From: Chthonomonadales bacterium
GTDB taxonomy: Bacteria; Armatimonadota; Chthonomonadetes; Chthonomonadales; CAJBBX01
DNA length: 64,000 nt
Direction: 5' to 3'
NCBI GenBank assembly: GCA_020849275.1
Contig: JADLGO010000063.1
Coordinates: 1 to 64,000 of the forward strand
This document shows positions 1 through 64,000 of the stretch, piece after piece. Each line of letters begins with the position of its first letter. The stretch's first letter is position 1. Both the position numbers and the translations under genes were made by a program. Below the pieces are notes generated by a model, which was not told the origin of the DNA, ran no database searches, and was given only the letters and a program-made list of their open reading frames with translations.

Positions 1-76
1 CCGCGTCTCGCTACCTACTGCGAGCAAGGGCGCGGGGGCAGTGGGGGCCGGAGCGCCGCTTACACCAACCACCCGC

Positions 77-118
77 GGACATTATCGCTGAGCAATATGT
101 GGACATTATCGCTGAGCA
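77..118. repeat. Two 18-bp direct repeats at the left edge
   Basis: The 18-mer GGACATTATCGCTGAGCA occurs at 77-94 and again at 101-118, a period of 24 bp. The copies are separated by ATATGT. The repeats are less GC-rich than the surrounding DNA. Short tandem repeats of this kind are found at the termini of some insertion sequences, especially IS21-type elements, so this may be the edge of an element whose transposase lies left of the window; that is inference. The rest of 1-255 holds no convincing gene. Confidence 0.5.
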
Positions 119-255
119 GGAACAGAGGCGCGCGCCGTCGGGCGCGCGCACCGTCGGGGCAGGTGAAGCGCCTCTGCGCGGTGAACCGTCTCGCGGGCGC
201 CAGGCGACGCCGCCGGGCGCGCCAGGCCGCGCCCATACCGCATCAGGAGCACGCC

Positions 256-1104
256 ATGCCAGCGACGTCCGTGGCCGGAACGCGCGTCCGGCGCGCCGTC
301 GTCCCCGCCGCCGGCCTGGGGACACGTCTGCGACCGATCACCAGCGCCATCCCCAAGGAGATGCTGCCCGTCGGGCGCAAGCCCGTTCTGGAGCACGTCG
401 TCGACGAGTTGCGCGCCGCCAGGATCACCGAGGTGGTCTTCGTCATCTCGCCCGGCAAGGAGGTGGTGCGCGCCTACTTCGGCGATGGCTGTAACCGCGG
501 CGTGCGGTGCGCCTATGTCGTGCAGCCGGAGATGCTCGGCCTTGGCGATGCGCTCCTTCGCGCCGAACCGTTGGTGGCGGACGAGCCCTTCGCCGTGGCG
601 TTCGGCGACTGCATCGTGCAGGCGCAGACGCCACCGTTGGCCCGGTTACTGGCCGCCCAGGCAGAGAACGCGTGGGATGCCGCCGTCCTGGTGGAGCGCG
701 TGCCCCGCGAGAGCACGTCGCGGTACGGCGTCGTGTCCCCCACGCCGGGCGCCGACGCCGCCGCAGCGTTCGCGATTCGGGACGTGGTGGAGAAGCCGCG
801 CCCGGAGGAGGCGCCGAGCGATCTGGCCGTCGCTGCCCGATGGGTCCTTTGTCCGGCCGTTTTCGACGTCATTCGGCGCACCCCGGCGGACGCCAACGGC
901 GAGGTCGGTCTGACCCAGGCCGTCCGCCTGCTGCTCCGCGAGGGCGGCCGGGTCGGCGCCGTGCGCCTGCTGGCCGGCGAGCGGCGGCTGGACATCGGCG
1001 CCTGGCGGACCTACCTGGCCGCAGCCGCCGAGGCGGCCATCGACGATTCGGAGAGCGGCCCGGCCGTGCGCGATCTCCTCGCCGAGAGGATCGAGCGGCC
1101 ATGA
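256..1104 (+). CDS. galU: UTP-glucose-1-phosphate uridylyltransferase family protein
   Basis: This 282-residue cytoplasmic nucleotidyltransferase probably makes UDP-glucose from UTP and glucose-1-phosphate. The N-terminus carries the nucleotide-binding loop GLGTRLRP followed by PKEMLPV. The middle carries VEKPRPEEAPSDLA, close to the GalU signature around the sugar-binding Lys, and the C-terminus has DIGAWRTYL where GalU has its DIG segment. The ATG at 256 is chosen because AGGAG lies six bases upstream (245-249) and the homologous sequence begins just after it; a longer frame reaching to 97 looks like spurious Arg-rich sequence. The stop overlaps the next start (ATGA), so the two genes are probably translationally coupled. 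Length matches GalU (about 290). A dTTP- or CTP-using relative cannot be excluded. Confidence 0.8.
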   Translation: MPATSVAGTRVRRAVVPAAGLGTRLRPITSAIPKEMLPVGRKPVLEHVVDELRAARITEVVFVISPGKEVVRAYFGDGCNRGVRCAYVVQPEMLGLGDALLRAEPLVADEPFAVAFGDCIVQAQTPPLARLLAAQAENAWDAAVLVERVPRESTSRYGVVSPTPGADAAAAFAIRDVVEKPRPEEAPSDLAVAARWVLCPAVFDVIRRTPADANGEVGLTQAVRLLLREGGRVGAVRLLAGERRLDIGAWRTYLAAAAEAAIDDSESGPAVRDLLAERIERP

Positions 1105-2117
1105 TCGGCGTGATCATCGCCGGCGGGCCCGGCACGCGGCTCCATCCGCTCACCTACTGCCGCCCGAAGCACCTCCTCCCGCTCGGCAACCGTGCCTTCC
1201 TAGAGTACCAGGTGGCGCTGCTGCGACGCCACGGCATCGCCGAGGTCGTTGTCGCCACAAGCTACCTGGCCGAGCAGATCGAGGCGCACTTCGGCGACGG
1301 GTCACGCTTCGGCGTGCGGATGCGCTATGCCGTCGAGCGTGAGCCGCTGGGGACCGGCGGAGCGATCGCCAACGCTGCGGGCCCGGTCGCCGGAGCCGCC
1401 CTCGTTCTCAACGGCGACATCCTGACCGACTTCGACCTGGCCGCGATGCTGCGCGGACACCGCGACCGCGGCGCCTGCGCCACCATCGCGTTGCGACGCG
1501 TGCGCCGGCCGCATGGGTTCGGCGCGCTCACACTCGATGGCGCCGGAAGCGTCACGCAGTGGCGAGAGCCCTCCGAGGAGGCCAAGCGGCTCGCCGCCGC
1601 GCACACCGGCCCGCTGGAGGAGGCGTCCGACCTGATCAACGCGGGGATCTACGCGCTGGAGCCTCCGGCCCTCGAGGCGATCCCGCGCGGGCGCGCGTCG
1701 TCCATCGAGCGCGAGGTGTTTCCCGCGCTCATCGCGAGCGGCGCGGGCGTCGCCGGCCACGAGGGCCAGGGGTACTGGATGGACATCGGGCGCCCCGCCC
1801 AGTACCTGGCCGCGAGCGCGGCCGTGCTGGGGCGCGCCGTTGCCAGCGACGTGGACGCGACGGCCGTGAACGCGAGTGCCCGCCTGGCCCCCGACTCCTC
1901 GCTAGACTCCCTGACGAGCGTGGGAGCGGGCTCGAGTGTGGGCGCCGGTTCGCGGGTGACAGCGAGTATAATACTGGACAACGCCGTGATCGGGGAGCGC
2001 GTCCAACTGGACGGGACGATCGTCGACACGGGGGTGCGGATCGGCGACGACGTGACCGCTCGTCCGGGCACCGTCCTCGCCGCCGGCACCATCGTCGGGC
2101 GCGGGTCCCGGCTGTAG
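1101..2117 (+). CDS. Mannose-1-phosphate guanylyltransferase-like nucleotidyltransferase with left-handed beta-helix
   Basis: This 338-residue sugar-nucleotide pyrophosphorylase overlaps the upstream gene by four bases. The N-terminal catalytic domain (about residues 1-235) shows GGPGTRLHPLT, the PKHLLPL loop, GTGGAI and the metal-binding LNGDILTDFD segment. MDIGRPAQYL follows near the domain end. Residues about 250-338 have the spaced small and hydrophobic residues of hexapeptide repeats, which form a left-handed beta-helix in GMP-PP and GlmU-like proteins. The substrate is probably a hexose-1-phosphate plus GTP or UTP, but sequence alone does not fix it. It has a paralogue two genes downstream (3405-4454). 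Confidence 0.8.
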   Translation: MIGVIIAGGPGTRLHPLTYCRPKHLLPLGNRAFLEYQVALLRRHGIAEVVVATSYLAEQIEAHFGDGSRFGVRMRYAVEREPLGTGGAIANAAGPVAGAALVLNGDILTDFDLAAMLRGHRDRGACATIALRRVRRPHGFGALTLDGAGSVTQWREPSEEAKRLAAAHTGPLEEASDLINAGIYALEPPALEAIPRGRASSIEREVFPALIASGAGVAGHEGQGYWMDIGRPAQYLAASAAVLGRAVASDVDATAVNASARLAPDSSLDSLTSVGAGSSVGAGSRVTASIILDNAVIGERVQLDGTIVDTGVRIGDDVTARPGTVLAAGTIVGRGSRL

Positions 2118-2160
2118 GCCCGCGGAAGTCGGCGGCGCGCACCGCCCCGGAGGGCACAGA

Positions 2161-3312
2161 TTGCACGTTGGTCTCGCGGACCCGGCGGCGCAGTACCACA
2201 GTATGCGCACCGAGGTCGACGATGCCGTTCGCTCGGTGCTCGCGAGCGGACGCTATATTCTGGGCCCCGAGGTGGCGTCCCTCGAGGAAGAGATCGCGGA
2301 GGCCTGCGGGGCCGCCCACGCGGTCGCCGTCAACTCAGGCACCGATGCGCTGCTGCTCGCGCTGCGAGCGCACGGCGTCGGCCCCGGCGACGAGGTGGTC
2401 ACCACGCCCTTCACCTTCGTGGCGACCGTCGAGGCCATCCTGCACGCCGGCGCCCGGCCCGTCTTCGCGGACATCGACCCCGACACGTTCGGTCTGGACG
2501 CCGAGGCCACCGCAAGTCGCCTTACCCCGCGCACCCGCGCGATCCTTCCAGTCGACCTCTTCGGGCAGATGGCCGACCGCGCGAGTTTCGAGCGCCTTGC
2601 GGGCGAGCGCGGCCTCGCGCTGATCTGGGACTCGGCGCAGGCCATCGGCGCGCGGCTCGGCGGCCGGCGCCTCGGCGAGCACACCGGCTCCTGCACGCTC
2701 TCCTTCTTTCCAACGAAAAACCTGGGGGCCTGCGGCGACGGCGGCATGGTGCTCACGAACGACGCGGCGATCCGCGACCGCCTCCTGCGCCTACGGTTCC
2801 ACGGCAGCGCGGGCGGCTACCTCTATGCCGACGTGGGCTACTGCAGCCGGCTCGACGCGCTCCAGGCCGCCATTCTGCGCGTTAAGCTCCCGCACCTCCC
2901 CGGATGGACGGAGGCGCGCCGGCGCCACGCGGCGCGGTACCGCGAGTTGCTGGCCCGCTCGAGCGCGCACCTCCCCGTCGAGCGACCGGGCTCCTATCAC
3001 ACCTACCACCAGTTCACTCTGCGGCACACCGAGCGCGACGGCCTCAAGCAGTTCCTCGCGGCGCGCGGCATCGACTCGGGCGTCTACTACCCGCTGCCGC
3101 TCCACCTCCAGGAGGCCTTTGCCTTTCTAGGAGGCCGCGCGGGCGACTGCCCGCAGGTCGAGCTCGCATCGCGCGAGGTGCTCTCGATCCCCGTCTATCC
3201 GGAGCTGACCGGTGAGCAGCTCTCCTATGTGGCCGAGGCCGTGCTCGCTTTCGACGAGCAGACCGGCGGCCGCGCCACGGGCGCCGGTGCTCGCGGCGCA
3301 GCGGGGGGCTGA
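2161..3312 (+). CDS. DegT/DnrJ/EryC1/StrS family PLP aminotransferase
   Basis: This 383-residue sugar aminotransferase belongs to the family that transfers an amino group from glutamate to keto-sugar nucleotides. The PLP lysine is K186 in SFFPTKNLGACGDGG. VNSGTDALLLAL (cofactor phosphate binding) and WDSAQAIGA (Asp that binds the pyridine nitrogen) are also present. The start is TTG at 2161, supported by GGAGG seven bases upstream and by a normal family N-terminus (GLADPAAQYHSM). It lies between two nucleotidyltransferases, consistent with an amino-sugar nucleotide for a surface glycan. No dehydratase or ketoreductase gene that would supply the keto-sugar is seen in the window. Confidence 0.88.
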   Translation: MHVGLADPAAQYHSMRTEVDDAVRSVLASGRYILGPEVASLEEEIAEACGAAHAVAVNSGTDALLLALRAHGVGPGDEVVTTPFTFVATVEAILHAGARPVFADIDPDTFGLDAEATASRLTPRTRAILPVDLFGQMADRASFERLAGERGLALIWDSAQAIGARLGGRRLGEHTGSCTLSFFPTKNLGACGDGGMVLTNDAAIRDRLLRLRFHGSAGGYLYADVGYCSRLDALQAAILRVKLPHLPGWTEARRRHAARYRELLARSSAHLPVERPGSYHTYHQFTLRHTERDGLKQFLAARGIDSGVYYPLPLHLQEAFAFLGGRAGDCPQVELASREVLSIPVYPELTGEQLSYVAEAVLAFDEQTGGRATGAGARGAAGG

Positions 3313-3404
3313 GGGCACGATTTCCCGCACCCTCTCCCGTAGTTCCTGCGTTGCCGCGCGCGTTGCCCGCGCCAGCGTGGACCTGGACATGAGGAGTTCC
3401 GACG

Positions 3405-4454
3405 ATGAAAGCGATGATCCTGGCCGCCGGAGTGGGTTCACGGCTCGACCCGCTGACGCGAAACCTGCCGAAGCCGCTCGTGCCGATCGTAAACCGCCCC
3501 GTGATGCAGCATATCGTGGAGCTTCTGCGCAAACACGGCTTCACCCATATAATGGTCAACCTGCACTACCTCGGCGACCAGATCGCGGAGTACTTCGGCG
3601 ATGGAAGCCGATTCGGCGTGAACATCCACTACTCGCATGAGGACCAGCTCTGGGGCGATGCCGGCAGCGTGAAGCGAGTGGAGGACTTCCTCAAGGACGA
3701 CACCTTCATCGTAGTGGGAGGCGACGATCTGGCCGATCTCGACCTCACGCGACTCGTCAAGACCCACCGCGACAAGCGCGCCCTCGCCACCATCGCCCTC
3801 TCCCTCGTGGACGACCCCTCGGAGTACGGCATCGTCCTGATGAACGAGGAGGGCCGGATCACGCGCTTCCTCGAGAAGCCCAAGGGCGAGTTCATCTTCT
3901 CCAACACGGCCAACACCGGCGTCTATGTCTTCGAACCCGAGGTCTTTGAGCTCATTCCGCGCAACACCTTCTACCTCTTTGGCAAGAGCTTCTTCCCCCA
4001 GATGCTGGAGCAGAAGCGCCCGCTCTACGGGCATCTGACCGCCGCGTACTGGATGGACGTCGGGAACCTGGATATCTACCGGCGCACGCACATCGACGCG
4101 CTGGCCGGCAGGGTGGGCATCAACTTCCCGATGCCCGAGGTCCGCAAGTACGTCTGGATCGGCAGCAACGTGGACATCGACCCATCCGCCGAGATCGGCT
4201 ATCCCGTCGCCATCGCGGACGACTGCCGCATCGAGGCGGGCGCGCGCGTGCTGGAGCACACGGTCCTCGGGCATGGATGCGCGGTTGAGCAGGGGGCCGT
4301 GGTGAAGGAGTCGATCCTCTGGGACGGCGCGGTCGCGATGCGCAACACCTGGCTGGAGCGCTGCGTGGTCGGCCGCGGGTGTCACGTGAAGACGAATGCG
4401 GCGATCTTCGACGGCGTGATCGTCAACCCGCAGCGCGGCGACAACCACGGCTGA
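3405..4454 (+). CDS. Sugar-phosphate nucleotidyltransferase (GDP-mannose pyrophosphorylase-like)
   Basis: This 349-residue protein is a paralogue of the product at 1101-2117. The catalytic domain carries AAGVGSRLDPLT, NLPKPLVPI, WGDAGSV and VVGGDDLADLDL. MDVGNLDIYRRTH precedes a C-terminal region (about 250-349) rich in hexapeptide-like Ile/Val/Gly/Cys spacing, expected to fold as a left-handed beta-helix. An AGGAG motif stands upstream of the ATG. It is the last gene of the cluster and is followed by a perfect 16-bp stem at 4477-4520. The likely reaction is NTP plus sugar-1-phosphate to NDP-sugar; GTP/mannose is the best guess, and glucose or heptose is possible. Confidence 0.82.
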   Translation: MKAMILAAGVGSRLDPLTRNLPKPLVPIVNRPVMQHIVELLRKHGFTHIMVNLHYLGDQIAEYFGDGSRFGVNIHYSHEDQLWGDAGSVKRVEDFLKDDTFIVVGGDDLADLDLTRLVKTHRDKRALATIALSLVDDPSEYGIVLMNEEGRITRFLEKPKGEFIFSNTANTGVYVFEPEVFELIPRNTFYLFGKSFFPQMLEQKRPLYGHLTAAYWMDVGNLDIYRRTHIDALAGRVGINFPMPEVRKYVWIGSNVDIDPSAEIGYPVAIADDCRIEAGARVLEHTVLGHGCAVEQGAVVKESILWDGAVAMRNTWLERCVVGRGCHVKTNAAIFDGVIVNPQRGDNHG

Positions 4455-4476
4455 GCGCGACGGCGCCCGGGCCTGA

Positions 4477-4520
4477 CGTGGGAAGGGCCGGCCCCCTGGC
4501 GGGCGCCGGCCCTTCCCACG
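4477..4520. terminator. Perfect 16-bp hairpin between convergent genes
   Basis: CGTGGGAAGGGCCGGC (4477-4492) is exactly reverse-complementary to 4505-4520, with a 12-base loop. It sits 22 bases after the stop of the nucleotidyltransferase and 21 bases before the stop of the convergent lipoprotein gene, so it could end transcription from both sides. No U-tract follows on either strand, so it is a U-less hairpin. Confidence 0.75.
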
Positions 4521-4541
4521 CGTCACCGCGTCCCCCGCCGG

Positions 4542-5447
4542 TCAGGGAACCAGCGTGAGGTTCACAGTGACAGGTCTGTCCGGCCGCTGCAGCGTCACAT
4601 CCTGCGTCTTCGTCTGAAAGCCCACATGTTCCGCGCGCACCGCGTAGGCACCCGCGACCACCCAGAAGCCGTAGGCGCCGTCGGAGGCGGTCTGGCGGGT
4701 CGCCACCGTCGAACCGGTGGACCGATCGATGAGCGTCACCGTGGTGCCAGCGAAGTCCGTGGCGCCCTGCACGGTGATGGCGCCCCGGATGTTCGAGGGT
4801 CCGCCCGGGATGCCGCCGACCGGCGGCGAGATGGGGATGTCGCCCAGGTCGTTATCGCTGGGCGGGTTACCGGGCGGGCCCAGGGGCAGGTCAAGGGAGA
4901 TCGGCTTGTCCTCGAACCCCTGAGCCGTCACGAGGCCGACCGGCTCCGTCGTGCCGCCGAGGCCGACGGGCAGCCCCGTGAAGCGAAACGCGCCGTCGGC
5001 GCCCGTGACCTGAACCTGGCCGGACAGGCGGACCCGCGCGTTCGCCACGGGCGCGAACGTGTCCACCCGCACGATTCGACCGACGGCGGTAGCCGTGTAG
5101 CCCTGGCTTGAGAGGAACAGGTCGCCGAGGTCGGTGCGGGTGTTCGCCGCGAGCGTCGGCAGCGGCTGGCGCAGTTCCGGCGCGCCGGAGGCGGTCACCA
5201 CGATCTCCGTGGCGGTCGACGCGACGCCGGTGAGCACGAACGTACCGTCGACGGCGGTGGTCGCCGAGCGCCCCCCGACTCTCACCGTAGCCGGCGGGTC
5301 CGGCGGCTGGTTGGTCGAGACGAGGAGTACGCGCCCCGCCACGTCGGCCGGCGGCGCGCCCCCGCCCCCGCCCCCACATCCGCACAGTGCAACCACCAGC
5401 GCGGCCAGGGCGGCGGCCCCCAGCCGCCATGTTGCATGCGTCGTCAC
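4542..5447 (-). CDS. Lipoprotein with carboxypeptidase-regulatory-like repeats
   Basis: This 301-residue probable surface lipoprotein starts at GTG 5447, chosen because a run of six G lies five bases upstream and the signal peptide follows directly. The signal is a hydrophobic stretch ending in LCGC, a possible lipobox, followed by a Gly-rich linker. Three segments resemble the CarboxypepD_reg beta-sandwich (VAGRVLL, VGRIVRVDTFAPVANARVRL, IRGAITVQG), each with a DGxF/Y turn (DGTFVLTG, DGAFRFTG, DGAYGFWV). Such domains bind or display; no catalytic residues are seen. It follows the large secreted protein closely, so the two may be co-transcribed and act together at the cell surface. An upstream ATG at 5516 lacks a ribosome site. 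Confidence 0.7.
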   Translation of the reverse strand: MTTHATWRLGAAALAALVVALCGCGGGGGGAPPADVAGRVLLVSTNQPPDPPATVRVGGRSATTAVDGTFVLTGVASTATEIVVTASGAPELRQPLPTLAANTRTDLGDLFLSSQGYTATAVGRIVRVDTFAPVANARVRLSGQVQVTGADGAFRFTGLPVGLGGTTEPVGLVTAQGFEDKPISLDLPLGPPGNPPSDNDLGDIPISPPVGGIPGGPSNIRGAITVQGATDFAGTTVTLIDRSTGSTVATRQTASDGAYGFWVVAGAYAVRAEHVGFQTKTQDVTLQRPDRPVTVNLTLVP

Positions 5448-5517
5448 GAGGTACCCCCCATACCTGGCGCGCCGTCTGGACGGGCGCCGCGCGGACTGTG
5501 AGCGAGCGCTGGCCATC

Positions 5518-8500
5518 TCAGCGCACCACCGTGACGGGCTGAACGACGCGCGCGACCTCGCCCTCGGGGGTGCGCGCGGTCACCTGCACCATGTAGACGC
5601 CCGCCGGCACCGCGATAGCGCGATCGTCGCGAAGATCCCAGAGCATCCGGTTGGCTCCCCGGGAGACGGCCCGGCCGACGCCGAGCCGCCGCACAGTGCG
5701 CCCGTCGGCCCCGCGAATCTGCGCGTCAACAGTAGCGCCGGCCGAGAGGTCGAAGCCAATCTCGACCGCACCGCCCGGCGAGCGCGATGCGCGCGCCGCC
5801 AGGTTCAGGATGCGCAGGCCCGCCGCACCGCGCAACTCGGCCGTCACCTGGAACCGCCGTGTGGCCGAGGCGCCGGACACGAACGCGTAGCTGGAGGAGC
5901 CGTTCAGGTACTGCCTGCGGCCGGTGGCCACGTCCCGCAGCAGGAGGCGCAGCGAGCGGGGCACGCGGGCCACGCCCGCCCAGGCGAGCGTGTAGGTCTT
6001 GCCTGGCGCCGGCGTACTGACCGTCACGTCCCAGGTGGCGGGCGCGTTGAGGGCGCGAATGTCCGCGAAGTAGTCGCCCGCAACGCCGCCCCACTCCGGG
6101 TGGGCCATGGCGACGGAGGGCACGGCGCGCGTGAAGTCCGGGGGTCTTGCGGCGTCGAAATGGGCATCGTAGCCGGCCGAGGCGCCGTCTGCCTGACCTA
6201 TGTAGGCCGTCGCGCCGACACCGTCGGGCCCTCGCACCGTGAGCGGCACGGCCCACCCGGCGGGCGCCGCGGCGGAGGCGGACCGCGTCGACGCGGCGCG
6301 CGAGCGCGCGGCCTGCGTCGCCGGACTCGGGTACGTGATCGTCACTCCCTCCGACACGAGTACGCGGATCCAGTAGCCCTGCCATGGCTCCAGCGTGCTC
6401 GCCGGGACGTAGCCCAGCGTCTGGTCCCAGCGCCAGACCGCCACCTGGCCCACCGTCGGCACCGCCTGCGCGACGATCCACCCGCGCTCAATCGCGGCAG
6501 CCAGGTTCACCGGCACGTTGTCCGCCTGGTACTGGAACTGCAGGTTGGCGATGGGAACCGCGGTCTCGTAGGGATTCCCGATCTGGTTCCATCCGTGCAG
6601 CAGGGCCAGCGACACCTCGCTCTGGTCGGTAAGCACGCGGCCTTTCACCGTGGCGCTGACCGCGGAGCCGAAGTTGGACCAGTAGCCCTTGCCGGGCTGC
6701 AGCGGGTCGAGCGTCGGGTACCGCAGGTACTTGTCGTCGCCGGTGAGCGTCTGGCGCCACTGGGCGAGAAGCAGATTGCCCTCGTTGAAGAGCGGCTGGC
6801 CCGTCGTCGGGTCCAGGAGCGCCTCGGCTGCCTTGGGCCGCAGCGGCTGGATCGGGAAGGAGATCATTGCCGGCCCAGCCGCGAAGATATGCGTGCGGCC
6901 CTGCACCGGGTCATCCACATGGAACTCGACCACATACTCTCCATAGCCCGTGTTGACGCGGCGGCTCGTTGCGTTGCCCTGCGAGTCGGTGAAGGTGATG
7001 GTTGCCCGGCGCGGCTGGCTGAAGATGGCGGAGTCGATCTCGGAGCCGAACGCGCCCTGGCGCACGTCGATCTCGGCGCTCTGGATCCCGTCGGCCTCCA
7101 TGCGGATCGTGCCGGTGTCCGCGCCAACCACCACGCCCCAGAGGTTGTTCCCGACGCCCTTGCCCGTCGAGCGCGGCGCCACCTGGAGCCGCACGTTCTC
7201 GTTGTTCACCGGGAAGTCCATTGTGACGCGCATGCGGCCCTCCAGGCTGGGCTCGCCGCCGATGGTGGCGAAGAAGGTGGGCGCGACTGCCCCCATCCCA
7301 TCGCGAATGTCGACGCGCTCGTACTGCGCGCCAAGGAACAGGCGCGAGGTGAAGTTATAATCCCAGTAGATCGGGTAGCACGTGCCGCTGAGGCCCAGCT
7401 CGTCGCTGTTGCCGCTCGTGTCGAAGGCGGTGCGGAAGTAGCTGAGAATTACGGCGACGGCGAAGTCGTCGTCCGCAGTCGCCTCCGGCCGCAGCGCCGA
7501 CACCTGTGCGTACAGCTTGGCGCCGGGCGACACGCTGGTGTCGAGCACATACTGACGAACGTACCAGCTCTGGAAGTCCATGCCCTCCACGGTCGGCGTC
7601 CCATCGTTGGCCAGCGCCCGGGCTGCCAGGTCGCGCAGGGCGGGCACGTTGTTGGCCAGCGCCGGGTTCGTCGCGAGGGCGGCGTAGTAGAGTCCGTTGA
7701 ACGTGCGGAAGAAGCTCGGGTCCTCGGCGGCAACCTTCAGCCATGCCGAGCCCGCCATCTGGAGCCGTGGCACGAGCATCACCGGGAAGGCGGCCGTGTT
7801 CGCCTCGGTGTTCGTCTTGGAGACCGGATAGAAGCGGTCGTTGCCGAGCGGCTGCTGGTTGAGCAGCGCGTAGCGGTCGAGCGCTACCCACAGAGGGTCA
7901 GCCACCGAGAGGTCGCCCAGAGACCCGCCAAATACCTGCGACGGCGTGTTGCGAAGGATCGGCAGTACGCTGCGCACGGTAACCAGGGTGGCGGCCCGCG
8001 CCATGCCGCGCTCCCAGGCATCGTACGAGATGGACCTGGCCCCGTGGAAGGCGAGCGCCAGCATCTGCGTCAGGCTCAGAATGGTCGTCTGAGCGGAGCG
8101 GTATTGGGCGAACGTGATCTCCCGCGTGGAAGCGTTGAACACGCCTCCGGAGAGGGCATTGGGGTCCGTGATTCCCTGGCCGACCGGCAGGTTGTCGCCG
8201 TTCACGAGGGTAACGGTGCCGGTCCAGGCCGGCTCGCCGTAGACGTTACGCAACTCGGGCAGGATGACCGTGAGGGCGGCCTGAAGATCGGCCTGCCAGG
8301 CGGCGGGCCAGCTCCCCTCCGTGCCGGCGGCCGGGAAGGTGAAATCGAGCGTGTTCGCCCGGCCGCGTGTCGCGGCGGGCGGCGGCGCGAGGCGGCCGTC
8401 ACGGCGAACCAGGACCAGGTCCGGCACGGCAGGCGTCAACTCGCCCCGATAGCGGAACGTGCGCCGCATGTACTCGACGGCGCGCGCCACGGCGGAGGCC

Positions 8501-8718
8501 CGGGCCCGCCGCGCGCGGTTCACGCGCGCGGCCACGGCGCGCCGCACCGCGGCATGGTCGGCGCCGGCCGGCACGTCCACGATCAGCGCCTGCATGGGGC
8601 CGGAGGCCACGGTGGAGAACGGGGCATTGCTCACATTGCGGTACGTCTGCTGGGCCAGCGCGGAGGGACCGGCGAGCGCAAGGACCAGCGCCGCCACTAG
8701 CGGGTACCGTGTACTCAC
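5518..8718 (-). CDS. Large secreted protein with C-terminal FlgD-like Ig domain
   Basis: This 1066-residue exported protein has a signal peptide (STRYPLVAALVLALAGPSALA, cleavage near AQQ). The GTG start at 8718 has GAGGAG about ten bases upstream. The first half (to about 480) is mostly helical and includes LALAFHGARSISYDAWERG, which looks like a gluzincin helix that has lost HExxH. The middle has repeated beta segments with GKGYW and GYWIRV. The last 85 residues match the FlgD-type Ig fold (DLSAGATVDAQI, VPAGVYMVQVTA), often used for surface anchoring or sorting. I do not recognise a known enzyme family. The adjacent lipoprotein may be a partner. Confidence 0.6.
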   Translation of the reverse strand: MSTRYPLVAALVLALAGPSALAQQTYRNVSNAPFSTVASGPMQALIVDVPAGADHAAVRRAVAARVNRARRARASAVARAVEYMRRTFRYRGELTPAVPDLVLVRRDGRLAPPPAATRGRANTLDFTFPAAGTEGSWPAAWQADLQAALTVILPELRNVYGEPAWTGTVTLVNGDNLPVGQGITDPNALSGGVFNASTREITFAQYRSAQTTILSLTQMLALAFHGARSISYDAWERGMARAATLVTVRSVLPILRNTPSQVFGGSLGDLSVADPLWVALDRYALLNQQPLGNDRFYPVSKTNTEANTAAFPVMLVPRLQMAGSAWLKVAAEDPSFFRTFNGLYYAALATNPALANNVPALRDLAARALANDGTPTVEGMDFQSWYVRQYVLDTSVSPGAKLYAQVSALRPEATADDDFAVAVILSYFRTAFDTSGNSDELGLSGTCYPIYWDYNFTSRLFLGAQYERVDIRDGMGAVAPTFFATIGGEPSLEGRMRVTMDFPVNNENVRLQVAPRSTGKGVGNNLWGVVVGADTGTIRMEADGIQSAEIDVRQGAFGSEIDSAIFSQPRRATITFTDSQGNATSRRVNTGYGEYVVEFHVDDPVQGRTHIFAAGPAMISFPIQPLRPKAAEALLDPTTGQPLFNEGNLLLAQWRQTLTGDDKYLRYPTLDPLQPGKGYWSNFGSAVSATVKGRVLTDQSEVSLALLHGWNQIGNPYETAVPIANLQFQYQADNVPVNLAAAIERGWIVAQAVPTVGQVAVWRWDQTLGYVPASTLEPWQGYWIRVLVSEGVTITYPSPATQAARSRAASTRSASAAAPAGWAVPLTVRGPDGVGATAYIGQADGASAGYDAHFDAARPPDFTRAVPSVAMAHPEWGGVAGDYFADIRALNAPATWDVTVSTPAPGKTYTLAWAGVARVPRSLRLLLRDVATGRRQYLNGSSSYAFVSGASATRRFQVTAELRGAAGLRILNLAARASRSPGGAVEIGFDLSAGATVDAQIRGADGRTVRRLGVGRAVSRGANRMLWDLRDDRAIAVPAGVYMVQVTARTPEGEVARVVQPVTVVR

Positions 8719-9010
8719 GGGTGATGTGCTCCTCGCGGGTGAATGGTGGACGCGCGCCCCTGCCCCGGGGGAGGGGGCGGGACGCATACCAGAGGCTCTA
8801 TACTATTACGCGGGGCATGTCGTCGGCGGTTCCCCGTCCCCGGCGCCGCGCGCGGCGTTGACAAGCCGAACGCGCCGCGGGTAGATCAGGCATGAAGCAG
8901 TTCGCCCGCCCACGAGCCTGGCGGCCGCGCCCTTGCCGGGCCCCGAGAGCGATGAGGAACCCACGCGTGGTGGAGATGCGCGAGCGCGGCCCGGGAGCGG
9001 CCGTCCGCCC
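8719..9010. other. Divergent intergenic region
   Basis: These 292 bases separate the minus-strand secreted protein from the plus-strand kinase and must hold both promoters. The only AT-rich patch is CTCTATACTATTACG at about 8796-8810, which gives a TATACT hexamer on the + strand and TATAGA on the - strand; neither has a convincing -35. The frame upstream of the kinase ATG is open to 8933, but it is Arg/Gly-rich and unlike the family. Nothing else is seen. Confidence 0.4.
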
Positions 9011-9997
9011 ATGAGCATGCCGACCTGGCACGCGCTCGCCGTCGACGTGGGCGGCTCGAAGTGCGAGGCCCTCCTGCTCGAGTCGTCCGGCGCCGTCGTC
9101 GGGCGAGGCCGGTGCGACTTCGCCGACCCGGCGAGCGGCCGCGGCCGGGGAGGAAGCGGACGCAGCGGAGCGACCATCGCCGAAGCGGTGCGCCGCGCCG
9201 TCGACGGCCACGTGCTCGCGGGTCCGCTCCACCTCGTAACGTGCGGTTGGATGCCCGACGGCGCGGTCGCCGGCCTGCCCGGCGGCGCGCTGGTGGGGCA
9301 CGCCGTGGCCGAGCACTCTGCCGCGCTCGCCCTCATCGGCGCCGAGGCAGGGGTCGTGGTCCTGGCGGGCACGGGCTCCCTCGTCTACGGTCGAGCGGAG
9401 GACGGTCGGTCGCTGCAACTCGACGCGCTGGGCCCGCTGCTGGGCGACCATGGCAGCGGCTACCAGATCGGGCTGATGGCCATCCGCGCGGCGGCCCGCG
9501 CACCGTGGCATCCGCGCCACGCCACGTCGCTGGCCGAGCCCGTCTACGCGGCCTGCGCCGCGCGGCACGCGGGGCCGGGCCGCTTTAACATGGTGGACTA
9601 CATGCTCGAGCCGCGCGACCGCGCCGAGATCGCCGCGCTGGCGCGCATGGTCGACGGCGAGGCCCGCGCCGGAGACCGGATCGCGCGCGCGATCCTGCGT
9701 GACGCCGCCGCAGGCATCGCGGAGACGCTGCGTGACGTGGTGGACCGTCTGGACATCGCGCGCGCCCCCCTGCCACTGACCGGCGCGGGCAGCGTCGCGA
9801 CGCGCTCGAGGATCTACTGGGACCGACTATGCGAGCTCGCCGCCCGCTTCGCTCCCGGGCTGAGGCCGACGCCGGCGCGCCACCCGGCGGTAGTGGGCGT
9901 CGCGCTCGCCGGCGTGTCGGCTCTGCCGCTCGACGACCCCGGCGCGTTCCGGCGCCGCCTGCTGGACGAGGCCGGCGGGGCCGCGCCCGACGCGTAG
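9011..9997 (+). CDS. BadF/BadG/BcrA/BcrD-family sugar kinase (N-acetylglucosamine kinase-like)
   Basis: This 328-residue protein has the ASKHA ATPase fold. Phosphate-1 is VDVGGSKCEALLL at the N-terminus, phosphate-2 is VVLAGTGSLVYG, and LLGDHGSGYQIGLMAIR is the segment typical of GlcNAc kinases. GAGSVATRSRIYWDRL corresponds to the adenosine region. It lacks the cysteine cluster of the benzoyl-CoA reductase activators, so a sugar kinase is more likely. The ATG at 9011 is chosen because the conserved beta-strand begins six residues later. Two SIS-domain genes follow within 40 bases, so the three probably handle an amino-sugar phosphate from cell-wall or chitin breakdown. The substrate is inferred. 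Confidence 0.75.
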   Translation: MSMPTWHALAVDVGGSKCEALLLESSGAVVGRGRCDFADPASGRGRGGSGRSGATIAEAVRRAVDGHVLAGPLHLVTCGWMPDGAVAGLPGGALVGHAVAEHSAALALIGAEAGVVVLAGTGSLVYGRAEDGRSLQLDALGPLLGDHGSGYQIGLMAIRAAARAPWHPRHATSLAEPVYAACAARHAGPGRFNMVDYMLEPRDRAEIAALARMVDGEARAGDRIARAILRDAAAGIAETLRDVVDRLDIARAPLPLTGAGSVATRSRIYWDRLCELAARFAPGLRPTPARHPAVVGVALAGVSALPLDDPGAFRRRLLDEAGGAAPDA

Positions 9998-10034
9998 GCT
10001 CATGCGGCCGGGGCCGGCCGCGAGGAGGTGTTCC

Positions 10035-10772
10035 GTGCAGCTTGCGTACCTGAGCGCCGTTCGCCGGGTTCTGGACCACCTGGAGTCGACGCAGGCGGAG
10101 GCCATTGAACGCGCCGCCGACCTGGCGGCACACGCCCTCACCCACGGCGGCGCCGTCTTCTGCGCCGAGATCGGCCATGCCAACCAGCAGGACTTCCTCA
10201 ACCGCGCCGGAGGGCTCGCCGCGCTCCAGCCCTTCAGCTTCGCCTTCAGCCTGACGGACCCGGTGGCCGACTCCCTCCAGGACCGGCCGCGCCAGGATCC
10301 CATCGATCGCGAGATGGAGACCGTGCGCCTGGCCGTTCGGACCAGCAGCCTGCGCGCGGGCGACGTGCTGCTGGTCGGCTCGGTCTCCGGCCGCAACGTG
10401 CGCCCGGTGGAGCTGGCGCTGGCCTGCCGCGGCGCCGGGGTTCACGTGGTCGGCTTCACCTCGCTGGCCTACACGCGGCGGGTGGAGTCGCGCCACCCGA
10501 GCGGCAAGCGGCTGTTCGAGGTCGTCGACGTCGTGATCGACAACGGCGCCCCCTACGGCGACGCGGCGGTGACGCTGCCGGGCATCGAGGCCAACGTGCT
10601 GCCAGTCTCGGGCGTCGCGATGACGGTGGCGGGCTGGCTGGTGTGGGAGACCGTGATGCGGAAAATGGCCGCGGCCGGCGACCCGCCGACCACGTTCGTG
10701 AGCGTCAACCGCGAGGGCGGCCCGGAGCGCTACCGTCAGAGCCGCGAGGCCTACAACGAGAGGGGCTACTGA
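10035..10772 (+). CDS. SIS-domain sugar-phosphate-binding protein (UPF0309-like), copy 1
   Basis: This 245-residue protein starts at GTG 10035, with GAGGAGG six bases upstream. The single SIS (sugar isomerase) domain shows LLVGSVSGRN, the Ser-rich phosphate loop, then VVGFTSLAYT and DVVIDNGAPYGDAAV, a stretch shared with UPF0309 proteins. An N-terminal helix precedes the domain. The first phosphate-loop region reads FCAEIGHANQQDF, in place of the FGASHSFML of its neighbour, so the two copies have diverged at the ligand site. It probably binds or isomerises the phosphorylated amino sugar made by the kinase upstream; etherase or deaminase activity is also possible. Confidence 0.7.
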   Translation: MQLAYLSAVRRVLDHLESTQAEAIERAADLAAHALTHGGAVFCAEIGHANQQDFLNRAGGLAALQPFSFAFSLTDPVADSLQDRPRQDPIDREMETVRLAVRTSSLRAGDVLLVGSVSGRNVRPVELALACRGAGVHVVGFTSLAYTRRVESRHPSGKRLFEVVDVVIDNGAPYGDAAVTLPGIEANVLPVSGVAMTVAGWLVWETVMRKMAAAGDPPTTFVSVNREGGPERYRQSREAYNERGY

Positions 10773-10773
10773 G

Positions 10774-11514
10774 ATGTCCGCACGCGCCTACATGCAGGCC
10801 GCCATCGCCGCCCTGGAGCGCGTGGCGGACGAGCAGCACGACCGCATCGTGGACGCGGCCGGCCGGCTCGTCGAGGCGATACTGGCCGATCGAAGCATCT
10901 ACTCGTTCGGCGCGAGCCACTCGTTCATGCTGACGGAGGAGCTCGTCTATCGGACAGGCGGCCTGATGCTCGTCAACCCCATCTACCCGCACGGGATGAA
11001 CCTCCTCGTGCGGCCGCTCACCACCACCTCTCGCCTGGAGCGCCTGCCAGGACTGGGCGCCGAACTCCTGGCCGGCTCCCCCGCCGCCGCCGGCGACGTG
11101 CTGATCATCGCGTCTACCTCCGGCCGCAACGCGGTCGCCATCGACATGGCGCTTGCGGCCCGTCAGCGCGGCCTTCGCACCATTGGCATCACGTCGCTCG
11201 CCTACACGCGCGGCGTTACCAGCCGACATCCAACCGGCCGGAAGGTGGCGGACCTTTGCGAGGTCGTCATCGACAACGCTGCGCCCTACGGAGACGCGGC
11301 GGTGGAGATCGAGGGGTTCGAGGAGAAGACCGGCCCGCTCTCGAGCGTCACGGGCTGCGCCATCGTTAACGCCATCGTCGCCGAGACCGTCACGGAGCTC
11401 GTACGGCGCGGTGTCACGCCGCCCGTCTTCATGAGCGCTAACCGCGACGGAGGAGACGAGCGCAACGCCCGTCTCCTCGCCGCCAACCGCCACCGCATCC
11501 ACTACATGGACTGA
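10774..11514 (+). CDS. SIS-domain sugar-phosphate-binding protein (UPF0309-like), copy 2
   Basis: This 246-residue paralogue starts one base after the stop of copy 1. It has the fuller set of family motifs: SFGASHSFMLTEEL (first phosphate loop and Glu), LVNPIYPHGMN, LIIASTSGRNAVAID and ITSLAYTRGVTSRHPTGRK, then CEVVIDNAAPYGDAAVE. The Ser/Thr-rich STSGRN loop is expected to hold the sugar phosphate. SIS proteins act as dimers, and the two adjacent genes could encode a heterodimer in which this chain keeps the complete site. The predicted substrate is an amino-hexose 6-phosphate. Confidence 0.74.
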   Translation: MSARAYMQAAIAALERVADEQHDRIVDAAGRLVEAILADRSIYSFGASHSFMLTEELVYRTGGLMLVNPIYPHGMNLLVRPLTTTSRLERLPGLGAELLAGSPAAAGDVLIIASTSGRNAVAIDMALAARQRGLRTIGITSLAYTRGVTSRHPTGRKVADLCEVVIDNAAPYGDAAVEIEGFEEKTGPLSSVTGCAIVNAIVAETVTELVRRGVTPPVFMSANRDGGDERNARLLAANRHRIHYMD

Positions 11515-11530
11515 GCGCTGGCCGCGATCG

Positions 11531-12256
11531 TCAGTCGCGCTGCTTTCGAATCTGCTCGCGAACCCGCTCAATGCGGTCGCCCGTTGGCGGGTGCGTGCGG
11601 AAGTAGGTGAGCAGCCCCGGCGCCTTACTCTCCTTCTTCTGGAGCAGCTTGAAGAAGCGCACAAGCCCGTTCGGGTCGTAGCCCGCGCGGAGCAGGTACT
11701 TTACGGCCCGCCGGTCGGCGTCGTTCTCATCGTCGCGGCTGTACCCGAGCAAGATCAGGTTCTCGGCGACGTTGACGAGCTGCGTCGTGAACCGGTTGCC
11801 CCCGATCATCTCGCCGATCAGCCCCCCGATGAAGCTCTTCTCCATCTGTTTGGCGGCGTGCCGGCCAGCCGTGTGACCCACCTCGTGCGCGATGACGCCG
11901 GCCAGCTCGTCCGTGTGGCCGTCGACTGCCTGGATGAGGCCGGTGTTGACGTAAACGTAGCCCGGCACCGAGAACGCGTTGATGTCGTCCGATTCGATCA
12001 CGCGGAAGGTCCAGGGGATGTCCGGCCGGTCGCTCGCCCTGGCGAGCTTGCGACCGATGGTCCTTACCCGCGCGTTGAGCGCCGGGTCATGGCTAATGCG
12101 GTACGTCTGGCGGATCTGCGCGTCCGCCTCCCTGCCCGCCTTGAGCTCCTGACTCTGGCTGACCAGGCCAAGCTGGGCCTGCGCGACCGCTTCGGCCGCC
12201 ATCGCCGCGAGGGCCACAAGCAGCGGGAGCGCGGCGCGCCGCGCGCGTTTCGTCAT
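11531..12256 (-). CDS. M48-family zinc metalloprotease, exported
   Basis: This 241-residue protein has an N-terminal signal or anchor (residues 1-27). The zinc site is HEVGH (H124, E125, H128), and the third ligand is probably E177 in SRDDENDADRRA, the second signature of M48 (HtpX/BepA/LoiP type). The protein ends soon after THPPTGDRIERV, another conserved M48 motif in which the His lies near the active site. It lacks the TPR tail of BepA, so it resembles the short LoiP-like form. The probable role is periplasmic or envelope quality control. The ATG at 12256 is preceded by AAGGG. Confidence 0.88.
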   Translation of the reverse strand: MTKRARRAALPLLVALAAMAAEAVAQAQLGLVSQSQELKAGREADAQIRQTYRISHDPALNARVRTIGRKLARASDRPDIPWTFRVIESDDINAFSVPGYVYVNTGLIQAVDGHTDELAGVIAHEVGHTAGRHAAKQMEKSFIGGLIGEMIGGNRFTTQLVNVAENLILLGYSRDDENDADRRAVKYLLRAGYDPNGLVRFFKLLQKKESKAPGLLTYFRTHPPTGDRIERVREQIRKQRD

Positions 12257-12401
12257 CGGTCGCACCCTTCCCGTGCCCACCTGGGGCACGCGCACTACAA
12301 GACGATGGCCGCGGCGCGGGGTTCCGGCGGCATGCCATGAGCTGGCAATGGCTGCTGAGAAGAGCGGGCTGCGCAGGCCGGAGCGCGAGGCGATCTGAAC
12401 C

Positions 12402-12849
12402 TCAGCGTTCGACGATGACCACCTCGAGCCCGGCGAACTGCCGGAAGGCCGCATCGATGGTGACCAACCGGCATCGGCTGGCTACTGCGAACGCGGCGAG
12501 GTAGGCGCCCATCCAGACCTCAGGCGAAGGGCTCGGTCGGACAGCGAGCTCCTGCCAGTGCCGATCCAGGCCGGCCGGCTCGTCGGCGAACCCGATCCGT
12601 CGATCGGCCCGCAAACCGGCACACACCTTCCAGGCTTCCTCGTTCGTTAGCGGCGGGTTCCCGAAAGGGCGCGGGACCGCGGGGGTGGTCAACTGGCGGA
12701 GCGCCGCGAGCTCGGCGGACCGGCGGAACAGCAGCGATCCTGGCGTGTTCCCCAGCCGCCAGCCAGCGCCTTACAGCCCGATGATGGCGGTGCCCCGACA
12801 GGGCCAGCGCGAGCCAGTCGTTGCGATCGAACAGCATCATGTAGCGCAT
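12402..12849 (-). pseudogene. VapC-like PIN-domain toxin, frameshifted
   Basis: Two frames together cover a full VapC of about 148 codons. The N-terminal frame begins at 12849 (MLFDRNDWLALALSGHRHH, with the first acidic residue). The C-terminal frame continues with LLFRRSAELAALRQLTTPAV, then LTNEEAW and SRCRLVTIDAAFRQFAG, the conserved end of PIN ribonuclease toxins. The switch lies at about 12735-12760 and needs a single-base shift into the +1 frame. No intact VapB antitoxin is recognised upstream (12850-13008), which supports real decay, although a sequencing error could give the same picture. Confidence 0.7.
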
Positions 12850-13008
12850 CTACCTCCCGTTCGAGGAGGATGCCCGCCACCGGATCGGCCGTCAACTCCC
12901 GGCAGGCGCCGAGACCCCACACCGATGGCCAACTGCCGGCGATGGCACGCATCCCGTACCACATCGCGCCGTGTCTCGCTCCATGCGTCGTGCCCTCGCC
13001 TCGCGCGC

Positions 13009-13689
13009 TCAAGCCGGCGCGGGTTCGCCCGGCTCGCAGGGAGCGCCGCCGCGCAGGGCGAAGGGCACGTGCGGCGCCGAGGGCGCCGGGAGCACCGCCG
13101 GGTAGTGCGGCAGCAGAAGCAGGCGCACGCAGGCTAGCGGAAGCCCCATCACGTTGTAGTAGTCGCCCTCGACCGCCTCCACGAAGGCGGACGCCAACCC
13201 CTGCACGCCGTAGCCACCGGCCTTGTCCCATGGCTCGTCGGTCAGGAGGTAGGCGTCTACCTCCGCCTCGGTGAGCGCGCGAAACGCCACCCGCGTCGCG
13301 GCGACGGCTGACCGCGCGAGCGGCCGGCCGCCGGGACCGCAGGTCACCAGCGCCACGCCGGTGTAGACGGTGTGCGTCGCGCCCGAGAGCAGGTCGAGCA
13401 TGGCCCGCGCCTCGGCCGGGTCAGCCGGCTTGCCCAGCACGCGGCGCCGCCCGGAGTCGTCCGCCGCCACTACGGTGTCTGCGCCGAGCACGCACGCGTC
13501 CGGACCGCGCGACGCCCACACGGCCCTCGCCTTGCCGACGGCGAGCCGGCGTGCGAGGTGGCGCGGGTCAGCGCCGTCCGGGGCGTCCTCGTCGGCGCCG
13601 CTCGGGACGACCACGAAAGGCAGGCCAAGGCGCGCGAGCAGTTCGCGGCGGCGTGGGGAGGCGGACGCGAGAACGAGCAGGCGACTCAT
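13009..13689 (-). CDS. maf: Maf-like nucleoside triphosphate pyrophosphatase
   Basis: This 226-residue cytoplasmic protein hydrolyses non-canonical or pyrimidine nucleoside triphosphates to monophosphates. Family motifs are LASASPRRRELL at the N-terminus, KARAVWA, LGADTVV, GKPADPAEA, and DEPWDKAGGYGVQG in the C-terminal half. The DKAGGYG form is shared by the dTTP/UTP-hydrolysing group. The ATG at 13689 begins two residues before the conserved strand; a longer frame to 13761 has no family similarity. The C-terminus carries about 25 extra Pro/Gly-rich residues beyond the usual end. Confidence 0.9.
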   Translation of the reverse strand: MSRLLVLASASPRRRELLARLGLPFVVVPSGADEDAPDGADPRHLARRLAVGKARAVWASRGPDACVLGADTVVAADDSGRRRVLGKPADPAEARAMLDLLSGATHTVYTGVALVTCGPGGRPLARSAVAATRVAFRALTEAEVDAYLLTDEPWDKAGGYGVQGLASAFVEAVEGDYYNVMGLPLACVRLLLLPHYPAVLPAPSAPHVPFALRGGAPCEPGEPAPA

Positions 13690-13874
13690 CGAGGCCGTCC
13701 TCGGCGCCTCCGGCGCGGGCAGACCGGGGAACCACGGAGCGTCACAGCGCGTCACCTCCAACGGATGCGGCCGGCGGCGCCGTGCCGCGCCGATCGATCA
13801 CGCATGCGGGAGCGCACCCCGGCCCGTTGCGTAGCGCGCCGCCGGGCAGCGAGATTCGCGCGACAGGAGGCACC

Positions 13875-14939
13875 ATGAGGTGGATGGGCGCGATGCTCGT
13901 GTTGATCCCGCTCAGCATCGCGCTCCGGCTGATGAGTGCCGACCCGGCCTGGGTGTTCACGTCCGCCGCCCTCGCCATCGTGCCGCTCGCCGCCTTCATC
14001 GGGGCGGCCACAGAGGAGCTTGCAAAGCACCTCGGCCCCTCCATCGGCGGGCTTCTCAATGCCACCTTCGGCAACGCCGCCGAGCTCATCATCACGCTCG
14101 CGGCGATCCGAGCGGGCGAACTCGACGTCGTGCGGGCCGCCGTCGTCGGCTCGATCATCGGCAACATCCTGCTGGTCCTCGGCGCCTCCATACTCGTCGG
14201 CGGGCTCCGCTACAAGACGCTCCAGTTCCGCCCCGACGTGGCATCGACGCACACCGTGACGCTCGTGCTCGCCGTCATCGGGATCTGCGTGCCCTCGCTG
14301 TTCGTGCACAGCGTGCCGGGCGCGGCCGGCAGCGCGTCGGACCCGGCGGTCGAGCAGCTCAGCCTATGGGTCTCCGGCGTGCTGATCGCCATCTATATCG
14401 GCAACTTGGTGTTCACCCTCTTCACACACGCCGAGATGTTCGCCAAGCCCGACGAAGGCAACGACGAGCGGCCGGCCTGGTCGCAGGCCGTCGCCTACGC
14501 GGTGCTGGCCGCCGCCACGGCCGTCACCGTGGTAGAGAGCGAGATGCTCGTGCGCGCCATCGAGCCGACCGTGCGCGCGTCGGGGCTCAACCGTCTGTTC
14601 GTCGGCGTCGTCATCGTCCCCATCGTCGGCAACGCGGCCGAGCACGCCAGCGCCGTGACGATGGCCGCAAGGAACCGAATGGAGGTCTCGCTGAGCATCG
14701 CGGTGAGCTCGTCTACGCAGATCGCCCTGTTCGTGGCGCCACTGCTCGTGTTCGTCAGCATCCCACTCGGCCACCCGATGCCGTTTGTCTTCAACGACTT
14801 CGAGTTGATCGCGGTGGGGTTCGCGGCGGTCATCGCGGCCTTCATCGCGCGCGACGGACGCTGCAAGTGGATCGAGGGGGCGCAGTTGCTCGCCGTCTAC
14901 GCCATCCTCGCGCTCGCGTTCTTCTTCATCCCGCGCTGA
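13875..14939 (+). CDS. cax: Ca2+/H+ antiporter (CaCA family, Cax type)
   Basis: This 354-residue inner-membrane exchanger exports calcium in exchange for protons. There are about eleven hydrophobic segments. The two inverted alpha repeats are clear: GGLLNATFGNAAELIITL near residue 50-70 and IVPIVGNAAEHASAV near 255-270, each with the Glu that binds Ca2+. An acidic loop with an aspartate and glutamates (AKPDEGNDERP) joins the halves. The start at 13875 has AGGAGG four bases upstream. The gene ends nine bases before the convergent cdsA stop, with no terminator hairpin between them. Length matches bacterial Cax proteins. Confidence 0.93.
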   Translation: MRWMGAMLVLIPLSIALRLMSADPAWVFTSAALAIVPLAAFIGAATEELAKHLGPSIGGLLNATFGNAAELIITLAAIRAGELDVVRAAVVGSIIGNILLVLGASILVGGLRYKTLQFRPDVASTHTVTLVLAVIGICVPSLFVHSVPGAAGSASDPAVEQLSLWVSGVLIAIYIGNLVFTLFTHAEMFAKPDEGNDERPAWSQAVAYAVLAAATAVTVVESEMLVRAIEPTVRASGLNRLFVGVVIVPIVGNAAEHASAVTMAARNRMEVSLSIAVSSSTQIALFVAPLLVFVSIPLGHPMPFVFNDFELIAVGFAAVIAAFIARDGRCKWIEGAQLLAVYAILALAFFFIPR

Positions 14940-14948
14940 GTCGGCCCC

Positions 14949-15824
14949 TCACCGCGCCGCCACGCGCCCGGCAGCGTGGAGGGCGAGCAGAAAGAGCGGC
15001 GCCGCGACGAGCAGGCTATCGAAGCGGTCCAGCACCCCGCCGTGGCCGGGTAGCAGGCGGCCCAGGTCCTTCACGCCGAGCTCACGCTTGAGCGCCGACT
15101 CGAACAGGTCGCCCACCTGTCCGAACACGCCGGCAGCCACTCCAGCCGCCGCGCCGATGACGGGGCCGAGGCCGAGCGCGGCCCCGAGTCCGAGCCCGGC
15201 CGCGAGCGCGGCCAGCGCCCCACCGGCGGAGCCCTCCACCGTCTTGTTCGGCGAGAGGGCCGGCGCCAGCCTCGCGCGGCCGGCGGCGCGGCCCACGAAG
15301 TAGGCCGCCGAATCGGCCGCCCACACGCACGGCACCAGGCAGAGCACGAGCGCCGCCCCCCGCTCCAGGCCGGGGAACCAGCCGGCGCCCATCGGCGCCT
15401 CGGCGGCGCGCAGCGCGCTCAGGCCGCCAAACAGCGCCACGTAGCCGCCGCAAAGGAGCCCGTAAGCCAGCCGACTCCCCGCCGCCATCTCCCCCGTGCG
15501 CGCCGCGCGGACCACCTCCCACATGAGTGCCGACAACAGCACCGCGGCGCCGAGCGCGGCCGCCCCGGCCGTGCCGTCCGGAGCGAGCGCGGGCCATACC
15601 GGCGCCGCAAGCCCGGCCGCCGCGAGCAGCGGGTTCGCGGCGATCCCGCGCGCGCGCAGCGCGCTCAGCAGCTCGGCGAGCGCTAGGGCTGCGAGCACCG
15701 CCACGGCCACGGCGAACGCGGCCCGTCCCGCCAGGCACAACAGCACGAAGACCGGCATGCCGGCGGCGGCGCTCAGCCACCGGGCCCGCGCGCCGCCCGC
15801 GCTAGCGTCCGCCCGGCCGGTCAA
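14949..15824 (-). CDS. cdsA: Phosphatidate cytidylyltransferase
   Basis: This 291-residue integral membrane enzyme makes CDP-diacylglycerol from CTP and phosphatidic acid. The C-terminal signature is present: [30 protein letters not shown] spans the KR, KD and DRFDS residues of the CDS family. [13 protein letters not shown] upstream is the second conserved stretch. Seven or eight hydrophobic segments precede it. The TTG start at 15824 overlaps the MFS stop (TTGA), and a G-run inside the upstream gene acts as ribosome site, so translation is probably coupled. The odd pairing with an MFS transporter suggests a shared transcript more than a shared pathway. Confidence 0.88.
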
Positions 15825-17146
15825 CGCACCCCCCGCACGCGGCGAAGAAGTATGGCGCCGAGCAGCAGGAAGCCGGCGGCCACCGAGAAGAGCGCCGTGT
15901 AGCCGGCGCGTGTGTAGTGGTACACAGGCCCGCCATCGACCCCGGGGACGGCGTAGTGACCGAATGAGGCGAGCAGCAGGGCGCCGACCGGCGCGGCCAG
16001 CGACTGCGGCAGGACCATCGATATGTGCCACACGCCCATCTCCCTGGCTGCGTTCTCCTGGCTGGGCAGGACATCGCACCCGAGCGCCCAGTCCACGCTG
16101 TAGTAAGCGCCGTAGCCCAGCCCGTAGATCATGCCCACCACGAGGGTGACGGCGAGCGAGCCACTGAACACGAACCCCACGGAGGCCGCCGCGATGATGA
16201 CGTTCGCCGTGTAGACGACGCGCTTGCGGCCGATTCGGTCGGAGAGCCGGCCGCCGAGCAGCCCGGTCACGGTGGCGCCGATCAGGATGATGGCCATCAG
16301 CGTGGCCGCCGTCCGCTCGGGACTGGCCACGCCGATCACGTCCGCAAGATAGTACTGAATGAAGGGCTGGACCGTCCACATGCCCATCGTCACCAGGGCG
16401 CGCGTGATCCAGACCCACCAGAAGTCGGGGTAGCGCCGCGGATCGATCCAGAAACCGGCCACGAACCCCCGCCAGTCGACCGGCGCCGGCGCCTCGCGCA
16501 GCGCCTCCTCGCGCGTGCCGAGCGCGGTGACGGAGACGAACAGCACGAGCGCCCCGGCGATGGCCACGTAGCTGGCCGCTACCTGGCCGGCGCCCATCAG
16601 GAACCCGCCGAGCAGTGCGCCCAGGATCGTGCCGGTCTGCGTCATGGCGGCCATCCAGCCGCTGGCCTCGCCGCGCTGGTCTCGGCGCACCAGATCGGGG
16701 ATCATGCCGCTGTACGCTCCCGTCGCGGTGTTGTTCCCGAGTTGGACCACCACGTAGCCAAGGATGTACAGCGGGATGCTCCCGAGCCCGCCCGCCGAGA
16801 AGAGGATCGCCAGGCCCGCCAGGTTGACGGCCACCCCCACCACCATATAGGGCCGCCGCCGGCCCCATCGCGAGCGACAGCGGTCGCTCAGCGCGCCGAC
16901 CACGAGCGGCACGATCAGCGCCACGACCGCCCCGGTGCCGACGATCAGGCCCTGCACCTCCGCCTTATGCGCCGGCGCGATCTCGCGGACCTGGCTCGGA
17001 AGGATGATGAGCAGCAGTGCGCCCCAGTGCAGGTTCGTCGCGAGCCAGTAGGCGCTCAGGGCGAAGAGGCGCCCGGCCCCCATGCGCGAACGTTCGGACA
17101 CGGCCGGGGTCACCACCGGGTTGGCGCCGGCGGCGGTATCACGCAT
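15821..17146 (-). CDS. MFS transporter, GPH/sugar:cation symporter-like
   Basis: This 441-residue protein has twelve predicted membrane segments. Between segments 2 and 3 it has [17 protein letters not shown], the form of the MFS loop found in sucrose and glycoside symporters (GPH/SLC45 type). The second half has the related [28 protein letters not shown] is also typical of the sucrose-transporter-like group. It probably imports a sugar or glycoside with H+ or Na+; the substrate cannot be told. The ATG at 17146 has GGGAAGG six bases upstream. It overlaps cdsA by four bases. Confidence 0.82.
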
Positions 17147-17182
17147 GGCCAACCTTCCCGTGGTCGGCCGCGAGCCGACCTG

Positions 17183-18091
17183 TCAGCCGCCATCGGCCGG
17201 CACCATGACCTCGATCGCCGCGTGCGCGACCGAGCACACGAGCGGTGTGCGCCCAACGACCTCGCCGTCCACCAGTACCGGCAGTGGCCGGTCGGATTCC
17301 ACCCGGATCGCCCGCCCGCGCAGCATGTGGACGCGAGGGTGCGTGGTGTGTGTGCCGCGGTACACCCGCGGGAACGCCGCGGCGAACTCGACGAACCCGA
17401 CCTCTGCCAGCAGGCACACATCGAGCAGCCCGTCGTCGACACGGGCATCCGGAGCGATCCGCATGCCGCCGCCGTAGCTCACGGTGTTCGCCACCGAGCA
17501 GAGCAAGGCGCGCAACTCCATCGCGCTCCCGTCCACCTCCACGCGCAGCGAGGCGGCCCGGTAGTGGAGCAGCGTCTCGCCGAGCGCTGCCACGTAGGCC
17601 GCGGTACCACGAAGGCGGCGATAGCCCCGGTTAACACGCTCGGCGACGGCCGCATCCAGGCCGCAGCCGGCCACGTTCGCGAACCAACGAGCCTGCGCGC
17701 GGCCCAGGTCGACGGCGCGGCGGCGGCCGCCGAAGAGGGTGGCCGCAGCGCGGCGAACGTCCAGGCCCACGCCGATGCACCGCGCGAAGTCGTTGCCCGT
17801 GCCCAGCGGCAGGACCGCCAGGCTGGCCGCCGTGCCCGCTATCCCGTTGACAACCTCTCCCATCGTCCCATCGCCGCCGGCCGCCGCCACGACGGTAGCG
17901 CCGGCCGCGACCGCGCGGGCGGCCTGCCGCTCGCCGTCGCCCGGCCCGGCCGTCGCCAGAACCTCGTACTCGCGAACTCCGGCCCTCGACGCGGCCTCCC
18001 TCAGCGCCGCGTCGAGCTCCGGGCGGCGCCGCGCCGCCTGGCCGCGCCCCGCCGCCGGGTTCAAGACCACCGTGACCCGCTCAGCGCCCAC
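17183..18091 (-). CDS. Diacylglycerol/lipid kinase (YegS/DgkB type)
   Basis: This 302-residue cytoplasmic lipid kinase phosphorylates diacylglycerol or a related lipid. The DAGK catalytic motif GGDGTMGEVVNG is near residue 70, with VVLNPAAGRG at the N-terminus and LGTGNDFARCIGV after it. DGLLDVCLL and YRGTHTTHP mark the second domain. The GTG at 18091 is preferred because GAGG stands seven bases upstream and the first strand begins there. An in-frame ATG at 18184 would add 31 residues without family similarity. Phosphatidic acid produced here would feed CdsA, encoded two genes downstream on the same strand. Confidence 0.87.
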   Translation of the reverse strand: MGAERVTVVLNPAAGRGQAARRRPELDAALREAASRAGVREYEVLATAGPGDGERQAARAVAAGATVVAAAGGDGTMGEVVNGIAGTAASLAVLPLGTGNDFARCIGVGLDVRRAAATLFGGRRRAVDLGRAQARWFANVAGCGLDAAVAERVNRGYRRLRGTAAYVAALGETLLHYRAASLRVEVDGSAMELRALLCSVANTVSYGGGMRIAPDARVDDGLLDVCLLAEVGFVEFAAAFPRVYRGTHTTHPRVHMLRGRAIRVESDRPLPVLVDGEVVGRTPLVCSVAHAAIEVMVPADGG

Positions 18092-18343
18092 GGGCCGTCC
18101 TCGGGTGCTGGACGCGGCCCGCGACCGGGCCAGCGGCGCGGCGCGCGAGCGCCCCGCGCGCGCAAACGGGGGTTGGCCGCTCATTGGACAGGTCCAGGCG
18201 CATCCGATCGCCGTCTGCCGCCACCACCCCGCCGCCGCACCCCGTGAGGACCGCATTGTACGGTAACGGGCCGAGCGCGGCATGGGCCGAAGAGCCCATT
18301 CCCGAGCGGTGCAAGTCCCGATTCGCCGGAGCCGGAGCCTGGC

Positions 18344-19468
18344 TCACGAGGGACCGGGGGCAGTGACGCGTACAATGCGGCGGGCGGCCTCGTCGACGAC
18401 GAGCGCATCGCCGCCCGCGGCGAATGCGATGCCGCGCGGGCCGGTGACGAGCGAGCCGGGCGGCCCGTCGGCGCCGTCGAAGCGCAGGAGCACGTCCCCC
18501 GCGTCGTTCAGCACATAGACGCCCGCGTTGCGGTTCGTGCTGGCCCATACCCGCCCGCGCGCGTCGAGCGCGACGTAGACCGGCTCTTTCATGCCACCTG
18601 TGAGCGAGGCCACCAGGCGATAGCGGCCGCCTGGCCCCGGCGCGAAGATGGCCACGCGATTGTGGCCGGAATCGGCGACGTAGAGGCGTCCGTCGGGCCC
18701 GCAGGCCACCTTCATCGGCTGCTCCAGCTCGTCGTCGCCAACAACGCGCACGAATCGGCCGTCCGCGGTGAACTCCTGCAAGCGATCGTTTCCGGTGTCG
18801 GCCACGAACACGCGGCCGTCCGGCGCCAGGCCGATGCCCATCGGCTTGCGTAGCTGTCCGGGCCCCGCACCCTCCTTCAGGCGGCGGTCAACGACGGCAC
18901 CCCCCCTGCGGAGGCGCAACCCGGGCCGGGGATCGCGTGCATCGCCCCAGTGCACGGCGGCGGTGCGGCCGCCGGCGCCGACGGCCACATCGTAACAGCC
19001 GGGGAGGTCGCGGCCCAGAACCCGCGGGAACCGCAGCGCGCTGCCCCGCGCATCGAGCTCGATGGGCTCGGCATAGTGGGCATCCTGGAGCAGCAGGCCT
19101 CCACCCGGCCGGGCGGCGAGCCCCCACGGACGCACCAGCTGCACCCAGCGCACCAGCGCCGAGCGCGGGCCGGTGCGTCCGCGCGCGTCGACCGCGGCAA
19201 CCACGCCGGCCAGCAGGCCGTCCGCTGGCAGCGCGCCAGACCAGCGGGCGCCACCCCGCACGAGGGCGGCGGCGCGAAGCGACGGGCCGGGTGCCCCGCC
19301 GGTGTAGACGCGATAGGCGATGGCGCCCGCCACGGGCGCCCAGCGCAGCCGCGCCGTCGCGCCGCGTGTCGCAACCTCCAGGATTCGGGGAGCGGGAGGA
19401 CGACGCGGCGCACCGAGCGCCGCAGCCGAGGGAAGCACGAGCAGGAGCATCACGAGACGCGCGATCAT
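18344..19468 (-). CDS. Secreted NHL-repeat beta-propeller protein
   Basis: This 374-residue protein has a signal peptide (residues 1-19, MIARLVMLLLVLPSAAALG). Residues about 28-110 resemble a fibronectin type III domain (APRILEVATRGATARLRW, AYRVYTGG). The rest forms NHL-type repeats: PMGIGLAPDGRVFVADTGN, MKVACGPDGRLYVADSGHN, PVYVALDARGRVWASTNRN and GIAFAAGGDALVVDEAA. These fold as a beta-propeller that usually binds partners and is rarely catalytic. The ATG has GGGGAAGG upstream. A longer open frame to 20146 runs antisense to the DsbD gene and is not real. Confidence 0.78.
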   Translation of the reverse strand: MIARLVMLLLVLPSAAALGAPRRPPAPRILEVATRGATARLRWAPVAGAIAYRVYTGGAPGPSLRAAALVRGGARWSGALPADGLLAGVVAAVDARGRTGPRSALVRWVQLVRPWGLAARPGGGLLLQDAHYAEPIELDARGSALRFPRVLGRDLPGCYDVAVGAGGRTAAVHWGDARDPRPGLRLRRGGAVVDRRLKEGAGPGQLRKPMGIGLAPDGRVFVADTGNDRLQEFTADGRFVRVVGDDELEQPMKVACGPDGRLYVADSGHNRVAIFAPGPGGRYRLVASLTGGMKEPVYVALDARGRVWASTNRNAGVYVLNDAGDVLLRFDGADGPPGSLVTGPRGIAFAAGGDALVVDEAARRIVRVTAPGPS

Positions 19469-19596
19469 GGGCCTTCCCCTTGCGGGATTGGCCGCGCGCG
19501 GCCCCTGGGCCTGTCGACGGACCGGGCCGGCCGAGCGCCGTTTCGGCGCGCCGGGGTCGCTCTCCTTCGATGTGATTCGGATAGCAGGCGGTCCAC

Positions 19597-21441
19597 TCAG
19601 CGCGCGGCAATCTCGCTCTGCGGCACCAGGCGCACGACGGTCGGCAGTCCCTGGATGCCGTACTGACGGCGCCACTCGAGCGACTCGGGTCCGGCGAAGT
19701 CCGTCATATCGGCGCGGAGTGCGACCCAACCGTCGGCCGCGGAGCCCACCCTGGGATGGCTGAACGTCTGGTGCTCCAACTCCTTGCAGGCGGCGCACCA
19801 GGCGGCCGTGAAGTCGACGAGCACCGCCTTCCCGTCGGCGGTCGCGCGCTGGAGCGCCTCGTCGGAGTAGGGCTGCCACCGGATCACCTCGGCCGGCGCC
19901 GGCCAGGCAAGCCAAACGGCCGCGGCCAGCGCGCCCAGGCCGATCGCTCGCCGCGCGGCGAGAAAGCCACGGGAGCGCTGGCCCGCCCGGTCGAGGAACA
20001 GGAGATAGACGCCACCGAGCGCCGCCGCGCCCGCCAGAACGCCGGCGCCCAATCCGGGCCGCACGCCGTCGATCAGGGTCTGGAGGTAGTAGAAGCCCAT
20101 CAGGGCCATCAGCACGCCAAACACATGCTTCACGCCCACCATCCACTCACCAGAACGAGGCAGCTTCCGCACCGAGCCGGACACGGTGGCCAGAAAGAGG
20201 TAGGGAAGGCCGAGGCCGACGGCCAGCGTGAAGAACACGACGAAGCCCAGGCCCGGGTTGCGCTGCGAGCCGACCCACTGCAGGAGCGCGATGACAGCGG
20301 GACCGACGCACGGCGCGGCCACCACGCCCACCATGAGGCCCATCAGCATCGCGCCGAGCACGCCAGAACGCGACCGCGCACGGTTGCGAAGCGCCGAGGG
20401 AAGCTGAAGCTCCCAGATGGGCCGGCCGTCGCGTCGGTCGAACTGCGAGAGCGCGAGCACGAACATGATGGCGGCGAAGCTCGCCAACACCCACGGGTTC
20501 TGAAGCTGCGAGCCGAAAAGGCCCCCGGTGAGACCGGCCGCGACTCCCAGGACCGAGTACATAAGAGCCATGCCGAGCACATAGAACAGCGCCAGGGTGA
20601 GCGGCTTGCGCCCGGACCCATTGGCCTGGCTGCCGAAGTAGCCGATGGTGATCGGGATGATGGGGTAGACGCAGGGGGTCAGGTTCAGCGCGAGTCCCAG
20701 CAGGAAAACCAGCGGGAGCGCCACGAGCAGGTTGCCCGACCGAAGCAGGCCGTCGAGCGCGCCGGCGCCCGAATCGGCGGCGATCGAGCCGGAAGAGAGA
20801 AACCGGACGAACTGATCGGGCGGCACGAACTGCGCGATCTTGCGCATCGTGTAGCCGGGCACGGGCGAGGGGGTGCCCTCGCCGGTGCCCGAGCCGGCCG
20901 TCGGGGCCGCGCCGGCCGTCGTGCCGGCGATCTGCCCTTGCGCCTCCGCCTTCTTCGCCTTTCCAATAGCCAGCTTCGCCCTCACCCTGGCGTCCATCGG
21001 GGGGAAGCAACTCTGGGCGTCGCAGGCCTGGTAGCGCACGGTCACCTCGAACACCTGGGCGCCCCTGGCGCCGCGCGGGACGACCACCGGCACGATGACC
21101 GGCGCCTTGCCCTCGAACACCGGGATCCGTTCGCCGGCCGCCAGCGCAACCACGGGCTTCGGAAACGCCGGCTTGCCGACCCGGTAGCCCTTCGGCGCCT
21201 TCACCCTCACCTCGGTCGCGATGTAGTTGGGAGCCGGCTTGTCGGCCTGGATGTGGAAACCGGGGTCCACGGTGATGAGGACGATCACCCGGCTCGCCTT
21301 GCCGACGAGGAGCCCGCCCGAGGAGACAGAGACCTTCACGCGAGGCTGATCGAACTGCGCCCTCACCGGGACGATCGCCGCGACGGCCAGCAGAGCCAGC
21401 ACGACGGCGAAGCGCACAACCGATCGAACCGGGGATCGCAT
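19597..21441 (-). CDS. dsbD: DsbD-like thiol:disulfide interchange protein
   Basis: This 614-residue inner-membrane protein moves reducing power from cytoplasmic thioredoxin to the periplasm. It has a signal peptide, then a periplasmic DsbD-alpha-like domain with VRYQACDAQSCFPP near residue 165-180. The membrane domain carries the two redox cysteines in LTPCVYPIIP and AAPCVGPAV. The C-terminal thioredoxin-like domain has AWCAACKELE. All three domains of classic DsbD are therefore present. The ATG at 21441 has AGGAGG seven bases upstream. A linker rich in Ala/Gly/Thr joins the first two domains. The partner could be cytochrome c maturation or disulfide repair; neither is encoded nearby. Confidence 0.92.
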   Translation of the reverse strand: MRSPVRSVVRFAVVLALLAVAAIVPVRAQFDQPRVKVSVSSGGLLVGKASRVIVLITVDPGFHIQADKPAPNYIATEVRVKAPKGYRVGKPAFPKPVVALAAGERIPVFEGKAPVIVPVVVPRGARGAQVFEVTVRYQACDAQSCFPPMDARVRAKLAIGKAKKAEAQGQIAGTTAGAAPTAGSGTGEGTPSPVPGYTMRKIAQFVPPDQFVRFLSSGSIAADSGAGALDGLLRSGNLLVALPLVFLLGLALNLTPCVYPIIPITIGYFGSQANGSGRKPLTLALFYVLGMALMYSVLGVAAGLTGGLFGSQLQNPWVLASFAAIMFVLALSQFDRRDGRPIWELQLPSALRNRARSRSGVLGAMLMGLMVGVVAAPCVGPAVIALLQWVGSQRNPGLGFVVFFTLAVGLGLPYLFLATVSGSVRKLPRSGEWMVGVKHVFGVLMALMGFYYLQTLIDGVRPGLGAGVLAGAAALGGVYLLFLDRAGQRSRGFLAARRAIGLGALAAAVWLAWPAPAEVIRWQPYSDEALQRATADGKAVLVDFTAAWCAACKELEHQTFSHPRVGSAADGWVALRADMTDFAGPESLEWRRQYGIQGLPTVVRLVPQSEIAAR

Positions 21442-21530
21442 ATGCGGACCTCCTGTCGGCGAGAGGTTTGGCGCCGTGGCGGCGCGGAGCGGGGCCGATC
21501 GGGCGCCGGGGAACAACGCCCCCGTGCTTG

Positions 21531-21539
21531 ACTATACCA
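21531..21539 (-). promoter_or_regulatory. Extended -10 promoter candidate for dsbD
   Basis: Minus-strand TGGTATAGT matches the extended -10 consensus TGnTATAAT at eight of nine positions. It would start transcription near 21524, giving a leader of about 80 bases. No clear -35 is seen. Confidence 0.4.
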
Positions 21540-21575
21540 CGCACCGAGGAGGCGGCGTTCCTGCGCAAGCGATGC

Positions 21576-22385
21576 TCACAGAGCACACCGCAGGCCGAGC
21601 CGCCGCGACGACCGCGCGATCTCGGCGGCGAGCGCGGCGCGCGGTAGCGAGGGCGCGGTTGGGACGCCCGCGACCTCCCGGTACTGGCGAAGCAGGCGCA
21701 TGTGCGGCCCGGCCAGCGCCTGAGTGTAGTTGAGAGTGTCGCAGACTACCTGGCGTACGCCGAGCGCGGCCGCGCGCTCGAGGTAGGCGCGCACGGCGGG
21801 CGCGCTGTCGCTCACTCCGTAGAGAATCGGACACCAGAAGAGCCGCACGGCCAAGCCGGCCCCGATCAGACGGCGCACGAGCGCCTCCCTGCCCGCGACC
21901 GCCGGCGCGTACGGCTCGAACACGCGGCGGGCGCGCTCGTCGAACGTCGCCACCGAGACGCCGATGACGACGTCCGACATCGCGGCGAGGATGTCCATGT
22001 CGCGCAGCAGCAGCGGCGAGCGCGTTGTGATGGAGACCCGGTTCGGGTAGTAGGCGAGCTCCTGGAGGATGGCCCGCGAGATGCCGTACCGCTTCTCGAT
22101 GGGCTGCCATGAGTCCGTGGCGGTCCCGATGGCGATGCGCGCCCCGGTGTCGACGCGCAGCAGCTCGCGGCGCAGCACATCGGGCGCGTTCACCTTGACC
22201 TGCACCCACCCGCCCCACGGCGCGGGAGACTCCTGGCCGCGCCGGTCGCGGACCACGGGGACGTAACAGAAGGAGCAACCGAAGGCGCAGCCGAGGTAGG
22301 CGTTCAGCGTGTACTCGGCGAAGCCGACCGTGCCGCGATTGAGGAGGCTCTTGCAGCGAACCTCGGTGACGTGGGCCCGTGACAT
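21576..22385 (-). CDS. Radical SAM protein, SplB-related
   Basis: This 269-residue enzyme has the Fe-S motif C33-x3-C37-x2-C40 (YLGCAFGCSFCY), preceded by LNAY as in the Rv2578c/SplB-like radical SAM group. IGTATDSWQPIEKRY, the SAM-binding strand, and VSITTRSPLLLRDMDIL match proteins often annotated as DNA repair photolyase-related. It is shorter than true spore photoproduct lyase (about 340 residues), so the substrate is open. The ATG at 22385 lies six bases after a TATAAT on the same strand, so the mRNA may have almost no leader; no ribosome site is visible. Confidence 0.8.
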   Translation of the reverse strand: MSRAHVTEVRCKSLLNRGTVGFAEYTLNAYLGCAFGCSFCYVPVVRDRRGQESPAPWGGWVQVKVNAPDVLRRELLRVDTGARIAIGTATDSWQPIEKRYGISRAILQELAYYPNRVSITTRSPLLLRDMDILAAMSDVVIGVSVATFDERARRVFEPYAPAVAGREALVRRLIGAGLAVRLFWCPILYGVSDSAPAVRAYLERAAALGVRQVVCDTLNYTQALAGPHMRLLRQYREVAGVPTAPSLPRAALAAEIARSSRRLGLRCAL

Positions 22386-22391
22386 GTAGAC

Positions 22392-22400
22392 ATTATAGCA
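22392..22400 (-). promoter_or_regulatory. Extended -10 promoter abutting the radical SAM start
   Basis: Minus-strand TGCTATAAT is a perfect extended -10 element. Only six bases (GTCTAC) separate TATAAT from the ATG at 22385, so initiation would fall on or next to the start codon, predicting a leaderless message. No strong -35 is seen, as expected for extended -10 promoters. Confidence 0.65.
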
Positions 22401-23054
22401 CTAACTGGCGCACACCGAGCCGACGCCCCGGCCCGCGCCCGGCGCTCCAAGTTGTGCAGCGACCGCGTCGACTATGACCCGAACGGCGGCGACCTGCCGA
22501 TCGAGTGGCAGTGCGTTCGGCGCAGGGTCCGCGCCCGTCGCCTCGTCCGGCGGCAAGTGCACGAAGAGGCAGGCGGTGGGCAGTCGCGCCTCGTGGATGG
22601 CCCCGAAGGCGCAGAAGTAGACGTGGTTGCACACGTAGGAGCCCGCGTCGTCCGAGATTCGACAGGGAACGCCGAGCTCGCCCACGGCCACGCAGATCGG
22701 GGCGAGGAGGAGCGGGGTCGCGCGCTGCGCGGGCTCGCCGCCACCCGGCGGCGAGGCTCCGGGTAACTCGCCGTCGATGTCCGCCATGCGCGCCGCCCCG
22801 GCGCGCCGCGCGCGGCCCTCCAACCGCACGGCGCACTCACCCGACGCCACCCCGAGCAGTAGGGCCGCGTCGAACGCGCCCGAGACCAGCATCGACCGCA
22901 CGATGGCGGCCGCCCGGCGGAAAGAGACGGGCAGCACGGCGGCGGTAACGTCGTGCCCGGGATGGCCCGACGCGGCGATCAAGCCCGCCACGCGGCCCGA
23001 GGGGTTCTCGCACACGCCGGCGAACGGCCCGAAGCCGGTCACCAGCAACCTCAC
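22401..23054 (-). CDS. pcp: Pyroglutamyl-peptidase I (C15 family)
   Basis: This 217-residue cytoplasmic cysteine peptidase removes N-terminal pyroglutamate. The catalytic triad is visible: E73 in LLLGVASGE, C142 in SDDAGSYVCNHVYF, and H166 in LFVHLPP. MRLLVTGFGPFAG at the N-terminus is a family hallmark, as is ENPS. Length matches Pcp (about 210). The start is GTG at 23054; a G-rich patch about ten bases upstream is a weak ribosome site. The last 15 residues, after the final helix, are Gly-rich and unique. The downstream radical SAM gene has its own promoter directly after this stop. Confidence 0.92.
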   Translation of the reverse strand: MRLLVTGFGPFAGVCENPSGRVAGLIAASGHPGHDVTAAVLPVSFRRAAAIVRSMLVSGAFDAALLLGVASGECAVRLEGRARRAGAARMADIDGELPGASPPGGGEPAQRATPLLLAPICVAVGELGVPCRISDDAGSYVCNHVYFCAFGAIHEARLPTACLFVHLPPDEATGADPAPNALPLDRQVAAVRVIVDAVAAQLGAPGAGRGVGSVCAS

Positions 23055-23091
23055 GACAGCTGCCCCGCCCCGCTGACCACAGTAGACGGGC

Positions 23092-23601
23092 TCACGGGAG
23101 CGCCACGGGCTTGCCGTCGCGCGTCAGCCGCAGCTTCAGCGATCGCGTCGCCCTGATGCGCCACGTGCCGCGCACGCGCACCCAGGTGTCGCGATCCGTC
23201 GTCCGCGCCACGAGCACCGTCTTCCGGCCGCTCTTCGGGTCGCGGTAGACGATGCGCGAGAGGCCGTCGGCAACGACCACGGCTCCGCCGCCCGCCGCCT
23301 GAACGCGAAGCACGCGCGTGGCGCCGGACAGCGACTCCGTGGAGCCCAGCATCTGAGCGACCTGTTTGCGAAGGGTCGCAAGGCTCGTCGTGCGACCCCT
23401 GGTGTCGGTCGCGCGATAGTCGGGTGTGTAGAAGGCGAGCAACCCCTTCAGGTCCTTCTTGCGCGCCGCGGCGTTCAGCGCGTCATAGCGCTTCTGGATC
23501 CGGGCCTTCAGGCTGGGAGCGGCCGCGGCCGGCGCCGCCGCCCAGATCGCTACGAGGACGGCCGCCAGCGCCAACCGGCGATGCGCGCGCTCAGGCCACA
23601 T
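23092..23601 (-). CDS. Exported SnoaL/NTF2-like protein of unknown function
   Basis: This 169-residue protein has a signal peptide (LALAAVLVAIWAAAPAAAA). The mature part begins with a helix (LKARIQKRYDALNAAARKKDLKGLLAFYTPDYRA) that is typical of the NTF2-like/SnoaL-like cone fold, then four or five beta strands (SGATRVLRV, GAVVVADGLSRIVY, TVLVARTTDRDTWVRV, GTWRIRATRSLKL). No catalytic residues are obvious. The ATG overlaps the end of the upstream zinc-ribbon gene by 11 bases, so the genes are probably coupled. The role is unknown. Confidence 0.65.
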   Translation of the reverse strand: MWPERAHRRLALAAVLVAIWAAAPAAAAPSLKARIQKRYDALNAAARKKDLKGLLAFYTPDYRATDTRGRTTSLATLRKQVAQMLGSTESLSGATRVLRVQAAGGGAVVVADGLSRIVYRDPKSGRKTVLVARTTDRDTWVRVRGTWRIRATRSLKLRLTRDGKPVALP

Positions 23602-23980
23602 CGTCCGCCACCGGCTCGCCCTCCGCCTCGCGCTGCGCCTCGACGAGCTCCTCCTCCGACATCGGCGCCTCCGCGAGCACCCGCTTCGCCTCATCGACGG
23701 ACTGCGCGGGCACCATCACCACCAGCGCGGGATCGTCGTCCACCATGTTTGAGTGCGCGGGGATGACGGGATCGTCCGGACCCACGAAGGCCGGGACACC
23801 GGCGGCGTTCAGGGTGGCGGCGGCGATCGTGGCCTCCTCGCCGGTGTCCGCCTCGAGCACCACCACGGGGGCTGCCGTCGGCTCGGCCGGCGAGAGCGTG
23901 TCGACAAGCTCGGCGCCGCAGTCGGTACACGCTGGCACGCTCGCCTCGTACTCGGTACGGCACACAGGGCACCAGGGCAT
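23591..23980 (-). CDS. Small zinc-ribbon protein with DUF2007-like domain
   Basis: This 129-residue protein begins with a CPVC...CTDC zinc ribbon (PWCPVCRTEYEASVPACTDCGAEL). It is followed by a segment of the kind VVLEADTGEEATIAAATLNAAGVPAF, resembling the DUF2007 ferredoxin-like signal-transducing domain. The tail is strongly acidic (MSEEELVEAQREAEGE). The ATG at 23980 has AAGGAG seven bases upstream, and the reading frame before it is antisense sequence. The function is unknown; such proteins probably bind a metal or a partner in the cytoplasm. Confidence 0.72.
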   Translation of the reverse strand: MPWCPVCRTEYEASVPACTDCGAELVDTLSPAEPTAAPVVVLEADTGEEATIAAATLNAAGVPAFVGPDDPVIPAHSNMVDDDPALVVMVPAQSVDEAKRVLAEAPMSEEELVEAQREAEGEPVADDVA

Positions 23981-23991
23981 CTTGCTGCTCC

Positions 23992-24588
23992 TTAATCGGA
24001 CCGGTCGGGAGCGTCCGCGCGTGCCGCCTTCAGCAGCTTCCGGAGGTCGCGCCGACGCGAGCGCAGCCGCCCGGCAAGGGCATCGCGGGCGCGGGCGCCC
24101 GCAAGCGTCTCCACGGAGGCCTCCTGGAGCCGCGTCGCCAGGCGGCAGGTGCGGGCGAGCGCCTTGCGCTCGCCCTCTGGCAGCTCCTCGCCATCGCGAA
24201 CGCCCTCGGCGAAGGCGATCCATCGGCCGAGCTGCCGGCCGAGCCTCCCGGCCAGGTAGGCGGGCGGCAGCGTCTGCTCGAGCGTGCGAGCCGCCCGCGC
24301 GGCCTGCTGAACCGCATGGGCCAGAACCGCCCCGCACTCTGGCGGTGTCGAGGGTTCGGCCGCGGGGAGCGCGGCGACGTACTCGGCGATCTGGCGCGCT
24401 TTGACGAGCGTGATGCCCGGCACCGTGGCGATCTCGTCGGCGGTCGCAGCGAGCAAGGAAGCGACGGACGCGTAGCCGGCCTTGCGCAGCGCCCTCACGC
24501 GGATGAGCCCGATTCCGGGCATCGCCTCAAGGGCGGCGTCAGGCGCCGTCGGAGGAGACGGCCTCGACGGGCGGCTTGCCTTTGCCAT
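23992..24588 (-). CDS. Helix-hairpin-helix protein
   Basis: This 198-residue protein has one clear pair of helix-hairpin-helix motifs at residues about 20-65: LEAMPGIGLIRVRALRKAGYASVASLLAAT and VPGITLVKARQIAEYVAAL. This arrangement is found in DNA-binding and DUF4332-like proteins. The remainder is helical and rich in Arg/Ala/Leu (RLRSRRRDLRKLLKAAR at the end), with no known family. The start overlaps the upstream CHAD-half gene by 50 bases, which suggests coupled translation and a shared job with the CHAD proteins. No enzyme activity is apparent. Confidence 0.62.
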   Translation of the reverse strand: MAKASRPSRPSPPTAPDAALEAMPGIGLIRVRALRKAGYASVASLLAATADEIATVPGITLVKARQIAEYVAALPAAEPSTPPECGAVLAHAVQQAARAARTLEQTLPPAYLAGRLGRQLGRWIAFAEGVRDGEELPEGERKALARTCRLATRLQEASVETLAGARARDALAGRLRSRRRDLRKLLKAARADAPDRSD

Positions 24589-25138
24589 GGCGTTCACTCT
24601 CCTTGCCCGGCTCCGACCCGGCGGGCTCGTCTCGCCGGGCGATGCCGGGCAGCGCCTCGAAGAAGCCACTGGCGCGCGCCTTCCGCCAGTCGGCCAGGAA
24701 CCTGCGGTGGGTGGCGCGGCGGCCGTCGGCTAGACGACGACAGAGCGCGAGCAGGCCGGAGGCGGCGTCGAAGTCGGCGACGAACACGCCCTCGGCCGCG
24801 GCCCTACCGCGCGGGCGCAGGAGCTTCCGCGCCTGTTCGGCCAGCCTGGGAACGAGCACGTCGGCATCGTGTATCGCGCCGAGTTGCTCCTGAAACCCCT
24901 TGATGCGGTCGACGGCCGCCCCGAAGCCGCGCCCGTAGAAGGGCTCGAACAGCTCCATGGTGTACCGCAGCCGCTTCGCCGCGATGCGCATCTGGTGCAG
25001 CTCGGCGACGTTGCGCGGGTCGCCGATCTTGCGGTCCCAGCGCAGCAGGTCGGCAACTCGCGCCGTCACGATCAGGTCGGCGTTCTCGACGATCGAGTCG
25101 GCCGGGTCGACCCCGGGCACCATATCGTCCCTGGCCAT
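24539..25138 (-). CDS. CHAD-domain protein, C-terminal half (split gene)
   Basis: This 199-residue protein carries ELHQMRIAAKRLRYTMELFEPF, the hallmark of the second helical bundle of CHAD domains, whose conserved His and Arg/Lys residues bind polyphosphate. IHDADVLVPRL follows. It starts two bases after the stop of 25141-25671, which carries the first bundle, so the two polypeptides probably associate to form one CHAD unit. The two genes are in different frames. The tail (ESERHGKGKPPVEA) is charged. No CYTH domain is present, unlike many CHAD proteins. Confidence 0.75.
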   Translation of the reverse strand: MARDDMVPGVDPADSIVENADLIVTARVADLLRWDRKIGDPRNVAELHQMRIAAKRLRYTMELFEPFYGRGFGAAVDRIKGFQEQLGAIHDADVLVPRLAEQARKLLRPRGRAAAEGVFVADFDAASGLLALCRRLADGRRATHRRFLADWRKARASGFFEALPGIARRDEPAGSEPGKESERHGKGKPPVEAVSSDGA

Positions 25139-25140
25139 GG

Positions 25141-25671
25141 TCAGCCGTCAGCTCCCCCTGGGTCGGGCACGATCGCGGGGGCGCTCGCGCCGTCTACGCT
25201 GTCGGGGCCGCCTTCAGCCGCGGGTCTCTCGTCGGCGGTCCCGTCCACGATCGAGGCAAACCATGTGAGGAGGTTAAGCCTCTCCATGCGCGCCAGCGCG
25301 CGCACGACCTCCACCTGGCGGTCGCGGCGCCGATCGTGCTGCTCGTCAAGGAGCATCTGCACGCCCTGTCGCTGCGTCTTCGGCAGCGTCGTGCTCAGCG
25401 TCTCGAGGGTGCCCGCCATCACGTCGAGGTCGCGTGCCTCGCCAAGCGCGTCGGTCACCTCCTTAACGGCACGCGCGAAGCGCCCGAAGCCCGGGCAGAC
25501 GAAGGCGGGTTCGAAGATGGCAAGCGCTGCCCGCAGACGCCGCGACGCCACGCGCATGTCGTGCAGTGCCTCGACGTCGCCGCCTCGGCGCACGGCGCGC
25601 GTGTGGGTTAGCATCTTGCCAAGACGCTCGGCGATGACGCGCGCGCCGTACTCCCGGAAGCTCTCCGTCAC
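25141..25671 (-). CDS. CHAD-domain protein, N-terminal half (split gene)
   Basis: This 176-residue protein begins VTESFREYGARVIAERLGKML and contains ALHDMRVASRRLRAALAIFEPAF, the first-bundle signature of CHAD domains (conserved His-x-x-Arg and RRLR). GEARDLDVMAGTLETL follows as in family members. A typical CHAD domain needs both bundles, and the second is encoded by the next gene. GTG 25671 is chosen because six G lie four bases upstream and the domain begins there; an ATG at 25713 would add 14 residues without a ribosome site. CHAD domains bind polyphosphate granules. The gene is divergent from the TetR gene and shares its operator region. Confidence 0.73.
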   Translation of the reverse strand: MTESFREYGARVIAERLGKMLTHTRAVRRGGDVEALHDMRVASRRLRAALAIFEPAFVCPGFGRFARAVKEVTDALGEARDLDVMAGTLETLSTTLPKTQRQGVQMLLDEQHDRRRDRQVEVVRALARMERLNLLTWFASIVDGTADERPAAEGGPDSVDGASAPAIVPDPGGADG

Positions 25672-25865
25672 GGTGCCCCCCCCGTTCGCCCGGCCGCGGC
25701 CGCGATCGTCCATGCCGGTGATCGCTAGATTCGTCGTCGGCGCTCCAGATCCTGCCGACGAACGCACGAGCCCGCTCTGGTCTGCGGTCTGCCATGCCCT
25801 GGCCCCCTCCGGCATGTGACGAGAATCACAGGCTCGCGGCCGGGGGGTCGTATGGTATCGTATCG

Positions 25866-25885
25866 TTGAGTGAACGTTCAATCAA
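25866..25885. promoter_or_regulatory. Palindromic operator, probably for the TetR regulator
   Basis: TTGAGTGAACGTTCAATCAA is a 20-bp palindrome broken only at one symmetric pair (G/A at 25870 and 25881); its core TGAACGTTCA is perfect. It lies 18 bases before the tetR ATG and about 195 bases upstream of the divergent CHAD gene start. Palindromes of this size and position are the usual sites of TetR/AcrR repressors, so autoregulation and control of the efflux genes are likely. Confidence 0.72.
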
Positions 25886-25902
25886 TCGGGGAAGGCAGGG
25901 AC

Positions 25903-26553
25903 ATGGCCGATGGCGTGAGCTCTCGGAAGCAGCACGCGGAGGAGCGGCGTGAACAGATCGTGGACGCCGCCGCGCGAGTGTTCGCGGCCAAGGGCTTCGG
26001 CGGCGCGTCGGTGCGCGACATCGCGCGCGCCGTCGGCGTGACCGAGGGGCTGCTCTACCACTACTTCGATAGCAAGGAACAGCTCATGGACGCCTGCCTG
26101 CGCGAGCGGACGTGGCGCTCCCACCTCGAGCGCATCCTCGCGGGCAGCGAGGGCAAGCCGGTTGCCGAGGTGATGCGCGAGTTGGCGCTCGACTTCCTCC
26201 TCTCCCTGCAGGAGAACGGCGAGCACGTGCGTATGCAAGCTGCGGAGATGCAGCGCGACGGCAGCCTCGCGGGCGAGTGCATTGAGTACATCGAAGGCAA
26301 CCAGCGGCTCATCATCGACTTCCTAGAGGCGCGCCGCGCCCTCGGCGAGCTCCGTGACGACGTCGACCTCGACACGGTCGGAGGGATCCTGATGGGCTCG
26401 GCGTTCAGCCTGTTCCTGCTGTGGGGCCGCGACGACGCGGCTGCCTGGCGGCGGCGCGTCGAGCGGTTCGCGAGGTCGGCGGTGAGCGTGATCCTGGATG
26501 GGGCCTCCAGTGCCCCACCTTCGGGGCGCGCCAGCGCGCGCAAAGAGCCATAG
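25903..26553 (+). CDS. TetR/AcrR-family transcriptional regulator
   Basis: This 216-residue repressor has an N-terminal helix-turn-helix region: REQIVDAAARVFAAKGFGGASVRDIARAVGVTEGLLYHYFDSKEQLMDA (about 15-62) matches the TetR DNA-binding signature. The C-terminal helical domain (65-200) would bind a ligand and dimerise; MGSAFSLFLLWGRDDAAAW is its last amphipathic part. The ATG at 25903 has GGGGAAGG upstream. The gene lies directly ahead of the outer-membrane, adaptor and permease genes of an efflux pump and has a palindrome in its promoter, so it probably represses itself and the pump until a drug or lipid-like ligand binds. Confidence 0.92.
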   Translation: MADGVSSRKQHAEERREQIVDAAARVFAAKGFGGASVRDIARAVGVTEGLLYHYFDSKEQLMDACLRERTWRSHLERILAGSEGKPVAEVMRELALDFLLSLQENGEHVRMQAAEMQRDGSLAGECIEYIEGNQRLIIDFLEARRALGELRDDVDLDTVGGILMGSAFSLFLLWGRDDAAAWRRRVERFARSAVSVILDGASSAPPSGRASARKEP

Positions 26554-26623
26554 AACGAAGGAACGGTTGCTCGGCGGCGCGGCGGGTGCGGCCTGCCGCC
26601 GACCGGGCTATCAGGAGGACACC

Positions 26624-28066
26624 ATGCGTCGCAGGCGCACAGCCGCCAGCGTTATCGCACTGGCCGCGACACTCAGCGCTCCAGCCTGGGGCCAGGCAGG
26701 CCAGATCCAGACGACGCCGACGACACGACCCGGATCCACCCCGCCGCCGATGCGGCTCACACTCGATGAGGCGGTGGCTCATGCCCTCGCCAGCAGCAAG
26801 ACGCTGGCAACCGCCGCCGAGGCGGTCCAGCGCGCCAGGGGCGTCGTGGGCGAGGCCAGATCGGCCGGCAGCCCGGCGCTCAACTCGAACGTGACGTTCA
26901 CCCATCTGGACCAGGGCTCGTCCTTCAGCATTCAGACAGACCCGAACTCACCTCCCGTGACCGTGCCGATCGTTCGCCAGAACCAGAAGGCGATCGACGT
27001 GTCGGCCGTTCTGCCGATCGATATCGCCGGGCAGATCGGCGCTGCCGTGCAGGCCGCCCAGTTCCAGGAGATCGCCACGCGCCTCGACTACAACCGCGCT
27101 CGCAACCAGCTCGTCCTGGACGTAAAGTCCGGCTACTACGATCTGCTGCGGGCGCGCGCGTTCGTGGACGTTGCCGAGCAGGCACTGCGCAACGCGCAGG
27201 ATCGCGTTACCACCGCGGAGGCGACCTTGCGCGCCGGCACCGGCACACGCTTCGACGTGTTGCGCGCGCAGACCGACGTGGCCAACGCCCAGCAGACCCT
27301 CATCAGCGCGCGCAACGCCGTGAACCTGGCGACCGCAACACTCAACAACCTGCTAAGCCTCGACCAGAACACGCCGATCCAAACGGTGGAGGCCACCGGC
27401 GCACCCACCGAGCCGGCCGCGTCGACGTTCGACGCGGCGGTGGCCGAGGCGTACCAGACCCGGCCAGAGGTCTACCAGGCCGACGCGCAGATCCGCGCCG
27501 CGGAGCGCGGCGTCGTGCTCGCGCAGCGCAGCGTCGTGCCCACGCTCGGCGTCTCGTGGGCCTTTCAGTACTCGCCGGACGCGGGCGGGTTTGCCCCGAA
27601 GGAGACGAGCTGGGCGGCCGTGGCACGCCTGAGCCTCCCGCTCTTCGACGGCGGCCTGGCGAAGGCGCGCACGCGGGAGGCCCGGGCCGACGTCAACACC
27701 GCGCGCATCGCCAAGCAGCAGACGCTCGATGCCGTGGCGCTCGACGTGCGCCAGAACTACCTCGCCCTGGCCGAGGCGCAGGAGCGGCTCAACGTGGCCG
27801 ACGCCGCCCTCACACAGGCTGAGGAGCAGTACCGCCTGGCGCAGGTGCGCTTCAAGGCCGGCGTGACCGCCGTTCCCGGCGGCTCGCCGCTGCTGGAGAT
27901 CAGCGACGCGCAGACGGCTCTCACCCAGGCGCAGACCAACCAGGTGAACGCCCGCTACGACGTGCAGAACGCTCGCGCGCGGCTGGATCGCGCGGTCGGG
28001 CGCTACGCATTCAACGGCGCGGCGGCGCCGGGACTGCCGGCCCCCGCCGACGGAGGTAACCAGTGA
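26624..28066 (+). CDS. TolC-family outer-membrane efflux protein
   Basis: This 480-residue outer-membrane channel has a signal peptide (ending APAWGQA). Two repeated OEP halves follow: MRLTLDEAVAHALASSKTLATAAEAVQRARG begins the first, and TFDAAVAEAYQTRPEVYQADAQIRAAERGV begins the second. Each contains long coiled-coil helices, such as GYYDLLRARAFVDVAEQALRNAQDRV and NYLALAEAQERLNVADAAL. The ATG at 26624 has AGGAGG upstream, and the stop overlaps the adaptor start (GTGA). It would act with the adaptor and RND permease encoded next to export compounds across both membranes. Confidence 0.92.
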   Translation: MRRRRTAASVIALAATLSAPAWGQAGQIQTTPTTRPGSTPPPMRLTLDEAVAHALASSKTLATAAEAVQRARGVVGEARSAGSPALNSNVTFTHLDQGSSFSIQTDPNSPPVTVPIVRQNQKAIDVSAVLPIDIAGQIGAAVQAAQFQEIATRLDYNRARNQLVLDVKSGYYDLLRARAFVDVAEQALRNAQDRVTTAEATLRAGTGTRFDVLRAQTDVANAQQTLISARNAVNLATATLNNLLSLDQNTPIQTVEATGAPTEPAASTFDAAVAEAYQTRPEVYQADAQIRAAERGVVLAQRSVVPTLGVSWAFQYSPDAGGFAPKETSWAAVARLSLPLFDGGLAKARTREARADVNTARIAKQQTLDAVALDVRQNYLALAEAQERLNVADAALTQAEEQYRLAQVRFKAGVTAVPGGSPLLEISDAQTALTQAQTNQVNARYDVQNARARLDRAVGRYAFNGAAAPGLPAPADGGNQ

Positions 28067-29595
28067 CCCGCCCCGGAAGGTCAGGTCCGGCCCTGCTCGC
28101 CGCAGCGCTGCTCGCCGTCGTGATGGTCACCGGCGGCTGCGGCAAGCCCGCATCGCCAGCCACGCCCAGCGCCGCCACTCCCGCCGCCGCCATCGCGGTG
28201 ACCACCGCGCCGGCCGTCATGCGCGACATCTCGCGCACCCTCGACGTGACGGGGAGCCTGGCGGCCCTCCGTGACGTGACGGTCGGAGCGAAGGCAGCCG
28301 GGAGGATCGCGCAGGTCAACCTGCACGAAGGCGACCCCGTGCGCGCCGGCCAGGTCGTCGCCGTGATGGACACCTCCGACCTGACGGCCGGCGTGCGTCA
28401 GGCCCGCGCCAACATCGAGGCCGCGACCTCGAAGGAGCAGCAGGCGCGCGCCGGGCTCACCCAGGCCGTCAACGCGCTCCAGAACGCGCGCACGTCCGTG
28501 AAGCTCGCCGACCGGCAGACCGCCTCGACCGTCACGACCGCGGAGGCCGGCCTCCAGTCGGCACAGGCAGCGCTCGCCGTGGTGAAGCAGGGAGCTCGCG
28601 CTCAGGAGCGCCAGCAGGCCGAGGAGGCGGTACGCTCGGCGAAGGCCAACCTGGACAAGGCGCGTTCCGACCAGCGGCGCTTCCGCGAGCTTTACCGCGA
28701 GCAGGCGGTGTCACAGGCCCAGCTTGACCAGGCCGACGCCGCGGCCGAGGCAGCGCAGGCGACCTACAACAGCGCCCAGCAGGCCCACTCGCTCATCAAG
28801 GAGGGCGCGCGGCCGGAGGATGTGCGACGGGCCGAGCTCGCCGTCCAGCAAGCGCGCGAGCAGCTCGAGCGGGCGCGGGCCGACCGGAGCCAGGTGGAGC
28901 TGCGGCGCGAGGACGTGCAGACCGCCGAGGCCGGTGTGTCGGTGGCGCGCGCGAACATCCGCGCCGCGGAGGCCGGCGTCGCCCAGGCCAGGGCCGCCCT
29001 CCAGATCGCCGAGGACGCCCTCCAGAACGCCTACATCAAGTCGCCCATCAGCGGGTACGTCGCCACGCGAATCGCCGAGCCCGGCCAGCAGTTGGGCGGT
29101 GGCGGCGCGGTGATGCGCGTTGTCGATCCGGCGTCCGTCTACTTCGAGGCGGAGCTCTCGGAGAGCCAGTACCCGGGCGTTCATCTGGGCCAGCCGGCCA
29201 CGATCCGCGTGGATGCCCTGCCGAACACGGTGCTCACGGGGAAGGTGACCCGGATCCTCCCGGTCGTCTCGGCCGGGGCGCGGAACTTCAGCGTGCGGAT
29301 CGACATACCCGACAACCCGCGCCTTCGGCCCGGCATGTTCGCGCGCGGCACCATCCTGATCGACACGCACCGCGCGACGACGCTCGTCCCCAAGGACGCC
29401 GTCGTCTTCGACCCGGCGACCGGCCAGGCGCACATCTTCGTGGCCGAGGATGGCGTGGCCCACCGGCGCACCGTACAGATCGGCTATACCGACCCGACAC
29501 ACGTCGAGGTGCTGTCCGGCGCGCGTCCGGGCGAGAAGGTGATCGTCACCGGGCAGTCGACACTTCAGGAGGGCGACCACGTTGCCGTGCAGTAG
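28063..29595 (+). CDS. RND efflux membrane-fusion protein (HlyD family lipoprotein)
   Basis: This 510-residue periplasmic adaptor begins with a lipoprotein signal; VTGGC at residues 22-26 fits a lipobox. The barrel-sandwich (lipoyl-like) half motifs are GRIAQVNLHEGDPVRAGQVVAVMD and AYIKSPISGYVATRIAEPGQQLG. The hairpin between them is much longer than usual and contains an internal repeat: KQGARAQERQQAEEAV near residue 175 and KEGARPEDVRRAELAV near 245, about 70 residues apart. The membrane-proximal part ends with RPGMFARGTILID and LVPKDAVVF. The start is GTG overlapping the TolC stop. Usual length is 350-420. Confidence 0.93.
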   Translation: MTRPGRSGPALLAAALLAVVMVTGGCGKPASPATPSAATPAAAIAVTTAPAVMRDISRTLDVTGSLAALRDVTVGAKAAGRIAQVNLHEGDPVRAGQVVAVMDTSDLTAGVRQARANIEAATSKEQQARAGLTQAVNALQNARTSVKLADRQTASTVTTAEAGLQSAQAALAVVKQGARAQERQQAEEAVRSAKANLDKARSDQRRFRELYREQAVSQAQLDQADAAAEAAQATYNSAQQAHSLIKEGARPEDVRRAELAVQQAREQLERARADRSQVELRREDVQTAEAGVSVARANIRAAEAGVAQARAALQIAEDALQNAYIKSPISGYVATRIAEPGQQLGGGGAVMRVVDPASVYFEAELSESQYPGVHLGQPATIRVDALPNTVLTGKVTRILPVVSAGARNFSVRIDIPDNPRLRPGMFARGTILIDTHRATTLVPKDAVVFDPATGQAHIFVAEDGVAHRRTVQIGYTDPTHVEVLSGARPGEKVIVTGQSTLQEGDHVAVQ

Positions 29596-29664
29596 CGCCG
29601 GCACACCGGCGAGCCGCGCCACGCGGCCCGAAACTCCCCCCCATCGGTCCCGCAGGAGCACTCG

Positions 29665-32600
29665 ATGACGCTCACCAGCCTCGCCATCCGCCGGCCCGTC
29701 TTCATCCTGATGATGGTCGCCGCGCTGCTGGTGCTCGGGCTCAACTCCGCCAGCAAGATGCGGCTGGAACTTAACCCCAAGGTCGACTTCCCGTTCATCG
29801 CGGTCATGACCGTCTACCCGGGCGCTGGGCCGGAAGAGATCGAGACGCAGGTAACCAAGAAGGTCGAGGACGCCGTCGCCAGCGTCAACGGAGTCAAGGA
29901 GATCACCTCCAGCTCCCAGGAAGGGCAGTCCTCGGTCACGATCCAGTTCAACCTGGGGATCCCGTCCGACGTGGCGGCCTCCGACGTGCGCGAGAAAGTG
30001 GGCGCCATTCGCGCCGCCCTGCCGGACGACGCGGAAGAGCCCGTGGTGCTGAAGTTCGACGTGGGCTCGGAGCCCATTCTGTACTACGGCGTCACCGGCG
30101 ACCGGCCGATCCGCGACATCCGGGACATCACCGACAACGTGATCAAGCCACGCCTCAGCCAGGTCCCCGGCGTCGCCGCGGTCACCGTCACCGGCGGCGA
30201 CGTGCGCGAGATCAGCATTGGCGTGCGCAAGGACCGCCTCGATGCCTACGGGATCAGCATCACGCAACTCGTCTCGCTGCTGCAGGCCAACAACCTTAAC
30301 TTTCCAGTGGGCCACATCGTGGAGGGCAACCGCGAGTACAGCATCCGCGTCGTGGGCGAGTACCCCAACGTGGCATCGATCGGCGAGACCCGGCTGCACA
30401 TGCCCAACGGGCAGACCGTACAGCTCTCCGATATCGCCGATGTGCGCGACACCGTGGAGGAGCGCCGCGACCTGAGCCGCATCAACCGCAAGGACTCCGT
30501 GGCGATCGTCATCCAGAAGACCTCCGAGGGCAACACGGTCGACGTCGCCAAGGGCGTGCGCGCGGAGGTTGCCGCGCTCGAAAAGGCGCTGCCCGAGGGC
30601 ATCAAGTTCACGGTCAACCAGGACACCTCCGTGCATGTGGAGGAGTCGGTCGCCGATGTCAAGGCCAGCATCTTCCTCGGGGCGTTCCTGGCCGTCCTGG
30701 TCGTCTTCCTGTTCCTTCACAACATCCGCGGAACGCTCATCGTTGCCATCGCCATCCCGACCTCGATCATGGCGACGTTCCTGCCGATGTACGCGTTCGG
30801 CTTCACGCTGAACACGATGACGATGCTGGCCCTCTCACTCTCGGTGGGCATCTTGGTGGACGATAGCATCGTGGTGCTGGAGAACATCTACCGACACCTC
30901 TCGCGCGGCGAGCCGCCCATGGAGGCGGCGCTCAACGGCCGGGGAGAGATCGGGTTGGCCGCCGTGACGATCACGCTCGTGGACGTGGTGGTGTTCGTTC
31001 CAATCGCCTTCATGGGCGGCATCACCGGCCAGTTCTTCCGCTCGTTCGGCATCACCATCGCCTGTGCGACGCTCTTCTCGCTGCTGATGTCGTTCACGCT
31101 GACGCCCATGCTCGCCTCTCGTTGGTACCGGGCCGGCGAGGCCGTCGAGGCCGAGCACGGCGTCTTCGGCGCGGTGAACCACTTCTATCACTGGCTCGAC
31201 CGCATCTACCGGCACGCGCTCCACTGGGCGCTCCGCTTCCGCGGCATCGTGGTCTACGTGGGGAGCGGGCTGCTGATCCTTGTGTTCGTCGTGATCGCGG
31301 CATCGCTCGCGGGCAAGGCGGCGGCGGCCATGCTCGTGCCGCTCGCGGTGGCGTTCGCCATCGGCGGCGCGCTCCTGCTCTGGCCGTACCGCATCCTGGG
31401 CCTCATCGTGACGGGGGCTGGCGTCGCGGCGGTGTTCCTGGCATTCGGATCGGGCATGGCGGCAGGCAGACCGCTGCTGCTCTTCCGCTTCGCTCCCGAC
31501 CAGGATCAGGGGCAGATTTCGGTGATCGGAGAGCTCCCGGCCGGCACCTCGCTCACCCGTACGCAGGACGTCGCCGAGCACGTGGAGGACGTCGCCGCGA
31601 GCATCAAGGACGTGCAGAACATCTTCACGTCGGTGGGCGCCACGGCGTCCGGCTCGCGCGGCATGGCGAGCGTCGGACCGCAGTACTTCACCCTGAGCAT
31701 GAAACTGAGGGACAAGGAGAGCCTCTGGGACAGCATCAACCCGTTGGCGAGGACGGCGAACCTGCGCAAGCGCTCCGACACCGAGGTCGCCCAGGAACTG
31801 CGCAAGCGAATCGGGCAGATCGCGGGCGCGACCATCAAGGTGGCCGCCGTGACCGGGTTTCAGGGAGGCGGCGCGCCACTCCAGATCGACATCCTGGGCG
31901 ACAACATCGGCGAGCTCACGCGGTTGGGCCAGCAGGTCCTCAAGGTGTTCCGCGAGGAGCCCGGCGTGCTCAACGCCGACGTCTCCACGCGCATCGGCAA
32001 GCCCGAGCAGCGCATCGACGTGGATCGCGACAAGGCCGCCTCCTACGGCCTCTCGGTGGCTGCCATAGCGAACGCCCTGCGAGTATCGATCGAGGGCGAC
32101 AACTCGTCGATCTACCGCGAGGGCGGCAACGAGTACCGCATCCGGGTGCACTTTCGCGGCCTGGACCGCCGCAACACCAACGAGATCAAGAGCATTGTGG
32201 TGGGCAACGTCGCCGGGCCAAACGGCCAGACTCAGCCCGTGAGGTTGGGCGACGTGGCGCGCGTCTATCTCTCCACCGGCCCGACGAAGATCGACCGCAT
32301 GAACCGCCAGAAGCTCGTCTCGGTGACGGCCAACATCGCGCCGGGCTATGCCCCCGGGAACATGCAGGGCAGCATTGAGCGGCGCATGGAGGCCGACCAC
32401 ATCAACTTCGGCCCCAACCACTACCAGTGGGGCGGCGAAAACAAGATCCAGAATGACGAGCAAGGCTACATGGGCGGCGCCCTCGGCCTCTCGATCATCC
32501 TGGTCTACATGCTGATGGCGGCCCTGTTCGACAACCTGCTCTACCCGCTCGTGATCATGGTGTCCCTGCCGCAGGCGATGATCGGCGCGCTCCTCGGCCT

Positions 32601-33030
32601 GATGATCGCCGGGCACGCGCTGACCATCGTGGCGATGATCGGCATCATCATGCTAGTGGGACTCGTGACGAAGAACGCCATCCTGTTGGTGGACTACACG
32701 AACACGCTGCGTAGCCGCGGCTACGCGCGCAACGACGCGATACTGGAGGCGGGGCCGACGCGGCTCCGACCCATCTTGATGACGACGATGGCCATGGTCT
32801 TCGGCATGCTGCCGACGGCCCTCGGCCTGGGCCGCGGCGCCGAGTTCCGCGCGCCGCTGGCGACCCCGGTGATCGGAGGGCTGCTGCTGTCGACCGTGCT
32901 GACGCTTCTCGTCATCCCCTGCGTCTACACCTACTTCGACGATGCCAGTCGCTTCCTCGGGCGTCACCTGACGCGCAGGCGGCTCACATCGACCGGCGCC
33001 GCGCCGTCCGAGCCGGCCCGGGCCGAGTGA
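29665..33030 (+). CDS. RND efflux permease (AcrB/HAE1 family) with extra membrane segments
   Basis: This 1121-residue proton-driven permease begins LTSLAIRRPVFILMMVAALL, as HAE1 transporters do. The proton-relay residues are D399 and D400 in VGILVDDSIVVLENIYR, and K1003 in GLVTKNAILLVDYTN. Large periplasmic porter regions follow segments 1 and 7. Between segment 7 (about 526-549) and the second periplasmic region (FRFAPDQDQG at about 607) there are some 50 additional residues with two further hydrophobic segments (about 551-575 and 576-602). AcrB goes directly from segment 7 to this region. The gene follows its adaptor by 69 bases. The substrate is unknown. Confidence 0.92.
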   Translation: MTLTSLAIRRPVFILMMVAALLVLGLNSASKMRLELNPKVDFPFIAVMTVYPGAGPEEIETQVTKKVEDAVASVNGVKEITSSSQEGQSSVTIQFNLGIPSDVAASDVREKVGAIRAALPDDAEEPVVLKFDVGSEPILYYGVTGDRPIRDIRDITDNVIKPRLSQVPGVAAVTVTGGDVREISIGVRKDRLDAYGISITQLVSLLQANNLNFPVGHIVEGNREYSIRVVGEYPNVASIGETRLHMPNGQTVQLSDIADVRDTVEERRDLSRINRKDSVAIVIQKTSEGNTVDVAKGVRAEVAALEKALPEGIKFTVNQDTSVHVEESVADVKASIFLGAFLAVLVVFLFLHNIRGTLIVAIAIPTSIMATFLPMYAFGFTLNTMTMLALSLSVGILVDDSIVVLENIYRHLSRGEPPMEAALNGRGEIGLAAVTITLVDVVVFVPIAFMGGITGQFFRSFGITIACATLFSLLMSFTLTPMLASRWYRAGEAVEAEHGVFGAVNHFYHWLDRIYRHALHWALRFRGIVVYVGSGLLILVFVVIAASLAGKAAAAMLVPLAVAFAIGGALLLWPYRILGLIVTGAGVAAVFLAFGSGMAAGRPLLLFRFAPDQDQGQISVIGELPAGTSLTRTQDVAEHVEDVAASIKDVQNIFTSVGATASGSRGMASVGPQYFTLSMKLRDKESLWDSINPLARTANLRKRSDTEVAQELRKRIGQIAGATIKVAAVTGFQGGGAPLQIDILGDNIGELTRLGQQVLKVFREEPGVLNADVSTRIGKPEQRIDVDRDKAASYGLSVAAIANALRVSIEGDNSSIYREGGNEYRIRVHFRGLDRRNTNEIKSIVVGNVAGPNGQTQPVRLGDVARVYLSTGPTKIDRMNRQKLVSVTANIAPGYAPGNMQGSIERRMEADHINFGPNHYQWGGENKIQNDEQGYMGGALGLSIILVYMLMAALFDNLLYPLVIMVSLPQAMIGALLGLMIAGHALTIVAMIGIIMLVGLVTKNAILLVDYTNTLRSRGYARNDAILEAGPTRLRPILMTTMAMVFGMLPTALGLGRGAEFRAPLATPVIGGLLLSTVLTLLVIPCVYTYFDDASRFLGRHLTRRRLTSTGAAPSEPARAE

Positions 33031-33078
33031 CGCGTGGCGCGCCGGGGCTGCCACCGCGCCGCCCCGGCGCGCCACGCG
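33031..33078 (+). terminator. Perfect 18-bp hairpin after the efflux operon
   Basis: CGCGTGGCGCGCCGGGGC (33031-33048) is exactly reverse-complementary to 33061-33078, leaving a 12-base loop. It begins at the base after the permease stop codon. The stem is all but pure GC and has no U-tract; the next bases are the TTGACA of the PBP1A promoter. It probably ends the efflux transcript and insulates the next promoter. Confidence 0.75.
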
Positions 33079-33108
33079 TTGACAGCCCCGGCGAAACCGA
33101 CCTATAAT
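33079..33108 (+). promoter_or_regulatory. Consensus sigma-70-type promoter of the class A PBP gene
   Basis: TTGACA (33079-33084) and TATAAT (33103-33108) are perfect -35 and -10 hexamers with 18 bases between. A start site seven bases after the -10 would fall on base 33115, directly before the ATG at 33116. The transcript is therefore predicted to be leaderless; there is no room for a ribosome site. Confidence 0.8.
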
Positions 33109-33115
33109 CGCCAAT

Positions 33116-35554
33116 ATGCAGAAGCGACGATTTGCGAGCCGGGCCGCTGCGGCCCGCCCGAGACGGGCGCGCTCCACCCTCAGGAAGCGGCTGAAGACCG
33201 TTGCCGCGCTCATCGCTCTGTTCATTCTCTGTCCCGCGGCCGTCGCCGCCCTGTACCTGGTCGTCGTCTTCGTTCAGGTCCGCGACACGCTGCCATCCAT
33301 CGCCGAGATCGGCGCGTACAGCCCGATGGAGGGCACGCGGATCTACTACGCCGACACGGACCCCGCAGGCCGCCCGGTGCTGATGGCCGTGCTCGCCACC
33401 GAGTTCTGTCGACCGGTCAAGCTTAAGGACATCGATCCGAACCTGCGCAACGCCACGATCGCCGCCGAGGACGCGCGCTTCTACCGCCATGGCGGCGTCG
33501 ACTACATCGGAATCCTGCGGGCCCTCTACCGCAACGTGAGCGAGGGCGACCTTCGAGGCCAGGGCGCCAGCACCATCACGCAACAACTCGTCCGCAACAT
33601 CAGCAGCCTGGGCCTGACGCGCCAGAAGCTCCTTCGGCGCAAGCTAGCGGAGGCGATCCTGGCGGTGCAGATCGAGCAGGCCTGGACCAAGCCAGAGATC
33701 CTCGAGCTCTACCTCAATCAAATCTACTACGGCAATGGGGCCTATGGCGCGGAGGCCGCCGCCCGCACCTACTTCCACAAAAGCGCCCGCAAGCTCACGC
33801 TCGCCGAGGCGGCTCTCCTGGCCGGTATCCCGCAGCGACCCAGTCGCTACGCCGACAACGTGGATGCGGCCATGCGCAGGCGCGACTGGGTGCTGGACCG
33901 CATGGTGGAGACCGGCACGATCTCGCAGGCTGAGCGCGACGGGGCCGCCTCGAAGCGCCCGAGGATCTATGAGCCGGAGCCGCGGAGCTCGCGTGTCCTG
34001 GGCGCGCCCTACTTCGTGAACCACGTGGTCTCCCACCTCGTGCGCGAGTATGGGGCCGACAAGGCATTCAGCGGCCTGCGCGTCTACACATCGCTCGACT
34101 CACGCATGCAGCGAGAGGCGGAGAAGACGCTGCGCGAAGGCGTCCGCCGCTACGGCGGCAGCGCCAACCAGGGCTGCCTGATCTGCCTGGAGAACCGGAC
34201 CGGCTACATCCGCGCGGTGGTCGGCGGCCTCGACTACAAGCGCGACCAGTTCAACATCGCCATGCAAGGCCGGCGCCAGCCCGGCTCCGCCTTCAAGCCC
34301 ATCGTCTATGCCGCCGCCCTCGACACGGGGACCTGCACCCTGCGCTCCACCTACCGTGACGACCCGGCGTTCCCGTGGCGCGGCCGCGACAAGTGGATTC
34401 CGAAGAACTACGGGGGACGCTACAGCTACCGCTCCGTGACCGTGCTGAGCGCCATCAAGCGCTCGCTGAACACCATCGCGGTCAAGACGGCCCTCGACGT
34501 CGGCATCGATCAGGTCGTTGCGTACGCGGCGCGGCTCGGCATCACCACGCCGATGGCCCCCTACCCGCCGCTAGCGCTCGGCGCCTCCGCCGTGCGGCCC
34601 ATCGACCTCGCCTCCGCCTACTCCGTGTTCGCCAATGGCGGCCAGCGCGCCGTGCCAGGCGGCATCCTGCGCGTGGTGGACCGCGACGGTGAGCCCCTGG
34701 AGGAGAACCAGCCGCGAATCGACGACCCGCACCTGCGCCCGGAGACCGTCGAGCAGATGAATGAGGCGCTGCAGGAGGTGGTGCGGCACGGCACGGGCAC
34801 GAGGGCGGCCGACGTGCCGGACGCACACGGCAAGACCGGAACGACCAGCGACAACCGCGATGCCTGGTTCGCCGGCTACACGCCAGAGCTGACCACCGTG
34901 ATCTGGGTGGCGCACGAGGTGCGAACGAAGGGCGGGCGTGTATCGGCCTACGCCGCGATGCCGGGCGCGACGGGCGGCCACTGCTGCGCGCCGATCTGGC
35001 GCGACTTCATGCTCAAGGCGGTGCCGCTGCAGCGCCAACTCGCCCGCGCGACCGAGGAGCGCGCCGCGCCGACGGCAGAGCCGCTGCCCGAGAAGGTGAA
35101 AGCGAAGCCCGACGAGAAGACCATCGCGGCCCCGGAGACGCCGGCCGCGGACCCTGCGACAGCCGAGGCGCCGCCGCAGGAATCTGGCGCCCTGGACGCA
35201 GGTCCGGTTCCGGCCATCGTATCCGGCGATGACGGAGCGACGCCGGAGCCGACGGTCAGCGTGCCGGCGCCGTCCACGGCGGTCGGGCCGCTACCCGCCG
35301 CTCGCCCACGCCCGGCCGCGTCGCCCGGAGTCGGCAGCGGCGCCATTCGTCCCGCGGAGCCCACGGGTCGCCCGGCCCAGCCGGCAGTCGCCGCGCCGAA
35401 CCCGGGCGACCAGCTCGTCACGGTGGCGCTTTGTGCCGACTCCATGCGGCGCGCCACGGACTGGTGCCCTACGCGCCTGACGCGCCGCCTCCCTCGCCGC
35501 GACGTCCCGCCACGGTGCCGCATGCACAGGCCGCCGCCTGGCGAGGATCGCTGA
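33116..35554 (+). CDS. Class A penicillin-binding protein (bifunctional transglycosylase/transpeptidase)
   Basis: This 812-residue cell-wall synthase has a basic cytoplasmic N-terminus and one membrane anchor (about 27-53). The GT51 domain shows AAEDARFYRHGGVD (catalytic E118) and GQGASTITQQLVRN. The transpeptidase domain has S391-A-F-K, KRSLN and HGKTGTTSDN. A Pro/Ala-rich tail of roughly 170 residues ends in a cysteine-bearing segment (LCADSMRRATDWCP, then PPRCRMH), which resembles the C-terminal motif of some PBP1A proteins. The ATG at 33116 sits directly at the predicted transcription start. PBP2 follows 15 bases later, a natural pairing for peptidoglycan synthesis. Confidence 0.93.
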   Translation: MQKRRFASRAAAARPRRARSTLRKRLKTVAALIALFILCPAAVAALYLVVVFVQVRDTLPSIAEIGAYSPMEGTRIYYADTDPAGRPVLMAVLATEFCRPVKLKDIDPNLRNATIAAEDARFYRHGGVDYIGILRALYRNVSEGDLRGQGASTITQQLVRNISSLGLTRQKLLRRKLAEAILAVQIEQAWTKPEILELYLNQIYYGNGAYGAEAAARTYFHKSARKLTLAEAALLAGIPQRPSRYADNVDAAMRRRDWVLDRMVETGTISQAERDGAASKRPRIYEPEPRSSRVLGAPYFVNHVVSHLVREYGADKAFSGLRVYTSLDSRMQREAEKTLREGVRRYGGSANQGCLICLENRTGYIRAVVGGLDYKRDQFNIAMQGRRQPGSAFKPIVYAAALDTGTCTLRSTYRDDPAFPWRGRDKWIPKNYGGRYSYRSVTVLSAIKRSLNTIAVKTALDVGIDQVVAYAARLGITTPMAPYPPLALGASAVRPIDLASAYSVFANGGQRAVPGGILRVVDRDGEPLEENQPRIDDPHLRPETVEQMNEALQEVVRHGTGTRAADVPDAHGKTGTTSDNRDAWFAGYTPELTTVIWVAHEVRTKGGRVSAYAAMPGATGGHCCAPIWRDFMLKAVPLQRQLARATEERAAPTAEPLPEKVKAKPDEKTIAAPETPAADPATAEAPPQESGALDAGPVPAIVSGDDGATPEPTVSVPAPSTAVGPLPAARPRPAASPGVGSGAIRPAEPTGRPAQPAVAAPNPGDQLVTVALCADSMRRATDWCPTRLTRRLPRRDVPPRCRMHRPPPGEDR

Positions 35555-35569
35555 GCTCCGCGCGACATC

Positions 35570-37408
35570 ATGGCCCTGCTGGATCCCCCCGGCGCGATGC
35601 CAGGCGCCGCGCGCGCGCGTGTGCTGGCGGCGCTCCTATGCGCCGGGCTCCTCCTCATTCTAGCGCGCCTGTGGTACCTCCAGGTCGCGCGCGGTCCGGA
35701 GTTGCTCCGCGTCTCCGAGCTCAACCGCAGCCGACTCATCCGCCGCGTGCCTCCGCGTGGCCTCATCGAGGATCGTCGCGGCGGAATCCTCGCCACCAAC
35801 ACGCAGCGCATCGTCCTCTCGGTGGTGCCGAACGAGGCGCGAAAGCACCGCGACGTGCTGCACACCCTTGCCGGTCTCCTGGGCATCTCGTTCGCCGATC
35901 TCGAGGCCGTGCTCCGGGACAACGAGGTCAGCCCATTCGACCCCGTACGAGTGGCAACCGACCTCGACATGTCGACGGCGACGCGCATCGAGGAACTGCG
36001 CGCCGATCTGCCCGGCGTGGTGCTGGGTCCCGAGCCGGTGCGCACCTATCCGGATGGTCCCGTTTGCGGTCACCTCCTCGGCCAGATGGGTCAGGTGTCG
36101 CGCGATGACTTGCGCGAGCGGAGCAGCGTGGGCTACCGGCCGGGCGACTACTGCGGCAAGCTCGGGATCGAGCGCTCCTACGACGCCTTCCTGCGCGGCA
36201 CCGACGGCGGCACGAAGGTGGAGGTCGACGCGCGCGGCCGGGTGCGCCGCCAGCTTGACGATGCCGACCCCGTGCCTGGCGCCACGCTGCGCCTGACCGT
36301 CGATCGGGGCGTGCAGCGCGTGGCCTACGACACGCTCGCCGCGCTCGCCGGCAAGGGCCGGCCCGGCGCCGCCGTCGCGCTCGACCCGGAGACCGGCGCC
36401 GTGCTTGCGCTGGTCAGCGTGCCTTCCTACGACCCGAACGACTTCGTGACCGGCGTCTCGAACCGCGTGTGGGCGAAGCTGCGGGACGACCCTCGCAAGC
36501 CACTGATCAACCGGGCGGTCGCCGCGGCGACCGCCCCGGGCTCCACCTTCAAGGTGATCACCGCATCGGCCGGACTGGACAGCGGTCTCATCACGCCGGC
36601 CGAGACCGTCTACTGCAGCGGCATGATCCGCCTGGGTCGCTGGCCCAAGCGCTGCCACAAGCACTCCGGCCACGGCTCCGTCAGCTTGGTGCGCGCGATC
36701 GCCGCCTCGTGCGACGTCTTCTTCTACCGGCTCGGCCAACGGCTCGGCCCCGACACTCTGGCCGGCTATGCCCGGCGCTTCGGGCTCGGGCAGGAAACGG
36801 GCATCGATCTGCCGGGCGTCGAGCAGGGCGGCATCGTGCCCACGCCGAAGTGGAAGGCGGAGCACGGCATGGGCCCCTGGGTGGGCGGGGAGACGGTGGA
36901 CTACGCCATCGGGCAGGCGATGCTCGCCTGCACGCCGCTGCAGATGGCCAACGTGACCGCCGCGATCGCGAACGGCGGAACGCTCTACCGCCCTCAGGTC
37001 GTCGGCCAGATCACCCGATACGACGTGGGGAAGCGGCCGCAGGTCGTGCGCACGCTCAAGCCGGAGGTAATCGGCAGCCTGGGCCTCCATCCGGCGACCC
37101 TCGCCGTGGTGCGCGAGGGCATGAAGGCGGTAATGCGCCCCGGAGGGACCGCGTCACAGTCCGCCCTCCCGGGAATCGTGATGGCCGGCAAGACCGGCAC
37201 GGCGCAGCGGCGCCGGCGCGGTCACATGGTGAACAATGCCTGGTTCATTGGTTACGCGCCTGTCGAGCACCCGCGCATCGCGGTCTGCGTGTTCGTGGAG
37301 GAGGGCGGCCACGGGGGAGCCGTCGCCGCGCCGATTGCGCGAAAGATGATCGCCCGGTACCTGGGCGTCACGCCGGACGCGCGCGGGGGCTTCGTCAGCA
37401 CCGACTGA
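35570..37408 (+). CDS. mrdA: Penicillin-binding protein 2 (class B transpeptidase)
   Basis: This 612-residue transpeptidase acts in cell elongation with RodA. A single membrane anchor occupies about 18-38 (VLAALLCAGLLLILARLWYL), and the dimerisation domain begins RGLIEDRRGGILATN. The active site is S325-T-F-K in APGSTFKV, with ASCDVFFYRLG and AGKTGTAQ as second and third motifs. LRGTDGGTKVEVDARGR is the usual PBP2 link region. No RodA gene is seen nearby. The ATG has only a weak ribosome site, and with 15 bases after the PBP1A stop it is probably translated by read-through from that gene. Confidence 0.9.
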   Translation: MALLDPPGAMPGAARARVLAALLCAGLLLILARLWYLQVARGPELLRVSELNRSRLIRRVPPRGLIEDRRGGILATNTQRIVLSVVPNEARKHRDVLHTLAGLLGISFADLEAVLRDNEVSPFDPVRVATDLDMSTATRIEELRADLPGVVLGPEPVRTYPDGPVCGHLLGQMGQVSRDDLRERSSVGYRPGDYCGKLGIERSYDAFLRGTDGGTKVEVDARGRVRRQLDDADPVPGATLRLTVDRGVQRVAYDTLAALAGKGRPGAAVALDPETGAVLALVSVPSYDPNDFVTGVSNRVWAKLRDDPRKPLINRAVAAATAPGSTFKVITASAGLDSGLITPAETVYCSGMIRLGRWPKRCHKHSGHGSVSLVRAIAASCDVFFYRLGQRLGPDTLAGYARRFGLGQETGIDLPGVEQGGIVPTPKWKAEHGMGPWVGGETVDYAIGQAMLACTPLQMANVTAAIANGGTLYRPQVVGQITRYDVGKRPQVVRTLKPEVIGSLGLHPATLAVVREGMKAVMRPGGTASQSALPGIVMAGKTGTAQRRRRGHMVNNAWFIGYAPVEHPRIAVCVFVEEGGHGGAVAAPIARKMIARYLGVTPDARGGFVSTD

Positions 37409-37433
37409 GGCGGCCAGAAGGAGAAGGAACCGG

Positions 37434-38396
37434 ATGCACCCGCGCGCGCACGGCGCGCCCGCGCTTTCGCTGGTGGCCTGCTCGGTGGCGCTCGCCGGCC
37501 CGCTGGCGCCCAACGTAACGCCGGCGCGGCCCGGCGCGGCGACGACCGCCGGGCCGGCGGCGCGCGCCGGCGCCGCAACCGCTCTGCTGAGGACGGCCTG
37601 GCAGACGCCGCTTGACGCGACCGTCGCGCGCATCGCCTGCGCCGATCTGCTGGGGGAGGGGAAGGAGCGTCTGGTCACGCTCGCGGCCGCCGGCAACGGC
37701 GGCGGCAGCCTGTCGGTTCTCCGGTGGAGTGGCAAGGCGTTCGTCGTGGAGTGGACCGCCCCCGACGGGTCGGGACCGCTCCTGATGGCGGCCGGCCGCT
37801 TCGCCGGCGGCACGGCGTCGGCGCAGATCGTCACCCCCTCCGGTTGCTGGCACCGGAGCGGCGATGGTTACGCGTTCCTACCCGCGGTGAAGGGGTTGGT
37901 GCCCGTCGGCACGCTGCGCCTGCGCGACGGCTCGGATCGATGCGTCGTGCGCGAGGGGTCCGAGTACGTTGTCTGTTCGATCGACCTGGCGGCGCAGGGC
38001 GGTGAGTGGCTCGTGCGCGAGGCGGCCGGCGCCGAGCCGCCCGCCGCGCTCCTCGGCGTTCTCCACGCCACCCCGGGAGAGCTTGCGGCCGCCGTGCCCG
38101 CCGACTGTGCGGCCTCCGGACTCCTCGGATTCTGGGAGATCGACCCAACTGCCCCGGCTCCGCGCGTCCTCGTCCGACGGCCGGCGCGCGGCGCCGGGAG
38201 CGGCCAGATCGTGCTCGCTCGCGGGGTGTCGCCCCGGGGCTGCTCCGACCTGTGGCGCAGCGCGGAGTTCGCGGGCACCGTGGGCGACCTCGCGTTCGGC
38301 GACCCGCGCGGCGAGGGACGGACGGGCCTCCTCGTCCTGTCGGCGGGCAACGCCGGGGGCACGGGCCGCTTGCTGAGCCGCCTTGCCGTGAACTGA
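37434..38396 (+). CDS. Exported protein of unknown function
   Basis: This 320-residue protein has a hydrophobic N-terminus (ALSLVACSVALAGPLAP) that fits a signal peptide, followed by an Ala/Pro-rich linker. The mature part contains several beta-strand repeats with acidic loops, such as RIACADLLGEGKERLVTL, GDLAFGDPRGEGRTGLLVL and VGTLRLRDGSDRCVV. These resemble FG-GAP/VCBS-type propeller blades, which often bind calcium or ligands, but the match is weak. AAGGAGAAGGAA precedes the ATG. It lies between PBP2 and the first URO-D gene on the same strand. I do not recognise a family with certainty. Confidence 0.55.
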   Translation: MHPRAHGAPALSLVACSVALAGPLAPNVTPARPGAATTAGPAARAGAATALLRTAWQTPLDATVARIACADLLGEGKERLVTLAAAGNGGGSLSVLRWSGKAFVVEWTAPDGSGPLLMAAGRFAGGTASAQIVTPSGCWHRSGDGYAFLPAVKGLVPVGTLRLRDGSDRCVVREGSEYVVCSIDLAAQGGEWLVREAAGAEPPAALLGVLHATPGELAAAVPADCAASGLLGFWEIDPTAPAPRVLVRRPARGAGSGQIVLARGVSPRGCSDLWRSAEFAGTVGDLAFGDPRGEGRTGLLVLSAGNAGGTGRLLSRLAVN

Positions 38397-38457
38397 TCGC
38401 CGAGCATCTGACCCCGCGGACCGCGCCGCACGGCGCCGCCGCGCACTGGAGGCACGA

Positions 38458-39543
38458 GTGACCACGACAGGCCGCGATCGGCTGACCAGCCACGAGCGGT
38501 TCGCCCGAATGTACGCCCACCGCGACGCGGACCGCATCCCGATCATCGACGGGCCCTGGGGCGCCACCATCGAGCGCTGGCATCGCGAGGGAATGCCCGA
38601 GGACGCCGACTTCGTCGACTACTTCGGCCTCGACCGCGTGGCCGGGATCGGGGTCGACATCAGCCCCCGGTATCCGTCGCGGGTGATCGAGGAGACGGAC
38701 GAGTACCTGACGCACATCTCGTCCTACGGCGTCACGATGCGCAACTGGAAGCACGCGGGCGGCGTGCCGGAGTTCCTCGACTTCACCATCGTCGATCCGA
38801 AGAGCTGGGAGGATGCGAAGGCACGCATGACGCCGACCTCCGATCGGATCCCGTGGGACCACCTGAAGGCCAACTACCGGCGCTGGCGCGACGAGGGCTA
38901 CTGGATCGAGGCGCACCTATGGTTCGGCTTCGACATCACACACTCGTGGACGGTCGGCACCGAGCGCGTCCTGATGGCGCTCGTGGAGCAGCCAGAGTGG
39001 ATGGCCGACATGTTCAGCCACTTCCTCGAGGTGAACCTGGCGCTGCTTGATCAGGTGTGGGACGCCGGCTACACGTTCGACGCCGTTACCTGGCCCGACG
39101 ACATGGGCTACAAGCACAACCAGTTCTTCTCACTGCGCACCTACCGAGCGCTTATCAAGCCCGTGCACCGCCGCGCCGTCGACTGGGCGCACGCTCACGG
39201 CGTGAAGGCGCACCTGCACTCGTGCGGCGACGTGCGGCCGTTCGTGCCCGAGTTGGTGGAGGTCGGCATCGACGCGCTGAACCCGCTGGAGGTGAAGGCC
39301 GGCATGGACCCGGTCGCGCTCAAACGTCAGTACGGCGACCGCCTCGTGCTCCACGGCGGCATCAACGCAGTGCTGTGGGACGACCTGGACGCAATCGAGG
39401 AGGAGATGAGGCGCGTTGTCCCCTTGCTGAAGGAGAGCGGCGGCTTCATCTTCTCGTCGGACCACTCCGTGCCCTCCAGCGTGAGCCTCGAGGGGTTCCG
39501 GCACATCGTCGGGCTCGCGAAGCAGCTCGGAAGCTACGCGTAA
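38458..39543 (+). CDS. URO-D superfamily protein (uroporphyrinogen decarboxylase-like), paralogue 1
   Basis: This 361-residue TIM-barrel protein belongs to the superfamily of uroporphyrinogen decarboxylase and corrinoid methyltransferases (MtaA, CmuA). TSHERFARMYAHRDADRIPI at the N-terminus is the usual start of the environmental branch. H254 and C256 in LHSCGDVRPF are the first zinc ligands of MtaA-type enzymes. Where MtaA has its last Cys, this protein reads IFSSDHSVPSSVS, without cysteine. True porphyrin-decarboxylase residues are not evident, so haem synthesis is unlikely. The GTG start has GGAGG upstream. A second copy follows at 39568. Confidence 0.85.
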   Translation: MTTTGRDRLTSHERFARMYAHRDADRIPIIDGPWGATIERWHREGMPEDADFVDYFGLDRVAGIGVDISPRYPSRVIEETDEYLTHISSYGVTMRNWKHAGGVPEFLDFTIVDPKSWEDAKARMTPTSDRIPWDHLKANYRRWRDEGYWIEAHLWFGFDITHSWTVGTERVLMALVEQPEWMADMFSHFLEVNLALLDQVWDAGYTFDAVTWPDDMGYKHNQFFSLRTYRALIKPVHRRAVDWAHAHGVKAHLHSCGDVRPFVPELVEVGIDALNPLEVKAGMDPVALKRQYGDRLVLHGGINAVLWDDLDAIEEEMRRVVPLLKESGGFIFSSDHSVPSSVSLEGFRHIVGLAKQLGSYA

Positions 39544-39567
39544 GCAGCGAGAGGGGTGGGCGAGGGT

Positions 39568-40554
39568 ATGACCGGCAGCGAGATGGTTCGGCGCGCCGTA
39601 CGGTTCCAGGGACCCGAGCGTATCCCGCGTGACCTCCCCCCACCCTGGGGAAGCGACTTCCTGTGGGTGGGCCCGAGCGCGCAGCCAGGCTGGACGCCCG
39701 CGCGCGAGGGCGAGGACGAATGGGGCTGCGGCTGGCAGAAGGACCCCGAGGGCCGCACGATGGGCCAGGTTAAGCACCATCCGCTGGCCGACTACGCGGC
39801 AATGGGCTCGCACCGTTTCCCGGACTACGACGTGGCCTCGCGGTACGACGCCGCCCGGACGGCCATCGCGAGCAACGCTGACCGGCGCTTCGTGCTGGCG
39901 CACGTGCCGCTGAGCCTGATCCACCGGCTTGAGTACCTGCGGGGCCACGTGGAGGCCTGGACCGACCCGTTCGAGCACCCGGACGAGTTGGAACACCTTC
40001 TCGACCGGCTTGCCGGCATCGCCATCACCGCCGTGGAGCACTTCGCGCAAGCGGGCGCGGAGGGCATCATCTCGGCTGACGACTGGGGCCTTCAGGACCG
40101 CCCGATGATCTCGCCCCCCCTCTTCCGCCGCTTCTTCAAGCCGCGCTACGCGCGCGTCTACGCCCGCGCGCGCGAACTCGGGCTGCTCTGCTTCCTGCAC
40201 AGCTGCGGCCACATCTCCAACCTCCTGGACGACATGATCGAGGCCGGCGTGCAGGTGATCCAGATGGATCAGCAGGAGAACATGGGCGTGGAGAATCTCG
40301 CCGCTCGCTTCGGCGGCCGCCTCTGCTTCTGGTGCCCGGTTGACATCCAGCAGACGATGGTGCGCGGAACCGTCGAGCAGGTGCGCGCCTATGCCCGTCG
40401 CCTGATCGACACGCTGGGCCGCTTCAACGGCGGCTTCATGGCGCAGTGGTATGCTTCGCCCGACGCCGTTCAGCACTCGCGCGAGAAGATCGCCGGCATG
40501 TGCGACGAGTTCGTGCGCTACGGCGATTGCGCGAGCCGCGCGCCGGCGCCCTGA
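39568..40554 (+). CDS. URO-D superfamily protein, paralogue 2
   Basis: This 328-residue protein resembles the preceding gene product but is shorter at the N-terminus. It starts GSEMVRRAVRFQGPERIPRDLP. H211 and C213 in FLHSCGHISNLL correspond to the first two zinc ligands of MtaA-like enzymes. The C-terminal stretch GGFMAQWYASPDAVQHS lacks the last cysteine. The ATG at 39568 is chosen over an in-frame GTG at 39556 because the G-rich stretch is better spaced. It ends 94 bases before the convergent minus-strand operon, with no obvious terminator. The function is unknown; a methyl-group or corrinoid role is possible, but no corrinoid protein is nearby. Confidence 0.83.
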   Translation: MTGSEMVRRAVRFQGPERIPRDLPPPWGSDFLWVGPSAQPGWTPAREGEDEWGCGWQKDPEGRTMGQVKHHPLADYAAMGSHRFPDYDVASRYDAARTAIASNADRRFVLAHVPLSLIHRLEYLRGHVEAWTDPFEHPDELEHLLDRLAGIAITAVEHFAQAGAEGIISADDWGLQDRPMISPPLFRRFFKPRYARVYARARELGLLCFLHSCGHISNLLDDMIEAGVQVIQMDQQENMGVENLAARFGGRLCFWCPVDIQQTMVRGTVEQVRAYARRLIDTLGRFNGGFMAQWYASPDAVQHSREKIAGMCDEFVRYGDCASRAPAP

Positions 40555-40648
40555 TAGCGCGGGGTCACGCGGCCGCCGGAGAGAGTGAGCCCGCGCCGCG
40601 CGCTCTCGATGACCTGTGCCCCGTCTCCCGCGCACCCGGGCAGCCCCG

Positions 40649-42793
40649 TCACCAGCCGAAAGTGCCTGACCCGTCGTAGCTCTCCGGCGATGCCCAGTCA
40701 GGCCGAAACCGTAGCAGCGTTGGCGCTGACCCGTCATGGACGCTCACCTCCACGTTCAGCCGGATCTGACGGCACGGCTCACCCGCCATACGGTCGAGCA
40801 ATCCGCTCGCTATACCGACCGCCAGCGAGCATCGGCTGGCGCCATGCCGCGTCGCGACCTCGACTGCCCGGGCCGCCCCGGCGGGCGCCACCTGCGCGGC
40901 GCCCGCAGCGCGGGCCGGCCAGGCCACCACGCGCAGGCAGTCGCAGCCCTCGCCGCCGCCCGGGCACATCGAACGCCAGGGTTCCACGCCCGCGTGCAGC
41001 AGAAGGGTGGCGCAGGTGTCGTCTCCCTGGCCGGTCGGCGCGGTCTCCGCGGTGCGCAGCGCAATCCACAGGCGCTCCGGGTCGCGCCCGACTCCGAGCC
41101 GGGACCAGGGCCTGGGCGGCTCACCCCGCTTCGCGTCGAGCGGGTCCACCGAGCCGCGCGCCGTGAACACGTACGGGGTGTCGACCGCTCCGTCGAGCAC
41201 CGCCTGCGCGCGAAGCCGATCGGCCACCCAGGGCACCGGCGACACCGTCTCGAGCGTGGTTAGCTCGCCGCCCTCCGCGCAGACGAGCGTCGACCGGCCG
41301 GCGCGGCATGGCGCGTAGCTCCACGCAAGCGCGATAGCGGGCGCCTCGCCCGGCGTGAGCGGGCGCGTCGCCCGCAGTCGCACATCCGCCGTGAAGGCCG
41401 TGCACGCCGTGAGCGTGCGCGCGATGCGCGAGGGCTCGGACCGCACTGCCGCGTCGGCGGCGAGGACGGCAGCGACGGCGGAGACGCGATGGCCGGGGTT
41501 CGCCCAGCGAAGGCACGCCGACCGCCCCGAGCCTGGAGCGTATGCGACGGAGAGATGCGGCGGTGGCTGGGGCGCGAAGCCGCCTTCAGGGCGAAGCCGC
41601 ACGAGGGCCGCGCCGCCCGGGGGAAGCGGAAGGACGAGCTCGCGCCCCGACGCGCTGGAAGCGCTCAACGGCTCAGCCCCCGGCGCCAGCCGAAGCCGCG
41701 CCTGGCCGCAGGGGCGACGCGCCCGCGGATCACCCACGTCGACCACCATCAACGCGGGCGGCCGCCATCCCGCGACCAGAACGGAGACCAACAGGCCCTC
41801 GTCCGCCCGCTCGACGAGCCGCCCCGGGGCCGCCAGAACCGGGCCCGGCGTGTCCGTCAGCCACGACGGGGCGAAGACCTGGGCCACGGCGCGCCCGCGC
41901 AGGTGACGCCGCCACGGACGCGACCGCGCAAGCCAGCGCGCCGCGCACGCCCTGTCGAGCAGGGGGAGCGCGTCGCATGCCGGCCCGCTGTCCGGGGCGG
42001 GCGGCCCCAGGGAGGGAGCGAACCAGACGCCCTGCGCACCGAGCGCCAGTGCGGCATGCAGGGCCAGGCCAAGCTCACATGGCGTTTCCTTGCCGCCGAG
42101 CTCGATGACGGGCCAGAGGACCATATCGAAGCGCGCGGCGACTTGCGCGTGCCGGTGCATGCGCGCAAGGTAGGCGCCCACGCGGTTCGTCCAGGGGACC
42201 ACCGGATCGCCGAGCGCCAGGCGCGGCGAGAGCACCGGGTTGCCGTGGCGCGCGAGGCTGGCGGGGCCGGCCTCGTCCTGCCAGACACAGGGCAGCAGGC
42301 GGGGTGCGGCGGCCCGCAGCGCGCGCGTCGCTTCGGCCGCCGACTCGTCGAGACCCCGAGCGTGGTCGGCCAGGAGGAAACCGGCGAGCGCCGAGCCGGC
42401 GCCTCGCGGCCCGGTGAGCGCCGCCAGGCTGGCCGGCAGGCCGCCGAACGCGCCGAGGGGTCGACCGGCGCCATCGTATGGCCGCGCGGCGCGTGCGTCG
42501 AGCACCACGTCGAGCTTCAGGTGCTCCGCGCAACGCAGCCACTCGCGTGCCAGGCCGAGCCCGCTCTCCACCGGCGAGGGCCACGTGCCGGACACGGCGA
42601 CCAGGTCGAGCTCGCCTTCTCGCGCGCGGCCGAGCCGAGCGGCGGGGTCGTCTACAGGCACGAGCGCGCCCACGCGGATCAGGCCGTCCAGGTGCCGCCA
42701 TCCCTGGCGCGGACTGATCCAGACCGGCGCCTGTGCTCGAACAGCGCCTCCCACGGCGCGGTCCAGGCCGCCGTCTGGCGTTGACGCAGGCAC
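40649..42793 (-). CDS. Large glycoside-hydrolase-like protein of uncertain family
   Basis: This 714-residue protein has no clear signal peptide. The first half (about 20-330) has TIM-barrel character with repeated strand-helix units (LDLVAVSGTWPSPV, LDVVLDARAARPYD, FDMVLWPVIELGG), as in putative glycosyl hydrolases. The last 200 residues contain VDTPYVFTARGSVDP, LWIALRTAETAP and RLNVEVSVHDGS, which recall carbohydrate-binding module 9-like domains. Two acidic residues near FDMVLWPVIELGGKE could be catalytic, but I cannot assign them. It is the last gene of the operon. The start is GTG 42793. A new or divergent family is possible. Confidence 0.55.
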   Translation of the reverse strand: MPASTPDGGLDRAVGGAVRAQAPVWISPRQGWRHLDGLIRVGALVPVDDPAARLGRAREGELDLVAVSGTWPSPVESGLGLAREWLRCAEHLKLDVVLDARAARPYDGAGRPLGAFGGLPASLAALTGPRGAGSALAGFLLADHARGLDESAAEATRALRAAAPRLLPCVWQDEAGPASLARHGNPVLSPRLALGDPVVPWTNRVGAYLARMHRHAQVAARFDMVLWPVIELGGKETPCELGLALHAALALGAQGVWFAPSLGPPAPDSGPACDALPLLDRACAARWLARSRPWRRHLRGRAVAQVFAPSWLTDTPGPVLAAPGRLVERADEGLLVSVLVAGWRPPALMVVDVGDPRARRPCGQARLRLAPGAEPLSASSASGRELVLPLPPGGAALVRLRPEGGFAPQPPPHLSVAYAPGSGRSACLRWANPGHRVSAVAAVLAADAAVRSEPSRIARTLTACTAFTADVRLRATRPLTPGEAPAIALAWSYAPCRAGRSTLVCAEGGELTTLETVSPVPWVADRLRAQAVLDGAVDTPYVFTARGSVDPLDAKRGEPPRPWSRLGVGRDPERLWIALRTAETAPTGQGDDTCATLLLHAGVEPWRSMCPGGGEGCDCLRVVAWPARAAGAAQVAPAGAARAVEVATRHGASRCSLAVGIASGLLDRMAGEPCRQIRLNVEVSVHDGSAPTLLRFRPDWASPESYDGSGTFGW

Positions 42794-42837
42794 GTCCGTG
42801 ATGCCCTCCCTCCCGGCGCCACCGCGCGGCGGCCGAG

Positions 42838-44760
42838 CTACGGGCCGGCCGCTCCCTCACCATCGTCCGCGCGCGCGGCCGGCCACGCCGAGCGCAGCCG
42901 ATGGACGCGAAGCGACACCACGCGCGCATCGGCCCCGTGGCAGGTGAGCCCCACCTGTCGGTCGCTCTGTGGCGGCAGGAAGCATCCCGTGAGCGAGACC
43001 CTACCGTCGCCGCCGAACACCTCGATCGACGTGCGGTCGACGAGCATGCGCAACCGCAAGCGGCCCTTCTCCAGCGGCAGCGGCGCGGTCCGGCCGAGCG
43101 CCTGCAACGTCTCGTCGGCGGCGACCCAGCGCACACGCTGGCCGCGCACATCGAACCCAACCTCGGCCGCGCCGCGAGGCTCGATCACCGCCTCCACGTC
43201 GAAGAGCTCGCCTTCCGTACCGGCCAGCAGATCCTCGCCCGGTCGCAGCGTCCTGTTGGACCACTCGCGCGTGCCGGCGCGCAGTGATCGGATCTCCCGG
43301 ACCGGCATGCGGAAGAGACGCAGCCCCTCGGGGCACGCGCGCAGGGTCAGCTCGCAAGGGAAGCTCATCTGCTGGTTAAACGGCATCTGGGGGTAGCTGC
43401 CTCCGTTCATCCAGGCGATCTGGATGCGCCGAGGGTCGGAGGCCGGCAGGCCACTGTAGGTCTGTACGGCGTAGAAGTTCGGGCCGTAGTCGGAGACGAG
43501 CGGGCCCTCGTCCGGCACGAAGCGGTGCCCATCGAACCGCCCCACCAGGTAGTGCCCGTTGGCCGCGGTCAGCACCCAACGCAGCTCGGCCGTTCGGCCC
43601 GTCACGCGAATCGGAAAGAAGTCCGGGCACTCGCCGGACCCGGGCACCCGGACCTCGTGCAGAAGGCTCCACCGCTTCAGATCGGGCGAGGTCAGCAGGG
43701 CGAAGCGGTCCTCGGCCAGGTAGAGCGCCATGACCCAGCGGTGCGTCTGCTCGTGCCACACCACCTTCGGATCGCGGTTCTCGGCCGCGATGTGCGGCAC
43801 GACCGGGTTGCCGGCGTACCTGGTGAACGTGCGCCCCCGATCGGTGCTGTAGGCGATGCACTGAGTGAACGGCTTGCCCTGCGATTCCGGCGAGGTGCCC
43901 CCGGCCGCGGTATAGATCGCGATGATCGGCCTCTCGGCGCCCACGGCGAAGCCGGCTGTGTCGCCACGGTCCACCACGGCCGAGCCCGAGAAAACGGTCC
44001 CGAGGGCATCGGGCTCGAGCGCGTTGGCAAGCTGCGTCCAGTGCACCAGGTCGCGGCTCACGGCATGGCCCCAGGTCATGTTGCCCCAACCGATGGCGAG
44101 CGGGTTGTGCTGGAAGAAGAGATGGTACTCGCCGCGGTAGTACACGAGTCCGTTGGGGTCGTTGAGCCAGTTGCACCTGGCCGTGAAGTGAATCTGCGGC
44201 CGATAGGTCTCGTCGTATAGTCGGTCCACGCGCACCACCTCCGCTCGGCGCCGATCTCCCATCACGATCTGATCTACGTTGATGTGTCCCCATCCCTCGC
44301 TCGCATCGTCCACGATCACGATGCGGGCCTCGCGGCCGGCCAGGTCGCCAACCTCCCATGTAAGCCAGTCCAGCCGCTCGTCGTTGCGTCCCGTGGCGGT
44401 CCGCGCCACGGCGCCGCCCACCAGCAGGCTCACGCACGTCCGCCCGGGGTGCGCGCCGCCACCGACGAGGAAGCTCAGGTAGCGGCCGCGCAGCACGAAC
44501 GGCGGTGATGTCAGCGTGCCCCGGGCGCCGTCGCCGCCGCGATATGAGTTCACAAGGCCGCGTCCAAGGTAGCCCGCGACCGGCATCTGGTTCGGGAGCG
44601 CGCCGGGCGCGGGCGCGGCGCCGAAAGCCTGGCCGGTGGCGGTCCATCCGGCGTAGTCGCTTCCCTCGAAGTCGGATATCACGGTCTCCGTGGCCGGTTG
44701 GCCCGCGCCGGCAGCGAGCAGGCCGAGCGCCGCGGCGGCGAGGGCGCGTAGTCGGTTCAT
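42838..44760 (-). CDS. GH32 fructan/sucrose hydrolase with N-terminal carbohydrate-binding region
   Basis: This 640-residue exported enzyme has a signal peptide at 1-20. Residues about 25-175 form a beta-sandwich-like region (VISDFEGSDYAGWTATGQAF, ISF-type strands), probably carbohydrate-binding. The GH32 five-bladed propeller follows: D201 in CNWLNDPNGLVYY is the nucleophile, D330 in ENRDPKVVW the stabiliser, and E377 in GECPDFFP the acid/base. The C-terminal beta-sandwich of GH32 (VDRTSIEVFGGDGR) is present. The enzyme should cleave beta-fructosidic bonds of levan, inulin or sucrose. GGGGGAG precedes the ATG, four bases after the sulfatase stop. No fructose transporter is adjacent. Confidence 0.93.
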   Translation of the reverse strand: MNRLRALAAAALGLLAAGAGQPATETVISDFEGSDYAGWTATGQAFGAAPAPGALPNQMPVAGYLGRGLVNSYRGGDGARGTLTSPPFVLRGRYLSFLVGGGAHPGRTCVSLLVGGAVARTATGRNDERLDWLTWEVGDLAGREARIVIVDDASEGWGHINVDQIVMGDRRRAEVVRVDRLYDETYRPQIHFTARCNWLNDPNGLVYYRGEYHLFFQHNPLAIGWGNMTWGHAVSRDLVHWTQLANALEPDALGTVFSGSAVVDRGDTAGFAVGAERPIIAIYTAAGGTSPESQGKPFTQCIAYSTDRGRTFTRYAGNPVVPHIAAENRDPKVVWHEQTHRWVMALYLAEDRFALLTSPDLKRWSLLHEVRVPGSGECPDFFPIRVTGRTAELRWVLTAANGHYLVGRFDGHRFVPDEGPLVSDYGPNFYAVQTYSGLPASDPRRIQIAWMNGGSYPQMPFNQQMSFPCELTLRACPEGLRLFRMPVREIRSLRAGTREWSNRTLRPGEDLLAGTEGELFDVEAVIEPRGAAEVGFDVRGQRVRWVAADETLQALGRTAPLPLEKGRLRLRMLVDRTSIEVFGGDGRVSLTGCFLPPQSDRQVGLTCHGADARVVSLRVHRLRSAWPAARADDGEGAAGP

Positions 44761-44764
44761 GGCA

Positions 44765-46222
44765 TCACTCCCCCGCCCGCGCGTCCCGCGCCTGCAGGTG
44801 CGAGAGCACCTGGCGGGGCGGCCGACCGGCCACGAGGCGCCCCTGCTCCACGTAGCCCTCCTCGCGCCCGTCCAGCTCGCCCACTAGCGATGCGCGCAGG
44901 CGGGCCAGGTGCTCGGCGGCGCCAGGCGAGGCGGACCGATCGTGCAGCTCCGCCGGGTCGCCGTGCAGGTCAAAGAGCTGCTCCCGGCCTTCCTTTGAGA
45001 GCCACACGTACTTCCAGCGGCCATCTACGATCCACTGTATGGACTGGCCGAACGCGGCGTGCTCGCCGTGCAGGTACGGGCGCCACGCCGGCTTCTCGCC
45101 GCGCGCGAGCGGCAGCAGGCTGCGCCCCCCCAGCGCCACCGGCACGGGCGCACCCGCGCACTCCAGCAGCGTCGGCATGATGTCGCGCAACTCGACCACC
45201 TCCGGGCACACCGTCCCCCTGCCCGCGCCCGGCACGCCCCAGAGAATGCAGGGAACGCGAGCGGAACCCTCGTACGGCAGGCTCTTGCGGAACAGATGGT
45301 GATCGCCAAGGAGCTCGCCGTGGTCCGAAACGAAGCAGACGCGCGTGTCGCCCGCCAGGCCGTACTCGCCGAGCGCCTCCATGAAGCGGCCGATCTGGTG
45401 GTCGATGTGGGTCATGTGCCCGTAATAGCCGGCCAGCGCGCGCCGCAGCACGCGCGGGTCGATTCGGCCGGCCGAGGCGTCGGGGCGTCGCGGATCGTGG
45501 TACGCCTCGAACACCGAGGCCCAGTCGCCGACGGGGCGCGGACCCATCTCGTGGTCGCGGTACATGTCAAAGGCCCAGACGGGCGGATCATAGGGCGGGT
45601 GCGGCCGGTGGAAGCTCATGAAGAGGAAGAACGGCTTGCGCGGGTCACGGCGCCGCAGGAAGTCGATCGAGTGCGTGGCCACCCAGGTCGTCGGGTGCAG
45701 GTACTCGTCCAGCGGCCACGGGCGCGCCGTGACGCCGTTGCAGTCCAGGCCGTGCTCCGCGTAGTCGGCCTCGCGCCCCGCCCTCTCGCGCAGCCACGGA
45801 AGGTAGTCATCTACCTGCTCGTAGGGCCGGTGGCGTCGCCGCGCGAAGTGCAGATAGCCGTCGTGGAGCGTCACGCTCTGGAAGCCGACCTGCGAGCGCT
45901 CCGGGTACACGTGCATTTTGCCCACGGCCTGCGTCTGGTACCCCGCCGCGGTCAACTCGCCGGCCAGCGTCACCGGGTAGTCCCAGGCCACTCCGTCGCG
46001 GTAGCCGACCCGCCCGTGGGTCCGCTGGCTCAGCCCGGTGAACAGCCCGGCGCGCGCGGCGATACAGGAGGGGGTCGCCGAGTAGGCGCGCGAGAACCGC
46101 ACACCATCCAGCGCAAGCCGATCCAGGAACGGCGTGTGGACGACGGGGTGCTCATCGACGCTCAGGCAGTCGCCACGCCACTGGTCGGCGCATATCAGGA
46201 CGAGGTTCGGTCTCCCCGGCAT
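44765..46222 (-). CDS. Sulfatase (arylsulfatase-like) with noncanonical active-site motif
   Basis: This 485-residue alkaline-phosphatase-superfamily sulfatase shows NLVLICADQWRGD at the N-terminus (metal-binding D13) and DHGELLGDHH later. The site converted to formylglycine reads C53-I-A-A-R in TPSCIAARAGLFTG, so the proline of the CxPxR rule is replaced by alanine. Other conserved parts (VGKMHVY, HRPHPPYDPP) are intact. It lacks an obvious signal peptide. It lies between a URO-D gene (17 bases upstream) and GH32 (four bases downstream). The substrate is probably a sulfated sugar. Confidence 0.86.
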   Translation of the reverse strand: MPGRPNLVLICADQWRGDCLSVDEHPVVHTPFLDRLALDGVRFSRAYSATPSCIAARAGLFTGLSQRTHGRVGYRDGVAWDYPVTLAGELTAAGYQTQAVGKMHVYPERSQVGFQSVTLHDGYLHFARRRHRPYEQVDDYLPWLRERAGREADYAEHGLDCNGVTARPWPLDEYLHPTTWVATHSIDFLRRRDPRKPFFLFMSFHRPHPPYDPPVWAFDMYRDHEMGPRPVGDWASVFEAYHDPRRPDASAGRIDPRVLRRALAGYYGHMTHIDHQIGRFMEALGEYGLAGDTRVCFVSDHGELLGDHHLFRKSLPYEGSARVPCILWGVPGAGRGTVCPEVVELRDIMPTLLECAGAPVPVALGGRSLLPLARGEKPAWRPYLHGEHAAFGQSIQWIVDGRWKYVWLSKEGREQLFDLHGDPAELHDRSASPGAAEHLARLRASLVGELDGREEGYVEQGRLVAGRPPRQVLSHLQARDARAGE

Positions 46223-46239
46223 CGATCACACTGCCCTGG

Positions 46240-47193
46240 CTACTGATAGGCGCCATACCGACGCCACACGTCGAGCATCAGCTCGTAGCGTTCCAGCCGC
46301 ATGCCCGTGTAGATGCAGTTACTCGTCGAGAAGATGTAGCCCCCTCCCGGCATGCCCTGCTCCAGGGCGTAGCGGGCGGACGCTTCGACCTCCTCGTCGG
46401 TGCCGGAGTCCATCATCCCACAGTTCACATTGCCGATCAGGCACACGCGGTCGCCGTAGAGTCGTTTCACCTCCGCGATATCGACTCCGGCCTGCGGGTC
46501 GAGCGAGTGCAGGGCGTGCGGGCCGGCCTCCACGAGCTGGTCAATGATCGGCATGATGTCACCGTCGGTGTGCTTGATGACGTAGAAGCCCAACTGGCGG
46601 TACCCCCGGACCAGGCGGGCCAGATAGGGGGCCACGAACTCCGCGAAGACCGGCGGTCGGAGGAACGGACCGTTGTTGAAGCAGTAGTCGGAGCAGAGCG
46701 CGAAGCCGTCCAGGCCGCCGTGGCTGCGCAGCCGCTCACCCCAGGCCAGCGCATGGTCGACGTGCGCGGCGGCTTCGCGCTTGAGGCCCTCGGCGTCGTC
46801 GACCAGACGGTACGAGAACGCCTCCATATGGCTTCCACTCGGGATGCTATACGTGGCGTCGCCATGCATCATCAGGAAGTACCGGCCGCCCGACTTCTCG
46901 CGCACCCGGTCGATCAGGCGGAGCACCTCGTCCGGGCTGCCCGGGTTCGGGTGAAGGAAGATGGCACTGTGCCCGAAGCGCTCGGCCGTCTCGATGTACA
47001 GCCCGGCCATGTCGTTACGGTGCAGCTCGCGCTCCTTCTCCTCCATCTGGTCCCACTGGCCGTAGTGGCGCTGGGAGGGATGCGGGCGGCCGAACGCCTC
47101 CATGGTGAGGAAGAAGACGAGCTCGAAGTGCGGCACCAGGCCCGAGAGCGGCCGGCGCTCCAGCGCGGCGATGAAACGGTCACGAGGCGTCAT
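46240..47193 (-). CDS. URO-D superfamily protein, paralogue 3, without the HxC zinc motif
   Basis: This 317-residue protein starts TPRDRFIAALERRPLSGLVPHFE. The segment homologous to HxCG reads H208-T-D210-G (VIKHTDGDIMPI), so the cysteine is an aspartate. A cysteine is kept in the late position (IFSTSNCIYTG). Its ATG overlaps the stop of paralogue 4 by four bases (ATGA), so they are translated together. LCSDYCFNNGPFLRPPVF in the middle fits the family fold. A shift from Zn to another metal, or loss of methyl transfer, would be consistent with the sequence; neither is shown. Confidence 0.83.
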   Translation of the reverse strand: MTPRDRFIAALERRPLSGLVPHFELVFFLTMEAFGRPHPSQRHYGQWDQMEEKERELHRNDMAGLYIETAERFGHSAIFLHPNPGSPDEVLRLIDRVREKSGGRYFLMMHGDATYSIPSGSHMEAFSYRLVDDAEGLKREAAAHVDHALAWGERLRSHGGLDGFALCSDYCFNNGPFLRPPVFAEFVAPYLARLVRGYRQLGFYVIKHTDGDIMPIIDQLVEAGPHALHSLDPQAGVDIAEVKRLYGDRVCLIGNVNCGMMDSGTDEEVEASARYALEQGMPGGGYIFSTSNCIYTGMRLERYELMLDVWRRYGAYQ

Positions 47194-48260
47194 GCGTTCA
47201 GTTCTCCCCGAGCCAGGCGCGCGGGTGTGCGCCGGGCGCGCTTATGCTGGCCGTAGCGGTAGGCCTCGTCCAGACAGGCCTCAATGTTCTCCAGCGAAGT
47301 CTCCGGCATGATCGCGTTGCCGGCGGCGATCAGCATACCCCCATGCGGGCCGTCGAAGGTGTCGATCATGCGTCGGACGCCCGCGCGCACGTCGTCGGGC
47401 GAGCCGAGCGGCAGCAGGTACTGCACGTCGACGCCCGCCAGAAAGGTGTTGCGCCCGCCGAAGCGGCGCGCGGTGGCCTCCGGGTCCATCGCGGAAACGC
47501 CCGCCGGATAGGTTGAGTGCTGGATCGGGTGGATCACGTCCAGACCGACCTCCACGAAGTCGTCCAGGATGGCCGCCACGTTGCCGCAGGTGTGCAGCCA
47601 GAAGGTCATGCCGTGGCGATGGGCCTCATCGATGATGCGCGCGAAGCGCGGTTTGAGCACCCGTCGGAAGGCGGCCGGGCTCATCATCAGCCCGCTCTGC
47701 GTGCCCAGGTCGTCGCTCGTCAACACGGCATCGCACCCCATCTGACCGAACTGGCGCACGCAGGCGACGTGGAAGTCGGCGATGGCGTCGGTCAGCAGCT
47801 CCAACTCGGCCGGGTGGTCGTGCAGGTCGGTCAGGATCCCCTCCATTCCGCGCAACGTCCACAGCCGCTCGTAGAGGCAGAACCAGGAGTTGCCCAGACG
47901 GAAACGCCCGTTCGCCGCGGCCACGGCCCGCCGGGCCGGCCCGAAGTCGAGGCCGGCGGGAAAGGAGCGAATCCGCGCGGCCACGTGCTCGATGTCGTCG
48001 TAGCCGCGCAGGATGCGCCGGGAGTCGATGCCGCCCTCCCGCGTGGATCCCTCGGCGGAGAGCGATTCCCAGTCCGGACCGGCGTAGCCGACGCTCACCA
48101 TGTCGTCCGGGTAGCGAGCGCACAGCGCATCGAGCGCCGCGCCGTAGCGCTCGTGCGTCTCGGCGTTGAACCACTTCAGCAGGCAAGTCGGAATGCGCGG
48201 CGGGTCGCGGCGCGCCACGGCGGCCCGCACGTCGTCGCGGGTCAGGTCAAGGATGCTCAT
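47190..48260 (-). CDS. URO-D superfamily protein, paralogue 4
   Basis: This 356-residue protein starts SILDLTRDDVRAAVARRDPPRIP. H223 and C225 in FWLHTCGNVAAIL are the zinc-ligand pair of MtaA-type proteins. The last-cysteine position reads MLIAAGNAIMPETS, without cysteine. SDDLGTQSGLMMSPAAFRRVLKPRF is the strongly conserved middle part of the family. It overlaps paralogue 3 by four bases. Two such proteins in tight coupling suggest a complex or sequential steps. GGAG directly abuts the ATG at 48260, so the ribosome site is poor. Confidence 0.85.
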   Translation of the reverse strand: MSILDLTRDDVRAAVARRDPPRIPTCLLKWFNAETHERYGAALDALCARYPDDMVSVGYAGPDWESLSAEGSTREGGIDSRRILRGYDDIEHVAARIRSFPAGLDFGPARRAVAAANGRFRLGNSWFCLYERLWTLRGMEGILTDLHDHPAELELLTDAIADFHVACVRQFGQMGCDAVLTSDDLGTQSGLMMSPAAFRRVLKPRFARIIDEAHRHGMTFWLHTCGNVAAILDDFVEVGLDVIHPIQHSTYPAGVSAMDPEATARRFGGRNTFLAGVDVQYLLPLGSPDDVRAGVRRMIDTFDGPHGGMLIAAGNAIMPETSLENIEACLDEAYRYGQHKRARRTPARLARGELNA

Positions 48261-48341
48261 CTCCGGTTACGTTCCTGGTGTGGTCGGTGTCACCGGCCGC
48301 GCCTCGGGCGGGACACGGCGCTCGGCAGCGTCGCCCGCGCG

Positions 48342-49817
48342 TCAGCGCACGCTCGGGTCGTACGGATGGCGGCGCAGCAGCTCATCGATCGCCCAGCCGC
48401 GCTCCGTCTTACGTAGGCGCTCACAGTAGGCGCGCAGATGCCCGCGCGCGTGGAACGGACCGCCCTCGCGCATGACGGTCCATAGCGGATCCTCTGCATG
48501 GCCATCCGGCATCGAGGCCATCATCGCATCGTGCCAGTCCAGCAGGCGCGCCGCGCCCACGCGGCACAGGTCGCGACGATCACCCGCGAGGTCGTGCTGC
48601 TCGTACGGGTCGTCGGCGAGGTCGAACAGCATCTCGCGCGGAAACAGGTGGAAGCCGTCGTGGTAGGTCCGCATGTAGAGCCAGCGGTCCCACCGCACGC
48701 TGCGCTGACAAACGTGCGCGCACTGGCTCAGGACCAGTTGCGCCCGCCCGGCCCCCTCGCCGTCGCCGGTCACCGCCGCCGCGAAGCTCTCGCCCTCCCA
48801 ACTCGCTCGCGCCTCCCGGCCGAGGAGCGCGGCCAGCGTCGGCGCAAGGTCCAGGTTATAGAGCAGTCCCGCCTCCGACGTGCCCCGCCTTCCCCCGGGC
48901 CAGCGAACCACGAGCGGGATCCGGCAGGTCGGCTGGTCGGCCGTCGCGTGCTCGGCGTAGATGCCGAGCTCGCCCTGGTTCTCTCCGTGGTCGGAGGTCA
49001 CGATCACCGCCACGTCGTCGGCCACGCCCTGCTCGGCCAGCGCGTCCATCAGGATCCCCACCTGCCGGTCGGCGTAGGCGATCCCGCAGTCGTAGCCGTC
49101 CAGGTGGCGGCGCAGGTCCTCGCGCGTCCGCACGGCCCCCACGTGGCGCGGGAAGCGAGGAGCGGGCCGGTCGTCGTACATGCCCACCTCGCGCGCGGTG
49201 TGTGGCCCCACCGCCTGCTGGTGCGCGGCCAGCACCTCGTCCGTGATCCACTCCGGCAGCGGGTCCCTCGCGAATGGGTTGCCGAACTCCTCTGGAGCGC
49301 GATAGGGGGTATGCGGGTCCCAGTAGTTGACGTGCAGGAACCAGTTGTCGGCGCGGGCGCCGCGCCGGATCCAATCGAGCGCTACGGGGGTCACGACCTC
49401 CGCCGACTCCATCCCACCGCCCCCTGTGTTGTGCATCTCATTGAAGCCGGCGTAGAACCACCACGCGCCGTGTCGCTCGGCGAAGGGGCTGATGCTCGCC
49501 GTGCGCAAGCCCGCCGAGCGCAGGAAGGCGGGCAGGTTATCGGTGCGGCAGCGGTCGACGAATCCGCGCTCGGCACCGACAAGTCGCATATCGGCGCAAA
49601 ACCCACCGTGGTTCACAATTCCGGTATGGATGCCGAAACGGCCGGTCATCAGGGCGGCGCGGCTCGGAAGGCAGGGCGCGTCCGGGCAGTGATAGCCGTC
49701 AAAACGCACGCCCTCGGCGGCCAGCGCATCGATGTTTGGGGAGGTCCGGCGATGGTAGCCGTAGCAACCAAGGTGATCCGGCCGCAGGGTGTCGATGTCG
49801 ATGTAGAGGATGCGCAC
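48342..49817 (-). CDS. Sulfatase with canonical CxPxR motif
   Basis: This 491-residue sulfatase starts at GTG 49817; GGGAG lies six bases upstream and the family N-terminus (RILYIDIDTLRPDHLGCYGY) begins at once. The formylglycine site is C49-L-P-S-R53, a perfect sulfatase signature. VTSDHGENQGELGIYAEH carries metal and substrate residues, and YWDPHTPYR is also conserved. No signal peptide is seen, so it may act in the cytoplasm on imported sulfated sugars. It is the second gene of the operon, 26 bases after URO-D paralogue 5. The two sulfatases of the operon are not close copies. Confidence 0.9.
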   Translation of the reverse strand: MRILYIDIDTLRPDHLGCYGYHRRTSPNIDALAAEGVRFDGYHCPDAPCLPSRAALMTGRFGIHTGIVNHGGFCADMRLVGAERGFVDRCRTDNLPAFLRSAGLRTASISPFAERHGAWWFYAGFNEMHNTGGGGMESAEVVTPVALDWIRRGARADNWFLHVNYWDPHTPYRAPEEFGNPFARDPLPEWITDEVLAAHQQAVGPHTAREVGMYDDRPAPRFPRHVGAVRTREDLRRHLDGYDCGIAYADRQVGILMDALAEQGVADDVAVIVTSDHGENQGELGIYAEHATADQPTCRIPLVVRWPGGRRGTSEAGLLYNLDLAPTLAALLGREARASWEGESFAAAVTGDGEGAGRAQLVLSQCAHVCQRSVRWDRWLYMRTYHDGFHLFPREMLFDLADDPYEQHDLAGDRRDLCRVGAARLLDWHDAMMASMPDGHAEDPLWTVMREGGPFHARGHLRAYCERLRKTERGWAIDELLRRHPYDPSVR

Positions 49818-49843
49818 GTCGGACTCCCCTCCCGAGGGGTGCT

Positions 49844-50968
49844 TCACGTCCAGCCGGTCATCCGCGCAAGAAGCTCGCAGTATTCCACGAAGCAGTCGAG
49901 GCTCACGTTGGCCGGCACGCCGTGGTCGCAGCCGGGGATGTAGCCGCCGTCGCGGGCCACCGGCCCCAGCCGGGCCATCTCGGCGCGGATGGCGCCGCCT
50001 CCCCGCGCCATCTCGCGCTTGTCCACTCCCCCGCGGAAGGCCATGCGGCGCCCGAACGCGGAGCGCAGGGCGGGCAGGTCGTTCCCGGCGGCCACCTCCA
50101 TCGGGTCGCACACATTGAAGCCGCCCTCGATCCATACCGGGATCAGGTCGCCCACAAAGCCATCGGAGTCCATCATGTACAGTGGGCAGCCGTGAGCGCG
50201 CAGCACGTCGCGCCAGGTCGCGTAGCAGGGCAGCAGGTAGCGCCGGGCCATGGTCGGCGAGATCATCGGCTTGACCTTGTAGGCCATGTCCTCCGACACG
50301 TGGAGGAAGTCGATGGGCGCGTGCGCGAGCAGCCGCTCGAGCAGGCGGGCCACGTAGCCGGTCCAGAAGAGCGCCATGTCGGCGATCAGGTCCGGGTCGT
50401 CGAGAAAGCGCACGCAGAGGCCCTCAAATCCCAGCCACTCCCGCATCTGCCAGAACGGGCCGTGCACGTTGAGCCCGACCGGGTAGTCCCGCGAAGCGAG
50501 GAGCCTGCCCAGCGCGGGCAGATCGGCGGGGAGGCGCGCCGGATCCTCGGCATCGTAGCGTTCGCGCATCCGGTCCCAGTCCGCGCGCGTCTCCACCGGG
50601 CAGCGCAGCCATCGCCGCGTCACGAAGTCCTTCGCCCAGCGCAGGTAGGAGACGTCGAAGCGGCTGGACATCTCGCAGATGTTGCCCTTCCAGTCCTGCA
50701 CCACGCGCGTGTCGCCGCGCTCCTCCACCACACGCTCCTCGAACTCGGGGATCATGGTGTGCCGCATCCACACGCCGGGCCGGCCGCCCGAGGGCGGCGG
50801 CTCGATCCCGACGCGATCGCGCACCCATGCGAGCCAGTTCGCGCCGGCCGGCAGGCCCTGGTCGCGCCACGCCGCCAGCGTCGACTCGCGCGGCCCGCCG
50901 GGCTCGAAGGGAATGCGATCGGGCCGACCGAACAACAGCGTATCGAGGAAGCGTTCGCGATCGGTCAC
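49844..50968 (-). CDS. URO-D superfamily protein, paralogue 5, without the HxC zinc motif
   Basis: This 374-residue protein is probably the first gene of the operon. It starts at GTG 50968, with GGAG six bases upstream. The segment homologous to HxCG reads D267-S-D269-G (LYMMDSDGFVGD), so both zinc ligands are replaced by aspartate. A cysteine stands in the late position (YIPGCDHGVPANVS). HVSEDMAYKVKPMISPTMARRYLLP is the conserved family centre. As with paralogue 3, the late Cys is present while the early His/Cys pair is not intact. The role is unknown. Confidence 0.83.
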   Translation of the reverse strand: MTDRERFLDTLLFGRPDRIPFEPGGPRESTLAAWRDQGLPAGANWLAWVRDRVGIEPPPSGGRPGVWMRHTMIPEFEERVVEERGDTRVVQDWKGNICEMSSRFDVSYLRWAKDFVTRRWLRCPVETRADWDRMRERYDAEDPARLPADLPALGRLLASRDYPVGLNVHGPFWQMREWLGFEGLCVRFLDDPDLIADMALFWTGYVARLLERLLAHAPIDFLHVSEDMAYKVKPMISPTMARRYLLPCYATWRDVLRAHGCPLYMMDSDGFVGDLIPVWIEGGFNVCDPMEVAAGNDLPALRSAFGRRMAFRGGVDKREMARGGGAIRAEMARLGPVARDGGYIPGCDHGVPANVSLDCFVEYCELLARMTGWT

Positions 50969-51125
50969 GTCGCTCTCCGGACGGCGATGGGATGGAGCAG
51001 CGCCCATCAGGTAGTTCGGCACCGGAGCCGGGGGGTCCTTGCGAGGCGTGGCCGGACAGTGAATCGGGCCAGACGGCACGGCTCGCCGTGAGGCGCGCAG
51101 CCGGGGCATGCGCGGGAGGGAACCG

Positions 51126-52193
51126 ATGTCGCTGTCCACGGACGGGGCCGGCGCGGCCGGCCCCGTCCCGCTCCGACGGAAGCTGCTCTTCTGGGCGCTG
51201 CTGACCGCCCTGTCAGTGCTCTTCGTCGAGGTCGTGACGAACTCGGCGCCCTTCGCCTTCTTCAACCCCTGGGGCCTTCTGGTCACCTGCCCGCTATACG
51301 GCCTGCACGTGCTCGTGCTGGCGCGCATCGTCTTCCTGGCGCCCCGCGTGCGGCTGCCCCTGCTCTTCACCGCGGGCGCCATCCTCGGCCTGTACGAGGC
51401 CTACATCACCAAGGTGCTCTGGGACCCGACCTGGGGATGGCGCCTGTGGACGGTGGGCGGGGTGCACGTCTTCCAGACCGCGCTGCTCCTGCTCGATGCC
51501 CACCCGTTCATGGCCTTCCTCCTCCCGCTCGCGGTCGCGGAGGTCTTCTTCACCTCCTCGCGCGAGATCCAGGTCAGTCTGCCCGGCCGGTTGAGCCGCG
51601 CCCTGGAGACCGACCAGGGGCGGCGCCGGGCCATGGTGGCGCTCGCACTGTACTTCGGGGCCTATCACGCGCTCGCGGCGCCGCCGACCCTGGCCGTGGC
51701 CTCTGCCGCGGCGGGCACGGCCTTCGCACTCGCGCTCGGATGGCTCTGGCGCCGGTCCTGCGCCGGCGCCGCGATCACACTCCGCCGCCTGCTGCCGAGC
51801 GGCCGGCAGACCGGCGCGCTGGTCGCCTTGCTCGCCCTCTACTACCTCCTGACAGGCGTCTTCCTCCGGCCCCAGTCGATACCGCGCACCGCAACGCCGC
51901 ACGTGACCATCCTGGCGCTCTACGCCGTGCTGTTCGCGCTGCTGTGGCTCGGCCTGCGCGCCGCGCGGGGCCTCGCCCCTCCAGCCATCCGGGCGGCCGG
52001 TCCCGCGTGCGCGCGCGGCCCCTGGGCCGCCTTCGCGGCGTGCTTTGTCGTCTCCTCCGGGCTCCTCTCCATCGCCAAACCGATGGCGGCGGTCGTCACG
52101 ATCGCCTCCTGGGTGCTCTTCTGCGCGGCGGGGCTGGCCCTGCTGGCCGCCGCCGCTGTGCAGGCGTGGCACGGCTTGCCACGACGCCGGTAG
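51126..52193 (+). CDS. Multi-pass membrane protein of unknown function
   Basis: This 355-residue protein has about nine hydrophobic segments (for example LLFWALLTALSVLFVEVV, VHVFQTALLLL, LVALLALYYLLTGVFL and AVVTIASWVLFCAAGLALLA). There are few charged residues inside the membrane and no transporter motif that I recognise. The first external loop contains EVVTNSAPFAFFNPWG, and YEAYITKVLWDPTWGW follows after the third segment; these are the most distinctive parts. GGAGGGAACCG precedes the ATG. The gene is divergent from the URO-D operon across 157 bases with no clear promoter. Confidence 0.68.
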   Translation: MSLSTDGAGAAGPVPLRRKLLFWALLTALSVLFVEVVTNSAPFAFFNPWGLLVTCPLYGLHVLVLARIVFLAPRVRLPLLFTAGAILGLYEAYITKVLWDPTWGWRLWTVGGVHVFQTALLLLDAHPFMAFLLPLAVAEVFFTSSREIQVSLPGRLSRALETDQGRRRAMVALALYFGAYHALAAPPTLAVASAAAGTAFALALGWLWRRSCAGAAITLRRLLPSGRQTGALVALLALYYLLTGVFLRPQSIPRTATPHVTILALYAVLFALLWLGLRAARGLAPPAIRAAGPACARGPWAAFAACFVVSSGLLSIAKPMAAVVTIASWVLFCAAGLALLAAAAVQAWHGLPRRR

Positions 52194-52406
52194 CCCCCGC
52201 GGTTGGCGGCGCGGCAGCCCACCGTCGAATGCAACGCGAGGCGCGACGGCGCCCGCTCCGCTCGCAGTACCGCCCCGGCGGCCACCTCCAGGACAGCATC
52301 CGCACCGGCGGAACAGAGAGCCCGTGGAACCCCGTACTCGCAGTAGAGCACGGTAGTCGATCGGGCACGCGCGCCCGCGACCGCGCTGCCTGCTCTGGAG
52401 GGAGCC

Positions 52407-53081
52407 ATGGCAGTACATCAGGTTGATCTGTACGGCAAGATCCACAAGGCGCTGCGCCGGATGCTCTCATCCTTCATCAGCCGCGTAGGCGCTCTCGACT
52501 GGGATGACGTCGCCGCCGTGGCGGCGCTCAAACCCGACTGGGCCCTCATCCAGCAAGAGTTGCACCGACACCACGGGCACGAGGAGCAGCACATTCACTC
52601 ATTGCTCGCGCGCGGAGCGCCGGGCAGCGTACGCGAACTCGAGGCCGACCACAGCGCGAACCTCTCCCTGCTCGAGGACCTCAACCGGCGCTTTCTGTGC
52701 CTCGCGGACGGCGCCGCGCCGGCGGACCGCCGTGCCGCGCTCGGCGACGAGCTCTTTCAGGCGCTGAACCTGTTCTACGCACGCCTGCTCGGGCACATGC
52801 ACCGCGAGGACGTGGAAGCCCAGCGAGTCCTCGACTCGACGTGCTCACAGCAGGAGCTGGCCGCGGCGCTGGGGGCGATCGTCGGCAGCATACCTCCGGC
52901 GGAGATGCTGGTACTGGCAGGGCACATGTTTCCGGCCATCAGCCTCCCCGAGCGAGCCGAGATCCTCGGCGGCATCAAGGCCTCCGCCCCGCCCCAGGCG
53001 TATGCGGCGATGGCCGACTGCGTTCGAGCCGCGATCGGCGAGACGGAATGGGCGGCGCTCGGCGCCAGGATCGGAGCCTAG
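52407..53081 (+). CDS. Hemerythrin-like (HHE) protein
   Basis: This 224-residue soluble protein has the helical, His/Glu-rich pattern of hemerythrin domains. Candidate di-iron ligands are the His in KIHKALRRM, HRHHGHEEQHIHSLL, the Glu/His in LEADHSANLSLL, and HMHREDVEAQRVL. The last 60 residues (SLPERAEILGGIKASAPPQAY) are an extra helical part that also occurs in some HHE proteins. Bacterial HHE proteins sense or carry oxygen or nitric oxide, or repair Fe-S centres. GGAGGGA stands before the ATG. A structured non-coding stretch and a U-tract terminator follow. Confidence 0.78.
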   Translation: MAVHQVDLYGKIHKALRRMLSSFISRVGALDWDDVAAVAALKPDWALIQQELHRHHGHEEQHIHSLLARGAPGSVRELEADHSANLSLLEDLNRRFLCLADGAAPADRRAALGDELFQALNLFYARLLGHMHREDVEAQRVLDSTCSQQELAAALGAIVGSIPPAEMLVLAGHMFPAISLPERAEILGGIKASAPPQAYAAMADCVRAAIGETEWAALGARIGA

Positions 53082-53431
53082 CGTGCCACGCTGAGGGGTC
53101 GCCCTCTCCCGGAGCGGGTCAGCGGACCCGCGGCGCCTGGGAACGAACCAGCGCCTCCCAGAACCTGTAACGGATACACGGGGGATGGTGACCGGTCCTG
53201 TGAGGCCAATGGACGTGGAGCGAGCACCCTGCGACCTCGCTGGGTGCTCGCTCCTTTTCGGGCGGGTCCGCAACGTGGTGGTCGCGTCCGGGCAGGGCTC
53301 GCCTGGCCATGCGGCGCCTTCCAGTTCCGGCCAGATTCGGCGAGGGACCTGACAGGTCAGCCACTGACCGCCCCGCGCAGGCACGAACGCGCAGGAGGCG
53401 AGGCCCCCTGCGCGCGCGGAAACCGGGGAAG
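53082..53431 (+). other. Structured non-coding stretch downstream of the hemerythrin gene
   Basis: No gene is seen in these 350 bases. The first 177 hold consecutive short hairpins on the + strand: GAGGG/CCCTC with a GTCG loop (53093-53106), GCGGGTC/GACCCGC with an AGCG loop (53114-53131), CTGGGA/TCCCAG (53137-53161), and the terminator at 53218-53258. This could be a long structured 3' untranslated region or a separate small RNA. I could not match it to T-box, 6S, SRP or RNase P conserved cores. The part from 53259 to 53431 shows nothing. Confidence 0.45.
53218..53258 (+). terminator. Rho-independent terminator
   Basis: GAGCGAGCACCC (53218-53229) pairs perfectly with 53242-53253 across a 12-base loop and is followed by CTTTT. 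It is the clearest intrinsic terminator of the window. The only gene it can serve on the + strand is the hemerythrin gene 136 bases upstream, or an RNA in between. Confidence 0.85.
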
Positions 53432-53504
<73 letters not shown>

Positions 53505-53554
53505 GAGGCGCCGCCCCAACGAACGGTCGCTGACCGGCGGGAGCTAGCGGCGAG

Positions 53555-53583
53555 ATTATACCAGCGCCCCGCGCGCCAGTCAA
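53555..53583 (-). promoter_or_regulatory. Promoter of tRNA-Lys
   Basis: On the minus strand TTGACT (53583-53578) and TATAAT (53560-53555) are separated by 17 bases; TGG before the -10 adds an extended element. The start would lie near 53548, giving a 5' leader of about 44 bases before the tRNA. Confidence 0.8.
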
Positions 53584-53610
53584 CCCCGCCCGCGTGAGGT
53601 CGGAACAGCT

Positions 53611-54525
53611 TCAGCCGGCGCCCCACGCGTCGGCCGGCCCGCTCAGGCCCAGCAGGCCGTCGCGCTCCAGCACCGCCCGCGCCGCCATCAGCTCGCCGGC
53701 GTCCAGCCACACTCCACGACAGACGCCGCACACGTCCACCAGGAGCGAGCGGCTCGCCCCGAAGTGGGTGCGCTCCAGGTCCCAGTGGCAGGCCGGGCAC
53801 CGTGCCACGCGGCTCGCGTCGGCGCCGGCGGATGCTCGAGCCGTCAGGACGGCACGCTGCAGCGCCTCCACCGCGTCCACACCGCAGCGCATCAGCACGG
53901 CGAGCTTGCCGCCGTCGAACCAGATCCCCGAGCAGAGAACGCAGGCTTCCACGGCCGCGGCGGCCTCGCGCAGCTCGCGCATCGGGTGGTCGCATCGCGG
54001 ACAGAGGCGCAGCGTGGGATGTCCGCCGAGTTCGGCGCCGCACGCATGGCAAGAGAGCGCGTTGGAGGGATTCGGCCGGCCGCACCTCCCGCAGACGCTC
54101 GACACAAGGAACGCGGCGACGTGTCGCGCACGAACCGACCCGACGTCGGGCGCCGTGCCGCCGCGCTCACCTTCTGGACGCACCCGCGCGACGCGCCGGG
54201 AGATCGCCTCCATCTCCCCGTGGTCTAGCCAGATGCCGCGGCACCGACGGCAGACGTCGAGTCCCACCTCCGGGGTGTGCTCGAAGCGGAAGGGCTCCAG
54301 CGGATCGGCGCAGCGTGGACAACGCATGGCGCCGGGCTCCAGCACGGCGGAGAGCGCCGGCGCGAATGCGCGCTCAACCGACATCAGGCCGGCCTCGGGG
54401 TCTCGCGTGAGGCGCTTGAGCTCGTCGCAGTCGAACCAAACGCCGCCGCAGCGCGCGCAGCCGTCCAGCTCGGTGCTGCCGAAGGGACGGGCGGCCAGCG
54501 GGCCCCCGCAGCGCGGGCACTCCAT
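53611..54525 (-). CDS. Multi-zinc-ribbon protein with four TFIIB-type ribbons
   Basis: This 304-residue protein is made of repeated zf-TFIIB ribbons. Each has CPRC or CPAC followed 15-20 residues later by CxxC-x-G-x-W: CPRCGGPL...CARCGGVWFD, CPRCADPL...CRRCRGIWLD, CPRCDHPM...CVLCSGIWFD and CPACHWDL...CGVCRGVWLD. Between ribbons two and three lies an additional double-CxxC piece (CGRCGRPNPSNALSCHACG). Sixteen or more cysteines should bind four or five zinc ions. Members of this family usually have one ribbon. The function is unknown; nucleic-acid or partner binding is likely. GGAGG precedes the ATG at 54525. It follows typA closely on the same strand. Confidence 0.8.
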   Translation of the reverse strand: MECPRCGGPLAARPFGSTELDGCARCGGVWFDCDELKRLTRDPEAGLMSVERAFAPALSAVLEPGAMRCPRCADPLEPFRFEHTPEVGLDVCRRCRGIWLDHGEMEAISRRVARVRPEGERGGTAPDVGSVRARHVAAFLVSSVCGRCGRPNPSNALSCHACGAELGGHPTLRLCPRCDHPMRELREAAAAVEACVLCSGIWFDGGKLAVLMRCGVDAVEALQRAVLTARASAGADASRVARCPACHWDLERTHFGASRSLLVDVCGVCRGVWLDAGELMAARAVLERDGLLGLSGPADAWGAG

Positions 54526-54548
54526 GTGGCTCCTCCCTACAGGCGCCC

Positions 54549-56432
<1,884 letters not shown>

Positions 56433-56457
56433 AGACCCTCCTCCCGGCAGGGGTAGT

Positions 56458-56466
56458 ATTATACCA
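56458..56466 (-). promoter_or_regulatory. Extended -10 promoter of typA
   Basis: Minus-strand TGGTATAAT is a perfect extended -10 element with no clear -35. Transcription would start near 56451 and give a short leader of about 18 bases that still contains the GGGAGGAGG ribosome site. Confidence 0.6.
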
Positions 56467-56518
56467 CCGGCCTCCCCCTCGGGCGGAGCTGCCGGCACCC
56501 CTCCAACCCTCTCGCCGG

Positions 56519-56527
56519 TGGTATGAT
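56519..56527 (+). promoter_or_regulatory. Extended -10 promoter candidate for the agarase-like gene
   Basis: TGGTATGAT matches the extended -10 consensus at eight of nine positions. It lies about 55 bases from the opposing typA element, so the two divergent promoters are nearly back to back. It would start near 56534, which rules out translation from the ATG at 56523 inside it and favours the ATG at 56610. Confidence 0.45.
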
Positions 56528-56609
56528 GGAGGCAGTCGTCGCGTTCGCGGGCCGCGCCCAGAGCGGCTGCGCTCCGCGGGCCCTCCATCCCTTCCGGGGA
56601 GAAGCCGCC

Positions 56610-59600
56610 ATGCGCGCTAGCGTCCACTCCGCCCTCCTCGCCCTCGTCGCCGCCTGCCTCGCGGCGCCGACTGCCGCGCGCCGCCAGCCGAGCGTATGGA
56701 GCATGACCGAGGACTTCGCCGCGTATGCCACCGGCTCCGATGCATCGCCGGCGTGGGAGGCCGGGCCGGTCGGCTGGCAGACGCGCGGCGGCACGCTGGA
56801 GAGCGACGGATCCGGCCACGCCTTCACCGTTCCCGCGCGCGCCCCGCACGCCCGGCAAATGGCCTTCGAGGCCGTGGTCCGGCCGCGCCGCGCCGCCGGC
56901 AAGGACTGGAAGACCGCGGGCCTGGCGGTGCTCAGCGATGAGGGCAACTACTGGCACCTCGCGCTCGTGGAGGCGCCGGACTCCGCCGGCAAGGCGCACT
57001 TCGTGGAGCTAACCGAGATGCTGGGCGGCCGCTGGCTGGCCAATTTCGACGGCGATACGGCGCTGGCCTCGAGCGTCGACGAGGGCAGCCAGCTCGCCTG
57101 GCAGTACGACCATCCTTACCACCTGCGCATCGAGCTGACGCCGGATGGCATACTCGGCACGGTATCGGAGCTCGATGGGGACGTGCTCGCGCGGCGCGGC
57201 TGGCGCTTCGCCGGCAAGGCGGTCACGTCGGGTCGGCCAGCCCTCTTTACGAGCGCGCTCGGGGCCACCTTCGACGACTTCTCGGCCTCCGTGGCCGAAG
57301 CCGCTCCGCCGCCGCCCGCGCGCACCTTCCCGCGCTACGATCTGGCCCCTGCCGCTGGACCGCGCGGCCGGCGCACCGGCTTCTTCCATGTGGAGAGGCT
57401 GGGCGGACGATGGTGGATCGTCGACCCGAACGGCGCGCCGTTCTACGGCGTTGGCACCGACCACGTCAACTACAACGTGCACTGGTGCGAGAAGCTGGGC
57501 TACGCGCCCTACGCGCGCAACGCGGCCGCGAAGCACGGCTCGGAGAAGGCGTGGGCGGCAAGCGCCACCGGGCGCCTCAAGCGCTGGGGCTTCAACCTGC
57601 TCGGCGCCGGCTGCTCCGAATCGGTGCGCTACCGCGGCCTGGCCCACACGGCGTTCCTGTCGCTCGGCACGGACTTCACCGCCGTCAGCGACATCGCGCC
57701 GCGCACGACCTGGACTGGCTTCCCGGACGTGTTTCACCCGCGCTTCGCGGCCTGGTGCGAGGCGCGGGCGCGCCAACTCTGCGCGCCCGTCAGAGACGAT
57801 CCCTGGCTGCTGGGCTACTTCCTCGACAACGAGTTGGAATGGTTCGGCAAGAACGGCTCGGACGGCGGACTCGTCGACGAGGCGATGAGCAAGGCGGCCG
57901 ATCACCCGGCCAGGCGGGACCTGGTCGCCTTCCTTCGGGCGCGGTACGCCGGCGACGTCGGCAGACTCAACGCGGCATGGAAGACCTCGCTGGCCTCCTT
58001 CGACGCGCTGCCGCAGGCAACAGACCTCGCCGCATCGCCGACGCCCGCCGCGGTGCGCGACCGGCGCGACTGGGTCCGCCGCGTGGCCGACCGCTACTTC
58101 GCCGTCACCACGGCCGCCATCCGCAAGGCCGATCCCAACCACATGGTGCTCGGCTGCCGCTTCGCCGGGATCGCGCCGCCGATATGGGACATCGCGGGCC
58201 GGTACCTAGACATCGTGAGCGTCAACTACTACGGCCAGGTCGATCTGGAGCGCGGCTACAGCCCGGACATGCCGGGCGTGATGGCCCGCTACCACGCGCA
58301 GGCGAAGCGGCCCTTGATGGTAACTGAATGGAGCTTTCCCGCCCTGGATGCCGGCCTTCCCAGTCAGCACGGCGCCGGCCAGCGCGTCGCAACGCAGAAG
58401 GACAAGGCGCGGGCTTTCTCCATCTACCAGCGCGCGCTGTTCGGGATGCCGTTCGTGGTTGGGTCCGACTACTTCATGTGGGTGGACGAGCCGGCGCTCG
58501 GCATCTCGAGCACATTCCCAGAGGACAGCAACTATGGGCTCGTCGACGAGAAGGACCGCGCCTGGCCCGAGCTCACCGCCGCGGCGGCGCGCCTGAACCC
58601 GACCGCGACGCGGCTCCATGCGGGCCGCACCGCCGAGCTCGCGGTCTCCGTGGCAGGGACCGGCGACCGGCGCGCGGTCGTGACCGTGCGCAACCGTGGC
58701 AGCATCGCCGCGCGGACCGTCGTCCGCGTGTGGGTCCAGGGCAAGCCGCTCGAGCGCGCCGTTTCCGTCGCGGCGGGCGCCAACGCCAGCGTGAGCGTGC
58801 CCGTGGCGGGCCCGGCCCTCGTCGCCGCGCAGGTGGACCCCGATGACCGCGTGCTCGAGGTCGATGAGGCCGACAACCGAGCCGAGAGCCTCGTGGGCGA
58901 TGCCCAGATCCAGGGGCCGCACGTCGTGGTCCTGAACCCGTCATCCGCGCGCATCGAGCGCGTGCCGGTGGCCGTGCTTCTTGGCGCCAGAGCGGTAGGA
59001 TGGCGCGCCGTGGCGCCAGGCGGCAAGGCGCTGCCCACGCAGGTCGACGCGCTGCCAGGGGGCGCCGAACTGGCATTCGTCGCGCCGGCGCTGCCCGCAA
59101 GGTCGGCCGCGGTGTTCGCCCTGCGGCGCGACACCGACACGCTCTCGCGCAGGCGGCAGACGGGCGACCGCGACTTTGCGCTCGGCGGCTCGCTGCGCCT
59201 GGAGCACACTCGCGGCAGCGGCGACCTGTTCGGACGCGTCGCGCTGGCGGACACCGAGCTTGGCCGCTTCACTACGCTCGTTCAGCAGAGTGGCGGGCAG
59301 TCTCTGTGGGTCCAGCCTGATACGATCACCCGAGTGGTTACCTGGACGGGGCCCGTGCGCAGCGTGGCGCTCGTAACCTCGGCACTGGCCCGCCCCGCCA
59401 CGACGGCGGTGAAGACGGCCGTCGGGCAGGCCGGTATCTACGCGCCGCAGGAGGCACGCGCGCGGCGCTATGAGACCGTCTTTCGAATCGTCAGCTACCC
59501 GTCCGAGCCGTGGTTCGGCGCGCGCTTCGTGGAGGCGCGCAACACCGACTCCGCGTCCTGGCGTTGTGCTGCCTACTATCACTACCCGCTCTCGCGGATC

Positions 59601-59942
59601 GCCGGAAGCGCCAACGATGACCGGCCGGCCACCGCCTCGCGCGCCGTGATGTGGCGCGATGGGGCGGCTGGCCTGGTCTACGGCGCGGTGGTAGACACCG
59701 ACCACATGCGCGCGACTTTCTGGAAGGATGCGCCGGACGGGCCGGGCGAGCACCCGGACATCTGGCGCGGCCTCGGCGTCGACCTCCGGCCGGGCCAGGC
59801 CGTCCGCGCGACCGCGGCCGACCGCGAGGTGCTCGTCTTCGGCGGGCGCGACGACGCGCGATCGGCCGGCGGCCCGTCGCTGGCGCGGCTCCAGAGGCTC
59901 CAGAGTGTGCGCGCCGTGCTCAGCGGGCTGCCGCGCCCGTAG
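56610..59942 (+). CDS. Secreted beta-agarase-like glycoside hydrolase (clan A) with CARDB-like domain
   Basis: This 1110-residue exported enzyme has a signal peptide of about 20 residues. Residues about 25-225 are a jelly-roll-like region. The TIM barrel (about 245-665) has [29 protein letters not shown] at its start and E408 in [12 protein letters not shown] as probable acid/base. E573 in [12 protein letters not shown] is the probable nucleophile. The pattern is like GH50 agarases, but another clan A family is possible. Residues about 670-760 ([21 protein letters not shown]) form a CARDB-like beta-sandwich, and a final beta-rich region ends the protein. The substrate may be an agarose-like or other plant/algal polysaccharide. 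Confidence 0.78.
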
Positions 59943-60085
59943 CGCGGCGGGCCCGACGGAGCATGCCCCGCTGCGGCGCAAGGGCGTGCGCACCGCGTCC
60001 GCACCGTGGCAGGACAACGGCGACGGCGTGGCGTAGTGAACGGCATCGCCGCGCGGCCCGGCCGCCGCCGGCAGGAGCGCCCTTC

Positions 60086-60856
60086 ATGCAGCTCTCGTTC
60101 AACAAGCTCCGGACGTTCGGAGAGTGCGCGCTGAAGTACCGGTACGCCTACGTTGAGCGTCTGCCCCGCCCGCCCGTCAAGTCGCTCCTTTTCCACCGTC
60201 GCCTGCACGCCGCGCTCGCCCGCTACCACCTGCTGGCCCGACGTGACGGGCAGGTGCGCCTCGATGAGCTCCTCGGCGTCTACCGCGAGTCCATGCAGGC
60301 CGACCGCGACCCCTCGGTTGAGCAGACGAAGGCCTACCAGGAAGGCGAGGCGATCCTGCGCCTCTACCACCAGACCGAGAGCGCGCGTGAGCGCGTTCCC
60401 GCCTACCTGGAGCACAAGCTGCGGGTTCCCTTCGGACCCTACACCCTTACCGGCGTCGTCGACCGGATCGACTTCGCCGACGGCGGGGGCTACTCGCTCG
60501 TCGACTACAAACTGGACCGTGAGCTGCCCGAGGGGAACGCCGCGGACCGGAGCCCACAGCTCTCGTTCTACGCGCTGATCGTGTTCGAGGGGCTGGGCGT
60601 GCTGCCCGACGAGCTCCGATTGCACTTCCTGCGGCATGGCGTGGAGCACGTGAGCCATCGCGGTCGCTCGGATCTGGCGGCCACGGTCGGGTGGGTCGAC
60701 GAGGCGGCGGCCCGGATGCGCGAGGAGCGGCGCTGGTCGCCGTCGGAAGGGGCGGGGTGCCGAACCTGCGCGTTCTGGGCCCACTGCCCCGCCAAGACGG
60801 GCCGCCCGCGCCCGCCGGCGCCGGTGTGGCAGCAGGGAGCGCTCGACCTGGGCTGA
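60086..60856 (+). CDS. RecB/Cas4-like PD-(D/E)XK nuclease with Fe-S cysteine pattern
   Basis: This 256-residue protein has the PD-(D/E)XK fold of RecB-type nucleases. LTGVVDRIDFADG and YSLVDYKLDRELP provide the catalytic Asp/Asp and Lys. QLSFYALIVFEGLG is the QxxxY motif that follows in this group. One cysteine near the N-terminus (FGECALKYRY) and three at the end (CRTCAFWAHC) form the 1+3 layout that holds a 4Fe-4S cluster in AddB and Cas4. AGGAG precedes the ATG at 60086. No cas genes or helicase are adjacent, so a DNA repair role is more likely than CRISPR adaptation. Confidence 0.85.
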   Translation: MQLSFNKLRTFGECALKYRYAYVERLPRPPVKSLLFHRRLHAALARYHLLARRDGQVRLDELLGVYRESMQADRDPSVEQTKAYQEGEAILRLYHQTESARERVPAYLEHKLRVPFGPYTLTGVVDRIDFADGGGYSLVDYKLDRELPEGNAADRSPQLSFYALIVFEGLGVLPDELRLHFLRHGVEHVSHRGRSDLAATVGWVDEAAARMREERRWSPSEGAGCRTCAFWAHCPAKTGRPRPPAPVWQQGALDLG

Positions 60857-60985
60857 GGCCTCGGGGCGCGCCCAGGCCACCAGGGCGACACAGGCGGTCC
60901 AGGTAGCTCAGCGCGCCGGTGCGCGCGATCGCGGACCACTCCCCGACCTCGTTCAGCGACAGGCCTGGAGGACGCGCACCGCGCG

Positions 60986-62227
60986 TCAGTCGCCGTGGTA
61001 GCCCATCTCCGCCCACACGGAGCGCACGTAGGCGAGCGCCTCCGCGGAGGGCACGACCTCGCCCAGGATGCTCGGCCACGGCTGACCGGGCCCGCGGTCC
61101 TCGGGGAACGGCGACCAGGCATCGGCCTCGTAGCGCCGGCGCGTCTCCTCGCTTCGGAAGTCCGGCACCTCGAACGGCGCGCCGCCGGCCAGGCAGGACC
61201 GCCAGGCCTGGATGCCAACGAGCGTCATGTCGAGGCCCCGGTACACGTCGAGGTATGGCGCCTCGCCGGTTCGGATCGCCTCCGCGAAGTAGTGGGAGGT
61301 GAAGAAGTCTCCTCCGCCGTGCCCGGCGCGCTCGGCGAGGTCGGCGCGCACGGGGAACTCGGGCAGGTAGATACGCTCGCGCGAGTCGCCCGGCCTCAGG
61401 TCCCAGGGCTCGTGCAGAACACGGAGCATGTCCGTGTTGCCGGTGCGCAGGTTCTCCATCAGGCCGCGCGTTCCGTGGAAGCGGTACCAGATGCTGTGGC
61501 CGCGCAAGCCCAGGCCCATGAGCCGCGCGGCGCCGCCGTTGCTCAGCCTGCAGAGGATTACCGCCCCGTTGTCGCCACGCCGCACGTGCAGGCCGGCGGC
61601 CTCCGGGTCGGAGCGCGGAATGCTGAGCGCGTTGACACTGACCGGGCGCGTGTCGGTGACGAACATGATGGGCGACATCGCGTGCGTGGGATAGTAGGTC
61701 GGCGGGATGTGGTTGCGCCAGTGGCCCGTTCCCGGCGCGAGCTGGGCCATGCCGCGGGCATCGATCGGGTGGTTGTACTCACCCTCCGCGTAGCGCACCT
61801 CTCCGATCTCACCGGCGTGGTAGAGCCGGCGCATCTCCTGCACGTAGCGGAAGTAGGCGTAGTTTTCCGCGAACAGGTAGATGCGCCGGCTTCGCTCCAC
61901 GGCACGCGCCAAAGCGACGCCCTCGGCCGGCGTCTTGCAGGCGATGCACTCGCTCATCACGTGCCGGCCGGACTCGAGCGCGCGAACCGCCAGGGGCGCG
62001 TGCTCGTGGTAGTAGTTGGCGAGCACGACGGCGTCCATCTCGTGTTCGAGGAAACGGTCGAAGTGCGTGTAGCCCGCGACGCCACAGCGCGCGGCCGCGT
62101 CGTGCAGCCGCTCCTCCCAGGTGTCGCAGAGGGCAACCAGCTCCATGCCCACATGCTCCGCCATGGCGGCGAACGTCATGCCCCGTCCCACGCCGACGAC
62201 CCCCACCCGGATGCGCCGCTCGCCCAT
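60986..62227 (-). CDS. Gfo/Idh/MocA-family oxidoreductase
   Basis: This 413-residue NAD(P)-dependent sugar oxidoreductase has a Rossmann start of the form RVGVVGVGRGMTFAAMAEH. The usual EKP triplet of the family is replaced; the segment reads VMSECIACKTPAEGVAL, with a Lys kept in CKTP. HWRNHIPPTYYPTHAMSPI lies in the second (dimer/catalytic) domain. The ATG at 62227 has GGAGG five bases upstream, so the GTG four codons earlier is not used. It is the last of three genes on the same strand. The substrate is probably a sugar or inositol derivative. Confidence 0.88.
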   Translation of the reverse strand: MGERRIRVGVVGVGRGMTFAAMAEHVGMELVALCDTWEERLHDAAARCGVAGYTHFDRFLEHEMDAVVLANYYHEHAPLAVRALESGRHVMSECIACKTPAEGVALARAVERSRRIYLFAENYAYFRYVQEMRRLYHAGEIGEVRYAEGEYNHPIDARGMAQLAPGTGHWRNHIPPTYYPTHAMSPIMFVTDTRPVSVNALSIPRSDPEAAGLHVRRGDNGAVILCRLSNGGAARLMGLGLRGHSIWYRFHGTRGLMENLRTGNTDMLRVLHEPWDLRPGDSRERIYLPEFPVRADLAERAGHGGGDFFTSHYFAEAIRTGEAPYLDVYRGLDMTLVGIQAWRSCLAGGAPFEVPDFRSEETRRRYEADAWSPFPEDRGPGQPWPSILGEVVPSAEALAYVRSVWAEMGYHGD

Positions 62228-62247
62228 CGTGTCCTCCACGCGCGACC

Positions 62248-63414
62248 TCAGAAGCTATCGTTCATCCACATCGGCGGCCCGGCCAGCAGGTCGCGCAGTG
62301 CCATGTAGCCAGCCTCACGGTGGACCACGATGCGCTCAGCGGCCCGCAGGTCCGGAACGCTTGGGGTGCCGAAGTAGGCCTGCGAGAGCGCCTGGATGTC
62401 GAGCGACACGTCCGGCTCGTCGCGCCCCGGCCGGGCCTCGACGGCGCCCCCCTCGAACGCCACGCGCCAGGTTCCCGCGTTCCACGGCGCCGCCTCGTCC
62501 TCGACCGCCAGGACGAGCGAGCCCCGGGCCTCCGGGGCGGGCCTCCAGGCCCGCATCGCTGCCGGCAGGTCCACGACTCGCGCCTGCGTCGCCGGACTCA
62601 CGCGCGTCTCGAGGTCCCAGTGCTGGTAGCGAGACCACAGTGCGTCGTCCGGCGGGGCGCTCCAGCCCACGTTGTCCCACTGCATGTACTGGCGGCGCAC
62701 AACGCCGAGCAGACCGAGTTGGGCGCGCCCGGTGAGGGCAACGAGCTCGCGCAGGCCGGTGTGCTCGCGGCGGCCTCCGCGGTAGGTGATGTACCCCTCG
62801 GGCCCGTCGCCGGCATCGTAGAGGTAGGTGAAGACGAACTCCTTCTCGGTGTCGTCGAGGATGGCATTCCACTGACGGGCGTCGCGCTCGAAGGCGCCGC
62901 GGTAGCGCCGCGTGAACGCGGCGTAGCAGGCCTCGACGGCCGGCCTCTCGGCGGCGCGGGCCATACGCACGTGCTCGGCCGCTCCATCGGCCGGGAGCGA
63001 GGCGGTCCGCGCCGTGTAGCGGCGGGTGGCGCCCACCCACTCCCAGCCGAAGCGCCGGTAGTAGTCCCAACTGAACGGGAAGAGCGCGGAGACCACCTGG
63101 CCAGCCTCGCGCATATGCTCGAGCGCGCGGCGCAGGCCCGCCCCGGCGTACCCGCGCCCGCGGGCGGGCGCAAGGCACGCCACTCCGGCGATCCCGCCGA
63201 GGGGAAGCACGACCTCCGGGCCGAACCGCGCGCGATAGTGCTCGATGACCACCGTAGCCTGAAGCCCCCCACCGTCCCACACGGCGAACCCCGTCTGCTC
63301 GGGCCGATTCGGGTCATCGAGCCAGCTCATGTCGCGGCTGCCCGCCATGAACGCATGCGAAGCCACATAGAACGCCTGCGGCACCTCCTCGCCCTCGATG
63401 CGGCGGATCTCCAA
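62248..63414 (-). CDS. Eis-like GNAT acetyltransferase
   Basis: This 388-residue protein has the three-part Eis architecture. The N-terminal GNAT domain includes LPLGGIAGVACLAPARGRGYAGAGLRRAL, the acetyl-CoA pyrophosphate loop with RGRGYAG. The middle domain is a second GNAT-like fold (ERPAVEACYAAFTRRYRGAFERD). The C-terminal part resembles an SCP2 sterol-carrier fold (DEPDVSLDIQALSQAYFG). Eis proteins acetylate amines such as aminoglycosides or polyamines. Family length is about 400. It is between the oxidoreductase (20 bases downstream) and the membrane protein (16 bases upstream), so they share a transcript. Confidence 0.88.
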   Translation of the reverse strand: MEIRRIEGEEVPQAFYVASHAFMAGSRDMSWLDDPNRPEQTGFAVWDGGGLQATVVIEHYRARFGPEVVLPLGGIAGVACLAPARGRGYAGAGLRRALEHMREAGQVVSALFPFSWDYYRRFGWEWVGATRRYTARTASLPADGAAEHVRMARAAERPAVEACYAAFTRRYRGAFERDARQWNAILDDTEKEFVFTYLYDAGDGPEGYITYRGGRREHTGLRELVALTGRAQLGLLGVVRRQYMQWDNVGWSAPPDDALWSRYQHWDLETRVSPATQARVVDLPAAMRAWRPAPEARGSLVLAVEDEAAPWNAGTWRVAFEGGAVEARPGRDEPDVSLDIQALSQAYFGTPSVPDLRAAERIVVHREAGYMALRDLLAGPPMWMNDSF

Positions 63415-63430
63415 GCGTCGTCCTCCCGGT

Positions 63431-64000
63431 TCAGAAGATGAAAGTGCGGTAGGTGCTCACCCCGAGCATCCAGCCAAGCAGAGACCAGACGGCGGCGACA
63501 ACATAGTCGCCCAGGATCAGCCCGAGGAAGAAGGGCATTCCGGCGCGGTACAGGCGTATGCCGCCATAGCGCACGATGCAGATCTTGATGGCCCACCCGA
63601 TGAGCAACGCGGACCAGAAGTACTCGAGGGCGTAGCTGTTGGCGAGAGCATACCCGATCGGATGGAAGGGCCACCAGGTGAGCCGAGCCTTGGCGGCGGC
63701 CAGGAGCAGCGTGGCCGCGGCGCCGACGCCCGCGAAGCTGATCGCCCAGCCATCCGGCGCTCGCGGGTTGTCCGACCAGTCCTGCAGCCGAGTGAAGGCC
63801 TCTCGCCCGATGCCCGTGGCGTAGGACATGATGCGCGGCGTCGCCTCGCCATTGCGGTACATCACGTCGAGAAGCGCCCACATCGCCGAGATGGCGCCGA
63901 CCGCCGCCGCGAGCACCATGGCGACCACGAGCCGGCGCGCCTGCATCCCGACCTCGCGGGCGATCTTCATCCCCTCGAGCTGGTGGGGCATGGGGTGCGA
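63431..64000 (-). CDS. DUF6785-like multi-pass membrane protein, C-terminal part (cut by window end)
   Basis: Only the last 189 residues or so are in the window; the open frame continues past base 64000. It has four or five hydrophobic segments (LVVAMVLAAAVGAISAMWALL, WAISFAGVGAAATLLLAAA, YFWSALLIGWAIKICIV, PFFLGLILGDYVVAAVWSLLGW). It also contains MPHQLEGMKIAREVG, DNPRAPDGWAISF and WWPFHPIGYALAN, which resemble large membrane proteins annotated DUF6784/DUF6785 in Armatimonadota and Planctomycetota. An internal ATG at 63991 exists but is unlikely to be the start. The function is unknown. Confidence 0.75.
   Translation of the reverse strand, partial: SHPMPHQLEGMKIAREVGMQARRLVVAMVLAAAVGAISAMWALLDVMYRNGEATPRIMSYATGIGREAFTRLQDWSDNPRAPDGWAISFAGVGAAATLLLAAAKARLTWWPFHPIGYALANSYALEYFWSALLIGWAIKICIVRYGGIRLYRAGMPFFLGLILGDYVVAAVWSLLGWMLGVSTYRTFIF

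Follow-up and report, generated by a model that had tools for sequence, protein, structure and literature searches.

An HAE-1-type RND permease with 14 predicted membrane segments: a hairpin at TM7 found across much of a bacterial phylum

RND pumps are usually drawn with an invariant set of 12 helices, and structural studies of them have dealt mostly with proteobacterial pumps. In the window (the whole stretch of DNA analysed here, 64,000 nucleotides), an earlier note had described an RND permease with two extra membrane segments. The locus raises the question of whether the pump really has 14 segments, how it came by them, and what they might do. For the superfamily as a whole, a passage of PMC8277102 gives 12 helices, sometimes 13 or 14, the proteins with 13 or 14 being left unspecified there.

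The pump gene and its operon

The ATG-started ORF encodes a 1121-aa RND permease of the HAE-1 type (Table 1). The Pfam model ACR_tran (AcrB/AcrD/AcrF family) scored 847.4 bits, split over two stretches, against a gathering score of 28. The plan of that family, in which each of two six-helix repeats has a large periplasmic loop behind its first helix, was found in the pump, whose hydropathy profile holds the 12 canonical segments and two more. In structure comparison the predicted fold matched AdeB, AcrB and AcrD, and the whole model aligned with AdeB (7b8p) at Z 54.6 over 996 residues, with an rmsd of 3.0. Scores with the NCBIfam HAE-1 subfamily models were lower because the match breaks at the insert: 787.6 for NF033617 (RND_permease_2), below its curated cut-off of 1250, and 505 for TIGR00915, below 940.35. 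By these scores, the pump does not fall into either subfamily.

Genes for an adaptor and a TolC-like channel adjoin the pump gene, as in a tripartite exporter. Of 72 loci, 68 have an adaptor-like ORF next to the pump, and a TolC-like ORF lies near it in 30 of 40, some of these loci being broken off by contig ends; a TetR-like ORF is also near the pump at L080, L081 and L082. The pump would supply the inner-membrane component of a TetR-TolC-adaptor-RND exporter and would presumably work as an ordinary HAE-1 proton/substrate antiporter.

Table 1. Features of the locus. Counts for the linking helix, H1 and the exit linker are over 70 insert-bearing phylum rows.
Feature	Position	Strand	Evidence
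TetR-type regulator, opens apparent operon	25870..26553	+	NCBIfam matches, all under cut-offs
TolC/NodT-like outer-membrane channel	26498..28066	+	TIGR01845 and TIGR01844 matches under cut-off
Periplasmic adaptor, 510 aa	28063..29595	+	TIGR01730, 220 bits vs cut-off 94.9
HAE-1-type RND permease, 14 predicted membrane segments	29665..33030	+	ORF and translation; ACR_tran 847 bits; 14 hydropathy peaks
Proton-relay D399, D400 (TM4; AcrB D407, D408)	30859..30864	+	71/71 and 70/71 rows
Cytoplasmic linking helix preceding TM7, residues 500-524	31162..31236	+	AF2 helix; Y515 70/70, L519 69/70, L523 67/70
Helix H1, residues 526-549, TM7-type start (G533, L537)	31240..31311	+	AF2; G533 69/70, L537 70/70
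Added stretch, ~58 residues, roughly 547-606 by alignment, borders ambiguous	31303..31482	+	121 vs 63 residues between anchors
Helix H2, residues 551-572	31315..31380	+	Hydropathy 2.37; AF2 pLDDT ~55
Helix H3, residues 576-597	31390..31455	+	Hydropathy 2.29; AF2 pLDDT ~45-50
Exit linker to second periplasmic domain, ends P611	31456..31497	+	F607 62/70, F609 65/70, P611 69/70
Proton-relay K1003 (TM10; AcrB K940)	32671..32673	+	69/71 rows, one gap, one N
Proton-relay R1033 (AcrB R971)	32761..32763	+	70/71 rows, one gap

Two added helices at the TM7 position

Between anchors at residues 510 and 630, the pump has 121 residues against 63 in AcrB; the same anchors enclose 63–68 residues in the five other RND permeases of its genome. 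The earlier note had placed about 50 hydrophobic residues, absent from AcrB, at 551-602, which comes close to the stretch delimited here. Over 19-residue windows, hydropathy peaked at 528-546 (2.82), 554-572 (2.37) and 577-595 (2.29), with a single peak at the corresponding site in AcrB, in the pump's own paralogue L058 and in the hairpin-less orthologue L107. Peaks over the whole protein numbered 14 in the pump, 12 in AcrB, 12 in L107 and 13 in L058. The highest value among 348 periplasmic windows was 0.88, and of 5000 random 121-mers with the pump's own composition, not one reached a third peak of 2.42. With the bar lowered to three peaks of 1.3 or more, 227 of 2000 random 121-mers qualified; therefore peak height and conservation count here, and not the bare number of peaks. 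One of the 13 peaks of L058 falls outside the known segments.

AlphaFold2 placed three helices (H1, H2 and H3) in this region, the latter two at low confidence; in H1 the pLDDT was ~89, dropping to 65. A second model, built for the C-terminal part without TM7 rows, fused H1 and H2 into a single long helix at low confidence (pLDDT ~56-73). The short H2-H3 loop (573-576), which holds one Arg in the pump, is rich in K/R across the family. Compared with the H1-H2 loop, it has the larger K/R count in 64 of 71 rows and an equal one in six (70 phylum rows plus L016, with L100 left out for its four peaks); such a distribution of charge across the family is what an added in-out-in pair would be expected to show. 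The pump itself has one basic residue in each hairpin loop (K551, R576), so the pattern is informative for the family and not for the pump alone. Hydropathy peaks, family alignment and AlphaFold2 helices together bear out the earlier proposal of two added helices, 14 predicted segments and a retained topology, and we consider it very probable that two hydrophobic helices have been added at the TM7 position.

The same note put the pair after segment 7, and here only the pair itself stands. A profile of ordinary TM7 regions matched both H1 (model positions 1-40) and H3 with the exit (~25-78); therefore the hairpin may precede, interrupt or follow TM7. The pLDDT of H1 exceeded that of H3, but the folding alignment had put the N-terminal half of ordinary TM7s on H1, which is a bias. 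When ordinary TM7s were aligned in a split manner, their C-terminal fragments apparently fell on the N-terminal half (14–18% identity), and these were kept out of folding; three distant relatives from a viral-contig scan with A2 were left out of the folding alignment as well. Duplication of TM7 was considered and rejected: compared without gaps under BLOSUM62, H1 and H3 scored 10.4 on average, within the range of H1 against other segments (7.1–15.7). A Pfam search with three insert stretches found no known domain (best match E 0.76), a plasmid search gave no match, and with a 149-residue query taken around the insert the matches to solved RND chains began no earlier than its residue ~88-97, alongside weak unrelated matches.

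Spread, history and selection

For the phylum, the earlier note gave the label Armatimonadota; a 16S search of the pump's own genome came back empty. A search of the phylum at E≤1e-200 returned, in 113 of 291 genomes and 15 families, a match spanning the insert in one alignment. All 71 insert-spanning phylum rows examined had three or four hydropathy peaks; a query that itself carries the insert, used at so strict a threshold, is biased towards insert-bearers, and hairpin-less orthologues of moderate identity may be missed. Since many related bacteria have it in their corresponding pump, the hairpin is genuine and inherited, a variation on a well-known pump that is a trait across much of the phylum. 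Hairpin-less pumps of the same phylum, namely the paralogue L058 on contig C71 (46% identity to the pump over the first half) and the f8 orthologues L106 and L107 (59-60%), fall in a common phylum-specific clade with the pump and, unlike it, have 64 residues and one peak at the site. In the tree, 12 hairpin-less relatives group in one nested clade, suggesting gain and then loss of the hairpin. Since an AU test did not reject a tree uniting all 41 insert-bearing phylum rows in a single clade (p 0.177), gain and then loss is the best tree, short of proof.

Among the 14 segments, entropy was highest in H2 (2.76 bits) and H3 (2.56 bits), compared with 0.47 in TM4. In the 11 insert-bearing pairs tested, the pN/pS of the insert was 0.08-0.49 and in every pair exceeded that of the first 505 residues. 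The insert thus undergoes fast amino-acid change under purifying selection. A 17-residue core lacking charged and His residues was found in H2 in 59 of 70 rows and in H3 in 62 of 70, and G568 is conserved in 49 of 70. H2 and H3 appear to stay membrane helices yet vary freely, as expected of lipid-facing parts.

Outside the phylum, searches with P0001 at E≤1e-150 gave 12 matches in 398 genomes of Pseudomonadota, five in 296 of Bacteroidota and none in 297 of Thermodesulfobacteriota. The 17 genes recovered have a single peak after the linking helix and an insert ahead of it, and no hairpin at the pump's site was seen in these shallow samples. The hairpin may be rare outside the phylum, two candidates per genome having been scored and the Thermodesulfobacteriota search having had no positive control. 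Twelve betaproteobacterial loci carry hydrophilic inserts of 35-46 residues at the same junction. Many RND relatives in Vulcanimicrobiota (for example L016, L133, L140-L148 and L150-L156) have extra hydrophobic segments there; they form their own clade, in which up to five peaks follow the linking helix and seven genes have two further peaks ahead of it. Their 12, 14 or apparently ~16 segments vary at this one junction on separate branches. Among the 60 PDB matches listed, no RND chain was longer than 1069 residues, compared with 1121 in the pump, and among the literature matches listed, titles and abstract beginnings held no report of a TM7-inserted hairpin in an HAE-1 pump. The hairpin had been called unusual, and this holds with respect to AcrB, the listed PDB chains and the three sampled phyla; it does not hold within the phylum, where the hairpin is common to this pump in 15 families, nor for Vulcanimicrobiota with their similar additions. 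A wide occurrence in RND pumps, which would have counted against the idea, is found inside the phylum and not at large as far as sampled.

What the hairpin may do

On balance we slightly favour the reading that the pump is an HAE-1 exporter whose lipid-facing hairpin stands beside TM7 as a brace or as part of the TM7/TM8 groove. Its location is the firmer part: the hairpin is probably situated at the rim of the membrane domain that faces the lipid, near TM7 and outside the proton path. Its role there is a tentative suggestion, in which the hairpin would brace TM7 and contribute to the outer wall of the groove between TM7 and TM8, where lipid-dissolved substrates enter AcrB-type pumps. By analogy, it might be a covalently built-in equivalent of small accessory helices like AcrZ. 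A passage of PMC8277102 describes TM7 of AcrB as peripheral and channel 1 as beginning at the TM7/8 groove. Against this reading stand the low pLDDT of H2 and H3, the merging of H1 and H2 in the second model, and the orthologues L106 and L107, which do without a hairpin.

The weak sequence conservation of H2 and H3 is likewise compatible with an insertion that is tolerated and has no function. The hairpin would then have entered a permissive TM6-linker-TM7 junction early in the phylum and, being harmless or rarely lost cleanly, have persisted with no specific role. We regard this as possible though rather unlikely: no segments are less conserved than H2 and H3, the insert has the higher pN/pS in all 11 pairs, the junction accommodates other inserts (betaproteobacterial loci, the 17 Pseudomonadota and Bacteroidota genes, Vulcanimicrobiota hairpins) and orthologues lack the hairpin, whereas all 71 spanning rows retain membrane helices, in a search that favours insert-bearers, and the insert is under purifying selection. 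A docking site for a small membrane subunit, for the adaptor's membrane anchor or for the neighbouring protomer is improbable. A position on the outer rim would suit it, and excerpts of PMC7267776 and PMC13095208 describe an accessory helix bound to the AcrB membrane domain; however, the weak conservation of H2 and H3 speaks against a specific interface, though G568 is often kept, and the hairpin-less L106 and L107 still have an adjoining adaptor gene.

The earlier note also supposed that the added segments change proton coupling. The insert does lie in the membrane domain, adjoining the second repeat, which moves during the cycle, but the relay residues of TM4, TM10 and TM11 are kept in 69-71 of 71 rows (T1040 aligns with AcrB T978), H2 and H3 mostly lack charged and His residues, and TM7 is peripheral in AcrB according to the passage of PMC8277102. 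Altered coupling is therefore not supported, and we give it very little credence. Least probable of all, to the point of being negligible, is a sequencing, assembly or frame artefact, which is refuted by the orthologues: 70 other genomes of the phylum carry a similar stretch, and per-site synonymous change exceeds non-synonymous change in the pairs tested.

Beyond the reading of a hairpin beside TM7, we offer a speculation that we hold to be somewhat doubtful: the TM6-linker-TM7 junction may be a hot spot at which hairpins have been gained or lost repeatedly in at least two phyla, giving 14- and 16-segment pumps in which built-in, AcrZ-like walls of the entry groove tune the export of lipid-dissolved compounds. 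Phylum-wide 14-segment pumps, their hairpin-less relatives and a second phylum with one or more hairpins constitute a natural experiment, which asks whether the drug-entry rim by TM7 tolerates added parts and whether additions alter uptake. Annotation that assumes 12 segments will misdraw such proteins.

With HAE-1 permeases of the AcrB/MexB/AdeB/MdtB type, the pump shares the whole fold, the two six-helix repeats, the two periplasmic domains, the relay residues, and the adaptor and TolC-like partners; it differs from them in ~58 extra residues, which make two more hydrophobic segments at TM7. The other comparison is with AcrZ of E. coli, a small membrane protein whose helix occupies a groove in the membrane domain of its pump (excerpts of PMC7267776 and PMC13095208), the groove of AcrB being hydrophobic according to the latter. 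AcrZ is a separate 49-residue single-helix protein, whereas here a covalent helix pair may resemble it, by role alone.

Residues and topology of the insertion at TM7

The earlier note had claimed extra membrane segments in this HAE-1-type RND permease, and alignment of the query with 108 other RND proteins (109 rows) bore this out. The 510-630 stretch of the query is 121 residues long; the corresponding site measures 63 in AcrB and 63-68 in the five further RND proteins of the query's genome. Three hydropathy peaks lie here (528-546, 554-572 and 577-595), compared with a single peak in AcrB, in the own-genome paralogue L058 and in the orthologue L107; over the whole protein there are 14 peaks, and thus 14 predicted segments, versus 12 in AcrB, 12 in L107 and 13 in L058. 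Three or four peaks at the site were found in 72 of the 109 rows (71 with three, one with four), while 12 rows had a longer yet hydrophilic site with one peak and 25 had an ordinary length with one peak. Of these 72, L016 belongs to Vulcanimicrobiota and the other 71, the window's row among them, belong to the phylum of the query. Of 2000 random 121-mers, 227 had three weak peaks (at least 1.3), but in 5000 such sequences the third peak never reached 2.42; the peaks of the insert are therefore not due to chance.

Over the 71 rows that have three peaks and no more (70 from the phylum, plus L016), the 15 residues before the first helix (H1) contain 3.9 Lys/Arg on average, the H1-H2 loop 1.0 and the H2-H3 loop 2.8; of the two loops, H2-H3 was the richer in 64 rows and equal in 6. 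The query has one such residue in each (K551 in H1-H2, R576 in H2-H3). By the positive-inside rule, H1 is predicted to cross the membrane outward, H2 to return inward and H3 to cross outward again, so that the second periplasmic domain would stay outside. An AlphaFold2 model, for which the query and 29 distant homologues were the input, had a mean pLDDT of 81.7 and helices at 526-549, 551-572 and 576-597, with pLDDT of ∼89 in H1 dropping to 65, ∼55 in H2 and ∼45-50 in H3. Its overall fold matches the solved HAE-1 pumps AdeB (7b8p; Z 54.6, rmsd 3.0, 996 residues) and K. pneumoniae AcrB (8p1i; Z 54.4). Modelling residues 497-1121 separately gave a weaker result (mean 74.3) that fused H1 with H2.

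The ordinary TM7 start is retained in H1 (G533 in 69 of 70 rows, L537 in 70 of 70), and the H3 exit resembles the ordinary TM7 exit in some compact versions (e.g. L101, L104). A profile of the ordinary TM7 region matched both ends, overlapping, for most of 15 rows, and sequence comparison gave no duplication signal between H1 and H3. The added hairpin may lie before, within or after TM7, each being compatible with the sequence.

Gene and neighbourhood

Genes at the permease locus
Feature	Position	Strand	Remarks
TetR-type regulator	25870-26553		upstream of permease
TolC-like channel	26498-28066		upstream of permease
Periplasmic adaptor	28063-29595		upstream of permease; TIGR01730 above cut-off
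RND permease	29665-33030	+	1121 residues by translation
PBP1A-family penicillin-binding protein	33116-35554		next gene downstream of permease; TIGR02074 above cut-off

The permease matched Pfam ACR_tran (847 bits) in two separate stretches. It also matched 17 NCBIfam models, every one under its curated cut-off, the best eleven again in two stretches. Searching its genome with the permease found five more RND permease genes (contigs C71, C42, C14, C61 and C52), and the hairpin was absent from all five in the alignment. The TolC-like reading frame shares 56 bases with the end of the TetR frame and 4 with the start of the adaptor, as in a tight operon. At 510 aa the adaptor is long; TIGR01730 matches three parts of it, and its extended middle looks coiled-coil-like by eye. 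Since adaptor frames beside the hairpin-less orthologues L106 and L107 are also ∼480 codons, this length is not linked to the hairpin. Of 72 loci, including two without the hairpin, 68 had an adaptor-like frame beside the pump in the fetched flank; a TolC-like frame was near the pump in 30 of a subset of 40, some of whose flanks stop at contig ends.

Distribution and history

At E<=1e-200, 115 of the 291 genomes of the phylum matched the query, 113 of them, from 15 families, in a single alignment across the insert; this cut-off, with a query that itself carries the insert, favours insert-bearers, and the other 176 genomes had no match at this level, so 113/291 is not a frequency. The insert was present in all 71 of the spanning genomes read (one gene per genome, window included). 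Matches in G228 and G035 were limited to residues 1-541 and 1-539, and the two exceptions, the orthologues L106 and L107, have a site of 64 residues. In the query's own order the hairpin pump occurs in 10 of 31 genomes. Of the 17 family f3 genomes, 10 gave only a half-length match (46-49% identity) at E<=1e-130, and the nine such relatives that were examined (families f1, f2 and f3) all have 64 residues at the site. These sequences confirm an HAE-1 RND pump variant of 14 predicted segments across at least 15 families of one phylum.

In a 61-row tree built without the insert columns, the phylum clade held 41 insert-bearing and 12 hairpin-less rows. The latter group together (SH-aLRT 95), and forks of 90 and 86 embed this group within the insert-bearers, which suggests an early gain of the hairpin followed by one loss. 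A single clade of insert-bearers was not rejected by the AU test (p 0.177). In a FastTree run of 109 rows, L106 and L107 fell beside L100-L102 and apart from L058, and the order of these branches is therefore unsure.

L016, assigned to Vulcanimicrobiota by its record's lineage, has three peaks and its relative L033 one. A search of that phylum with L016 matched 42 of 148 genomes at E<=1e-200. We read 36 loci, two of them the same gene, and the resulting 35 genes were picked by likeness to L016, so that shares among them are not frequencies: 12 had no extra peak, 22 carried three, four or five peaks beyond the linking helix (the cytoplasmic helix before TM7), and 7 had two peaks before it, 6 of these being among the 22. 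Five genes combined three peaks after with two before, one combined four with two, and five had five after; these genes may have ∼16 or more segments, if every peak is a membrane helix. In L150, L152, L153, L155 and L156, five peaks separate the linking helix from the second periplasmic domain, suggesting two added hairpins. The two peaks between TM6 and the linking helix belong to L159, L162-L164, L166 and L167, which also have three or four after it, and to L149, which does not. On an 83-row tree the clades of the two phyla were separate (support 100 each), and at least seven changes are needed to account for which rows carry extra peaks beyond the linking helix. Vulcanimicrobiota holds a separate, more elaborate parallel.

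Other lineages have different insertions at this junction. In twelve betaproteobacterial pumps (L013-L015, L018, L021-L024, L029, L032, L037 and L041), a hydrophilic stretch of 35-46 residues, Arg-rich by eye and presumably cytoplasmic, separates the linking helix from TM7. In 17 genes from Pseudomonadota and Bacteroidota samples (L168-L184) the insert precedes the linking helix, in a partly hydrophobic stretch of 66-92 residues (30 in the query, 29-40 in seven reference rows). All 29 lack the hairpin after the linking helix; the searches of other phyla were shallow.

Selection, possible role and known pumps

Over 71 rows, entropy was highest in H2 (2.76 bits) and H3 (2.56) of the 14 segments, with 2.14 in H1 and 0.47-1.87 in the remainder. 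In 11 insert-bearing pairs the pN/pS of the insert was 0.08-0.49, well below 1, and exceeded that of the first 505 residues in every pair, synonymous sites of the insert being saturated in 3. The insert is retained as membrane helices whose residues drift. Charged residues or His entered the 17-residue core in 11 of 70 rows for H2, 8 for H3 and none for H1. Equivalents of the AcrB relay residues D407, D408, K940, R971 and T978 are retained in 69-71 of 71 rows; the few deviations are single gaps or letters.

Because the hairpin is hydrophobic, variable, mostly uncharged and tied to TM7, it would most likely sit on the lipid-facing rim beside the TM7/8 groove, where we infer that it may brace TM7 or wall the groove on its outer side. 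Chief among the alternatives is that the insertion is merely tolerated and has no specific role. In AcrB, excerpts of PMC8277102 describe TM7 as peripheral in the membrane domain and substrate channel 1 as beginning at the TM7/8 groove; drugs were also observed in this place (excerpt of PMC12749989; PDB titles 6zod, 6zof). AcrZ, a small protein, has a membrane helix sitting in an AcrB groove and raises resistance to some substrates, according to excerpts of PMC7267776 and PMC13095208.

Among the literature matches listed, titles and abstract beginnings held no report of a TM7-site hairpin in an HAE-1 pump. The RND superfamily has 12 helices, sometimes 13 or 14, in an excerpt of PMC8277102; a count of 14 is therefore not new as such, and the novelty may lie in the place and recurrence of the hairpin.
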